A stretch of DNA of 64,000 nt from Astrocystis sublimbata. Its lineage: Eukaryota > Ascomycota > Sordariomycetes > Xylariales > Xylariaceae. The notes beneath the pieces are model-generated. The model did no database searches and was not told the DNA's origin. It saw only the letters and a list, made by a program, of their open reading frames with translations. Made by a program: the position numbers and the translations under genes. How positions within the stretch are numbered: the first letter of the stretch is position 1; every line of letters starts with the position of its first letter. The stretch spans positions 514,345-578,344 of the forward strand of contig JAJNNY010000022.1 of NCBI GenBank assembly GCA_022453515.1, read 5' to 3'. Below are positions 1-64,000 of this stretch, one piece after another.

Positions 1-265
1 CCTCTGGACGTGGACAGGCGAGGGGAGGGACGAGCCGAGCGAAGAGCAGCAGTGGACTGTGGTAGGATGCTGAGATTGAACTTCAAGAGCAGCGCCCTGA
101 ATACGCAGAGGCTTGTGGGTGATGGGCAGTTCTCTTTGGGTGGTAAAAGGGCGTGCCCGCACTGGGGTATTGTTAGAGAATAACTATGTAGAATGGATGA
201 CCTTGGCCAAAGAGGGTAAAAAATGGGTGTTGCGGGAGAAGAGCTACTAGTAGAGGTGCATTGTG

Positions 266-395
266 CGTAGCGTAGCGTAGAGTAGAGTAGAGCAGAGTAG
301 AGAGTACCTAGTGTGCAGTGTAGCGTAGTGTGGTGTAGTGTGTAGGTTGGTGGACTGGTGGGCTGGTGGGCTGGTGGGTTGGTGGGCAGAGGAGA
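266..395. repeat. Low-complexity G/T-rich tract
   Basis: Degenerate tandem units of the type GTAGCGTAGAGTA pass into repeated GGTGGGCT units (about four in a row near 350-385). This is a simple-sequence tract with no coding potential. Confidence 0.7.
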
Positions 396-1240
396 GGTTG
401 AGCAGGAGGAAGTGAGGTAGGCTGGGTAGGGATCCTGGCGGGGTTTTCAGGGATTGACTGGGTTGTATGGAGGAGTGATAGGATGACGAGCGTGACTCTG
501 CGGAAAGGGCTTGTTAGGTAATGAGGTCAGGTCAGGCCGGTCGATCAAGCTATTGCGAGCTGCTCGAATGAGAATCAACGGGGGACGGAACCAAGACCGG
601 GGGTGTGGGCTGTGCTAAGGTAAGGTAAGGTTCTGCCAGTGACGACGGGACTGGAGAGACTGGAGAGACTGGAGACTGCAGAGGGCGCTCGGGAGCGTCT
701 GTATGTAGGTAGGAGGTATCCAGGGGGCGGGCAGGACGGGGGCGCTTCCAATGACAGGTACCCATCGACTACCTCCCGACTACGGCATCGGCGAGACACG
801 ACCGCATGTTCATGGGCCTGCTTGCAAGAATAGTTGTAGGCGGGACTGCGACTATAGCCGGCCGACTGTGACAGCGAGGGACAATGGAGGTAGACGGATG
901 GTGGACCAGACCCGGTGATAGATGCTCGATCAGATCGTGAGGTGGAAGGATACTTCAAGTTGGGTAGATAGATGTGGCATCAATCCTTTCCCGAGAGCGA
1001 GCATAGAGGTTTTTGATCTCTGGGTGTCTGGCACTCTGGCTGCAACTGAATGAATGGGACAGGGGCAAGGTAGCGTAAACGAGCGGGGATTGACCCGTGA
1101 GGTTTGCTGTACTAGGGAGGTAGGGGGGACGGTGGTGACCACGGCCGTATACTATGGATGTAGACAGACAGACACGTCTCGTGCTAAGTGGTCGTGCAAT
1201 ACGTGTGACAACTCGCACTCGATCAATAAAGCCGGCAGAA

Positions 1241-1721
1241 ACTCACCTCTTATAATGATATAGTTATGATGGCGGATGAAGGATGAAGGATGCGAGCCCG
1301 TTATGCTGCTTGCTTGTGATCCTGTGATCAGGCCATGGTTAGCTGGTGTCAGTACTGAGTTTGTAAGTAGCGAGGTAGGTCGACCAGACGAATGCAACTT
1401 GAGAAGTTGTGGCGAACCAAGCGCGCGGCAGTCCGCAAGACAGGCACAGGCACATCCAGTCCCCCCCAATAATGCCAGGTACTCACTCGGTGCAGAAATA
1501 CACAGCGAAGACTGTGTCTTTTGAGCGTCAACAGGATGGAATGAAACAGCGAGCAACAGACTCGCTCGGTGTTGTTGGAGAAAAAAAGACCACCGAACCC
1601 AATCAGCAATCCCTTACTCGCTGGGGCAAGGAGGAGTAAACGTGGGAGGGTTTGGGGGTCGGGATACAAGCATGACAGTGACAGGTCAGATAGACGATGC
1701 AAGTAAACGCGAAGTACTCAC
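1241..1721 (-). other. Cluster of three GTGAGT donor-like sites
   Basis: On the minus strand GTGAGT occurs at 1246-1241, 1486-1481 and 1721-1716. No coding exons are evident around them. They may be 5' leader or alternative first-exon donors of a gene lying to the left of the window, or chance. Low confidence. Confidence 0.25.
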
Positions 1722-4700
1722 TTGGGTGTGGAGGTGAACAACCGACTGAAACCTAGACAGACAGAAGACGGCTGGGTCAGAGGAAAGTAGGTCGGTCGGT
1801 GGGAGGGTTGGTGAAGTGTGCAGGCAGAAAGAAGGTCGGATTAGTTCACCTGGGCAGAATCACAGAAAACACAGCAAACATCCAAGGCCGTCCGTCAATT
1901 GAAGATGGGCCAGCAGGGAGACAGAGAGAGAGGAGGGGTAGCTAAGGTTGGAAGGATATCGAGTACCGCGTAGGTATCTCTGCTCGGTGCTGTATGCCCA
2001 CGCTGAGGGCCTGGGTATGCCCCCTGGCGACATGGCCTGGGGGGGCTGCACGGCTTGGGCGACAGGCCACAGGTAAGGCGCCGGAGTGCACCTTTCCCAA
2101 CTAATCTCAGGGCTGGACGGGGCTGGACGGGCTCGTTGCGGTACTTGACGCATGTGCTTAGCTAGGTACCTCTTTCTGCAGGTCAGGCGACTGATTCCCG
2201 GGCTCCAAGGACCGCCGTCATTGGCTGACGCCTGCGCCGGAGCGGGGCTAGTTCTGGGTCTTGCAGCAACTTGGGTGCAGGTGGGCGGTCATCAGCGAAC
2301 GTTCAAGTCGTACACAATGGTATGCATACATGAGGTCCATACCTAATCCATGTGAGTGCCTAAGGTAAGGTTAGGTACCTACTTCTACCTACACCTGCAT
2401 ACATACCTCATATATGAGGTAGGTTTCTGTTTTCTGCCCTACCGAAAACTGCTTGATGTGCAATGTAAGATAACTTGGGTAGCGTTATACCTGGTATTGA
2501 TGGCGAGCACGTCTAGATTCACATTTAGCGGGACAGCGAGCAGAGGAGCTGACAGAAACCAGCCATGTCCACCTATATCAACAGTCTACATACAACTTGA
2601 AGTAGAGGGCAGAGACTATATGGATGATGGAGATAGATTCTACCACACGTTCTCCTTGTATGTTCAGTACCTACTTACAGGTAGGCAGACAAAGGACGGA
2701 ACAAACACAATCACAAAATTTTCTCTTGAGTTCCTGAATGATCATGTGTTCCGTGCCCCTGTCATCATTGTCCTTGCGCACTCTACTAGGTACAACATAT
2801 GGTAGCTAGGTACTCTAAGTACCTATCGTGGTATTTACACAGAGCCGCTCGAAGTGCTGAATAATGAGTGTCGTTCACCAGATATGAGCCGCTTCAGATC
2901 GAGGAAAGGTAAAGATACAGGCGAGACAAGTCAAGAGTTCCTACGCCGACTGGATTGGATACAACAATGCACTGTGATAATGGAGATTCACCACCTCGGG
3001 TGCCTCGATGGTTGGATTTTACCCCTCTGGAGTGAGGGCGAACTACTAGTAAGTAGCCTCAATATACTAAAGATCTAAAACCGCTTGGTCTTACAATGTA
3101 GATGTTCACCCTCGGCAGTTGACACATTCTGTATTGTGGTTCAGCGCTGCTGCTGTCGATTCCTGATGAAGCTATCAGTTGAGCCAGAGCTTTATCTGCC
3201 AAGTAAGCCATCAGCTTTCCAAACATGCCAACACAGGCGAGACAGGCGAGACAGGTAGGAAGGAGCATGGACGGGAAGTTGGATGGAACAGAGACAATTG
3301 GCAAGTCAAGCTATCCCTAAATCGGCAGCAGTACATTGGGTTGCGTGACACAGTATAATGGAGGTGCGTATCGAGTATCGATTACCTACTTTCGGGGTCC
3401 GAACAAGCCCAAGGGACTGTGACGAGCAGTAACGGAAGGCACTTGCAATCTCGTAGTTGTAGATGTGGCACTCCGGCTGCACGGTGCTGCACTGTACATC
3501 TATACCAAATCTTGCTAGGTACTCGAGTCACGCAGCAAGCCAGCCAGCCACCTGTCACCTGTCACCTGCCACAGGCCAGACCCCAGGGTTTGGAAACCCA
3601 CATTCCAGCCATATAAATGAACCAGGCCGCGCCAGGTTAGGTAGGTTCAAGATGTCGGCCGTTGGAATCTGCAGTATTCTCTGCTGCGTCGGGAGGTTGC
3701 CAGTGTCGCCAATTACAATAGATCTACCAAGACAGGAGCTGCCAGCTGGAGGGATTTGCCATGGATTGTTTCCTAGCTGCTAGTGCCTTTTCTTCCAATA
3801 TCCCACGCAGTGAACTTTCATTATATCCATGATACCACCACATCTACATGTACATGTAATCGGACGGTGTAGCCAACTGTAGCTCTTATCTTGAACGCAA
3901 TGTAAGGTGTTGCATGGTATGTTCTCAAGATACGGGGCAGTGTCTGCGTCGCAAGCTCATGCGTAACTCTACGGCGTGGCTAGGGATGACAACCCCATTT
4001 CTGCTTCATATGGCGGTGCCCTGGTGCTTCCCTCGCTGCAATACTCGCCGTTGGATGTTGTGGTTTTTTTGCAGATCATTGAGCAGAGCATACCTAGGTA
4101 GGTAGCTATACCTTTCACTTTCAAGCTGTAGTAAGCCTTCTGTTACGTCGGCGGTGATGTTATTTTCCCGCAAATCATTGAATCGATCTCGTCCTGGCGG
4201 GCCTGGGTAGGCACCCACCTACCTAAGGTACCTAAGTCTGCCCAGGGGGGCCAGGTACAGGGGTATTTGCTGTACATGGCCCCGACGCTCCCCCATTCTG
4301 GGGACTCGGAGCTTTGTGGGTACAGCCCCTCGTTTTTTCACCTCAGAACTGCAAGTGCCGCCTGCCACCTACATGTAGTTCCCCACCAATCCGACTCTGT
4401 CCCCCGCACCTCACTAATCAGTTCTGGTGCCAGAACGAGCTCCAGACATCCCAGGTGCCAGAACCCGTCCCTCCCTCAAGCCCAAAGGAGAGAGGAACCG
4501 AATCTGGCGAGTCTGGCTCCAGACAACACATGTCACCGATCTGAGTCGAGCAATAGACCTGAGCCTGTGGCCGAAATGCAACACAACTTGGGATCAAAAA
4601 GAGAGACCAAGATTCGAAAACACACCAATCGCCGCCCATTTACTGCAAGTGTGCCATTGTGGTACCAAGAGTTTCCTCCCTCGCAAACATGAGACTTTTG

Positions 4701-7630
4701 ACGTGCAAAGCCCACGCCGCTTTAAGCAACCCAGCTTGGCTGCAGTGCCCATGTACACACTTTTAGACGACTAAGAGAACATAGATCTCTATACCAGCAG
4801 GCCAATGATGGTGAAGTGATCATCTTCCCTTTCTTTTTCTCAGCCTTATGCAAAGGTCATTCGTTCGCGAATCGGCCCCTGATGGCGTCTTTCAACAACA
4901 ACAACGACAACAACCTCTGCTTCGACCTATTCCGAAGACTCTGGCCTGTCACAACTGTCCAACTCGGACTGATCCAAGCTAGGAAATGATGATCTTCACG
5001 CCAGCTAGCGACTGCTAACTGTCCAGATCATTACAGTAATACATTGTGTTTGTTTTTGTTTGTATCATGCGATGTTACGTATGGCTGAGAGAGTTGCAGG
5101 GAACCTTGAAGCAACAGTTGTCCTATGAACGAAACTACCGAGAATCATCTTCTCTACTTACGGTAAGCTATATGCTGGCCAAGCACGTACAGCCTTGAAA
5201 CCCATCCTCTGCCCAGTAATCTACTAGGTAGATAGTGGTCAGGCACGTCAGGTTTTGGTCGAAACAGCTAGCTCACAAAATAGAAAGAGATCAACCATAC
5301 GTACATAAAGACAAGCAGAAGCAGCGTCGACAGTCCAAGAAACCGTATGCTTACAGTGTGCTACTCGACCTACTGTACGTCCTCAATTTGTGTGCAGCCA
5401 CCAAATCTGCACTAACCTCGTTCCAGCTGCCGATCTGAAAGCTATCACCCAATAGGAGATGACCAGAGTATTTTTTTGTGTCTAACAATCTAGGAGACCA
5501 AGAAGGAAGATGAGAGAAACAAGAGGACAATGGCGGATTGTGTCGGCCTGGATTGTCGACAATGTAAGTAAGTGCGACATAGGCGCACAACGAGTGGTTG
5601 TCTAGATGGGGAATGGTCTCGAGCTCTACCACCTCAATGATGATCCCGACTCACCTGGTACTACTCTGGACAGGTAGGTAGGACGGTGGCACGTTCAGAC
5701 GATGATCCTTCAATAACACCTTGCATGCCCAGTCGATCAGAGACGACGATGATGATGACGAGAGCATCATTGCTGCGTGCGGACCGAGGCTACATATTGA
5801 GATATACCTACTCGATCGAGCAGCCCGTGCCAGCTTACCTCCTCGAGGGCTCGAATTGACATTGGGGAAATGCCTATTTTAGGTCATGCGACTACCTACC
5901 TACGCACAGTATATGCTTCGTGACGTAGTACTGGTCCCTCCCCTCTAGATGACCTAAAAGACAATAGCTCATGAGGTTTAGGTCGGAGGTCTGGAGGTGT
6001 CGACGAGTGTGTTGGTCGTTGCATAGGCGCTATCTATTCTAGCTACCTAAGCTGCCCGCTTCTTCAACAGTGATGAAACAACGGAATCCTGTGCCTTGCT
6101 GCGTTCTCCGTCGTTGGTTCAGATCCTGATTGGTTGCGTGGTTCCAGCTAAGGCAAAAGGTATGTCCAACTTCAACAACCCCGATTCACATGGCAGGCAT
6201 CCTTGCTTTCCGCTAAGGATTTTCGGATCGCCCAATGATTACGTCCCGACCTCGTTGATCAGTCACCAGCGATCAATTGGCTTGGAGGAAATCACAAGCA
6301 ATTGATTTGGTGGAAAGAATTAGGATAACTCAATTTGTCGTTTGTCCTCTCCGGCCTTCCTTCGACAATTGCCGGCGATATCCGCGATGCTGATTAGGAA
6401 GCTCTTGTCACGGGATACAGCATACTTGTAAGTAAGCATACGAGCTTGAGTGTCTCTCTCAATGGGCTTGGCTTTTTTTTTCCCTCTCTCTCGCAAACGA
6501 ACGCAGTTCTCGTGTTCAGCGCCAAATCCACGTCGGCTGATGGGGCTAATGCGCCCGGTCACGGAACCCATTGCATTGGGAAGGAATTTCGGCGGCCCAG
6601 CAGCCTAACGGAAATCTCGACCGAGTCGATGTGGTTCCCTTGGCGCACTTCATCCGCCCACATGAGCAAAGTGAAATATTGACTACCTGTACCTAAGCAT
6701 CTAAGGTAAGGTAGGTAGATGTATCTACCTAGTTAAGGCAATGACAGACGACAAACGGACGTTGCCAAGCTAGCACTACCATGTTCTCCAAGATCTACCT
6801 AGTTGGCGAGGACCTTTTGTTCTCTCATGCCATGCAGCTGGCCGTCGAGGCGACGACCAACAAATTATTTCCTCGGGCTGTCGAAAGTGGTGTCGGTGGG
6901 AATGGTAAGTCGAATTGATATAGTCGCCGCCTCACCGGGATATCCAGGTTTGCTCAGGTAGGTATACTTAGATTTAGTCAAGTCACGGCCGAAGCTAATG
7001 TACGTCACAATTGCCCGGTCTATCAACTCCTCCATTTACATAAGCTATCATATCACGGTATGCGGTACAAGCCCACACATGCAGGTGGTGAGGGTGTAAC
7101 GTCGAGGGCTTCTTGAAAGTGATCTACACACACACCCCAACGCAATTGGGAGCTATTGATCATCGTCATACCCGTCAGCGCCGAGCTCTACAATTGGCAT
7201 AAGCTTTCACAAGACGCCATTCTAGTTCCTTTGCTCCCCCCTCGATCCGTACCGCATTAACGGTTTAAACTCACTCGAGCTAGTCGTTTTCATAGTATCT
7301 TGTTACTCCCCTTCGTCATTGGTCAACTCCGAGAGAAGCACAAACTTTGATCCGCCACAACAAACCGCAGGTTTACAACTTATCTTCAAATAGCAGTGGT
7401 TTATCGTTAGTAAGGCAGGGGGCTCGTGACCGACGACAGTGACGCAGTTTGACTATTGAGTCGATGGCGATCGACTCACGGTATCTAGATATCCCTTGCT
7501 GCGCGCGACGGCCCGTCATATCTACCCTCTTGTCTCGGTCCCGTACATACATACTTGAAGCAACTGCAGATAAGCAGGCCAGACACTTGGGAACGTCCTA
7601 TCTTTCGATGATATGTCGTGGTATTGTGCT

Positions 7631-7678
7631 GCATTTCTGCATTTCTGCATTTCTGCATTTCTGCATTTCTGCATTTCT
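7631..7678. repeat. Six perfect copies of an 8-bp unit
   Basis: GCATTTCT is repeated six times in tandem without a mismatch. The array is intergenic. The unit length is not a multiple of three, so changes in copy number would shift any frame. Confidence 0.95.
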
Positions 7679-9500
7679 GTTCCGTGACGCTTCTTTAGCT
7701 CGGTGAATAGTCCTGGCCGCTTGTCGTCTAGATCTGGAGAGTCGCCCAGGATCCCTATGCTATCAATGGTGCCTTGATGGTCAGCTGACCATGAAAAGAA
7801 AACCTTAAAAGAAGGAAGGGTCACACAATCTCCATCTGTTGGCGATTCATATGAGATAATGCGAGACTGCTCGACAAATCAACGCCGAATGCAGTAAGAC
7901 CAACTGACCACCGGGCACACGATGTTTATTAAGGTTTTGAGCCTCATGTACTGATTCTTCTGGCTTGACATGAGCCTCGGTGGTTTCTCTTGGTATACGG
8001 CCTGATAGCTCCGTGTTGGGGACCATTCTAGAGCTCTCTGTGACCATTGACCTGATGCTCCAACGGCCGTGGTGAGCTCCCCGGTTAAACATCCAGCAAT
8101 ATCGTGACGTCACGAACATAAAGTACCACTCCTGGTGTCCCGTCGGTCTACCGCCTACTTATGTTGGGCTCAAACTATCGAGATCAGACGACCTAGATAC
8201 GGGCGACATCGTCATTGTGCACGACTCTACCGTGTCCATCATGGCTATACTGAACCTTTTTCCAGTCGGAAATCACCATCGTGGTTCATCCAGCTCAACC
8301 TCGAGTTACCACCGATGACAGCATTCGAAACAAGCAACGGTTGAGGGAGACCTTGGGAACTGCTTGCCCTGGAAACCAAAACATTTCCCAGTGTTACTAC
8401 ATTTATGCGGTCCCGAACGTATTTAGTGGCGAGCAACGAGCAAGAGCCCCTGATTCTGGTATAGATTGTCCGGCGGCATTGGAGATTGCCAGGATGCTGT
8501 TTATTCCAATCGATGTTGTGAGGGTTATGCGATCCCGGCTTAATGTCGTATCTACTTTGAATAGCTCGAGCCTCCCGATTTATCTTATTGATGAGGCCTC
8601 CATCCATCTATGTATTACATTAACTGTCATGCTATCAACGCCTCGGCCCCATAAGAGAATCTGCGCAGATAACTGAATGCGAGACAAGTCTGGTATTACG
8701 GTAGGTATTGCCCAGTACCATGGAGAGTTACGGAATTGAACTGAGGGAGGGGGCCAGCTTCGGCCGAGACGAATCAACAGACTCAAGGCAACTAACGCGC
8801 TTGCCGGCATTGGAACGTCCTGTCATAAATGACGGGCTGCAAGTGTTGCAGAATCTTCTGTCAGATGATGGCGCACTACGAGATACATACATTGAGTTTG
8901 GCCTGCATCCAACCGGCGAATATATTTGGCCCCCCCCGTTATCCTCTGCAGCATACTGCTGTGGTTTTATTGCTTTGCTCTGGACTCTTCAATTTCCCTC
9001 TCACATGCATCCTGCGAAATCTAGGTCGTCCAACAGATAACCTGCATGTGAGGCAGTGTCCGTGACACACCAAAGACACTTTTCGAAGAAAGGACATGAA
9101 GCATATGAATTACATCTCATGCTTGTGTGTACCTATCTACACGTACTCGTCGAGGATCGCCCCCACGGCAACGAGCTTTTTTGCCGTTCCCCTGAGCCAG
9201 ACAGCAATCCCATAATTGCTGAATGATGATTCCTCAGCGCTTTGGATCGTAGGGCCTGGGAAGCCATTGAATCGGCTCGCGGCATGGAGATCCCTAGGCA
9301 GGGGTTATTCCTTCCATGGCCCATCTGAAGCCCATTGTCACCCAACATTCCCCAATTTAGCGACGTGCATTTCCCATGCTGTGTTCACTTGTCCATCCAA
9401 CGCAAGCTTGCAGCAACAGGGAGCTACTGGTAAAGGTAAGTACTTAGCTGACGGTGCTGACATCACAACCTTTATGCGGGACCTTTTCAAGGACAGGGAC

Positions 9501-9580
9501 AGATAGACAGACATACAGACAGACAGACAGTGGGGACGAGCACGACATTGTATGTATGTATGTATGTATGTATGTATGTA
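9501..9580. repeat. Compound microsatellite (GACA)n then (TATG)n
   Basis: GACA-type units at about 9501-9531 are followed, after a short spacer, by seven TATG units plus TA at 9551-9580. Intergenic. Confidence 0.9.
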
Positions 9581-10200
9581 GATGGGGAGTGAACCCAACG
9601 GCAGGCCGCCCCAGTGCGGCCTGCCTAGACGTCCATCCGTCGCTCGGTTCCTGAAAACGTAACTCCCCACCTTCTGCCTCTTAATATATTCTCCATGCAA
9701 GTCCGTTCCCCGACGATTGGAACGTCGAGGCGCCAGGGCCTCCTCCTTCCTGCTTGGCCAAGCAAACACATGAATGGACGAGGAGAGGAGAGAGGGGCGA
9801 AAGAGGAGGAAGGAAAGAAAGAACGAAAGAAAAAAAAAGAAAAACCCTTGAATCAGGGACCTATCTGACGAGGTTCCACACAAGCTTCCCTCCCAAGCTT
9901 CCTCCCAAAGGTTCCTTATTCCTTTTGCCCTCTTAGTTTGCTCGCTCCAGTACCGCTCCGGCACGTGTCGCCCTCTACCTCGAATATTGGGCGTACTGCA
10001 AACGAACGCATATGCGCCCTGCATGCAGATCAGGCGAGACTGGCTCTGGATAGGGCAACTATGCTGACGTCGGTACCCCCTTGCTTGCAGCAGCGGCATC
10101 TGGATGTCATTGGCCCGCGGGGCGTGTGCCCCCTTGTAATGTGCTCCTATTTTTTGCGTTGGAGGCGCCATGGATATTTCAGAAGCTTATCGTTTGCCTT

Positions 10201-10236
10201 TGCCTGCCCTGCCCTGCCCTGCCCTGCCTGCCCTGC
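10201..10236. repeat. (CCCTG)n-type tract
   Basis: Repeated TGCCC units, about seven with slight variation. Intergenic simple repeat. Confidence 0.85.
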
Positions 10237-10435
10237 CAGCCTGCCTGTCTGTTTGCCTACCTTGCCTGCCTACAGTTGGAAGAGAGACATCCAGCATCTT
10301 CTGAGACCCCTCCACCAAAATCCTGCGTTCCGGCAAACTCAATCGCATGCAATCAATCTATTGCGTGGAAAGGGACATGATTGGGTCGTACTCGGCATAA
10401 TTCGGATCGCAAACGATGAGATGAGAGCGATTTTG

Positions 10436-10436
<1 letters not shown>

Positions 10437-10478
<42 letters not shown>
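10437..10478. repeat. (CT)21 microsatellite
   Basis: An uninterrupted CT run of about 42 nt, followed by a TT interruption and more CT. It lies about 1.1 kb upstream of ELP2. Confidence 0.95.
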
Positions 10479-10488
<10 letters not shown>

Positions 10489-11564
10489 GCTTGTTCTACT
10501 CTATGCGGATGCGAATCAGATCATGGACGTGGTACAGGACGTTGCAATATATTGCGAATCAGTATCTCAACATATGGGATGGTACGATCGACTGATGGCT
10601 GTACCACGGGTCTAGACTTGTTGCCTTCATCATCGAAGCAAGTAATTATTGAGTAGGACAGAATTGCCGACCCACTGGACTGTCAAAAGACCATCCAGAT
10701 GAAGCTGTCCCTCGATCGACGTACCTTTGGCACCACCCCCTTACGTTCTGTGGCTACCTACCTGCTTTTGATAAAACACATACCGTTCCCAGGGATTGGG
10801 TAAGTTTGATTGTCGACCATCCAAATTCGGGGCGTTACATGCTTCCTAAACCCGGGTGGCGAAGATTCCCGTCTCAACTCAACACGCTTGCGTGTCTGCT
10901 TTGTCAGGCAGAAAAACTCTGAAGCGACACAGCATTTCGAGGCAAATGCGGTGGTGAAGTTACACCCGTCTCTAACCATGTCCCTGATACCGCCGATCTG
11001 CTGGGCTTAGTTTCTAAGCTGATGGAGAAGTGCTAGTGGCGCCTGTCGTAGATTGGATCGTAGATTGGATCTGTTAGGTCCATGTCCGTCAATGTCCTTC
11101 GCGATGATTTGATTTTTATGTCTTGTTTTTAAAGTGATGAAATCATGAAATTAGAGAAAAACGTCGGTGAAGAAGTCTTTCAACATGAAATGCTAGCAGT
11201 CTTAGGGGTCTATTCTCTGTCTTGGATGTATGATAGTTCTCCTACGTAGTCCAGCTCCTTATACAGCTGCACCTCATTGAAGAATCGTGTTGTATAATAG
11301 TACCTTGTACGTTTTTAGGTAGATATACAAAGTACAAGTGTGGAAGTGGCGCCAGCCGACCAAAGGGTGCCGGGCAGCCCCGCACAGCTGTTCAGAAGCG
11401 ATTGAATGGAATTCATTGAATGAATTCCAAGCTGCAGTATTCGTCCAATCAGAGTTCGTCTGTCGCCACAACCCATGGGAAACACAAGCTTGCGACTCAC
11501 AACTCAACGCCCAGCCCGGAAGACGGGACGCTTCAAGCAAAAGTGAGGGCAAATCGAGAGAGAG

Positions 11565-14334
11565 ATGGGTGGAGAAAACGTCGAGGCCGAGTACCTATCG
11601 GTCGGAGCCAACAGACATACCGCCGTGGCGGACTGGAGTCGGCATGGACTGGTAGCTTTCGGAGCCGACTCCAACATCGCCTTGTGGCGCCCTCATGTAT
11701 GTACAATGTCCCAATAACAATAGCAAATGCTGATAATACACAATCAAACCAGGATGCACAGCCAAAAGGTGTCACAGCCCTGCTGTTGGGACACACAGAC
11801 AAAGTCAAGGCCGTCAAATTCCTGACCCGCGGCAAGGGCGAGGGCGAGGGTGAGGGTAATGGCGAGAGCCGAGATGCACGTCAACAGACATATCTCCTCA
11901 GCGGCGCCGACGACCACTGCATCAAGATATGGGAGCTCTCGGCAGACGGAAGCTCGGCGAAGTGCATCCAGACGCTCGAGGAGCACACGGCGGCGATCAA
12001 CTGCATCGCCACTTTGCACGAGCGCGAAGGCGGAAACACAAACTCGAACCCCAGCACCGCCATCTTCGCCACAGGAGCCGCCGACGCCTCGGTCCGGACA
12101 TGGGCTTTTGACGGCCGAGAGGCGCGCGTGCTGCAGACCATCAGCCCCAAGCCCAAGTTCTTCCCTCTCGCCATCGCCCTCAGTAGGCTCGAAGCAGACG
12201 CCGGTGAGACCCTGGTCCTCGCAGCGGCTGGGACGCGAGACATTGTGCAGATCTTCGTCGCCGAGACCATGTCGAACCCCGAATTTCACCTGCAGGCCAC
12301 GCTGACGGGCCATGAGGGCTGGATCCGCTCGCTGGATTTCACCTGGGAGCAGAAGCAGAAGAAGGAGGGGGAGGATGGCACAAACCCGGATCTCCTCCTT
12401 GCCTCGGCCAGCCAGGACAAATACATCCGTCTCTGGCGCCTGCATCAAGGGAAGGAGCTGCCCGCCGCCTCCGCCTCCAACGCGGACCCGTCTCTCGGCG
12501 CCTACCTGCCCGGCAAGTCGCCCTCCAACAAGGCGCACAGGCTCCGGGCGGCCGCAGGAAAGGAGTTCACCGTCACCTTCGAGGCGCTGCTCCTCGGCCA
12601 CGACGACTGGATCTACAGCGCGAAGTGGTTTACGGCCCGCGACACGGGCCGCCTGCAGCTGCTGTCGACCTCGGCCGACAACACCCTCGCCATGTGGGAG
12701 GCGGACCCGACCTCGGGGATCTGGGTGACGAGTGTGCGCCTCGGCGAGATCAGCCGGGAGAAGGGCGCCACCACGGCCACGGGCAGCACTGGCGGATTCT
12801 GGACGGGCCTGTGGTCTCCCGACGGCACATCGGTGACGTGTCTCGGACGCACCGGGAGCTGGCGCGTGTGGGACTACGACGCGGCGGAGGACCAGTGGAC
12901 GCCGCGCGTGGGCATCAGCGGGCACACGCGGGCCGTGACGGGCATCTCCTGGGCCAAGAACGGCGAGTACCTGCTCTCGACCAGCGCGGACCAGACGACG
13001 CGGCTGCACGGGCGCTGGGAGCCGAGCGGCACCTGGCACGAGATGGCGCGGCCGCAGATCCACGGCTACGACCTCAACTGCATCGACTCGCTCGGCGGCA
13101 CGCAGTTCGTGTCGGGCGCCGACGAGAAGCTGATGCGCGTCTTCGACGAGCCGAAAGCCGTCGCGAAGCTGCTGAACCGTCTCTGCGGGATCCCATTCGG
13201 AAGCGGCGACGATGACAAGAACAACAACAACACCGTCGAAGCCATGCCCGACGCCGCCAACATGCCGGTGCTGGGGCTGTCGAACAAAGCCATCGAGGCG
13301 GTCGACGACGACGTCGAGGTCGACACGCCCGCGAACCCGGAGATGGCGGACCGCGAGGCGCTGGACCCGGGCACGACGGTGCGCAAGTCGGCGCTCGAGA
13401 TCGACCACCCGCCGCTCGAGGACAGCCTGTCGCGGCACACGCTGTGGCCCGAGACGGAGAAGCTGTACGGGCACGGCTACGAGATGTCGTGTCTGGCCGT
13501 GAGCCGCGCGGGCGACCTCATCGCGAGCGCGTGCAAGGCGAGCTCCGTCAACCACGCCGTCATCCGCCTCTTCGAGACCCGCAAGTGGACCGAGGTCAAG
13601 CCGCCGTTGACCGCCCACGCCCTGACGGCGACGCGGCTGAGGTTCTCGCCGGGTGATAGATACCTACTAAGTGTCGGGCGAGACCGGCAATGGGCCGTGT
13701 TCGAGCGAGAACAAGGCGGCGCAGAAGAAGGTGGCGAGGATACCAAAGAATCATCACCGCCGAGCTACAAGCTTCTTCAGGCGAACCCGAAGGGCCACAC
13801 GCGCATGATCCTCGACGCCGCCTGGGCGCCGTCGTCGACGGGGGCCTCGGTCGTGTTTGCTACGGCAGGCCGTGACAAGTCTGTCAAGATCTGGCGCCGT
13901 GGAGAAAAGGAGGAGGTGGAGGGGGCGGCGGCGGCAAGTATAGCGTGCATAGCTACGATAACGGAAACGCACCCGGTGACAGCCATCGATTTCCTGGCTC
14001 GTCCGAATAAGGAGGGGCAGCTCGTGCTCGCCGTCGGCACCGAAGCTGGCAAGATCTCGATTCATTACCTAGACCCAACTTCCCTTGCGGCATCTTCGAG
14101 TTTCGCACTGCAACCCGAGTAAGTGAATCCCTCCAACCTATTCAGGGGGACTTCGGTTTCGATTTCCTCGCCATCATTACCTATCTGCAGCCGGACTAAC
14201 ATTAATATAGACTATGTCTTGCAAGACCCGTCGTACAGCTTGCATGGAGGCCGCAAACCGACTCAACCGAGTTGGCCGTGGCAGGATCCGATGGTTCTCT
14301 CCGAGTGTACCGCATCGCAGAGACGGGGCCATGA
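11565..14334 (+). CDS. ELP2: Elongator complex protein 2 (WD40 protein)
   Basis: Elp2 is the twin WD40-propeller scaffold subunit of Elongator, the complex that modifies wobble uridines (cm5U derivatives) in tRNAs. I read three exons: 11565-11696, 11753-14118 and 14211-14334, giving 873 residues. The start at 11565 opens MGGENVEAEYLSVGANRH and the first blade, ending IALWRPH at the donor GTATGT. Intron 2 has GTAAGT, a CTAAC branch site and TAG, and removes an apparent stop at 14120. The last exon then supplies the final blade with VVQLAWRP and GSLRVYRI. WD-type strands are frequent (IKIWEL, VRTWAF, IRLWRL, WRVWDY, VKIWRR), and the length is close to known Elp2 proteins. Intron phases join perfectly. 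It is convergent with the minus-strand gene at 14760. Confidence 0.93.
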
Positions 14335-14759
14335 ATTCACGAGGACATTCCCTGCGCTCTTCGTTCGTAATTGTACTGGAATTTTTTAAAAAAAGGGTCT
14401 AATCTTTCCGGACAAGAAGCCGGCTTGTTCATGCAACAACTGGCACCAGCCATCTCCAAAACACGTCACCGCGTGGTACTCATACCGCGAGATGTTATCT
14501 CTGATCCATATTTGCGCTCATCCCAACACGCCCATCACTTTTGTTGTTGTTGTTGTTGTCCTCGAGTGCCGTCCACGGAGGATGTACATGAACGGCTTGC
14601 TTCGTGTACTAATTAAACATTACTCAATTATCGTGTCGTTACATGCCCTGGTAAGCGGGCATCTGTTTCCCTGTTCTTGACGCAGACAACTTCGACGAGC
14701 AAGCCCCCCTTCTGGCTGCCTAGGTCTCCGTTACAAGCCATGGTACGGTTTCATGGTGG

Positions 14760-15219
14760 TTATAACTCGCGAACGATCTCGGTGGTGGTGGAAACGAGGG
14801 TGGTGGTGGGATCGGCGGAGTCGAGGGAGAGGGAGAGGGCGGTCTTGGCGGTGGCGATGACGGTACTGGCGCTGCTCTCGCCGCCGTTGACGTAGAACCA
14901 GGCGCGGTTGATGATGAAGAGGATGTGCTGGGGCAGGTAGAGGATGGTGGCGATGGAGCCCATGGCGCAGATCAGGAAGACGACGGACCCTGTCAAGTTG
15001 TCAGCCAGTCAGTCGGTTAGCTAGCCAGCCAAACATTGTTGGTCAAGATGGGGGTGGGGAGACGAAGAGAGCGGATGGCGTACAGAAGATGAACTTCTCG
15101 GTGGGCTGGAACATATAGACGCCAAATGTGACTTCGATCTGGTACTGCTTGAGCGACAGCCAGCGGCCGAAGCGCTGCAGGACCGACTGGTTCTCGGGCT
15201 CCTTGGTGCGCCACTCCAT
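14760..15219 (-). CDS. Serine palmitoyltransferase small-subunit-like membrane protein
   Basis: Proteins of this family (SPTSSA/SPTSSB-like in animals, Tsc3-like in role) bind and stimulate serine palmitoyltransferase, the first enzyme of sphingolipid synthesis, in the ER membrane. Two exons, 15219-15084 and 14989-14760, give 121 residues, with donor GTACGC and acceptor CAG. The N-terminal half has the family-like run RWLSLKQYQIEVTFGVYMF followed by PTEKFIF. The second exon begins WSVVFLICAMGS and forms a hydrophobic helix ending near LPQHILFIINRAWFYV. The polar C-terminal tail is Ser/Thr-rich. The intron splits the codon for the Trp that follows FIF. The assignment is by family signature, not by known function in this organism. 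Confidence 0.8.
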
Positions 15220-17025
15220 GTTGGAATGATTCTTGTTGTAGTAGTATATTTGAGATGATTCCTCGCGATCGCGGGTGGTTCGGGTGTCGCGACAGCCCTG
15301 GCGAGATGCGAGATGCGAGATGCGAAGATGGAAGAAGGATAGTCGGCCGTGTGCCCTTCTCGATCGGAGGTGCGAGGGCGTAGTTGCTCGCGTGCCCCGT
15401 GTGATGGATGTGTGGTAAGTACTAACTAAGTAGGTATGTTGTTGGTCGGTCCAGCTAGTCCTGATCTCGGGGCAGAGTCTGGGGGCAAGGATGAATGTCG
15501 GATACAGATGATGGGCTCGATTGATGGCGGTAGGTAAGTACCTTAGTAAGTACCTGCTCGATTCTAATGGGCTGCCCGTCAGAGGGACGCGACCCCTAAT
15601 GGAATTACCTGTTTCGGACGGGCAGCTTTCCGCATGGCATTGAGTGCCCACCCAGGTGAGTGGGCCAATCCCGATGGGCTATGGCTCCCGACTCCCGGCC
15701 CACGAGCAGCCCTCCCCCCCCCCCCACTAGCGCTAGGTACCTAAGTATGGACGCTAAAGTTCCAACCATCGTAGACACCCGAGACACCCAATGCCGGATT
15801 CAACACCAGAATGTCCCAACAGTGAAGTGCATTATTCTCAAGCAACAATGGATAGCGAGATCACTTGATCTGATTAGATCGATCATGTCATATATGGTGA
15901 CAAACATGATGACCGCAAATTATCAATGCTCGCTTTGTATCATCTTCTCATAACAGCATCGTCGGTATACAATTATGCTCGAGGTTGAATACTTACTTGG
16001 TCGTGGACAGCATCAAATCAACAAGTACTCATGAACCCCCTTTCTGACTTGAACAGGGTGGCGATATCAAATGAACCAGATCATAAACGTATGCAACCGT
16101 CTCGCCCACGAGCATCAATTAGGGGTTGCAGACCGCCATGAACACATGCCGACAAAACCGTGGTGTTGTTGCGTTGCAACCATCATGGATGTCATGTAAC
16201 AACTCAGCTGATGACTAACACCCCCGGATGACCAACACGGAACTGTCGCCTTGGGACGTAGCCAATATTTCATTAATAACCATGGCTGTGAACCTCAAAT
16301 TCAGTTGGATCAAGGTTCGGTAGACCGAAGCGTGGTATTCGAGGTGTCGTGGCTCTCATCTCGCTTTTGCATTCAGCTTGATACCCACGCTCGAATGATG
16401 TTGACTCTAGGACCTGATCACCCATTTTCAAATCAGTTAATTTGACAAGGTCAAGCTGTTTGTTCATCATAGCCTACCTGCTCTGCAACCTTCACCCCGA
16501 CCACCAACTGCAAGGGAAATAAGATTGAAATGAATTCAACGGAACGACTTCCAGCTTTCAGCTTCGATCGAGGGGTCGATCGTTTCTGTAAGTGCCGATT
16601 CGATATCGCTAGGCTGCCTCTTTCCCCTACGAGGACTATCCACGACTATTGATTGACTGACAGACTCAACAGGACACGAAATTAGGTAATAGAGCCCGAG
16701 TGCAACTATCGCCATAGAGTCGGCGACTGGACACCGCCGACCAGGCCCCAGTCAGAGCCCAACCGTCCTATGTCGACGGGTCATCTTTCAACCCTCGTGT
16801 TGCAGATCAATACTTGATCAACCTATGGGTTCGAAGAAATGTGCCTCATACCGCGAATTGGGGGAGTCTTGAGTCGAGGAGGAGAAGGCACATGCAACTT
16901 TGGTCGCCTGGGAGATATAAAAGCAGAATCTCATCCACCCTCAAAGATCTGAAAGAAGGTGTCCCATCTTCAAAGGCAACTCTACTTCCCACACACAAGT
17001 CCCTATCACCAGACCATCATCCAAA
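15220..17025. other. Intergenic, no gene seen
   Basis: I see no supported ORF between the SPT small-subunit-like gene and the secreted-protein gene. It contains a run of 12 C at about 15715-15726 and several TAGGTA motifs. Its right end holds the promoter of the gene at 17026. Confidence 0.6.
16916..16923 (+). promoter_or_regulatory. TATA box of the secreted-protein gene
   Basis: TATAAAAG lies 103 nt upstream of the start codon at 17026. It is a close match to a TATA box at a sensible distance, and TATA promoters are common for strongly regulated secreted-protein genes. Confidence 0.65.
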
Positions 17026-18016
17026 ATGAAGAACCTCGTCCTCCTCGTGCTTTTTCCCCTTTCCGCGCTCGCCAGCAAACTCACTGCGGCCTTAGAGCCC
17101 ATCCAGGTCTCAGAGCCCACCCAGGCCCTGGAGCCTCATGCTCTGCAAGAGCGTGACTGCGTGTCGTTCATCTCAGCACTGACTCTCCAGCCACTTTGCT
17201 GCGGTATGTACCTAACCATTCCAGTTACTCATCACCCTCCTTCGGCAAGCTCTACCTAGAGACATGAATCACCCTAGCGATCATTTATCTATACCCCCGA
17301 GCCACCTACAAGCCCACCACCCTAAGCGCCTCCTTCACACCATACCACCCCCCTACTGACCAACTACACAACAAATCAAAGACGAGTCCACGCACTCCCT
17401 CTTCTGGACCAGCAAGCTCCTCAACCTCGGCATCTGCTGCCTCCTCGGCGAGATCCTCGACGGGCTGACGTGCGCCGCGGCGCCGCCCAGCCCCAGCGCC
17501 GGCATCTGCTCCGGCGAGGCCGTGTGTCCCCAGAAGAGCGGCGCCGACCTCGGCATCCGCTACGGCCACTGCTACGTCCTCGAGGCCCTGGGCGGCCTGT
17601 ATCTGGGCCACGACTACGCCGCCAAGTACGAGGTGCAGGGCGAGAACCCGGGCGTCGTCTTCCGCGTCTGCGCCGACAACACGGCCGCCTGCAACGCCAC
17701 CGTCGGCGCCCTCGTCGGCGCCAACGACACCTGGTGGATGCAGGACCAGATGGGCGATCCCGCCTCGACGGGCTTCGGCTGGCTGGGCGGCGCCGGCGAC
17801 TTGTCGGTCCAGGACAGCCCCGATGCCGCGCTGCTGGTCGCCGGCTCGTCCATCTGCTTCGGCGGCCGGTGTGCCGTGTGCATCAGGTTCCCGCCTGGTG
17901 GCGCCCACGCGCCTTGTCCCCTGAGTCCCGGGCAGTCGCATCTGGGGGTCTCGAATAATCCGAATAACTGCCAGTCGTTCTATTGGCAGGAGGTCAGCTG
18001 CCGGTCTGAGAAGTGA
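17026..18016 (+). CDS. Secreted cysteine-rich protein, function unknown
   Basis: Two exons, 17026-17203 and 17382-18016, give 270 residues; the intron has donor GTATGT and acceptor AAAG and joins in phase. Residues 1-17 (MKNLVLLVLFPLSALAS) are a clear signal peptide. The rest has 17 cysteines, including CC pairs early on (LQPLCC, NLGICC) and later single Cys in GHCYV, RVCADN, SICFGGRC and AVCIRF. No catalytic motif or membrane segment is visible. The paired cysteines recall hydrophobins, but spacing and length (270 against about 100) do not fit. The exon is very GC-rich. A TATA box stands upstream. It may be a cell-wall, adhesive or effector-like protein; I do not recognise the family. Confidence 0.75.
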
Positions 18017-21000
18017 TTAGGGTTTTGTTTTCTCAAGTATTGCGAATCTTGGGTTTGGTTGTGATTTGTGTCGGCCGGAGGCGGATTTCGTGGGACGGAT
18101 GGGAGATGGTAGGAGGGGACAGGGAAATGATCTGGTGGACGGTGATTATAGCCGGACGTTCCTGTGATGTTGGGATTTATTCGACGAGCACACTATTATG
18201 GGCAAAACACGACTATAGGCAAATGCGGGCTTCTAGGGGAAGATGTAATTTTCACGATTGGTTCTATAGCTAATAATTTCGATTCTACCGATATTGTGAA
18301 ATGGAGAAAATGATTGCTATTTCTGTCGGCGATCATGGCAAGGCCATATGCCGCGCCTTCTCCCCCCTTTTCTTCTCCCGACTTGGACTCGGTTCTCGGT
18401 CTGTATTAGTGGCTGCTCTGCAAAGCTATAAAATACAGTTCCCATAGTCCGTCCAGCCGTCCCGAGGCCCTCTTTGTCGTCGTCTGTTGACGAGGATTCG
18501 CCGAGTCTGGCCGTCAAGTCATTCCACACTCGGCCGGCATAGCCTCCATGTCTTGCAAGGAATTGGAGAAGCTTTGAGATCCTTCGCATCGTCTGTTGGT
18601 GAGGTTCGTTTGTCGTGCGCTATTGTCGGCGACTGTTGGGGGCCTTGTATGCCCCCTTACGGGACTGTCATGTCTAATTTTGTTTATCTCGACCTTGGTT
18701 AATGGCTTGAACCTCGGGTATAATTGCGTCAGGAAGCCCATGATCAGACTGATGTCGAAGTCACCCACCCGATACTGTGTGCTGAGCGGATCAGGGGTTA
18801 CACCTTGTGGTTCCGGATATGCATGGCTGCAGATATGGCCGTCTATATGACTAGCGGGCCCCGGAGCTCGCCAAGGAGCTGTCTATTGATGTCCTGTGAC
18901 GATGGAGAAAGTGTTGTCAGTCACGTCGGTGATGTTGCGTGGGTGTGAAGAGGAAGCAAAGCAACTCACTTGATGTGAAAAAGCAGACCATGAATATATT
19001 GAATTCTTGAGGAACTGCTGGCAATCATAATGGGGATCGAACATAGGTTCGCGCCATGGAATCGAGCGTGTTGCCCAACCATCAATGTAAAGCTGTTTGA
19101 TGGATGATAGTTGAAATGCTGATGAAGTAGTGCATGATGTGATGAGTATGCTTTCGTTATTGATGTATGATACTGGATAAATCCTAGCAATGACTGGTGC
19201 GATGGTGAGAACCAAGCAAGATGGGATAGAGGGGATGGAACCGATAGATAGGTGGACAGATGGATAGATGGAGTAGATGAGGAGAAATGAGATGGGAGGA
19301 GAAGAGAGGAATGCAGAGAGACGGGGGAGACGGAAGGTTTATATACTCGGGGGGAGAGGGAGACATCAAGGTAGCAGCAGGCACCAAAACAACAATCATC
19401 GCATGACGCGGTCTATGTCGTGAGCATCGATTGACGTATCTTCGTTATACCTCAACGTCCAAGTGATCAAAGCGTCGCTCGTGAAGTTTAAATCGTGAAC
19501 CATAATCAAACTCAACTCACTACGGGCTTTCCATCTACTTGCCAGAATGCGGACAGGAGCAGCCGATCATGCTGTATTACGCGACAGGAAGGAGACTCGC
19601 ATTGACACATGGGTGAACACGAAGGATAAACTATGTTCAAACTCAACCCAATAGGGGCTTCGCGTCTATTTGCCAAAACAAGGACAGGAGCGAATGGGAT
19701 ATTGACTTTCCACTACGCGGCAGGGGATTCGATTCGACTCGACTCGACACGACACGACGCAACACAGCGCGGCATGAGTGCATGGCAAAATCAAAGCTGT
19801 CCAACCTTAATTCGAAGCTTATCTTAAAGCTTACCTTACACCTTACTTTCAACCTTATTTTTACCAGTCCGGCCTCGTCATCGCATATAGCTACCTGCTA
19901 GCTGCCTAAGTGACGAGGAACGTCATATATCATGTGCGAGATCGCAGCCTGCAGCAACTACCTACCTCCTACCCATCCACGCAGACTTACACGGAATGTC
20001 TGTCCAAACACACACAAGTACCCTCACCCATACACCGAACGGAGCGTGCGAAGCTGAAGCTCGTGAATGACAGATTCCTACAAGCTACCTACCTACCTAC
20101 CCAATTCAAAACCATGGTACCTTCTTACCTTCTACATCATGAGCTAGCCCACTCCGCTCCCCCTTTCCTCCCCTTCCCTTCCCTTCCCTTCCCTTGCCAT
20201 TACAACGTCCTCGGTAATCCAAAAAAAACGTTACCTGGGTAAATAACCGAGTAGATTTTGACGTACGCATAGGCAGCCAGGTATGTAAGTACCAAGGTAG
20301 ACACACTCAGGTAGGTGATCAAGAAAATGACGAAACAAAAAAACAACGCATTTATTTCATTACGTACTTACCTACGTATCCATAAGCCACCCCATGGTCA
20401 AAGTAGTAGTTATAGGGACTTGTTACTTAGCTTCCTTCCCCTGTAAACAAACAAATAAGTAGACGGCGCAATCACGCTTGGTAGGTATATAGATGACTTG
20501 GAATCCTGCCATCCATCTACTATCCCCAATCACCTCGATTGGCATACTTGCACAACAAACATCTCCAAGTGTCTCCTCACCAGCTATGTGGCTGCTACCC
20601 AGACTCACGCACGTATCCTTTGCAAAGGTATTCCGAACAATAAAGGTATGCTAACATCACATCACAACACTCAAGTATCAGTAACAGTCCAGTCCAGTCA
20701 GCTAGTCTGTCATTCAGGTATTCGAACACTGCATTATATTTAGGCGCGAAAGCTGATGCAATCCAATTATGCGCAACCGCCGCTGTGCTTCTCTTGCTTG
20801 CCTGCTTGCTTCCATCCACTGTCTGGCGTGTGCGTGCGTGCGTATGCTTATATGTGTGGGCGTGGGAAAAAAACGCTATGCTACGGTACATGAACAGCTA
20901 GCCGTCTCACTCTCCGCCCATCCGTCCGCCTCAGAGGAGAACCAACTAGCTGTACTAATAAGCAAGTGAGTAACTAGTAAGTGAGCAGATGTTGATACCT

Positions 21001-21669
21001 CCCCGACGCCTACTAATGTAATGTAATATAACGAGGTGCAGCCCCGATGATTGATTATGATTGATGAATCCATCAGGCAGCAGGGGCTTGAGCTCGTCAA
21101 GATTCAGATCTATCGCACCCCCTAATCCGATGACCGCAAAAAGGCGCAAAAAACAAGAATCCCCAATGGGATAACGCCTCTCTCTGTACAGGTCGCAATC
21201 AAAACACTTTCCCATGCACAGGTTTCGCTAGTTCAATGCGTTCCTCCTGGGCACCAGGACGAGAAATCCTCCCAAGGTGTCATTAAACAGGCAGGTGATC
21301 GGGCTTCATCAAGTAAAACGAGTCGAATACCGTTTTGGTACAAGAATCGAAAAGAACCACCAATGCATCGGAGCGTCGCTAGCCACCTGGAAGTTGCGTT
21401 TGTGTTGTAGAGGTTGCTCGAGCAAACCAACGCGGTGGGTGTCCAAGAACCCGTGTGCCCAATAACCCCAGTCGCAGTGGGATTATACGGGGCGCGGGAA
21501 TGCCAATCGCGTAATTGTCGAATAGGCCAGGGGAGAAAACTCGAAAACGCTGGGGACATGATGCTCAGGGAACGTGTGCTATATCGACGCCTGAACGCCG
21601 CCCATTTCTTTGGATATGTTTTGGTCGTGGAACATAAAACTTTCATTGTCTTTCGTCGCAGTATTCTCG
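18017..21669. other. Intergenic, 3.6 kb
   Basis: No supported gene. It contains several minus-strand ORFs of 60-110 codons at 18880-19400 with donor-like sites but no recognisable protein, a CCTTC-type tract at about 20165-20196, and clusters of ACCTACCTAC/TAGGTA motifs (for example 20087-20102). Confidence 0.55.
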
Positions 21670-23404
21670 TCAGATCTCTATGGTTTTCATGCCTCCTTCC
21701 AAGTCGTCTACGTGGCCATTTATGAGATCCGCCTCGGCTTTGGAGAGGGGGGAATCCTGGCCGTTAGCCATGGGCTTGTCGTCCTGCTTGGTCGCTAGCG
21801 AAGCGCTGCTCTGTACCCTGGGAGTCTCAACCTCAACAAGCTTGTCTGCTTTGATTCCATTGGTAGCGATTTTGGGCTCGGAAGTTCCCGACTCCTCCGC
21901 CACTCGCGAAAGCGCACTGGGTTTTCCGAACCCAGCCCGAGCGGGACTCACTAACGGTGATGGACTGCTCAGTCGTTGTAGGGTTCTCCCGCGGACATCA
22001 CCGTTGGCATCGACGGGACCGGTGTAAGGAGAGCCACTCGGGGACGCGGTACCACTCCCCGGTACGCCGGATCTACGCTTTGCCGCAGCCTTGGCAGTCC
22101 GCCCATTCTTCTGGTCCATTCTCCATCGTAAAATATCGAAGTATGATGGCTCGACGCGGGTTGTCTTGAATTCGCGTAGTTTGAGATCGTTGGTGTCTTC
22201 GTCGACGAACCACTTGGCACTGTTCAAATCGTCCGCTAGGATGGCGAGGAACGCGCCCCATGACCTGGCTACGACGTACTTGGTATCGTAGTCTCGCCCG
22301 AACAAGATGATTTGTCCCCAGGAACCAGTTGGGCCAGGTGCTAGGTCTACGGCCAGGTTGTTTCCGCCCCAATCTCGCACAAGAGGGATCCAGGCCGGGT
22401 GTGCGTACGCTCGCTGAATTGACCCAGCAGGAACACAGTCTTGCCGAGCTTGAAGGTCTTGCCGCCATGAGCCCTTCTGGGAGCCGGGGGAACCTGGCGC
22501 TGATCGAGATGAGGATGCCTCACCACTGCCACCAAAGGCTTTGGAAGGAACAGCAGGCTTCACAACCGTAGTCTCGAGAAGGTACTGCTGGTTTACTCTC
22601 CTCCACTGGTCCCACTCTTGCACCATTTCCTCGCAGTCGAGAAGCATACCGGAGAAGACGATACCGGTAGGATTGCCACCGCGCTCCTGGCCGTCGTGAA
22701 TCATGAGGGAGTCTCTCAGATCCTGGGGCAAGGAGCAGTCGAGCTGGTGCTCGAGCTCGTTGATGTCATTGTCTGTACAGCCTTCGCAAAGCTGGTCGAA
22801 AAGTTCGGGGTAGTTCTCTTCGGCCCATCGATCTATGCGCTTCCACGAGTGGCTCACGGGTGGTGCTGGGGGGGTGCCATCGGCAAATGATTGCATTTGA
22901 ATGTCGCCAGGACTGCTCACGGTTTCGAAGCCATCGTCTCTTGAGCTGTCCCTCCGGGCGTTCATAGATCTCAAGCCCGGGGAGTAAGGCCCGCCGAGGC
23001 CGGGTGACATGGGCGATGCAGAAGGCATACCGGCACCCATATATGCGGTTCCATCTGGATTATTAGATAATGACCGGCCAAACTCATCCTGGTATGGAGA
23101 AGTGATATCAGCGCGTGATTCTAAAGCGGTGGCAACCGATGTGAGTGTGCTTTGGCGGTTTAGAGGCACGTGGCGACCTGTGCGATGAGGAGCATCATAG
23201 TTCGAGTCTGCATATCGAGGTTAGCCTACTTGACTGAATAGCCCTTTTTTTCCATTTCGGCGGTCTGGATGCCTACGTCGGTCATAACTGGTCATAGTAT
23301 GCCAAAACGAGCGGAATGCTGACCCTAGGTTGCTACGAAGAGGAGCGATTAGCTTTTTCTGTTCATTTGGTAAGCTGTTGGCTACCATGGAACACTTACG
23401 CCAT
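21670..23404 (-). CDS. KNR4: KNR4/SMI1 cell-wall synthesis regulator
   Basis: Knr4/Smi1 proteins coordinate 1,3-beta-glucan synthesis and cell-wall integrity signalling at sites of growth. Three exons, 23404-23400, 23332-23277 and 23207-21670, encode 532 residues. The first exon is only ATGGC (5 nt) before GTAAGT. Exon 2 then gives NLGSAFRSFWHTMTSYDR, the conserved fungal N-terminus, and exon 3 continues SNYDAPHRTGRHVPLNRQS. The SMI1_KNR4 domain follows a Ser/Pro-rich linker and includes ENYPELFDQLCEG, GCTDNDINELEHQL and LPQDLRDSLMIHDGQE. The C-terminal third is disordered and Ser/Pro-rich, usual for filamentous fungi. All exon joins are in phase. A long 5' region (23405-24240) has GGT-rich repeats. 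Confidence 0.92.
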
Positions 23405-26400
23405 GATGTCGGACTGCTGTTTCTGGCTAGCTTAACTCCTTTATGGGATGTGCAAGCAGTGGATCTACAATCTGGCGAAAAGATGATTGCCGAAAACTTG
23501 CGTCCAAGTGTAGACAGACGCCGTCAAAATGCGCACGAACCGCTGATTGGAACGAGGGTGGGTAGCAGTGAAAGCCCGAAACTATAGGATTATGACGCGA
23601 TGCGCGGTGTTGTAGCCACGTTCAAGGGGAACACGATGCGAAATGGGTCGTTGGCGCTAAAGGGCACGAATTGCGGACTTCGAGGCGACGTCGAAGAGAT
23701 GGCTTGCGGAAGAAGCCAAGATGCTGTCGTCCTAGGGTCCTGATGCAGGTTCCGCAATGCAGATGCTGATGCAGATGCCGAGAAAAACTAGTGAGGGTTG
23801 TCTTTGGGGCGAGGGTCGAGTCTTTGTCATGACATTGCTCAGGGAGTTCGCGCGCGTCGGTCGGTGGTGGTGAGAATCGGGCAGTCGGTCAGGGAGGAGA
23901 TGAGAGGGGAGGAGAGGAGAGACGGTGAGTGTGGTGGAAGAGGTGGTGGTGGTGGTGGTGGTGAGGAAGGAGGCGGTTGCAAAGGAGTGGAATTGGGAGG
24001 CGACAGAAGTGAGCGTGTGGTGGTAATGATTGGTGAAGCGTCGAGGTCTCGTCGGAATTCGATTGCGCTGCAATGACACCCTTTTCTGGCTTTTGGCCTG
24101 GCACGCCTGGCTTGCTCAGGAGGCGAGCGACAGGGGTTCTCCAGTGGCCGGGGTGGACAGCCGTCCCAGAACAGACTAGCCTGCCGAGACTGCTGCGGTG
24201 CGGTACCGACCGACCAGAAACGCGAATCTGGGTGTCTGGTCAAGCAGAGAAGCGAATGAAGGAATGTATGAATGAATCAATGAAGGGGCAGCCAGCCAGG
24301 CAATGCAAAAAGTGCGATGTCAGAATCCCAGAGGCTGCAGGTGTTCCCTGGGGGGAGGTTGGAACGTGTTGAATGAAGCCTGAGGTCGATTTCGACCACT
24401 GCTGCTTGCTGCTGTGTTGGAGTTGTAGAAGATAGGTAAGGACGGACGAGACGACGGGAGGCAGGGAGAAGGAGAGGCAGTCTTTGTGAGATTAAAGATA
24501 TTCTTAGCCGCTGGGAACTTGCCAGTTGGTACCTTACCTAGCGGGCGGGCTAATCTAGTGTAGGTAGGTGTAGCTGATACCTGTTGCCGCTTGCTAAACG
24601 CGGTAAGACCAGAGGTAGAGGTACTTTCGGGCAGGCTACGTCCAACCTTCTGTCACTTCCCAGCTCAGAAGAGGGAAGGCAGGTTGAGGCAGGTCAAGGT
24701 CGAGCACATGCTTATGTGCCGTGCGTATGTATGTGTAAATGCATGGATGTACATCCGGTACGTGTGCATTGGGAGGAGCCCAGCAGGAAGCCACGAGCGA
24801 AGCCACTGCAGCAGCAGGACCGAATGAGTAGGTAGAGTCAGGGACTCCCGGCCAAGCCATCCGCATTCATCTATCTGACCAACCACAGATCCATCCCGCA
24901 TACATTGGGTCCTGGGTTTTGTCAATCTACGATTACACGATTGTATCTACTTTTAGGGGGGCGCAGATTGTGCAGACTTTTTAGGGGGAGCAGACCAATG
25001 CAGGCCAGATCTCTAGCAGAACGGGCCCTTACCCAACCGCCCACATGGCCAATTTCCCCCTAAGATCCTCTGCCACAACGCTGCCGCCGCTGCTGCTGCA
25101 GCAAGCCCCCAGCGCGCATGGTCGACGCTACAGGACGCGCCGTTGCAGCGCTAAACCCGAGCGGGATGAACCATTTTTGCTTCCATCCGCCATCGAAGCC
25201 GACCGAGCCAATGTCGCCGCACTAAGGGCATTCCCCCCGAGCCCCCTCCCCTGCAGGTGCTTGATTGATCCAGTGGCTTTTGCACTTGAAACAAGCAGAA
25301 CGCAGTAAACAGCAAGCCAGCCCGAAATTGGGGCGCCATCGCACATATTATGCCGTGCAACCAACCACATCTGCCCTGCTCCTGCTCATGATACCTACTT
25401 ACTTACTTACAGTACCTACCGAGCCTACCGACCGGCGAGCCTGTGTATGCGCCCCTACCCGTACCGGTACCGTCGCGTCGATGCCATTGGTTCAAGGTTG
25501 CTTCATGTCCATACATACAGATCGAGCATGTATGTACGTACGATATGTCTGTGTCTGTGTCTGTGCTTGTGTGCTTGTGTGCTGTACAGATCGATCCATC
25601 TATCTGCCACAGGCCTCAGGTATGTATGTACATAGGTACATGTAGGCACTTCAGTTATATCTTAGGTAAATAAACCTTTAATATCAGCAGCGCCAACAGC
25701 AGCAATAACAGCAACAGCCGCCGTACCGATTCCCCGGCCTGGGCAGAACCTGGGGGTAGGGTAGGGTCACGTACTGGCGGCGTCACGCCAATGCTATCAT
25801 GAACATATCCATCCGAACCACTGGCTGCGCCTTCGCAAATCGTATATTCTAGACGTCGCCACTACAGCCTTGGTTAGAACCATTGTGTCCGTATGCGGTC
25901 GAACTGATACCATACCTACTGCCCTATTTATATCTCCCGGCATGCATTCGCACTCAGGAGGTGTGCCCAGCGAGGTTAAGGTTAACCTCAAGTTTCATCT
26001 GCCCTATCTGCACCGTGTAAGATACAGTCACAGACTTGTTATAAACACTTTGCTACTTAGGTACGTGTACAATTACTCCAAACTTGAACCTCTCAAAGAA
26101 ACAGGCTTTCCCCATCGACAGAATCTATCTGCCTACAATGTGACCTGACCTGACCCTCCCTCCCAGAAACACAAACACACAGACACAGACGCAGACACAG
26201 ACATGAACCAAGAAACAGGCCATCGCCGCAAGATGACGCGATGTGATTGGTGGCAACCGCCCCAGCGTTTCCTGTCGGCCATCGTCATACACTTCGAAAC
26301 CCTGGTCCTACTCCAACAAACGTCACCTCTTGTCAGTCAGTTCACCCATTAGGAGAGAGAGAGGTATTACAGCTCTGCTCGCAGAACCACCCCGAATACC

Positions 26401-28082
26401 TACGTCAGTGCCAGCGCTGCTGTTGCGTGCGTGCGTGCGTGCGTGGCATTCGCCTCGCCTCGCCTCCCTCAGTTGCCAACCTTATGCTATTGTTATTCCT
26501 ACCTATGTCACACGCCCGTGGCCATTTGCTCACGATGCAATCAATCTCTTCTCATATTACGTACGTACGAGGCCGCCCAACTTACGTACCTCAAACGCAT
26601 ATTATTATATCGCCGACAAATAAATAGCACAGACACCTACCTGCCAGTTCAGCTTTTAAATACGAAGAAGAAGTCTGGTGTTCTCATGGTGAGTGAGTAG
26701 AGTCGTGTATGCGTAAGCGACCCGAGCCGCGACGCACATATATCTGTTCTGTCCATACCTTGTGTGTGTGTACCTAATGCTGGAATTGCAAGGTAGGTAT
26801 GTAAATAGGTAGGAGGTAGCTAGCTGAGGTCAGGTGAGTTGTTCGTATGTAAGCACATGTCGCATGTTGTTACCTCGCGCCTGTTTACCCTCCCTGTTTA
26901 CCCCGCGAATAATACTACCACGAAACCCCCATCTCTATCTCATACCTTACCAAGCCGTAAATACAAAGTATCTACATATAATATGCCCTGCGTCGGCTTC
27001 CAACCACACCGGTTCTGGTACATCCACAAGCTTTCTGACCAACCTGCTCGCCTGCCTACCTACCTCCCTGCTGTACGTCAAGTAAATTGCTTAATTCGCC
27101 ATGCTTACCTACCTATCCAACCACGACCTCAAGTTCCACGTTTGCAGTGGTAGGTAGTGGTCATCAAACATGCAGCGATGTCCCTGTTCCTGTTCCTTCC
27201 TGTACGTCAGGTTCGTTCCCGTCGTGGCTCAGCCTCCCTCCCTCCCTATCGCGGTTCCTCTCCTGCATACCTAGCTAGGTAGCTAGCATCGGAGTTAAGT
27301 GCTGGCAGACAACTTTGGGTTCTTCTCCCGCCACCTGCTTACGTAGTGCCTTCTGTACATTACATACCTACATATACTTAACCGTGCAGGTGAATTCCAG
27401 GGTACCTTATGAAGTTCAAGGTTTTGAGTTAGAAGTGCTAATGCTGTCCACGCGCCGCGCCTGCCGCTTCGGATGCCGTTGGGGGATGTGCATATGTCCT
27501 CGGTCTATAGCCTAGCCTCGGACACGGAGGGCGTGGGTGTGAGTGTGAGTGTGGATGCCGGCGCGTCATGACCGGTAACGAAGAAGCGGCTGACGTCCAG
27601 CCAGCCAGCCAGCGGTCACGAACTCGAGGTTTTTTTTATTATTCAGATAGGTATCTCGGGATATCCCCCCCCTGGTCGGCGAGGGCACTGGAAATTCATT
27701 ACATCTACATGAAAAATCGAGGACTGGATAGACGACATCTTCCGGGACCTCCAAGAACGAGCATCCGTTCATTGACGACAATAAGCTTGCTTGATTCTCC
27801 AAGTCATTTCCTAGTAAAATCTAATTGCTCCAATGAGCTAGCTACAAAGGTCAAATTTTGGTTAAAATCCTGGGATGCTGATCAGCTACACGCATGGGGA
27901 CTTCCATCTCAATTCTACCCCTATAGTACATCATCAACAGAGTAGAGTAATCCGCTCTCGTGCCGCAATTCGAACGATGAATCTGTAATGCCTTAAAGGC
28001 ATTTGCTATTATATATAGGTCTAATATAGAAATACTCGTAACTATACCCGTAGTAGCCATACGTCTGTCTCACTCAGCCTAT
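23405..28082. other. Intergenic, 4.7 kb
   Basis: No supported gene. Next to KNR4 is its promoter and leader region, with a GGTGGTGGT tract at about 23940-23965. Further right are ACTT and CGTG/TACG simple repeats (for example 25397-25410, 26426-26445) and many TAGGTA/TACCTA motifs. None of the ORFs resembles a known protein. Confidence 0.55.
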
Positions 28083-31000
28083 TCACGTCTGCCACATATA
28101 CTCGCTCAGCGCCAAATGCTTCTCGCCCATCTGCCTCTTCGCCGCCCCATTCACACCGCGTTCCGGATCCGCCAGCTGCACACTGTAGCACAGCTCGACC
28201 AGGTTCTTCAGCTCGTCATAACTAAACTGTTCCGCCGGCGGTATCACCGAGGCCCCTCCCTCTCCCTCTCCCTCTCCCTCCGCAGCAGCAGCCTCCCTCT
28301 CCTTATCCCTCTTCGCCTTCTCCACGACAGCATCCGGCCCTTCCATAAACAGCCTATAATAATTCCCCGCCCGGCCCAAATCGACGTCGGCCTCGATATT
28401 CTTGAGATTCTGCTGCAGCACCAGGATATTGAGCAGCATGCGCTCGCAGCCGCGCGCGTTCATGGGCTGCGTCGCCAGCGCATTCGACACCAGATACGAA
28501 TTAATCAGCAGCGCCAGACCCGTGCGCACGAAGGCGATCTCGCGGTCGCGCAGGAACCGCACGGCCGTCTCGTCGTAGGCGATGAGCTCTGCGTTGAGCG
28601 AGAGGATCTGCGGGTCTGGTTCTTTGATCTCGCGGTCGCCGAGGACGTAGGGTGCCGTCGTGGGCGAGAGGGCGACGCGCAGGGATTGGATGATGCGGCA
28701 CCGGATTTCCATGTGCAGGGTTAGGAGAACGGTGCCTGCTAGCTCTTCGTACGAGGAGACGATCTGGTCGAATGATCTATATGAATTGAGTCAATTTAGT
28801 CCATGAGTTCAAATACAAGGGGGGAGAGGGAGAGAGAGAGAGCTCTTACTGGACAGTATCTTGCGTCATAGGCAGATAAACTGGTCCTCGGTGATCTCCG
28901 TTGACTTTGCTGGGATCGTTCAACAGAGTCCATCTCCGATTTTGATCTTTCGGCATGGTAGGCTGCGACGAGTCTGTGGCGTGTCGGGTGATATGCCGCA
29001 AGCTTACGATCTTGCTCGAGAGCCACTTCATACTGGTGTATAAGAGGCACAATGACGAGATCACGTCTCGGTCCTGTATAACGTCGCTAGGATCCAAGGG
29101 ATATTCATTCGTACGCATGAGTAGCAGCCCGACTTCTTTCTCTATCAGCTCAGGATCGAGTTTGTCAGATGTCCAGAGTCTTTGAATTGTGTCCTGGATA
29201 TCGCCCTCGGTAGTAGCCAGTTCTGCGGAGAATCGCAGCTGTTGTGATGTATTTGTTGTGTCTTGCGCCTTCCCAGCCAGGGATTTAAACCATGTGAAGC
29301 AGCGTTCGTAGTAGTGCATCATCTGCGATATGATCAGAGCGCTCAGGGCCTGGTCGTGGGGAATCGTGCCGAGCATACGACAGAAGGCCGTGACGATGGT
29401 GAAAAATGCAGTCGTTCCCTTGAAAACCGGTCGTCGTGCCACCAAACGCCACTCCGGGTCTTCTTGGAACGAATCGTTCTCGCCCAACACATGGTCGCTT
29501 AATTTGCTCAGCGTCTCATCTAGTTGCGGCTGGAACACGTTAACCAAGAAGTTATCAAGGAAAGATGTCAGCGCGCTGGCTGCCAGGTCAGTGCCGGGAG
29601 GCACAATAGCCTTGAGTCTCTGAATGAAGACGAGAGTTGGCGGTAGGAGGAGGCTCATGTTGAAAACGCTGGGCTCTACTAGAGATTTGTAGGACCCCGG
29701 CGTGTTCTTGCTGTCAAGGCCGCCGCCTACTGTGCTCTTCCGTGCCTCCTTCCCAGTTGCCGTCGTCTTCTTACTGCCAGCCTGTGGCTTACGAGTATTA
29801 GTGCTACCCAGACCCGGTACGGCAGTTTGGATGATGTTATCCAGGGCTTCGTACTCGGCCGCCATTTCGACAGACTTTTGATCCGCTTCCGAGAATTTGA
29901 AAAGCTTGTCTCTCTGTGAATCGTTGGCTCCGTTCATGGCTGTCCCGTTCCGGAGGGAGGAGTCAGACTGGTAGATGTCTGCATCTGTGGTCACGTAATT
30001 GTGAAGAAGTGAACGTATCTCGTTCTGATATAGGTTCCATAATTCTTTGAACCCCCCCAGCAGCTGTGAGCTGCTCCCGGCGCCTTCCTGTCGGGCAAGG
30101 GCTTTTACAGCCTCGTGGAATACACGATGCCCCTCTGCGATGGCCTCAAACTTTGCGTATAGCGTCCATAAAAGATCGTAGATGACATCGGCCCTCATCT
30201 GGGTTTCCCTGTTGCTGTAGATATGGAGCCCCTGGCTGTTGCTGGATCCTCCACGAAGCGAGCTGGGATGTCGCTGATCAACATCGTTGATCGTCTCGTT
30301 CACCACCGCGAAGAGCTCGACAGGAAGTCTCTGGCTCAATGTTTCCACAGCACCCTCTAATCTCCCAAGCTTATTAAGAGACTCGGCAAGCAGGGCGATG
30401 TACCAAGACGTGTCGGCTTCGGGGTTTTTCGAGGGGTCTTCGGTTACAGGTCGTTCGAAATCTAAGGTATCAAGTACGGCGTGAAAAGGGGTGATAGCGG
30501 CCGAGTCGCCGTAATTCTGGTTATATGCGCCCTGGTTCTTGGCCAGACTCTGCCAACGTTCCTGGCAGTAAGGTGACTTCAGGTACAGATGCTCGTGCAA
30601 TTCTTCCACCAGAATATCCATGAGAGCCGTCTCCTGATTCGCCAAGTAGCTCCGGAGATCTGACAAGGCGCCGATGTCGTCGAGCTCCGGTTTCCGTAGT
30701 TTGCGCAGGGCATTTTGCAAGACCTCGACGGCGGTCAGAAAGCGCTTCTCGGAGATGCGCGCCTCGAGTTGGTCGGGCACTGTGCGCAGGTCTTCGAGTT
30801 CGCCCAGGGTCTGCAAGACTTCGTCGTACATCTGCGATGACTTGTATAGCTTCTTGAGTTCGGGGTCGGAGGTGCACAGGCTGGCTTTGGAGGTGGCCAA
30901 GGACTCCTTGAGCTGGCGCACGCGCTTCTGGGAGGCCTGGATGCTGCCCTGGATCTTGTGGAATGTGCCTATGGAGCTGTTGAAGCCCTGGTGGTGCTCG

Positions 31001-31362
31001 TGGACGATGCCCTTCAGCGAGTCCTGCAGGTACTGGTGGGTGGCCTTGAAGTTGTCGTACTCGTTGGCGCGGCCGACGGAGCTGTCGTCGAGCAGCTGCA
31101 GGGCCAGGGACACGGGTATGCAGTCGGTCTGGGTCATGGACGGCCACTCGGCCTTGATCAGCTCGAGGACCTTGGAGATCTCGCGCTCGGCATTAGATTC
31201 GTCTCCGCGCGGGCGCCGCGACGTGGAGCGGGACGAGGGTTGGCGGCCGGGGGCGAAGGGGCGGCGGGAGCTCATCTGCGGCGGCGGCGGGGGAGCATCG
31301 TAGTCATCGTCCATGCCGCCATAGCCGCCGTTGCGGTATGACCCGCCATACCTGTTGGACAT
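28083..31362 (-). CDS. SEC8: Exocyst complex component Sec8
   Basis: Sec8 (EXOC4) is a subunit of the exocyst, which tethers secretory vesicles to the plasma membrane at hyphal tips and septa. Two exons, 31362-28850 and 28776-28083, give 1,068 residues, close to other fungal Sec8 proteins. I chose the start at 31362 (MSNRYGGSYRNGGYGG), which has a Gly-rich head like relatives, over an in-frame ATG 63 nt further out that opens with a Pro run. The N-terminal Sec8 domain is visible with ISKVLELIKAEWPSM and FNSSIGTFHKIQGSIQASQ, followed by a long helical region. The intron (GTAAGA to TATAG) splits a Gln codon and leads into SFDQIVSSYEELAG. A Gly-Glu run lies near the C-terminus. Divergent from VARS with 493 bp between starts. 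Confidence 0.93.
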
Positions 31363-31855
31363 GGTCACCTTCGACGATGCATGCGTGGGGACCGAGGACG
31401 GCGGCGGCGGTGGTGGGCGGCGCACGCACTACCTATCGCATCCGGATTGTTGAGGTAGCTAGCTGCTCGCGACCCGGCGGTCTTAGTGGTGCTGTGAGTT
31501 GATCGCAGGTCGGAACGTAGGTTTCTTTGCTTTGTTGCGTAGATGTTGAAATGTTGAAGGTTGCGCGGGATGTAGTTGTAGAGCTATGAGACCTCGAATT
31601 AGCCCGCTGTCACTGCTGCAGCCTCAGGTCCACGGGTACTACAGTACCCAACAACCTAAATCCCCGGGATCAGCATTGCGAAACAGCAGGGGTTTAGTCT
31701 CCGCCGTCTAAGCCCATGTCGCTGGAGCGGGGCCGCCACAGGTGCCTGCAGGTACCTCTCGCCTACCTTTGCGATAGGTTTTACCATCCCGAACCGGAAT
31801 GGGAAGCCAGTTGGAATATTGACCAAAACCTTGACCACAAACACCCCGCCGCTGG

Positions 31856-32372
31856 ATGGCAGCTCCGTTGCCATCTGCATCTCGTTCCCCACTCACACTT
31901 TCGATCTCCTGCGCTAGGTGTTGGATCTGTCCACGCCGAGTAACTTTAACCGCACCTCACCAATTTTTTAACCGCACCTACTTTGGTACGTCTCCGACCG
32001 AGCGAACTTGCATATACAAACTAGCTACCTAGGTACGTAATTAACCGCCGTTTTTTACGGTCTATATTCGCCCCAGGTAGCCCTTTCGTAAACCATTTCT
32101 TAATCGTAATAATGCCCTTATATCTATTAGCGTTAGGGTTAGTAATTTAGGGTTAGTAGTTAGGGTTTAGGTTAGATATAGTGTTTGGGTTAGATGTAGT
32201 GTTTAGGTCTCTTGGAATGTGTATATTATGGATTGTGTGGCTTGGGTATGTGGCTGTTGAGGCTTAGCTGTAGCTAATAGGGTATAGCGTGCCAAAGTAG
32301 GTGCAGTTAAAAAATCGGTGAGGTGCGGTTAAAGTTACTCGTCCACGCCTGCTCCAGCCAAGAACATTCGCG
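31856..32372 (+). CDS. Alternative 5' coding extension of VARS: likely mitochondrial presequence split by a transposon-derived intron
   Basis: An upstream ATG at 31856 opens MAAPLPSASRSPLTLSISC, then ARCWICPRR, with no acidic residue and several Arg and Ser, typical of a mitochondrial targeting sequence. Reading stops inside the inserted element unless the DNA from 31940 (GTAACT) to 32357 (CAG) is spliced out. That join is in phase and continues PRTFAM, where M is the VARS start at 32373. The extended protein would have 1,100 residues. The context of ATG 31856 is weak (T at -3) while that of 32373 is good (G at -3), which fits leaky scanning. Yeast VAS1 makes mitochondrial and cytosolic ValRS from two starts in one gene. 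The reading frame and splice sites are seen; use of the start is inferred. Confidence 0.6.
31938..32340. mobile_element. 403-bp non-autonomous DNA transposon (MULE-like MITE) inserted in the VARS leader
   Basis: Left end 31938-31986 and right end 32292-32340 are inverted repeats of 49 bp with two mismatches, opening GAGTAACTTTAACCGCACCT. The element is flanked by a perfect 9-bp direct duplication, GTCCACGCC, at 31929-31937 and 32341-32349. Nine-base duplications and long inverted repeats are typical of Mutator-like elements. Each inverted repeat contains TTTAACCGCACCT twice, a possible transposase-binding repeat. The interior has no ORF and carries several TTAGGG-like units at about 32127-32180. 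The near identity of the arms and the intact duplication suggest a fairly recent insertion without RIP. Its left arm supplies a GTAACT donor-like site. Confidence 0.9.
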
Positions 32373-35300
32373 ATGGCCACCAGGGCCGACGACGGGGCCG
32401 GTAACCGCCTAGAGAAAAGCGTAAAAAATGGTACGAACCCCGGCGGGCCTGGGCAGAACATGGGGGCCGCTTTACTTACACTAGACTTTTCCTGTAGCCG
32501 AGAAAGAACGCGAGAAGGAACGCAAGAAGCAGGAGAAGCAGGCTCGATTTGAATTGAAGCAGGCTAAGAAGGGCACCGGCGACGGTGGATTAGGTGGAGC
32601 TGGTGGAGCTGGTCCTGCCACCTCGACGGCCTCGGCTGCATCGACTAAAGCGACCGCCAAACCCAAGGGCAACGGTCCTAGTCTCGACACAACCGAACTG
32701 CCCCGCTACATCGAGGCCACTCCCCCCGGCGAGAAGAAGAGTAAGTGACTCGCAACGTCTTGTTATAATACTGCGGCTACGGTCCCCTCGATTGACGCGG
32801 CCGTATTTCTAGAGCTTACGTCGTTCGATGACCCCCACTTCAAAGCCTACAACCCCGATGCTGTGGAATCCGCCTGGTATGAGTGGTGGGAGAAGGAGGG
32901 CTTCTTCAAGCCCCAGCTGGCTGAGAATGGCGCCGTTAAGCAAGAGGGCTCTTTCGTAGTCGTGTTGCCTCCTCCCAATGTCACTGGAAATCTTCACGTT
33001 GGCCATGCTCTCGGTAATGCTCTTCAGGACATTATGGTTCGTTGGAACCGGATGCTTGGCAAGACGACCCTATGGCTCCCGGGATGTGACCACGCGAGCA
33101 TTTCCACCCAGACTGTAGTGGAAAATATGCTCTGGAGACGAGAGGGAAAGACCCGTCATGATCTCGGCAGGGCCAACTTTATCGAGACCGCCTGGAAGTG
33201 GAAGGAAGAGTACCACCGCAACATCAATAATGCACAGAGGAGGATGGGTGGCTCTTTCGACTGGTCTCGCGAGGCTTTTACGATGGATGCCAATCTTACT
33301 GCCGCTGTCCAGGAAACCTTCGTCAGGTTCCATGAAGAAGGCCTCATCTACCGCGCCAATCGACTCGTGAATTGGTGTACCAAATTAAACACAGCCCTCT
33401 CCAATCTAGAGGTTGTTAACAAGGAACTGTCCGGCCGTACCCTACTCGATGTCCCAGGTTATCAACGCAAAGTGGAGTTTGGCGTTATAACCCATTTTCT
33501 CTACCCTATTGATGGTGCTGATGAAACCATTGAGGTTGCAACGACTCGTCCGGAAACTATGCTCGGCGATACTGGAATTGCCGTTCACCCAAGTGACGAA
33601 AGATACCGTCATCTCGTTGGTAAAAAGGCTCGCCACCCTTTCATTCCCGGCCGATTACTTCCCATCGTGGCTGATGACTACGTTGATAAGGAGTTTGGTA
33701 CGGGAGCCGTCAAGATCACGCCTGCTCACGATGCCAATGACTTCGCTCTCGGCCAGAGACACAATTTAGAATTTATTAACATCTTGACAGACGACGGTCT
33801 CATGAACGAGAATGCGGGCCCATACTGCGGCCAGAAGAGATTTGATGTACGTTATGCAATACAGGAGGACTTGAAAAATGCTGGCTTGTTCGTGGGTAAA
33901 AATGATAACCCCATGACGGTGCCGCTGTGTGAGAAGTCCAAAGACGTAATCGAGCCACTTATGAAGCCACAGTGGTGGATGCGAATGCGAGGTCTTGCGG
34001 ACGCAGCATCCGCCGCCGTCCGAAACGGCGAGATCACCTTCAAGCCACAGGCTGCGGAAAAGAGCTTTTTTCGATGGATGGATGATATTAACGACTGGTG
34101 CATCTCGAGGCAACTTTGGTGGGGTCACCAATGCCCAGTATATTTTGCACACATTGAGGGTGAAGCCGATCGGAGCGATAACGCTCGCTGGTTCTCGGGC
34201 CACACTGAAGAAGTGGCCCTAGCAAAAGCAACAAAAGCCTTCCCGGGAAAGCAGATCACGCTCGAGAGGGACCCAGACGTCCTTGACACCTGGTTTTCGG
34301 CGGGACTATGGCCGTTCGCAACTTTGGGCTGGCCGAAGTCGACAGACGACATGGACAAGTTCTACCCAACCTCCGTCTTGGAAACTGGCTGGGACATCCT
34401 GTTCTTCTGGATTGCTCGAATGGTTATGCTCGGCATAAAGTTGACTGGCCAAGTGCCGTTTCGCGAGGTGTATTGTCATTCTCTCGTTCGAGACTCTGAC
34501 GGACGGAAGATGTCCAAGTCACTCGGTAATGTGATCGATCCCAGGGATGTCATTACTGGTATCAGTCTCGAAGACCTTAACGTCAAGTTATTGATGGGAA
34601 ACCTGGCACCCTCGGAGGTAGAAAAGGCGAAGAAGTACCAAAAAACAGCTTTCCCGCATGGTATTCCTCAGTGTGGCACAGATGCTCTGCGATTCTGCCT
34701 CGCGTCCTACGCTACAGGCAGTGGCGATATCAATCTGGATGTCAAGGTTTTGCATGGGTATCGAAAGTTTTGCAACAAGATTTACCAGGCCCTAAAATAC
34801 ATGCTTGGCAACTTGGACGCCGGATTCATCCCCGATAAACGCCCGAAACCAGGCAAAACTCTTGCAGAGCGGTGGATTCTGCATAAGATGACCATGTCCG
34901 CGAAGGCAATCAATCACGCTTTAGAGGAACGTGAGTTCATGAAATCAACTGGCATTGTCTACCAGTACTGGTATAGCAATCTGTGTGACGTCTTCATCGA
35001 GAACTCGAAGGCCCTTATCAGGGATGGATCTGAAGAAGAGAGAGAGTCCGTGAAGCAGACTTTATACACGGCTGTCGAATTCGCACTTCTCATGAGCCAT
35101 CCATTTATGCCGTTCTTGACGGAGGAACTTTGGCAGCGCCTGCCTCGCCGTCCTGGAGATGTGACACCTTCCATAGTACTAGCCTCGTATCCCGTGTACG
35201 ACAGTATTATGGATGATCCCGATGCTGAGGTGGCGTATGAACTCATTCAAGCATGTTCCCGAGAGATTCGGTCTGTCGTGTCCCAGTATAAGTTGGACGA

Positions 35301-35778
35301 GGTTCAGAGTAAGTGATGCTGACAAAAACGACGTCTCGAGCTCCAGACCTGAACTAACCTGTTTCTTCCAGTTTCCATACAATCTCTCGATACCGCCTCG
35401 TTAGAGACACTGAAAAACCAAGTGCAGTCTATCTCGTCGCTCACCGGACAGGTAATCCTACAGAACAACATCTTGTCACCGAATGAACCGCGTCCATCTG
35501 GCTGCGTCGCCTCAACTGTCTCAAATCTGGCGACGGTATACCTATTCGTCAAGGGTCGCGTAGACTTGAATGCAGAGGCGAATAAAGCTAGATCTTACCT
35601 AGAAAAGACACAGGCCGCGATAGAGAAGCAGCTGAAGAGCATGGCTGTGGCTAGTTACCAGGAGAAGGTGACCCAATCTGTAAGGGATACCGACAATGCA
35701 AGATTGGCAGGACTGCAGACAGAGGCTACTGCACTACAAGGGACGATCAAACAGTTTGAGCAACTGCAGGTAGAGTAA
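32373..35778 (+). CDS. VAS1: Valyl-tRNA synthetase
   Basis: Class I aminoacyl-tRNA synthetase that charges tRNA-Val. Exons 32373-32430, 32498-32740, 32813-35308 and 35372-35778 give 1,067 residues for the cytosolic form. The first donor is uncertain: GTACGA at 32431 is chosen, GTAACC at 32401 also fits the phase. The N-terminal Lys/Glu-rich stretch ([14 protein letters not shown]) is usual in eukaryotes. The HIGH motif appears as HVGH at residues 162-165 within [15 protein letters not shown]. Editing-domain motifs include [23 protein letters not shown] stands at 666-670 within [13 protein letters not shown]-terminal coiled coil follows ([19 protein letters not shown]). An upstream extension probably gives the mitochondrial form (see 31856-32372). 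Confidence 0.95.
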
Positions 35779-35950
35779 ATGGTCAAGGACTGAGACGATT
35801 TAGGTGCTCTTCTGGCAGCGTGTAGGTTCATTTCACGAAATCGAAATTAGCGACTTTGCTCGGTATGGACAGTGACACCCGCCGAGCCAGAAAACGGCCG
35901 GCCCTGGCAAGATGGGTCCGACAATAGCGATCCTGAAACAGCACCACTCA

Positions 35951-36428
35951 TGACGGGCTTGTCGGTGACCCCGACGCCGACCGTCTCCCATGTGCTGTAT
36001 GGCTCGTGACGGCGGTAGAGGTCTGTGACAAGTTTGCCTTCTTCGGTTTGGGCGGACCGCTTCAGAACTACCTGCAGAACAGTCGCGATGATCCTCTCCA
36101 TCCAGGTGTCATTGGTGAGCAGCCCTTGGGTGCCTACAGTACTTGAGATAATTACTGAAAGTTCGATGGATTCAAAGGCTTGGACCAGGCTGGCGCCACC
36201 GTCGTGAACCAGATCTACATGTTCTGGTGCTTCCTGACGCCTCTCCTCGGCTCCGTCATGGCCGACCAATACTGGTGTAAAGTCCGAACAATCACGAACG
36301 CGCCCGTAGTCTATATCTGTGGCTTGGTCATGGTGCCTTGTCTACGTTGTTGGTTGCCATGTTTTGGATCGGCCTTGGGACGGGTGGCATTCGCCCAGAT
36401 GTCAATGCTTTGTTCCGCAGTCACCTAA
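35951..36428 (+). pseudogene. Relic of a PTR2-family peptide transporter
   Basis: Proton-coupled oligopeptide transporters (POT/PTR2) are 12-helix membrane proteins of about 600 residues. Here only a middle N-terminal part remains. In one frame at about 35951-36111 I read DRLPCAVWLVTAVEVCDKF and AFFGLGGPLQNYLQN. A second frame from about 36162 has DQAGATVVNQIYMFWCFLTP followed by LLGSVMADQYW. After a further shift comes FWIGLGTGGIRPDVNALF, ending at a stop near 36428. These match the order of conserved PTR2 segments, but the frames do not join by any good intron and the rest of the gene is missing. It is a truncated, frameshifted relic between VARS and the hydrolase. Confidence 0.75.
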
Positions 36429-36858
36429 CTACCTAGTAATAACTGACTAAGCCGAGCCTAAGAAAAAGCGGCAAGTGCACTAAGCCTAGTTCGGTGCATA
36501 CTTGGCATTTGGTAAAACCTAGAACCGAGTGACTTCGACGAATCAAATTACATGCATGCCACGAACTTCGGGATGCTCTACTACTAGTACATGTAGACTT
36601 ACAGTCACACGCAGTCATAGGCTCACTCATAAAGTGAGACCTCAATCTTCATCTTACAATAGCTATAGGTATCATTTCAGTCCAGTCTCGTGAACCCATT
36701 TTCCAAACAACACCTTCTCATATTACTCATCGACTTTAACATAAAACCCACGCCACCCTATCACTTTACTACCTCTTACATCACACTCACCCTCCCTCAC
36801 TTACACCTCTCCTCGCCTCACCTCCCATAAAAGGAAAAAACAAAAAAGGAAGAGAAAC

Positions 36859-37701
36859 ATGCCCCCGACCCGCATCCCCCAACCCTCCGACTTCGCCCCC
36901 CTCAAGCCCTCCCTACACGTCTCCCTCACATACCCCTCCGTCCCCGAGACGACAACATGCATCCTGCTACTCTTCCACGGCCTCGGAGACTCCGAGGCCT
37001 CCTTCGCCACCTTTGCGAAAAACATGAATCTCCCGGGCGTGCTATCCATCTCCGTCCGGGGCACCTCGCCCCTACCGCCTTCGCTTCTCGGACTCCCCTT
37101 GTCCTCCCCCCCTTCCCATGATGACGATGATGACGAAAGCGGCCGTCCCACGACGCACTTCCACTGGGGCGACGACCTGACCCTCTCGCCCACGACCGGC
37201 GAGCTCGACGGCGACCCCGGCTTTTCCGGCGCCGAGACCCTCGTGCTCAGAAGGCTGGTGCGCGAGACGCTGATGGAAAGATGCGGCTGGGACACGCGAG
37301 ACATCCTCTTGTTCGGCTTCGGGCAGGGCGGGTCGTTGGCTCTGGGTCTGGCTTCGCGCGTGCGCTTGCCGCAGAGAGTAACCGCAACAGAAGAAGGCCA
37401 TCAGCAACAACACGACCCAGACGCCGGCACCCTCTTCAAAGGCGCCATCTCCATCGGCGGGGCCCTACCAACCAGCATGATCCCCACCCTCTCCGCGCGC
37501 CCCAAAGCCAAGACGCCTACGCTCCTCTGCTACGGGCGCAACAGCGAGGCGCTCGACGGCGACGCCATCCGGGTGCTGAGGACAGAGTTCCTGGACGTGC
37601 GCGAGGCTAAGTGGAGGAAGGGAGACGATGGCATGCCTCGGAACCGCGAGGAGATGTTGCCCGTCATGCAGTTTCTTGCTGAGAGGATGAGGGCTTGGTG
37701 A
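36859..37701 (+). CDS. Phospholipase/carboxylesterase-like alpha/beta hydrolase lacking the nucleophile Ser
   Basis: A single-exon ORF of 280 residues with the fold signature of acyl-protein thioesterases and carboxylesterases: CILLLFHGLGDSEASF (oxyanion-side motif HGLGD) at 34-49 and the nucleophile elbow at 153-158. The elbow reads GFGQGG, whereas active members have GFSQGG, so the catalytic serine (position 155) is glycine. No other GxSxG is seen. An acidic DDDDDE insert lies at about 88-93. The C-terminal part, FKGAISIGGALPTSM and TPTLLCYGRNSEALDGD, follows the family layout. Related fungal proteins may share this change, so it may be a conserved non-catalytic or altered enzyme rather than a broken gene. 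There are no introns. A pyrimidine-rich promoter precedes it. Confidence 0.8.
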   Translation: MPPTRIPQPSDFAPLKPSLHVSLTYPSVPETTTCILLLFHGLGDSEASFATFAKNMNLPGVLSISVRGTSPLPPSLLGLPLSSPPSHDDDDDESGRPTTHFHWGDDLTLSPTTGELDGDPGFSGAETLVLRRLVRETLMERCGWDTRDILLFGFGQGGSLALGLASRVRLPQRVTATEEGHQQQHDPDAGTLFKGAISIGGALPTSMIPTLSARPKAKTPTLLCYGRNSEALDGDAIRVLRTEFLDVREAKWRKGDDGMPRNREEMLPVMQFLAERMRAW

Positions 37702-38572
37702 AGAGGGGGGGCGGTTGGATGGATAAGTGAGGATGAGGATAAGGGGCTGGAGAAGCCTTTTGCTAAAAGAGCAAGATACGGGCAACTAACTCGGTGGCTA
37801 GACGCTAAGTAAGTAGATATGTACCGTGACGAGGAACCCCAGATGCCCGTCTGGATCTTGCAACTGCTGTTCAAAAGGCAATGCATTGTCTCCTGAGAGA
37901 AGAATTGGGGGCAAATCATGGTTATGGGACATCGTGGGATTGGCCTACGGTAGTGGCTGTTGGAATCAACGATGCACATTGCATGCCCGATTTCAATATA
38001 CCCAGCAAGCGCATCATCACTGGCTCCGCATCGTCAGGTTGTTTCTTTGCGCTGTGCTGCGCAATGATCAAACGTGCCCCTTCTCTTCTATCACGGCACA
38101 AACTCGCAAGAGATGTACCAGTGGAAAGCAGAACAAGGCGTTCAAGTCCCAAGTCAGTTGACACGACGTCAGGCCGACGTCATATCTGGTACTATCACGC
38201 CGCTACCACATGCAAATTACATCGGCGGCAGTTCAACATGGCAATGCATTAGATTGGATGAACATATCTTTTGGCTTTTGTAGTAATGAACGCCCACCTA
38301 TTCAAAGGTGTACCGGCGTGCCGCAATGGCAACCGCCTCTCTTCCCTAAGTATCCACGGCATTCCGTGCGGCCCTTTAGATAAGGGGACAACAATGCAAC
38401 CAACCATAGACTCTCGCTATGATACCCATCTTGTATCGAAACGAGTTCAAAAGATAAAAAGCAACAATCCTCACCCCAACGCCGACGCTATGTATGCTAT
38501 GCTAGTGACAATCGTCAAGTGTATCTACGCTGAAAGTGCAATCCTCCCATCATGGCCCAAACAAGATAGTCT
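37702..38572. other. Intergenic between convergent genes
   Basis: Contains an ORF at 37881-38252 (123 codons) with no recognisable domain. I see no supported gene; this is the 3' region of the hydrolase and of UBP1. Confidence 0.5.
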
Positions 38573-40759
38573 CTAGCTATTCGGCCAATTCTGTGGTATC
38601 GTCGCGTCGATCTCTTCGTTCTCCTTGAGCAAGGGGTAAAGACACGATGTCGCGTGATCGAGCGCCTGCTCGTGAGTGTTGAATGGGATAGCTCGATTCG
38701 GCCGCGGTAAGGGCCCAACTGGAGGTTCAACCGATTCGGTTCCTTGGGGCGCCTCAGTCTCGGAAGGGGCGATTTGAGATTCATCTTGCCCGTCAAGATT
38801 CGCGATTGCATCATGAGATTCGGACTTTCCATTCGGCATGTTCTCTGCAGGGCTGGTAGACTGCTGATCCCGATTCTCAGAGACGAGAACAGTGCTTGCA
38901 TCTACGCAATCGTAAAAGAGCATGAAGACGCCGCTCTGCGCCAGTACTGTCTCCTCATCGACCTCCCAAACAGTCTCGTCGCTCAACCGCCACCATTTCG
39001 AGTCTTCATCTATGACGTCTTGACCCTCTGATTCCGACTGGGTTTCCTGAGTTGGTTGGCTTTGATCGTCGCTTTGCGTCTCATCACTCTCGTTCGAACT
39101 GGCAGCAGGTGCGGCATTGTGTTGGCGAGGATGTTTTCGGTAGCAGACGTAGTGTCCGTTCTCGTGTCTACCTTGGTGCGTGATCACCGCACGTAACTCG
39201 TAGATTGGACCACTGATTTTGGAGGGGTGATGATCACCAGACACCATCGAGCTCCTGGGATCCGAGCTCCACTGTTCTATCACATCTTGAGCCGTATCGT
39301 ACGACCCTGCACTTCCGAGGCACCAAGGCGCTAGGTCGAGGGTACTGGGGAAGCGGACGGCTGCGAGGTTCTTGAACATCTGACCCGTATTCTCGTCGAA
39401 TACAGACCGGTTAATGTGAACAGCGAGACTTGCGGGCGGACGTCCAATCACCATTTGTTTTGTCTTGGTCGAAGTTAATCTGTGCTGTTTGAGAATCTTG
39501 CACTTATCCCGCAGAGTTTCTTCTTCGAAGTCGTCCTCCTCTAAGGCTTCTTCGATAGGCTGGAGCCTTGCGAGGGATTCTCGCGAAGCGTCTGCCGCCT
39601 GTCCTTCTTCCTTACTGCGGGCCAGAACCAGGTTCCAGAGTCGCTGAGCCTTGAGCAGTGTGCATTTTGCGCACTCGACACCTTGGATCGCTTCGAGGGC
39701 GGTGTAGGAGTCTAGCCGCTCAAATAGGTCATGAGCACCTTGGCCAACCCCAAGGCTAAGGGTGATACAGTTGAATGGTATCATGGACAGTCCTTCCGAA
39801 TGGCCACATTCAACACAGGCGACCCGTTGAGCGATCAGACCCTCGAGGGGGTTCTTTAGGGCCTTGGTCTCGGAGGCGGGCTTGCCATGAGTGGAGAGGG
39901 ATTGGTACCCGCTGTCGTCGCTGTGTTGGCTTTCGACGGTGTCGTCCCCGCTACCAAAAGTCTCGAGGCCTGGCGAGCGGGAATGTGCCGAGGCGACTTT
40001 GGTGATCTCTTTATCTATCTCATCTAATATTTTGGAGAAATACTCCTGAGCGTCTTGCTGTTGCCAAGTATCCAGCGACTTCAGTTTCTTGGGTGTCCAC
40101 AAAGTAACCCCGTTGTCTTGCGAGCCAGTCAGTTTCGACAGCAAATCTCGTAAGGTCGCAACCGAGCTAGCATTCCGGTCGTCTTGGATGGCTTCGATGT
40201 CATTGAAAGCGCTCTCTAGGTAGGCTGGCAACGGTTTCAAAGAAGAGAGGCTTTGGAGGATGCTGTTTTGGAAACAGGAGTTGTCGTAGTTGCCTAGGCC
40301 CGGCGGCTGATCTGTCACATGCCTGGACTTGATGGTGGGTAACGAAGTGAGACTCTTTCCAGCGTGCGCCACGGCATTCATTATTCCCGTAGAACTGTCC
40401 ATGCTCAGAATTCGACGGAGAAGGTCGCTTTTGGCGTCATAGGAAGTCAATTGAGCAGCTTTCGCAGTGTCGGGAACGGGGACGAGAGGCGGATGGAGCC
40501 AGTGATGGAGGGCATAGAGGAACCTCGCAGGTGTCACGGTGACTACGAGGTCCCAGACAAGTTGGCCAGGGTGTCTCACATGGACGGGAAGGCCCTCGGA
40601 GTGCAGAGACTGGTAGAAAAGCGTCAACAGGAGGATGGCAAGGGGAACAAGTATGCTCGGCTGCTGCAAACGATCCCACAGGGAGCTGGGATCGACAAAG
40701 GGCGGGTGGACGGCGAAGTCGTCGCGATCGAGGTGTCTTTCGGGGCGGTGGCCTTGCAT
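38573..40759 (-). CDS. UBP1: Membrane-anchored ubiquitin-specific protease, UBP1-like
   Basis: A deubiquitinase of the USP (C19) family. The single ORF from 40759 gives 728 residues; the reading frame also stays open upstream to an ATG at 40930, but MQGHRPERHLDRDD looks like the natural start. One hydrophobic segment at about 34-50 (QPSILVPLAILLLTLFY) should anchor it in an organelle or ER membrane, as in yeast Ubp1 and animal USP30. The Cys box is GLGNYDNSCFQNSILQ with catalytic Cys162. Two CxxC pairs (CVECGH, CAKC) form the expected zinc site. The His box reads HQGRHENGHYVCYRK, and the later WWRLSDETVW completes the fold. The linker and C-terminus are acidic and disordered. Divergent from ALB1, 922 bp apart. 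Confidence 0.9.
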   Translation of the reverse strand: MQGHRPERHLDRDDFAVHPPFVDPSSLWDRLQQPSILVPLAILLLTLFYQSLHSEGLPVHVRHPGQLVWDLVVTVTPARFLYALHHWLHPPLVPVPDTAKAAQLTSYDAKSDLLRRILSMDSSTGIMNAVAHAGKSLTSLPTIKSRHVTDQPPGLGNYDNSCFQNSILQSLSSLKPLPAYLESAFNDIEAIQDDRNASSVATLRDLLSKLTGSQDNGVTLWTPKKLKSLDTWQQQDAQEYFSKILDEIDKEITKVASAHSRSPGLETFGSGDDTVESQHSDDSGYQSLSTHGKPASETKALKNPLEGLIAQRVACVECGHSEGLSMIPFNCITLSLGVGQGAHDLFERLDSYTALEAIQGVECAKCTLLKAQRLWNLVLARSKEEGQAADASRESLARLQPIEEALEEDDFEEETLRDKCKILKQHRLTSTKTKQMVIGRPPASLAVHINRSVFDENTGQMFKNLAAVRFPSTLDLAPWCLGSAGSYDTAQDVIEQWSSDPRSSMVSGDHHPSKISGPIYELRAVITHQGRHENGHYVCYRKHPRQHNAAPAASSNESDETQSDDQSQPTQETQSESEGQDVIDEDSKWWRLSDETVWEVDEETVLAQSGVFMLFYDCVDASTVLVSENRDQQSTSPAENMPNGKSESHDAIANLDGQDESQIAPSETEAPQGTESVEPPVGPLPRPNRAIPFNTHEQALDHATSCLYPLLKENEEIDATIPQNWPNS

Positions 40760-41681
40760 CCTGTGTGGCGGTGGTTTGATGATTCCACGAACGGGGCGCG
40801 GCGAAGGTGGGCGAACGGAGGCAAAAGCAAAGGCCAAACTCGGCCCCAGAACGGAAGCTCGCAGAAACCGCGATCTGGTGCAGCAGACAACGACAACAGA
40901 CAGCAGACAGCAGACAAATGCGACAAACACTGACGTCTAGAGTGAATTCGTAATGGCCGGTCTATGCGCGATAGGAGGGATGAGGCGTGGCGGTTCTGGG
41001 GCGGGGAGCGACGGCCATGGCAGCACCAGAGGAAGGGCTATTCGAGGGTGCGACTGGTGAGGCGAGCATCACATGGCGTGGTGTGGTGGTCCGGGTCGGT
41101 TGTATGGGAAAGTTGATGGGGTTGAGTTTTTGGTGGTATTGTGGAAGGTGTAAATTAGAAGTTCCTAGTCCCGGTCTGATCCAGCCGGCCAGGGTTGTCT
41201 TTCACTTTAATACCGTGTGAGCTCGGCTCTTCATGCGGTGTCTGTGATGGCTGCAGCCAATAGGAGACAGAGCCATTGTCAGATCTCGAATGCACGCCCC
41301 ACTATGAGCCCACCAGCTGAATCTAGGCAGTGCAGCGCATTACGTGCCTACTGTACCTGCCTACCAGGTTCTACCTAGGTACCTGCAAATAGGTACCGTG
41401 GCACCCCAAGCGGGATGCTGACTAGCTCCGATAGGCTGCCCTCGCCGCCACTAAGTGTGGGGTGCCGCTCAAGGTACCAGGTACCGTATTATCGAAGGTA
41501 TTATCGACAACCCAAGAATTCTTATCGATCACAGCAACTTTGAAGTTTGGCGGGGCAGAACAATTCATTTGGGCCCATCAACACCTCATCCTTCTTCCAA
41601 ACCAAGAGTCATACCGCAACTCTCCCATTGTCGCCAGAAACACTTGCCCGTGCAAGCGATCGGCGCAAAACTCACAGAACA
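40760..41681. other. Divergent promoter region UBP1/ALB1
   Basis: No gene seen. Holds TAGGTACCTGC-type motif clusters at about 41370-41400. Confidence 0.5.
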
Positions 41682-42313
41682 ATGGCCAAACCCACAATAG
41701 CGAAGAAGAAGAAAGGTTGGTGGGAATTCCCCCAACTCTCGGCCTCAAGAAACTGACCATAGCGCCCTCCCAACATCCAGGCCCCTCGATCCGTTCCCGC
41801 GCCGCGCGCCGAGCCACCTCCCCGGGCATCGACACCGATAAGTCGCTCAAGAACGTGCAGCCCCCGCCCGAGTCCGTCGACCACCGGCCCTCGATACTCG
41901 CCTTGCATGTCGGCGCCGGCGTGACCAAGAAGCAGAAGAAGGGCCGGGCTCTGAGCAGCCGGGCGCGCAAGCGGCAGGAGAAGGCCCAGGACCGCGCCGC
42001 CGCCATCATGGAGCGCACCGAGACCAAGATCGCCAAGAGCAAGGACTCCTCGCGTGCCATCCAGGGCCGCAGCGAGGCCTGGGACAAGATCAACCAGAGC
42101 ATCCCCTCCGACCTCGCCGCGCAGGCCGCCGGTCCGGGCAGGGCGAAGGGCACGACGTACCGCCCTGGTGAAGACAACGGCTCGGATGATTCCGAGTTCG
42201 ACGACGAAATGGGCGATGCGGGGGCAGTGCGTGGTGCCAATATCGAGATGGCGACACCTGCTGCTGCTTCAGAGATGACGGTGGACCAAGACGAGCATGA
42301 TGGCATTTTATAG
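41682..42313 (+). CDS. ALB1: Alb1, pre-60S ribosome shuttling factor
   Basis: Alb1 partners Arx1 on late pre-60S particles and shuttles between nucleus and cytoplasm during ribosome assembly. Two exons, 41682-41715 and 41781-42313, give 188 residues. The first exon encodes MAKPTIAKKKK. The second continues GPSIRSRAARRATSPGIDTD then KSLKNVQPP, the family's most conserved stretch. A basic central region (KKQKKGRALSSRARKRQEKA) is followed by a helical part and an acidic C-terminus (DDSEFDDEMGD). The 65-nt intron has donor GTTGGT, slightly off consensus, and acceptor CAG. The length fits other fungal Alb1 proteins. Confidence 0.87.
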
Positions 42314-42974
42314 AGGCTGTGGGTCGTGGCCTTGGCTGCGCTTGTTGATGGGATTAAACATTGGCGTTCCGGTGGCGTTTACTTCAAGATACCTGAACAC
42401 TCGTCGGTCGATTCTTATATGCTTCGTCTTCAGTCTACTCCAAATCGCAATTTTGATTTTGGCTGACTGCGTTGGGCTTTGCGCACTTTTACTACGAATC
42501 CTAGGTTGTGAGCGGTGGCAAGTGCTTGAGTCGTTGGGATTCCGTTACTGTGGCCAGCCCCGACTTTTAACTGCCAAAGGATCAAATTCAAACTATCTAG
42601 GCAACTTCAGTCGTATACAGAGCCAATTTGGTAGTCAGTAATGCCTAGTGGCAGTGCATAACGAGAGGCGTGCTACAGTATCGTGCTAGAAGAGCAGAGC
42701 GGTTTGCCCCTGGTTCTGCCTGCCTGAAATCTGAATCTGAAACTATGATATATATAGACGTAGTAAAATATGATGAGTTGATGATGAGATGCGACAATGA
42801 GCCTTGAGTATAATGAAGGCGGGGGGATATATTGCCAACCTTCTAGTACTATTCACCCTGGACTGCCATTCTCACTTTGACTCTCATCCCATCCATAGGC
42901 TTGGATGTAACTTGTCGAGTCTAGATCCGTTATTATTGATTAGCAACATGTAATGATCCAATCAAGGCTGATAT

Positions 42975-43785
42975 TTATGATGAGATGAAGGGACTTACGT
43001 TGTATAGGGGCGATTTAAGTTGAAAGTCGGCCTTGCCGTCTTTTATGAGGTGGCCATTCTCGTCAGGATCAATCTCACCTAGACCGACTTTGATAAAGTC
43101 ATACCGGCGAGCCGCATACGCGATCGTAACACGTGCCTCGAAAGTCGCAAATTCTTGGCCAATGCAATTCCGTGGGCCGCGCTCAAACGGCCTCCAGGCA
43201 CTGGCTGGTAGTCTGCGGGTTGTTGAACCCGTTTCCGGCAAGCCAACCTCCTCGTTCAACCAGCGCTCGGGCACAAAGCGATTTGCTAAATCTCTATAAA
43301 CGGATGGGTCACGCTATATGATAGACTCGCAGTTATAGATGATAGTTCCGTCTAGGCAATGCTCTTAACCTTCTGGTGTGCGTACGGAGAATCCCGTCCC
43401 GTGCTCTGGCATACGAGCCGTAGCAGCGGGCGGATGCAGCCGCAAGGCCTCTCTGATGACTGCAGATATATACGTCATTTTCTACACGAGTGCTAGGCCG
43501 TCGGATGATCACAGTCGAGTCCGCACAGCTTCAGCGCTACTATCAGTGCCCAGCAAGGCGTCAAGTTCGGCGCATACAATGGCTAACGCGGATAGGTTAA
43601 GAGAGAGCTCATAAAATACCCAAGCGAGGGTAACGCTTGTGGCGTCGTGGCCTGCCAACAAGAAGGTCTTGAGTTGATCAGACGTCACGTCGAGCAGCTC
43701 CGGTGCAAGACTTTCGGTATCGCCCAGGCTCAACGCGAGGATACTGCGAGATTGACCGCTGGTAGCAGGTAAATTTTTGTTCCGG
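42975..43785 (-). pseudogene. Cytochrome P450 pseudogene, 3' half only
   Basis: All core P450 motifs lie in order in one minus-strand frame: I-helix LLAGHDATSVTLAWVFYELS (about 43670-43610), K-helix AVIREALRLHPPA (E-A-L-R, about 43460-43425), PERW (about 43270), and the heme loop FERGPRNCIGQEFA with the Cys ligand. Four stops interrupt this frame: TGA 43511-43509, TAG 43484-43482, TAA 43367-43365 and TAG 43316-43314. All could arise from single C-to-T changes (CGA, CAG, CAA, CAG), as RIP would cause. The N-terminal half is missing. No intron removes all four stops. It cannot make a working enzyme. Confidence 0.88.
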
Positions 43786-45057
43786 CTTCAACATTGTGCC
43801 AATATATGAAGCAGGGACTGGCGACGATTGCCTCCAATAAGTTGAGAAGTCGTGACGTTGTCAGGTTGAGTGATGACAAGTGTTGGTGCTTGAAAAAGAA
43901 AGGCCAAGGTTCAAGTGAATAAGCTTCATCAGCCTACTCTTTTTGTCTATTTCAACTTTCCACTCCTCCCACTCATCCAATCCCTTTATTCTATAGTCAC
44001 ACCGAAATCAATACTGCCGCTCCTGAATTCTACAGATCGGATTTACAAAGATAATAGCTCATCAACTTTGCTTCGCTGTAAAATACCCTCCCGTTTTACT
44101 TACTAGCTTTATGAATTGTTCGTGTTATAGAGTAAAGTCCTTTTATAAGCACGAGAAACAAGTCATGGTTATTTGAGGGCACTTTATACTCCTGCAAGAC
44201 CTGTACGCAAACCTTGTATAAGCTGATTTGCGCTCTTACCAAAGTTTCGCAACTAAGCGGATTTCAATTCAAGTTCTACGTCCCAGCAGTGAACTACCAA
44301 GATCATAGGGTTAACTGTGGTCAATCCACACTCAAGGTTTCAGGAAAGCCGTGCCATGCCGAGATAAATTGTAAGAATACTACGAATGCGTGGGCGCTTG
44401 AGAGTTGGTTCCTTTCCAAATATCCAAGTAGTTCACAACCGCGAGACATCGATCGCTTATATTATCTACCTAGGTACGTGCTTTCACCTACCCGATGCCA
44501 GTCTCGAGGATGGCAGTGGAATCAACTCATGATCAGGTCGTTCGGTAACATGATACGTTTTGCTTTGTATGTCTCGAGCATGTGTGATCGGTAAAGGCAA
44601 AACTCTCGTCTTTCTCAGATTGCAGTCGCTAGGGCGGTGGCTTGATAAGAGGAATGAACACGTCTTTCCCTCTTGTAAGTTGCACTGGAAGAGAATGGGA
44701 GAGGACTCCCTAGCTCGGCTAGGTTAATACCTACCTAGCCCCCCTGTGCCTACCCAAGCCCCAAGCACCTCGAATTTGGTGGGGCTGCGCACATGCAAGC
44801 GTCCAAAGCGGGATCTGGGGCAGGGGTTCCAATTACAGACCTGAGCTGCAGCTACCTAACCTAACCTCCCCTGTACACCTCTGATCCATAAGGTACCCTC
44901 CAGTCCAGCCAAGCTCTTGAAGGTTTACTGGCTTGCCATCACCATCATCACCATCGCCATCACCATCACCACCACCACCTTCTCAACCCATACCTACCAA
45001 GCACCCAATCACCAATTCATCCCACACCCAGCGAGAAAAAACAACCACACACCCACC
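43786..45057. other. Intergenic
   Basis: No supported gene. A 126-codon ORF at 44214-44594 has no recognisable domain. Near 44935-44975 is a (CATCAC)n tract in the MFAP1 leader. Confidence 0.5.
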
Positions 45058-46554
45058 ATGCCGCCCAAGCGCATGACCGCGAACCCCATCCGGCCCGCGC
45101 GCCACCGCGCCGGCAAAGCCACGGGCGCATCATCCGACTCCGACTCCGACGCCGACTCGGACGCAGCCAGCGACGTCGAAGAAGCCTCCACCACCACGAC
45201 GAAACACAACAAAAGACCAGAGCACCACAAAATCGCGCCCCCGCCCAAAGTCCCCAGCGCCGGCCGCATCGTGAGCAACCTCAGCAAAGTCGACCTCAAC
45301 GCGCAGCGGCGGTCGGGCCAAGAGGCCGAGGAGCGGCGGCAGGCTGCCGAAAAAGAAAAAGCCGCGCGGCTGGCGGCCGAGGAAGGGTTCGTCACGGAGG
45401 AGAGTGAAGAAGGCGAAGATGACGGGAGTGACGACGACGACGACGAGAGTAGTGAGGAGGAGGAGGAGAGCAGCGAGGAAGAGGCCCCGAGGCGGCTGAT
45501 GCTGAAGCCGAAGTTCATACCCAAGAACCAACGGAACGCGCACAACAAGGAAGCGGCGGCGGCAGCCGCGAGTGAGGAGGAGGCGGCGCGCGCCGCGGCG
45601 GAGGAGGAGGCGCGCAAGCAGCAGGCCATGGACGAGCTGGTCGAGGAGCAGCTGCGGAAGGACGCGGCCGCCAAAGCCGCGGGGAAGAAGCACTGGGACG
45701 ACCTCGTGGACGAGGACGAGGACGTCGACACGGAGGACGACAAGGACCCGGAGGCGGAGCACGCGGCGTGGAAGCTGCGGGAGCTGAGGCGCATCAAGCG
45801 CGAGCGCGAGGCCATCGAGGCACGCGAGAAGGAGCGCGACGAGGTCGAGCGCCGCCGCAACCTGACCGAGGAGGAGCGCAGGGCCGAGGACGAGGCCTTC
45901 ATCGCCAACCAGAAGGACGAGAAGGACGCCAAGGGCAAGATGGCCTACATGCAGAAGTACTTCCACAAGGGCGCCTTCTTCCAGGACGACGAGGCGGCGG
46001 CGGACCTGGCCAGGCGCGACATCATGGGCGCGCGCTTCGCCGACGACGTCAAGAACCGCGAGCTGCTGCCCAAGGCGCTGCAGATGCGCGACATGACGAA
46101 GCTCGGCAGGAAGGGCGCGTCCAAGTACCGGGACCTCAAGTCGGAAGACACGGGCCGCTGGGGCGACTTCCGCGACACGAGGCCGGGCAGGGATTTCGAT
46201 CGCGGCGATGGCGACGAGAGGTTCAAGTCGGATAGGTTCCAGGAGAGGTCGGGGCCTGGAGGCGCCAATGCGGTGCCGCTTGGGGACCGCAAGGGGGTGC
46301 CGGAGGGGCAGAGAAATAGTGACCGGAGAGGCGATGGGGAACGGCACCGGGGACGGGAGAGGGATGATGAGCGGAACTCTTACCGGCCGCGTGACGGCGA
46401 TGATGCGAGGGATCGGCGGAGGAAGTACTCGAGGTCGAGATCGCCGGGAAGACAGGATAGGGATCACGACAGCGGCCGGAGGAAACGGGATTCTTCACGA
46501 GACGCTGGTCGCTACGAAGGGGATAAGAGACGGAGGATAGAAAGTGGCAGGTGA
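45058..46554 (+). CDS. Microfibrillar-associated protein 1 (MFAP1)-like spliceosome protein
   Basis: MFAP1 proteins are nuclear components of the spliceosomal B complex, despite the name. A single exon of 498 residues starts MPPKRMTANPIRPARHRAGK; an in-frame ATG 141 nt upstream would add a Thr-rich leader-like stretch and is rejected. Features in order: basic head, acidic Ser/Asp/Glu runs (about 120-145), LMLKPKFIPKNQR, Ala/Glu-rich helices, DDLVDEDEDVDTEDD, a charged coiled coil (about 240-290), then the conserved core KMAYMQKYFHKGAFFQDD. The end is the most diagnostic: MTKLGRKGASKYRDLKSEDT then GRWGDF. An Arg/Asp/Ser-rich tail of about 100 residues follows, like splicing factors. Antisense ORFs are GC-bias shadows. 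Confidence 0.9.
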   Translation: MPPKRMTANPIRPARHRAGKATGASSDSDSDADSDAASDVEEASTTTTKHNKRPEHHKIAPPPKVPSAGRIVSNLSKVDLNAQRRSGQEAEERRQAAEKEKAARLAAEEGFVTEESEEGEDDGSDDDDDESSEEEEESSEEEAPRRLMLKPKFIPKNQRNAHNKEAAAAAASEEEAARAAAEEEARKQQAMDELVEEQLRKDAAAKAAGKKHWDDLVDEDEDVDTEDDKDPEAEHAAWKLRELRRIKREREAIEAREKERDEVERRRNLTEEERRAEDEAFIANQKDEKDAKGKMAYMQKYFHKGAFFQDDEAAADLARRDIMGARFADDVKNRELLPKALQMRDMTKLGRKGASKYRDLKSEDTGRWGDFRDTRPGRDFDRGDGDERFKSDRFQERSGPGGANAVPLGDRKGVPEGQRNSDRRGDGERHRGRERDDERNSYRPRDGDDARDRRRKYSRSRSPGRQDRDHDSGRRKRDSSRDAGRYEGDKRRRIESGR

Positions 46555-46781
46555 CGGATTGTAGAAGAGCCCTGAACAGTCAGTCATCTGCCATGTAATT
46601 AATATACGGGGTTGTTACAAGAAAATACCAGAATCTCATAACACACTATCAAAGCTTTGGGTCCATGGATTGATTGATCATTCGTGTCCCCTGTATATTT
46701 TTAATATATTCTTGCTCATTTTGTCCGCGACTCGCCATGCTACTGAGACTAGTACGACGGAATAGCCAACTACCTAACTGT

Positions 46782-48993
46782 TTATATCCTCGTGATCTCC
46801 ACCCTCGCCCTCTCGAAGACCTTGTGGCCTACATTGACACCGTTACTTATCTCCTCGTCCGTCAGTTTCGGCGGGTATAGCGCCATGCGAGCATATGTGC
46901 CAGCACCCCTTCTCTTGGACAGATAGCCAGGATTGATGACGAGTACGCTTTCGACGACCTACAATGACAAAGAAAAAAAAGAAATTAGCACGGAGAAGCT
47001 TCTTTTCTTCTCGGAATTAGACAGTGGGTGGGACCTACTCTCGCGAACGGGGGCAGTGCGCTCGGCACAATCAACAGGTCAGGCCGCACGTTGACCATCT
47101 CGCCGAGCTTCAGGTAGCTTGTGTCGAACGCGGCGCCCGTGGGGATGCCGTCTTCGGTGCCGACCTTGGGCAGCTTGGCGCGGTCGACGGGGGGGAAGAT
47201 GGGGAAGTAGTGGCGCTGCTCGATCAGATAGCGGGAGATCCTCGACATCAGATTCGACGTCACGGGCTGCGACCCGACGAGCTCCTCGCTGCGCAGGTCC
47301 CATAAGACGTCCTGCGAGGAGATGCCGAGCACCATCTCGTTGATGGACAGCGCCATCGGGTTGCCGATGATCCTGGCGGTTTTGGGGAGGCCGAGCTCCT
47401 TCCTGGGGAACGGTTCTTGCGGCCACGATACGTGCTTGGCGATGATGTCGCGCACCGAGGGCACCAGGAGGATGGTGATGTGCGGGTTGGAGGCGGCGAG
47501 ACGGTTCAGTGCTGGCGAGATCATGTACTTGAATACGGTGGACATGGTGGCTTTGTCAGGTTCATTGGTGGCTTCGTCGGGGAGGTCGAAGTCGCCCGTG
47601 GCAATTAGGGGGTGGTTGATATCGATGAACGGGCCGGTCAGTATTAGCGCATCGGCGTATGTATCGGCGGCTTGACTGCAGAGGGCATGCAGCGGCTCAA
47701 AGTCGAGGTTGTCGTCGGCTGAATAGGGGCCAGATCCGAAGATGAGGTTCAATGGCATCGGTTCGTCATCCGAGTCCATCGCATCGGGACCCCCGCGAAG
47801 TCTTTCCCGGTGCCCCTCGATAGCGTCGGGTTTTGACGCAGCACTATGTAGAAGAGGTATGTCCAGCACTTCGTGTATGAGGAACTCCTGCCCGGAAGAA
47901 TTGATACCCCTCAAGGCCACGATCTGTCCGGGAAAGAATTGGTAACGGCCTTTTAGTTTGTCCAGCTTCAGCGGGACCCGTTTGCCGTTTCCAGTCCGTC
48001 TCGATGTTTCTAACACGAGCGACGCATCGTTTAGTCTGCCCTCGGAAGAATCTGATGCTATCCGGCCAACTGCCACAATCTCTGTCGTGCTCTGGCTGAC
48101 CGCACTGCCGAACTCATCCTCGTCAATATTGTGGTGGTCTTTCACGAGCACCATAAACTCATCTATCCTGTCGTCTAGGATTTCCGACGCCTCGGATGAC
48201 TTCATGGCGAGGGTCTTGTAGGCCAGTTTCTTCTGGTCCGAGGCAGCTGTCAATTTGATACGTGGCTCTCCAAATGGCGCAACGGGAGGCTCTGCAGGTT
48301 TTAGTTGCTCATTGAGAATCTCTATGAGCTCGCCAGGGTTCTGCCGGTCATTGAAGTTCAGGGCACTGCGAGTAGTTAGAGAGACAGCGTAGGACTAAGC
48401 GCAGTGCCGGGGAACAGCTTACGGAACCGCATTCATGGATTGTAGCTGATTCTCCAGACGCAGGGGGCTCCTGTTGTCAGGCGAGCTGCCAGGGGCTTCT
48501 TTTTTTATCCTAGACATGGAGGGCGTCTCGTGTGCGTTCCTTTTCTTCACGGCGCTTCTGTTCAGCTTTGCAGAACCTGGGGTGCTTGGCACCATGCCTT
48601 CCAACCTGCGTCCAAGTTAACAAGGGGCCTTGCCGTGATTGCATACGAAAGACTGGCCACGCACATGCCGAACACATCGCCGCCATTGTTCGCAGCGGCA
48701 CGAGGCGTTGCACCTGCGCGCTTCTCGGTCTTGATGTGTACCTGCTGAGCTCTGTTGCTCCGCTCGAGCTCATCTAGCAAGTTTTGCTTTAATGCGGCCA
48801 AGGTGTCCACCGAGAGGTTCATGTCGTCCAAATCCATCTTGATGCAATAGGATTCCCATTTGAAGAATAAATCTTGCGGGGTGAGCGAGTGAAGCGCCAT
48901 GATATTCTGTAGCTCGACCAGGACATTGTGGTCAAGCGGCTTGTCCCCTGTCCGGAAGCACTCGTTCAATTCTTGTACGTCTGCCTCGGCCAT
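46782..48993 (-). CDS. POL12: DNA polymerase alpha subunit B
   Basis: The B subunit of the polymerase alpha-primase complex, needed to start DNA replication. Four exons, 48993-48665, 48605-48423, 48365-47039 and 46958-46782, give 671 residues with all phases matching. The N-terminal helical domain (MAEADVQELNECF, LFFKWESYCIKM) is followed by a Ser/Lys-rich linker with SRIKKEAPGSSP. The OB fold appears as FFPGQIVALRGIN. The inactive phosphoesterase domain includes LILTGPFIDINHPLI, ILLVPSVRDIIA and HYFPIFPP. The end is LVINPGYLSKRRGAGTYARM. Intron 1 uses GTGCGT to GCAG and intron 3 GTAGGT to TAG. A CA/GT microsatellite lies in the leader, 40 nt upstream of the start. Confidence 0.92.
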
Positions 48994-49031
48994 GATGATT
49001 TGGCTCAGAGTGACTGCAGATGGGATATTCG

Positions 49032-49032
<1 letters not shown>

Positions 49033-49065
<33 letters not shown>
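49033..49065. repeat. (TG)16 microsatellite in the POL12 leader
   Basis: An uninterrupted 33-nt TG run on the plus strand, CA on the POL12 sense strand, ending 40 nt upstream of the POL12 start codon. Confidence 0.95.
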
Positions 49066-49066
<1 letters not shown>

Positions 49067-49880
49067 ACTTGCACTGTATGCAGGTGGTGGATAAATCCGT
49101 GAATTTCAAGGCGTCAAGACCGAATTCTATCGAGATGGAGCCAGACGGCGGGAGCAACGCGGTCATGTCGCGTCTGCAGAAAGACGTGTTAAGTGGTTGC
49201 TAACCTTACCAGCTAAGCGGCAGGGCGAGCAGGGGTCCCTCACACCCCCAGGTAGGAACGTCTTGGTACAGAGGCCCACACAGTAGATTCTCCCCCAGTA
49301 CAACCACCTTTGTGATCGACCAATCTACGTCTATCTCCCCCCACACTGGGCAGGCTTCAGTGGGGCATAAAGCTGCCTATTTGGGCTAGCTGGCCGTCTC
49401 ATTACGACTTGTACGGAAACCACCTATTTCCCTCTGAATTCAAAATTAAATGCAGATTCGGTATAAACCCAATTTTTGAAGCTGTATCTAATACATGTAT
49501 GCTAGAACTATGAATATTAATCATATCGATTCTCTAGCGGAAGAGGGCGCACTGCCTATAGGCTCCAGAAGCCTGTCGGGGGTACTCAAGACTTACCTAC
49601 CTAGTCTGACGCCAAGTCTGAATTTTCGATTGGTGTAATTTGTAGCTAGATACCTATCCGAATACGCTGAAGCCGCGACCTGTGCCCCTGTGTAGGTGAC
49701 GTGAGAGAACAAGAGAGCACCAACAGTTTATACCCCTTTTTAAATACATTGCGACTGGCTTTATATTGACTCGTAATTCACTTTGCCTGGATCTTTCAAC
49801 TCACCTTTGATTCTTGCTCCGTTCTTTGTGATTTGGTGTCCAGTATCAGCTTCCCACGCAGTCATTCGTTTCCATCCGTA
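49066..49880. other. Divergent promoter region POL12/Sec14-like
   Basis: No ORF supported. Probable shared promoter region; nothing else recognised. Confidence 0.5.
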
Positions 49881-50929
49881 ATGGCAACCGCTGGCACCGC
49901 AACACCTCCGGCGGCGTCGGTGCTGGATGAGAAGAGAGATGGCCCGTTCTCTGTACCGCTCGAGACACCGCCCAGCTCCAGCCAGCCTGTTCCCAATCCC
50001 GCCCTCACAACTGAGCAGCAGTCCAAGTACGAGGATCTGCTCGTGGGGGTCAAGGGCTGGGTGGATGTGCCATCAGTAACGGGCAAGATGGAATCCCTGA
50101 CAGAGAGCGAGAAGCTATGGCTCACAAGAGAATGTCTTTTGAGATATCTGCGGGCCACCAAGTGGGACACCAAGGAGGCCGAGAAGCGCCTGCACGAGAC
50201 CATCAGCTGGCGGAGGGAGTACGGCGTCGAGGCGCTGACGGCCGAGCACATCGGGCCCGAGAACGAGACGGGAAAGCAGGTCATTGTTGGGTTCGATAAG
50301 CAGGGCCGCCCCTGTCATTATCTCAACCCAGGACGTCAGAACACCGAGGTCACGCCCCGTCAGGTGCAGCATATGGTGTTCATGCTCGAGCGCGTCATCG
50401 ACCTCATCCCGGCCGAGCAGGAGAAGATATGTCTGCTGATCGACTTCAAGACGGGCACCAAGCGCACCAACACCGCGCCCGGCATCGGCCAGGGCCGCGA
50501 GGTGTTGAGCATTCTTCAATCACACTATCCCGAGAGGCTGGGGCGGGCGCTCATTGTCAACGGTAAGAGCGCCCTCGATATTCGGCATCTGGGCCAAGCT
50601 AACAATGACTAGTGCCGTGGGTCGTCTGGGGTTTCTTCAAGCTCATCACCCCATTCATCGACCCCTTGACCAAGGAGAAACTCAAGTTCAACGAGGACGT
50701 GACCCAATACGTGACGCCAGAACAATTGGCGACAGACATCAAAGGTGGCAGATTGCCTTTCGAATACGACCACTCTGTCTACTGGCCTGCACTCAACAAG
50801 CTCAGCGACCAGAGACGGGCTGAGCGTCGCCAGAGATGGGAAGCTGGGGGAAAACAGGTCGGCGAGTCGGAGGACTATCTCAGAGGCCATGCGCCTCATG
50901 GTGTTGCTGGTGCGCAGACCGAATCATGA
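49881..50929 (+). CDS. Sec14-like CRAL-TRIO phospholipid transfer protein
   Basis: Two exons, 49881-50562 and 50613-50929, give 332 residues; the intron has GTAAGA and TGACTAG and splits a Val codon. The start at 49881 (MATAGTATPP) is the first ATG. The CRAL-TRIO-N helix bundle contains LTRECLLRYLRATKWDTKEA and RLHETISWRREYG. The lipid-binding domain has VIVGFDKQGRPCHYLNPGRQ, MVFMLERVIDLIPAEQEKI and the strand CLLIDFKTG. After it come SHYPERLGRALIVN, VPWVVWGFFKLITPFIDP and LTKEKLKF, typical of the family. It resembles the fungal Pdr16/Csr1 phosphatidylinositol transfer group. Likely peripheral on ER, plasma membrane or lipid droplets. The ligand cannot be told from sequence alone. Confidence 0.9.
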
Positions 50930-51599
50930 AACATCAAGTCGCGGTAACCAGTGCTTCCATAGATGCCACATTTCGCGACAGACAATAGACACATCGAGCA
51001 CATATAGATAAGACATAAACACGCCTGAAGCGGTGCAAAGCTTCAAATACAACAGCACGATGGATTTGATTTGACTTGAAGACAAGCAATGCATAGCATT
51101 TATGAACCAGCTTTGGTAGAATAATTACCAGCTCCGAGTCAATCGCACACACATAACACGACATTGGAGTCGTTAACAGCTACTAGTACTGCGATTGTAT
51201 TTTAAAAGCCGTTGTAGCATGTTCATTTTGTCCACGATGGATGGCGACACATGAAGATGGCTTACTTAAGGTACCTAGGGGCTTAGGTAGGTACATGTAC
51301 CGTACCTGACCCACAGAGGGGAAGGGAGCTCGTTGCCAAGGAAGGAATAAGCAAGTGAGGTACCGCAGCTGTCAACCGCGAGTGTTGGTTGGGTCTTTGT
51401 AGAATGTTCATGCAAATAAATAATCGACCAACGAAGCTCACCCAAGCCTACGTCCACGCCCAGTCTCGCGGACACGACCGCAATCTACAGAACAACCCAA
51501 TCCCCAATCCCAACACCCGACACCTGACATCTGACACCCGACGAAGACATCAGACTCGAACAAATCAATCAACATCACGACCCGATCGGAAACGAGACC

Positions 51600-52364
51600 A
51601 TGTCGACCAGCCAGGCGCCCGGCGCCGGCGCCAAGGAGCAGTCCGGGCTGCGGTATCCCACGAGCGGCAAGACGATATACCACCGGCCCCTGAACCGGGC
51701 CAAGACGGCCGAGCTCAGCGGCGCCAGCTTCGCCTACCTGTTCTCCGAGATGGTCAACTACGCCTCCAAGAAGATTGAGAGCATCCAGGATCTCGAGAAG
51801 AGGTGAGCGAGCCAAGTCTCTGTCATTCTCTCTCTCTCTCTCTGTTTGTATGAATCTGTACATGATGATAGTATAGCATCTAACGCCTCCTTCCCTCCCT
51901 CCTCCTCGTCCAGACTCAACATCCAAGGCCACCCCATAGGCCTCAAGCTGCTCGACCTGCTCCTCTACCGCGAGCCGCCGCGCACGCAGACGCGCTCCCT
52001 CAACATCATCACGCTGCTGCACTTCATCAAGATCAACGTGTGGCAGCACCTGTTCGGGCAGGCCGCCGACGGGCTGGAGCGGTCCTCGGACCCGGCCAAG
52101 CCCGACGAGTACATGATCATCGACAACGAGCCGCTCGTGAACCGCTTCATCAGCGTCCCGCGCGACATGAGCCAGCTCAACTGCGCCGCCTACGTCGCCG
52201 GCATCGTCGAGGGCGTCTGCGACGGCGCCGCCTTCCCCGCCCGCGTCACCGCCCACTCCGTCGGCAAGCAGGACGACGGCGAGATGTGGCCCGGCCGCAC
52301 CGTCTTCCTCGTCAAGTTCCTGCCCGACGTCATGGAGCGCGAGAACTTCCTCGGCAAGAGCTAG
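51600..52364 (+). CDS. TRS31: TRAPP complex subunit Trs31/TRAPPC5
   Basis: A core subunit of TRAPP complexes, the guanine exchange factors for Ypt1/Rab1 (and Rab11 in TRAPPII) in ER-Golgi traffic. Exons 51600-51802 and 51914-52364 give 217 residues. The start opens MSTSQAPGAGAKEQSG; the conserved core has TIYHRPLNRAKTAELSGASF, AYLFSEMVNYA, LNIQGHPIGLKLLDLLLYRE, LHFIKINVWQHLFGQAADGLE, DNEPLVNRFISVPRDMSQLN, CAAYVAGIVEGVCDGAAFPA and the end VFLVKFLPDVMEREN. The 111-nt intron has GTGAGC and CAG and contains a CT repeat. Length and order match the bet3-fold family. Confidence 0.94.
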
Positions 52365-52401
52365 GGCTGGGAATGGAGACGACGTTACAGAGGTGCATGG
52401 G

Positions 52402-52424
52402 TGGATGGATGGATGGATGGATGG
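52402..52424. repeat. (GGAT)n microsatellite
   Basis: About five tandem GGAT units in the 3' region of TRS31. Confidence 0.85.
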
Positions 52425-52887
52425 GTTGCTCGGACGGCGGGATACGGAGAAGATGGGTTTTATTACAATTTGGCTTTCATGGGCATCATAGCATGGCACG
52501 GCGTCTCGGAACAGATGGGGGAGGTGGCGTTTGGGAGAATCTTCACGGTTGGGCGAATTCATCATATATTTCTTGGAACGCCGTAGAAGCGCCAAAGGAC
52601 GGCGATACATCGTGGGCACGCTTCGATGAAGCTCAGACCTGCTCTGTCCACGCGCAAAATCAGGGGTATCATAAGCATAAGTACTGGGCCCCAACTACCA
52701 TAACGTCCCCTTGTCGCAATTGTGAGGCGGTGCAAGAGCGTCGGCCGGCCATGACCACAGACAGACAGACAGACACTCTCTCATGTCCCCCACCAAACCC
52801 CAAAAACCAGCTAAACAGCAAACCCCAACCCCCCCAAGCAAACCCATCAAACACCCCAGGTCGTCGCACGACTGATGTTGACACCCT

Positions 52888-53351
52888 TCATCTCGGCAGG
52901 CCCTTGCCGAGCCCATACATCTTCCTGGCGCCCGCGCCACCACCGACACCACCGGGGCCGTTGACGCGGCCCGGGGCGGGGCCCTTCTTCATGAGGGCGG
53001 CGAGGTCGAGGTCCTTCCAGGCGGGCTCGCGGGAGCGCTGCGTGGCCTTCTGGATGCCGAAGGCGGCGTGCTGGTCGGGCACCACGTCGTCCTCGTCCTC
53101 GGGGTTGATGGGCTGGTGGTGCGGCGGCACGTAGATGTCGTCGTCCGGCAGCTTGTCCTTGCCGAAGTCCTCGAACAGGTCCGCGTCGCGCGACCGCTGC
53201 ATGTGCAGGTAGGTGTAGCAGCCGTCTTTGTTCTGTTTGTTGGGGGAAGGGGGGGTTAGTTGGGGGGGGTTGGTAGGTTGGTTGGTTGTTGGGAGGTTTG
53301 CGGCGGCGTGGTGTTTTGGCGCTGGATTGGATTGGTGATTTGACGTACCAT
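52888..53351 (-). CDS. Small acidic/basic protein, function unknown
   Basis: The body is an ORF of 114 codons before the stop at 52888, opening NKDGCYTYLHMQRSRDADLF. Its best start is an exon holding only ATG (53351-53349), directly followed by GTACGT. A 116-nt intron with CTAAC and AACAAACAG rejoins at 53232 in phase, giving 115 residues. The protein has DDDIYVPPHHQP, an acidic EDEDD run, AWKDLDLAALMKKG and a Gly-rich tail ending YGLGKGLPR. No domain is recognised and no membrane segment or signal is visible. The regular codon use and the good intron argue for a real gene. Convergent with TRS31. Confidence 0.6.
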
Positions 53352-53945
53352 GGTGGAGAGATGCAACAAGTTCTTCGTATGTGGTGTGGATATCTTGTCG
53401 CTTGGTGTTATGTTGAAAGGATACCACAGTTGGGGTTGAGGTGAAACTACTGCTGCTGCTGTGTTGTTGTTGTGGTTGTCTGTGGCATCAATCGTCATTG
53501 TCAATAACGAATTTTGGATGCTACATCAGTACGTAATGGAGGGGAAGAATGAGCTATACCTAATCAGGTAGCATGTCCTGGAATATAAGGCTTAGCGCAG
53601 CGACAGGTACGATACAGTATGAATGAGCTAGGTGTGTGTACCTACCGAGTACTTCTTAAGGTACTTTCTTTTTACCTAGCACAAGCTCAAGAGATCGCTG
53701 AAGCTATCTGTGTCTTGGTTGTAGATCTTATGATAAAAGATATATAATAATAAAATCGTGGCTTTTTTTGTGCGGGCTTGCCTTTAGTTCGCTTATGGGT
53801 TAAGTAGCTTTTGTCCCGTATGCTTGGAGTTCGGGCACTTCTCACAGAGCACTGTGGCATTAAAGTCGTCAGGCAAACGATCCAAAGATACATATTCAAG
53901 TGTACCTTGTCGCAATCCCAATGACAATATCATTAGTGATGAAAG

Positions 53946-54017
53946 GCCCGCTTGGCTCACCGGTAGAGCGCCTCACTAGTAATGAGGAGGCAACTGGTTC
54001 GACTCCAGTAGTGGGCA
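53946..54017 (+). tRNA. tRNA-Thr (anticodon AGU)
   Basis: A 72-nt cloverleaf without intron: acceptor stem GCCCGCT pairs with AGTGGGC (one G-U), D stem GCTC/GAGC, anticodon stem CCTCA/TGAGG around loop CTAGTAA (anticodon AGT in DNA), T stem ACTGG/CCAGT around TTCGACT, discriminator A. A run of T follows at about 54020-54036, a suitable pol III terminator. The AGT anticodon is read as Thr (A34 becomes inosine). Confidence 0.96.
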
Positions 54018-54036
54018 ATTGTTTTTCCTTTTTTTC
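54018..54036 (+). terminator. Pol III T-run terminator of tRNA-Thr
   Basis: TTGTTTTTCCTTTTTTTCCC begins within 5 nt after the discriminator base; T-runs of five or more end pol III transcripts. Confidence 0.75.
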
Positions 54037-54291
54037 CCTTTGCTTCTTGCTGTCCTCACCTTCTAGTTTTCTTCTTTCGTGAAGTCAAGACCCAGCTAAC
54101 TATGTTGCAGTCAAATTTAGGGGCGTAGCAGTCACTTTTCATAACACTATCTACCTAGGTACTTACTGAGACGTTTCATTTCGTTACTCAACATTCGCTA
54201 GTAAATTGACTGTTGTTCAAGCACTTCGTGATATGTTCCTCCTTCATTTAAACAATGACTATAATCCCAAAAATGCAATTGTCCCTGTATC

Positions 54292-57200
54292 CTATCGTGA
54301 CAGTTTTGAAATCATATTGTTGAATCTTCTCCTCTTCGATGCCGGTTCATTTTCAGTCGTCTCCTCTGGGGCATGGCTTGTGTTTCTGGTTGCCACTTGT
54401 CCCTCCGAGGTCGAAGTCACCGACTGGGAAGAGTTCGCCTCATGGCTGCTCCCGGAGTCTAGACTCGTTCCGATGCCACTGTCTTGTATCGAGGTTTGAA
54501 GTCCTTCCACTTCTTGGTCGAGGTCTGGTGACCCTTGTTCAGGGTCGCCCCAATCGCCCCATCGAAGGGGGAAGCGTCGGCTATGGCCAAAAATGACGGC
54601 GCCTCGCGGTGCCTGTGCAAGGTTGCTTGGACTCTTAAAGTTCCGTCCCCATAGCTTTGGGAATGAGGACGGTAGGAGCACTTGCACTCTGTCGCACTTC
54701 GTTTGTGTCTGTGGGATTTGCCCAGATTGACATGGCTCGAAAGTCTTGTCAGGGGTGTGCCAGTAGATCTCATCCACGAGTCGCCATGGTGTCGTGGCCG
54801 TCGAGCCTCGTTTCTGCAGAATCTCATGCAGGTCTGGGACACACACTGCTAATAGGTCTCGACCTTTTGGTAAATTCATGTTGGCATGGCAAGATGTGCA
54901 CTCCTTCGTGGTGGGCGTCGAGGGGCTAATGAGGTCCCCAAAGCCAGTTCCAAAGAGAGTGATTGCGTGTATAGCTCGGACGAAGTCGACCCAACGCCTT
55001 CCGCTCGAACGTAATGTGTGCTGCCGTGGCCGGCAAGGGTCCTCTTCCGTTGCGACGTCCATGAAATCAAACCCCTCAATGTGTCGGCGATCGCTTGCCC
55101 GGACCTTGAAACCCACGCCGTCTTGCAAGCGCATGTCGGCTTCAAGCGAGATAATCTGCTCTAGAATGTGATAGATACCCTCGATTCTATCCTTCAAGCA
55201 GTAGTTTGTCTTTGTGCGACTGTGTACTTTTGCTTCCCTGCCTCCTTCGTGGCTGGTCGTTTCCTCCCTCCTCGAATCGGGCTTTGCGTACAGTGGGATC
55301 GCGAGGTTGTGTGGGGTTGTTAGCATCTTGATAGCGGCTTTCTTCCCGGCGTGGGGATCTGGCGGCTCTTTCAAGGTCCCTTCTTCGTATAAACACAAGG
55401 ATTGGAATTCGTCATTTAGGTCGTGTTGCAAGGAAGCTCTGACTAGATGCAACAGTGCACTTATACCGTCGAGGAGCCACGCCCTTCTGTCCTGGACGTC
55501 GTATAAGACAACAAATTTCCTCGAGATCCATTTCAGTCGCATCGTGTAATCGTCTCTGCTGTTGACATGAACTGCCTTGTCTCTCTTGCCGATGATAGCA
55601 GATATGCCAGCCTGCACGAACATGCCCCCGCTGATGTTGACCTTGTCGAACGCAAATCCTGGGTTAGGCGGTTTCAAATCGGTCCATCCGATTGAATATT
55701 TAGCATCTGCGGCACCTGTCATCCTCGACGTGTCAGCAATATGGGTAATAGAGTCTCAGGTGATTCAACGGACTTACCAGCATGGTTCAGAACAGAGCTA
55801 CACCAACCAACCATATGTCGTGAAGCTTCGATTCTTCCGCGTGTCAGGCCTTTCGCGCATCCATTGACAAGATCTTTGACTTTCGGATCAGTGTAAGAGA
55901 CGTAGTCACCGAGCTCGTCAATGATCAAGTGCCAAACTATAGTATCTTCAGTGCATTGAGTTGGGATCAGAACTGCAGAATAGCCTTTGATCAATATGGC
56001 CCCGCAAAATATTGAAATATTCCTCGCATTCACGAGTTTCATCATCAGGTCAAGTTGGATCTCTGCCCCTGTTCGCTCTATCGCACGACGAGGGATCGGA
56101 TATCCATTGACCACAGTCCGATTGCCAAAAAGGCTGACCCAACAGCGTCCTTGGGGATCGGCATCTGTCTTCCTTTGAGCAGCGGACTCAGCAAATGTGA
56201 AGACTAGATAAGGGGACGCCTGCTTCGGTGGGTGACTGATTACCGAAGGTTTGCTTTTGTGCCATCCAAGAATGTAATGCTCAATGTCACAGGTGGGGTG
56301 ACGATACACGAGACGAAATCCCGAGGAGTTGTTGTTGAATGCAGCGCTCAGCCAAACAACTATCTCGCCTATCTCGGCTAGCGAGTAAACGGTGCCAATG
56401 ACGTAGAACTCAACGGTAGACCCATACTGGTCAACCCTAGCAGAGATGTTGGTCCCGTCGAAGAGGGTACCTAGCCAGTAATAATAGGATTAGTTGACTT
56501 GAAGAAGATGTAATTAGGTAGCTCGAAATACTCACAAGTTGCCACAAGACGATGAGAGCTATTCAGCAAGCTTATACAGAGACCAAGTATTTGTGGCCCG
56601 ATATCTGGCCATAAAGTCTCTAGATATTCGCCACAAGTAGTTACGAATGATTGGTCATCACTCCCTATAACTACCATAGCACGGGGAAGGGCTATGCCTA
56701 TAGGTTCGTCGTACTCTTGTGATATCAAATAGTTCCGAATCCACGGCAAATTGAAAACGATGGGCCTGGTTCCAGGAGCTTTCTGTTGGCTGATCTTTGA
56801 CGGCTCCTCCAAGATTTTCAGTATCTTTTTTCTTATCTTGCCGCGTGCATCGTCGGATTCGACCGGTATCTCGAGATCGATTTCAATGATGACTGACTTC
56901 AGTAGCCATGAGTATGCTGGCGACACTAGAAGTGTCTGCCGGTACTCGTGTATCTCTGGGAAATTCTCAAACATACCGTCGTCATCGTATACGTGGTCGC
57001 TCTGGAATTCAAACTCGTCACGGTCTTGGGTTTCCTCGGCTTGCTGGTTGTTCTGCCTAGCCCACAAAACCATTTTGTCGTGTATGGGCATCACATCGAT
57101 AGGTTTCTGCACTTCCTCTTCCGTATGTTCCTCTTCGATAGCAAACGCACTTATCACGGCCTTCGATATTTGACTGCCAGTCACCAATTAGTTAAGACGG

Positions 57201-58382
57201 TGATACTGCGAACTGGTGAACCCACTTCCTATACCTATGTACCAAGTACATCAGGCGGTAATTAGTATTCTGGTTGATCTCCTGGCCAAACTTGATCGCA
57301 AATGCTTTCAAAAGTTCAGGGAGTGAGGTGGACAAGTCGTGTAGTTGTTCTGCCGAGATACTCTGCGGCAGTACAGCTGCCAGTTCTTCGGCGAATTCAG
57401 AGATGTATATCTCCAGCTTTGCACGATGGAGACTACGTGCATCGGAATACTCCGTTTTGCCATCATCATAGGTGTCTGCAGTCAAGGACGAATCCTCTAG
57501 AGTGCCTCTGATGGTATTCCTCAATTGATTCTTCCTCTGGCTGGGACCTTGGGAAGCGTATCCGGAATCTGTTGTGATGTCCAAGCTGTCGATGGTCTTT
57601 TGCGTGTGGTGTGCTTCATTTTGAAAGCCTGATGAAGTAGTTGATATATTTGTGATGGCTGGTGGGAACTCGTAGCTATCTTTCCTGTAGTAATACCCCG
57701 TAGCCGACAGATGTTCAGATGATATTAAGTTTTCAGGAACGTCCATGTATAGATTGTATAGATTTCTAGGAGTCCATTCTAGCTTGGGTAAGGGGTGCCT
57801 TCCCATTGGCTCAAAACTCGAGGACGATAGAAAGCCAGTCGTCTGAGCTGCCTTATCAGCACTGAGGGTTTCACCCGTAGATGTGGCATCATTGTGACTA
57901 GATCGCCATTAGTCTGCTCCGCTGCATGGATAGTTTCTCAATATGAATCTCAGTTGCCCAACTTAAGAAATCGTCATGCTCACTGTCTTAGTAAGTGTCT
58001 GTCTAGATCTTCAAGCCTGTAAAACCACGTATCGCATCCACGGGAAGGACATGTAAGCACTGCGGGTTTATTATGTGATAGCTGGTGACGCCTATCTTAG
58101 GAGTAAGTAACGAGACTCTTAGGCTGTTCAAACTTTGTAGGATATCAAGAACCTTAAGTGCTCGGCTCTGGTGAATGTCTTCCTCACTCATTTCATCAGC
58201 TCATGAGTCAATCGTTATTGTGACACACCGAAACATACCTTATTAGGTTGACATTGATGACAAACATGGGTAGGAACTCCTTTCCTCGCTCTAGACACTC
58301 GCCCGGTAACCGGGGTCAGTTTTATAGGGATACCAGGAGTCCAATCTTTGCTCGGCGGTCTAGACTCTTGTGTATGTTCCAT
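54292..58382 (-). CDS. Large C2H2 zinc-finger protein, function unknown (7 exons)
   Basis: I join seven exons: 58382-58239, 58178-58153, 58091-57984, 57897-57226, 57173-56536, 56470-55778 and 55715-54292, in phase throughout, for 1,234 residues. The N-terminus MEHTQESRPPSKDWTPG leads to two C2H2 fingers: CHQCQPNKTFTRAEHLRRH (C41, C44, H59, H63) and CPSRGCDTWFYRLEDLDRH (C71, C76, H89, H93). Then a Ser-rich linker, a helical region, and a long body with VSYTDPKVKDLVNGCAKG, YSIGWTDLKPPNPGFAFDKV, MRLKWISRKFVVLYDVQDRR and RRWVDFVRAIHAITLFGTG. The end is a disordered Ser tail with basic KRRR, a possible nuclear signal. The donor of exon 2 is GTTCTT, far from consensus, and the donor after exon 4 (GTGGGT at 57225, or GTATAG at 57234) is uncertain. 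The body resembles a large family of uncharacterised fungal proteins. It probably binds DNA; its role is unknown. It borders the transposon-rich end. Confidence 0.78.
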
Positions 58383-59400
58383 TATTGATATTGAAAAGAC
58401 CTTTGAGAGGAAAGGAAACAAGACAAGTGTGTGTTGGGATTCGACGCTCGCCCGATGCGATCCTTAAAGCTATGATTCTGAGAGCGATGGCCTCATACTT
58501 GATCATGTCCAGGTATTGGGAGAAGACAAACCAGCAGGCTTCTTGGCTTTCCCCCAAGGGCATAATAAGTTATTGTTGAAAATCGTATGCAGTGAACCCC
58601 AAATAATCCTATGCAACACACCCGCTTGTTCTCGAGGCTCCACTATATGTCCTACCCCAGAGTTCCAATGAGGCTTAGATGATGTCTATTTCGAGGCAAA
58701 GTACGTGACACCGATGTTCCTCCCTGGCACATATCACTTGCTGCTATCTTTAGCGATCTGAGATGTTGCGTCCTGGAGAGTAGTTGTCTGAAGAGGGATC
58801 TCAGACCAGAACCATTATTCTAGAGGTGGCTGTGTTGTTGAACACTCCCGCTGTCATCAGCATGCATCAGAGGCTTAAGGCTCGAATCGCCCATGTAGAT
58901 TACTAACATTGAGGCATTTCTATTGCGTGATCTATGAACAAATTAACCTGCAACATCAGACTACTAAGCTTCGTCAATATATTCTGCATTGCTCCAATGC
59001 ATAGCTGATCGAAAAATGAACAGTCGAGACTGTCCTCGGAGGCGCGGGGAATCGAGATGTTGCATACAAATGTTGAAGTGTTGGTATGGAAGCCTCAAGG
59101 ACTGGAAGTTCTGGCATCCAGAAATGGAGTCCCCCATACCACATTCGCCCCACATGCCAAGAGAACTTCAAATGAGCCACACCCCACAAAACCTGAGCAA
59201 GTTCATCAATTCCGGTCTTTTCGCAGCAATTACTATATAGTCAAGATAGTAAATGATGTAAAATTAAATAGCGTGTTTAACTGAATCTAATCGATACTAA
59301 CATCTTGATTTTGACTCCCTGAAACAGAAATTAAGTGACAGAAGGTGAACATTTACTATTAATAGAAGGCGATAAGTGTGGCGCGAGGTGTGGGAGCAAA
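58383..59400. other. Intergenic upstream of the C2H2 gene
   Basis: No gene supported. Base composition starts to shift towards AT near 59250. Confidence 0.5.
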
Positions 59401-61190
59401 ACGGAAGATTACGGTCAGAAATGGTCAATACGGTTGTACTATCCATGTTAAACGGATAAAATGCAGCTGTAACCCCTAGGGGGTATACCTAGCAGTACTA
59501 ATAGGATACACTCTAGTTTTTTTAAAAAAAAACAAAAAGAAATCGTCTCCCCTATAATAAAAATGCCTAAGCCAATCAAGGCCAGCCATCAGTGTCAACC
59601 CCGACTTCATTACTATAAGACTATATCGTGCAGTCTCCGAATACATAGACAGACAACAACCAACTGTTACACATATTACACATTTATGATAATAAACAAC
59701 TGATAATAAAGCATTTACAATCCTTCCCCTTAACGAGCAAGCATGCTGTTACCTCAAGGCATGCCAATTTCAGAGGAGGGATGAAATATATCCGCCTACT
59801 AATGACGGTTATATCCAGTATTATGTAGTACTCTAGGCTCGAAGACGAGTCTAGCGACATGGCTGTATTACAAATATAGGCAGGTGTGATGAGCACCCAA
59901 ATATACGTAGTCGGTAGAAAAGGGGGTTCGACCTCGTAAGAAGCCGTCTCGTCAACTTAGTTCACGCCTCCTAAGTAGAACTTTAGAAATAGAAGCAGTG
60001 AAAATTCATAACCTAAACCAGCCCATCCTTAGCTTCTATAAATACAACTCGCAATAACGAGATAGGTCTATGTTACCGCGGCTCTCCCCCCTTAACGTAG
60101 TTTATCTAAGGCAGACTTTATATATAGTTATTCTTAAAGCTATAAAGGATGTAAATACCCAAGCTAACTTCCAAAGCAGGGATGGGAACGTGGATCGGGT
60201 GCCTCCTGACTCTAGTTAGGGTCTTAAAGGCACAAAACGAGTCCGACCTAACTGCACCTACTTTACGGCGCTTACGACTTCTCATTTCCGGACTCGCCGA
60301 GAGCGAATAAAAATAACGAGGTAAGAATAAACATGATAGTCTTTTGCTACGTTATTAACCGGTTATCTGCCTTTTCGACCCCGGTACTCCTTAAGGAAGG
60401 ACTAAAACGCCTCGTAGCCGGATAATTAGACCTATAGACTAAATTAATAATGGTTTAGAGCTGAGTTCGTATAGTAATAAGTCCACTATAGGGTGAAGCC
60501 CCTTTACCCCTGAGCTATTTTAGCAGTATTTTTTGTCTCTGATATACCTTAATAGTCGATCTAATTTTAGGCGGCAGCACATAAGGCATTTTTGGCAATA
60601 AATAGCAGGATTGTCACCTTATAAAGAAAGCCTGTCTAACTAACCATGCCCCCCCCTATTCCAGGTGGCCAGGTCTACAGCCTTGGGAGGCGCGTAATAG
60701 AATCTTTTACCTATAAGGGATTTCGTAATTTGTAAGATAGATCTATCTTTAGTCGTGACTATAAATACCCCTAAAACCTGCCTGCGCGGAGGATGGTGTG
60801 TGTATGAAGCCCAGCCAGGGGATAATACCTTTCTGTTTAGGAGAGGGCCTCTGCTTATGGCTCTCTCGCATAGTCTCATCGTCTTATTGGTTTCTCTCTA
60901 AAGGAGAGTGACGTGGCTAGCTCACCCGCTTTAAAGGAAGCGCATTATAGAACGGCGGCAAGCAAGCGATCCTCTGTGTAGACAAATTAGCTTGCGAGCA
61001 ACCAGTCTTAGACGGCTTGGACGTTACCCCTAAAGTATGCCTTGGTAGGGGCAAGGCAGTCAGGCCGGACAGCGACCCAACCGCAGTAATGCGCTCCTTG
61101 TTTTAGAACTAGCCTCCTAAAAGGCAGTTCTTAGATTTAATATTAGAGGTATGCTTTAAACTTTGGTCTGGTCTACAGAGGCAGCTAAAG

Positions 61191-61639
61191 TGTTACGAAC
61201 TAATGCGACCCAAGTCGCAACCCGAGGGAAGGACCAACATTCACTCCGAATGTCACACGGTATCTAAGTCACGTGACCTGATGACTAGGGAATACAAAAG
61301 TACTAGATCACTGGCTCACGGTGATCCAGGCTCACTTAACTATCGTGAGCCTTTATCCTACTCTATAGGATCTTATATCTCCTTTGTCTATATAATAAAC
61401 AATCTCCTTTATATCTAGTTACTTTTTTTTAGCTCTTTAGCTATTAACTTCTTACCTTAATACACTTATTAACTTAAGATCTGGTCGCTATTTAGACTTT
61501 ATCTCTATATAGTAATAGGAGTACTTTATAAACCTCCCTAACGAACACCCTGTCCACGGTCTACTATTACCTGTAAATAAAGAACCCCCCGACGTGCTAA
61601 CTATATCTCTCAGATAATGTATAGCAGGTTCGTTACAAC
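61191..61639 (+). mobile_element. Probable LTR (449 bp) of a gypsy-type element
   Basis: The left end is TGTTACGAAC and the right end GTTCGTTACAACA, so it starts TG and ends CA with near-inverted termini. A purine-rich stretch just before the start (ACAGAGGCAGCTAAAG) could be a polypurine tract, which would make it a 3' LTR. No clear target duplication is seen, so it may be part of a decayed element and not a solo LTR. Confidence 0.5.
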
Positions 61640-62439
61640 AACACGCAGCTTCTAAGGACAGACCTCGGCATTCGAACCCGTATAGATCCCTTCCAACGCC
61701 GGTTGCACAAGTACCTATATGCTTTTTAATATTAGCGATTATCGAGAAACTACGAGGAATCGGCGGAGGCACCTAGGTCGACTCAGACGCATCTACGGTA
61801 GTCCTACCAAAACACTATCGCCACAGTAGAAGTCATTGGGCGTACTACCGCCATAATTACTACAGGTATCTTCTTCATTATCCCACTAGCTATTCTACCA
61901 CACTAATCCGGGGATACCTAGATTATGATTTTTTCGTTTTTTATTGTAGTGTTTGTTTTTATTATAACAGTTATATTAAAAGTTCTTAACTTAGAGATAA
62001 TAATAATAACTGCTGCTTATATAGCAGTGCTTGCCACGTTTATTTCTAACGTGTAAGGCGTAGTTATTAAGGTTTCTATAAGTAGATTTAGTTATTTATT
62101 ACAATAGATAATAATATATATATATCTTTAAACGAATATTTCAGAAGACAGACAAAATAACTATCGCTAAAGCCCGCTTTAAAGATGCCTTATCTTAACC
62201 TAGTAGACCCACTTGGCTATATCGGGAAGAATTAAAACATGATTACTCGGTCCGTCCTTTTTCTTTCGTTCCTTAATTTCTTTACCTATACTTGGGTGAT
62301 ATACGAGATTAATCTAAATTCTCTGATAGCTGTTCCTTTAGTTCTTAAAAATTCCGGACCTCTACCTCCTAACCTATAATCTCCTTATTATATTATTGTT
62401 TTAAGAAGCGTGTGCTCGCTTTTTATCGTTCTTAATACA

Positions 62440-63577
62440 GTAGGCGGTCACAAATACAGAAGGCGGTGTCTCACAGGGTAAAGCAGGTGGTAATAAAATA
62501 GGTAGGCGGTGTACAGTCGAGCAGTTACCGGGACGAGTTAAGTAAGCGGTGGGAACGAACTTTAATATCGAGTACGAAATTTTTGGAAATTAATAACGGT
62601 GAAGAGCGTAAACGTAGTCCCGAACGGTCAATTCAATAGCCTAGTGTACAGCGCATTGCCCAGTGCGCCTAAAAGGCACCATGGCGACCTTATGGCCCCA
62701 GGCGAAGGCATGGCTGACCAAACCACGAGAGCATGCCATATATATTAACAAGTACCTTCGAGACGCCCTCTTTTACGTAAAGCAAGCCTAGGATTAACCT
62801 ATCTTTTCTAATATAGTTAAATCGACTATTCTAGGAATACTGTCTTTAATTATAAAAATATAAAGCATACCTGATATCTGATCTATTTAAAAAACCCTAA
62901 ATATTATATAAAACGAAGTTAAAAAAGCCGTAAGTATTATATTATTTATTTTAAACGAGATAAGAGATATTATAGAATATATAAACGCCCAGCTATAAAA
63001 GGAACTCTAGGAAAGCGTAAAAAACGGAAACGAAGCTAAAAAGGCTGCAAGGGAGGCGACCGAAATAGGCAAGACAGTTATGGCTATAATAAAAAGAATT
63101 AAAAATAATAGAATACAGAACTATACAGCCGCTATGCCCTCCTATGCTACAATAGCCGCTAGGGGTCTAGCAATAAGTATATATAATATATAAAACTTTT
63201 AAATACTTTTTAAATAGATTTAAAAAAGATTATTATAAATATTAAAAACCTGTTAATTATTATAAACCTTAGAACTATAAACCCCTATAGCTTAAAAGCC
63301 TATATCGACTATAGTATTAAATAAAATAACGTTAAACACAAGCCATTATTGCACCCAAGCCATTGTTACACTTTTTAACCCTCTTTTTACATAATTATTA
63401 AAAAAACAATAATAATATAATTAAAACAGTTTAAATTAATTAGAATCGTTTTTTTAAAGGTTTCTATATCTATTTAACATGTTTGTGTATTATGCCCAGT
63501 ATTACCGCATATGCCACAATGTTGCGGACCGTTACGAGCCCTTTTTATAAAACGACTATTTTCGCTTTGGACTACCG
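62440..63577 (+). mobile_element. RIP-degraded Tad-type LINE: 5' region and ORF1
   Basis: The 5' region has five imperfect copies of AGGCGGT between 62451 and 62551. ORF1-like peptides follow, broken by stops: MATLWPQAKAWLTKPREHA near 62682, EAKKAAREATEIGKTVMAII and YATIAARGLAISIYN near 63030-63185, and INLRTINPYSLKAYIDYSIK near 63255-63320. Their order and wording match the gag-like ORF1 of Tad/CgT1-type LINEs. A possible damaged zinc-knuckle region lies at about 63490-63540. No reverse transcriptase is in the window. Confidence 0.65.
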
Positions 63578-64000
63578 TGTTACGAACCAATAAGGGCCGA
63601 CCAGTCGGGAAGGCCTAGTGCAGCCACTAAGCCAGATATGATGCGGAGTAGTGGAGCACGTATAGACGATATGCAAGTAAACCGTATAAGGGTTTACTAG
63701 GGAGCTCTGTTCGCTCTATAGAGCAAGGAGAGCAGCTCTAATAGCTCTATAGAGCAGATAAAGCTCGAGCTCTGTAAGCTCTACAGAGCATACAGAGTAT
63801 AGCAAGTATATAAAAAAAGGAAATACTATATAGCCTTAATAGTATTCCTATATATCTAGTCTTTCTTTATTTTACTATTTAATCTAAATATACTAATAGT
63901 TTTTAAAATAAAAGTAACTTTTTAATAACTTAATAAATAATATTTTATATTGCTTAGCGATCTTTTATTATAAGCTTAGCCCTTATTTTTAGGAATATAA
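63578..64000 (+). mobile_element. Second LTR-like end, nested in the LINE, cut by the window edge
   Basis: It begins TGTTACGAACCAATAAGGG, with nearly the same first 14 bases as the LTR at 61191 but different sequence after. It interrupts the LINE ORF1 remnant. It contains repeated GCTCTATAGAGC palindromes at about 63710-63795. The far end is outside the window. Confidence 0.45.
63708..63795. repeat. Repeated GCTCTATAGAGC palindromes
   Basis: CTCTATAGAGCA-type palindromic units appear at least three times (CTCTATAGAGCA twice, CTCTACAGAGCA once) within 90 bp in the LTR-like sequence. They could fold as hairpins or be regulatory repeats of the element. Confidence 0.7.

Follow-up and report, generated by a model that had tools for sequence, protein, structure and literature searches.

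The window analyzed here is a 64,000-nucleotide stretch of the Astrocystis sublimbata genome (contig JAJNNY010000022.1) that carries a valyl-tRNA synthetase gene, hereafter ValRS1, on its plus strand. As annotated, the first coding exon of ValRS1 spans 32373..32430 and is followed by coding exon 2 (32498..32740), by coding exon 3 with the catalytic core (32813..35308), and by a final coding exon from 35372 on, the introns being 67, 72, and 63 nt long. The deposited NCBI protein from A. sublimbata (P0002, 1067 aa) is identical to this product and starts at the ATG at 32373, a start that may have been placed by gene prediction alone. The divergent neighbor on the minus strand is the SEC8 gene of the exocyst (28849..31363), which contains the Sec8_N and Sec8_C domains and whose start codon we placed by eye near 31363.

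Ahead of ValRS1, and only 32 bp upstream of its annotated ATG, lies a non-coding, non-autonomous inverted-repeat transposon of 403 bp (31938..32340, no strand assigned), which we recognize as MITE-like from its ends, its target duplication, and its family. The left terminal inverted repeat (31938..31990, plus strand) pairs with the right one (32288..32340, minus strand) over 53 nt with 3 mismatches, or over 49 nt with 2, and the element begins with GAGTAACTTTAACCGCACC and finishes with GGTGCGGTTAAAGTTACTC. Two plus-strand copies of the target-site duplication GTCCACGCC (31929..31937 and 32341..32349) flank it and agree at 9/9 positions. The left arm holds a subterminal direct repeat, TTTAACCGCACCT, at 31945-31957 and again at 31967-31979. 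Frames opened by ATGs on the plus strand of the element encode 1-16 aa; five such upstream ATGs with short open frames (32112, 32194, 32217, 32228, and 32248) fall within 32112..32250. When 31906-32372 is folded as RNA, the predicted energy is -177.8 kcal/mol (z -7.2), and 0 of 100 shuffled sequences fold equally low. An initial annotation made from the sequence of the window had described a 403-bp element with 49-bp inverted repeats and a 9-bp duplication, and each of these features is borne out, which supports a transposon insertion that duplicated its target in the 5' portion of ValRS1. Because the duplication is perfect, the insertion is probably recent.

A DNA search of the genome with the element returned 19 matches at 16 distinct places. 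The window copy is the only full-length match, and the next best one, at 79%, covers positions 52-400 of the query. Searching by the element ends yielded five elements bounded on both sides, along with three places at which a single end was present. We inspected 17 places for ends and duplication, namely the 16 DNA matches and C137, which had been found by its ends; the one-end places L040, L043, and L048 were left out of this count. Matching ends together with a 9-bp duplication were found at 13 of the 17 (11 perfect, 2 with one mismatch) and were not found at the other four. Copies in the family measure 320-473 bp. Their ends are of the types GAGTAAC, GAGTAAGG, GAGCA/GAGTG, and CAGGTCA, around a shared core rich in TTAGGG-like repeats. 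GTAA stands at an end in 6/13 copies only (the GAGTAAC and GAGTAAG types), with GAGCA, GAGGA, GAGTC, GAGTG, or CAGGT at the ends of the remaining seven, so a splice site is not kept across the copies. Elements with differing ends (GAGTAAC and GAGCA/GAGTG) share the TTAGGG/TTAGGGTTTGGGTTAGAT-like core, which is seen at 32115-32228 in the window and in the L004-L008 and L020-L034 copies, as if ends had been swapped around a telomere-like core.

Mutator-like MITEs are recognized by a 9-bp (8-11) target duplication and long terminal inverted repeats, and Mu elements make a 9-bp duplication and prefer the 5' ends of genes. The ValRS1 element has the 9-bp duplication and the long inverted repeats, is shorter than 800 bp, and lacks coding capacity. 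On account of the duplication and the repeats, we class it as a probable MITE belonging to the Mutator-like superfamily. The sole MULE domain found in the genome (PF10551 on C18, L035 1501-1806) has an internal TAA stop, and no family-type ends were found within 1.5 kb of it; the genome search likewise returned no source transposase for the family. Since the flanks of this lone domain are without the family's repeats, the Mutator assignment is founded on the length of the duplication and the type of repeat. Among the titles and abstract openings listed by searches on fungal Mutator MITEs and on Xylaria MITEs, none describes the family.

Five of the 12 other intact copies precede an open frame that matches a Pfam domain; measured to the first ATG of that frame, the distances are 185, 312, 329, 363, and 463 bp, and the domains are, in that order, lipoyl ligase, DEDDh_C (below the model cut-off), HET, HIRAN, and TAFII55. 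Three more are farther from an open frame: 928 bp from one of the beta-lactamase family, 1167 bp from a cyclophilin frame, and 1268 bp from a frame that showed no domain. No clear neighbor gene was found for the copies on C137, C128, C144, and C117. The window copy, 32 bp ahead of an annotated start, fits this 5'-region pattern. Introner copies occur as introns of many genes, and the initial annotation had advised checking whether other copies of the element also lie in spliced positions; 0/12 could be placed in a coding exon. This is a weak test, as the coding score gives the upstream frame of the window itself only -0.7 (another frame there scores 5.1, and the C13a site 5.5). Open frames do run across the empty sites of C144 (276 codons), C24 (157 codons), and C146a (114 codons), and an exonic location was considered for these copies. 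The frames did not bear this out, although it may still hold: the pieces of the C144 frame (L026 3887-5080) gave no Pfam match, and an antisense frame of 147 codons runs across the window's own site as well.

The genome contains a second valyl-tRNA synthetase gene, ValRS2 (C122:257327-259827, L019), found as two pieces 66% and 56% identical. The initial annotation had advised looking for another mitochondrial ValRS gene, and ValRS2 answers to that description in being annotated with a presequence: its NCBI protein (P0122, 1035 aa) starts at MFIPGRCLRFRFSRPTSS...LRMATEK. We compared 20 listed Xylariales entries of the ValRS2 type (P0122-P0140 and P0142). A basic extension with no acidic residue in the first 25 positions is present in 11 of them, P0122 included (10/19 relatives), and a GR[CYF]xR motif in 9/20; an internal MA[ASTV] start follows in 9 of the 11 extension-bearing entries. 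For eight of the 20 the annotation begins at the downstream ATG, and one entry is truncated; given those eight, annotation alone does not settle where these proteins start. Two entries, P0138 (Xylaria palmicola) and P0139 (Xylaria sp. CBS 124048), have the extension and no Met at the usual second start and may be made in the long form only. The order found in ValRS2, a presequence and then an internal ATG, recurs among its relatives, and ValRS2 is probably a dual rather than a dedicated mitochondrial enzyme. The initial annotation had named a second mitochondrial ValRS gene, together with an unconserved ValRS1 extension, as what would refute its reading, and ValRS2 supplies the first half of that pair. 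The existence of this gene, with its annotated presequence and with 11 of the 20 entries extended, weakens the earlier suggestion that splicing at ValRS1 sets the balance between mitochondrial and cytosolic ValRS.

In a tree of 43 sequences chosen out of 216 besides P0001, one clade (100/100) joins ValRS2 to enzymes of Sordariales and Eurotiales; it also includes Venturia, labelled for the other clade. In that second clade lie ValRS1, P0003, and P0040, which share a stem of 0.32 and stand outside its Xylariales group. There appear to be two old ValRS clades in Pezizomycotina with patchy retention, of which Astrocystis holds both. Among the best 120 of 7997 matches and the best 120 of 165, the only clusters of the ValRS1 kind besides P0002 are P0003 and P0040. 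The three were counted as clusters and have 5 (P0002), 2 (P0003), and 1 (P0040) member sequences; with five sequences in the P0002 cluster, ValRS1 may be commoner than the cluster count suggests. ValRS1 is a divergent paralogue and probably a redundant one. The GCDHAS segment of ValRS1 was considered as the mark of a lost glycine and dropped, as S occurs there in 9 of 202 motif-holding sequences (out of 259 of at least 950 aa). The ValRS1-like P0040 (Xylaria digitata) is annotated without the HIGH and KMSKS segments; the ValRS2 model P0136 lacks HIGH/KMSKS too, and for that reason bad gene models, and not decay, may explain the gaps.

The frame that opens at an upstream ATG (31856..31937, plus strand, MAAPLPSASRSPLTLSISCARCWICPR) is a possible ancestral presequence of ValRS1. 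With the element retained, the frame from ATG 31856 reaches a stop ending at 32032, and the initial annotation was correct that the presequence frame is thereby removed. With the element taken out, the empty site reads ...CPRLLQPRTFA ahead of the downstream ATG at 32373, and the extension comes to 35 residues, of which 4 are arginines and none is acidic. Among dinucleotide shuffles, 872/5000 contain an upstream in-frame ATG whose extension reaches 25 aa or more; it is acid-free in 110/5000, and both acid-free and furnished with 5 or more basic residues in 43/5000 (the real extension has 4). Because such extensions arise so often by shuffling, the reading of the frame as a presequence is suggestive only. 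It may instead never have been a presequence, in which case the element would be a plain promoter or 5' UTR insertion; we give this appreciable weight, somewhat short of an even chance, and it is compatible with the explanation that we prefer below. The frequency of long extensions among the shuffles speaks for it, as do the coding score of -0.7 across the empty site, no better than that of non-coding DNA, and the annotation of the ValRS1 group, in which none of three proteins (P0003, P0040, and P0002) has an extension. However, just 110 of the 5000 shuffles give an acid-free extension, P0100 and P0070 from the same large clade carry an annotated presequence, and the VAS1-type P0256 is named as mitochondrial and cytoplasmic.

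The more far-reaching proposal of the initial annotation was that the element acts as a new intron, or introner, with a donor GTAACT inside the left inverted repeat (31940..31945) and an acceptor CAG in host sequence (32355..32357), both on the plus strand. The arithmetic holds: joining 31939 to 32358 is in phase, meets no stop, and restores the MAAPL... frame with three residues replaced by one. This pairing says little, because, of 96 GT-AG pairs that can be drawn around the element, 12 bring the frame back without a stop. The TTAC named as a possible branch site is also present (32335-32338), but it lies 19-22 nt, not 22-25 nt, ahead of the final base of the intron. Candidate introns picked by coding potential in the window and neighboring loci gave no splice consensus; donors were scored with base frequencies given for 2022 Fusarium introns in part of PMC5677156, that is, from another order than the host, with positions treated as independent. 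The donor CGA/GTAACT is weak, scoring -2.0 vs 4.5, 5.3, and 5.3 for the donors of ValRS1 itself; 23% of the window's 7359 GT sites do as well or better, and among donors sampled at these Fusarium frequencies 3.1% come out as low. It has C at +5, as do 1% of those Fusarium introns. None of the branch motifs CTRAY, CTHAH, TTRAY, and ACCAT occurs in the last 60 nt before the acceptor. The intron would measure 418 nt vs the 63-72 nt of ValRS1's own introns, a length inside the range of 42-529 nt stated there for Fusarium (PMC5677156). In the predicted fold, GTAACT pairs with the AGTTAC that holds the proposed branch TTAC, the donor having a pairing probability of about 1.0 in the hairpin. The same GTAACT lies within the inverted repeat of other copies too, ones that could not be placed in exons. 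That the element is excised from this donor to the host acceptor at 32357, so that a mitochondrial ValRS1 is kept with one residue in place of three, is consequently very improbable in our view. A hairpin would draw donor and acceptor together, and some introners described in PMC9860276 carry one splice site and borrow the second from target sequence or an exon; the ends of two related copies would even make better donors, on C24 (GAGTAAGG, GTAAGG) and in one arm of C137 (GAGTAAGT, GTAAGT). Against these points stand the weak donor, its pairing with the proposed branch strand, the missing branch motif, the ease with which GT-AG pairs restore the frame, and the family, where GTAA ends are a minority and exonic copies were not found. 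Marginally less improbable is that some transcripts or more are spliced, whether by these sites or by others, which would make the element a recently inserted DNA-transposon intron with terminal inverted repeats, a target duplication, and hairpin-joined splice sites. A better-signaled candidate lies inside the element itself (32033..32287, plus strand), where TAG/GTACGT is followed by CTAAT (32274) and ATAG. Its removal would leave the stop immediately ahead of it in the exon, so the presequence would not be recovered. It might serve as a 5' UTR intron by partial splicing, or the element might be used otherwise, as by giving a start site, with expression changed and not targeting. We consider such a use unlikely, albeit a better prospect than removal of the whole element: the GT at 32033 ranks in the top 0.2% of the window and that at 31986 in the top 0.5%, CTAAT falls about 10 nt before the acceptor at 32287, and five related copies sit at most 463 bp upstream of an open frame; yet GTACGT is changed to GTATAT in the next closest copy, 255 nt is long beside ValRS1's own introns, and the signals are those of the sequence alone.

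We therefore favor, as a reasonably probable account, a MITE in the 5' leader of ValRS1, with ValRS1 cytosolic from ATG 32373 and the mitochondrial ValRS coming from ValRS2. The element, its duplication, its family, and the gene structure are direct observations, and the rest of the account is conditional. A short non-autonomous DNA transposon would have inserted into the leader region of ValRS1, where the pre-mRNA would either keep it as a hairpin or be transcribed from within or after it. Were transcription to start upstream, the five ATGs in the element would hamper translation from 32373 and favor splicing or a start inside or after the element. The upstream frame, the ancestral presequence if it was one, would be severed by the stop ending at 32032, and translation of ValRS1 would begin solely at ATG 32373 and give a cytosolic enzyme. 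ValRS2, with its presequence and its second ATG downstream, would supply the mitochondrial ValRS. The contrast of starts exists within one genome, P0002 being annotated from 32373 and P0122 from its presequence. Such an insertion could be tolerated because ValRS1 would be a redundant, diverged extra copy.

The case looks like an ordinary MITE insertion rather than a newborn intron, and it illustrates that GT-AG pairs found in phase around a transposon lend little weight to a claim of intron gain. It also suggests that a short inverted-repeat element may sever the possible targeting frame of one member of a duplicated pair of tRNA synthetase genes, by which paralogues could plausibly become specialized for different subcellular compartments. 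If the element were spliced after all, an ascomycete would here have gained, through a cut-and-paste element, an intron whose origin can be dated.

Several known systems offer comparisons. Dual-targeted fungal ValRS genes (yeast VAS1 and Neurospora cyt-20) have a presequence ATG and a downstream cytosolic ATG, an arrangement that ValRS2 fits; ValRS1 differs in that its upstream frame is interrupted. Maize Ds elements are spliced as introns. Both Ds and the window element are short transposons that sit within a gene and have splice sites inside or close to their termini; splicing has been demonstrated for Ds, whereas the sites here are candidates by sequence. The closest likeness in structure is to Mutator-like (MULE) MITEs, which match in being short and non-coding, in their long inverted repeats and 9-bp duplication, and in that several copies lie near gene 5' ends; the present family departs from them in its differing ends around a common core and in that no autonomous partner was found in the genome. 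DNA-transposon introners, as presented in sections of PMC9860276, resemble the element in having inverted repeats, a target duplication, and a possible splice site in the repeat to go with another in the host, but here 0/12 other copies could be assigned to exons and the splice sites are candidates by sequence. The ascomycete introner families in those sections are reported without TIRs or TSDs (PMC9860276). According to PMC12403724, the [D1,2] stwintrons of Hypoxylaceae and Xylariaceae are spliced introns at which target duplications are not in evidence, unlike the window element. Compared by that description, they nevertheless share with it the fungal family, near-terminal inverted repeats, and gains at new positions (PMC12403724).
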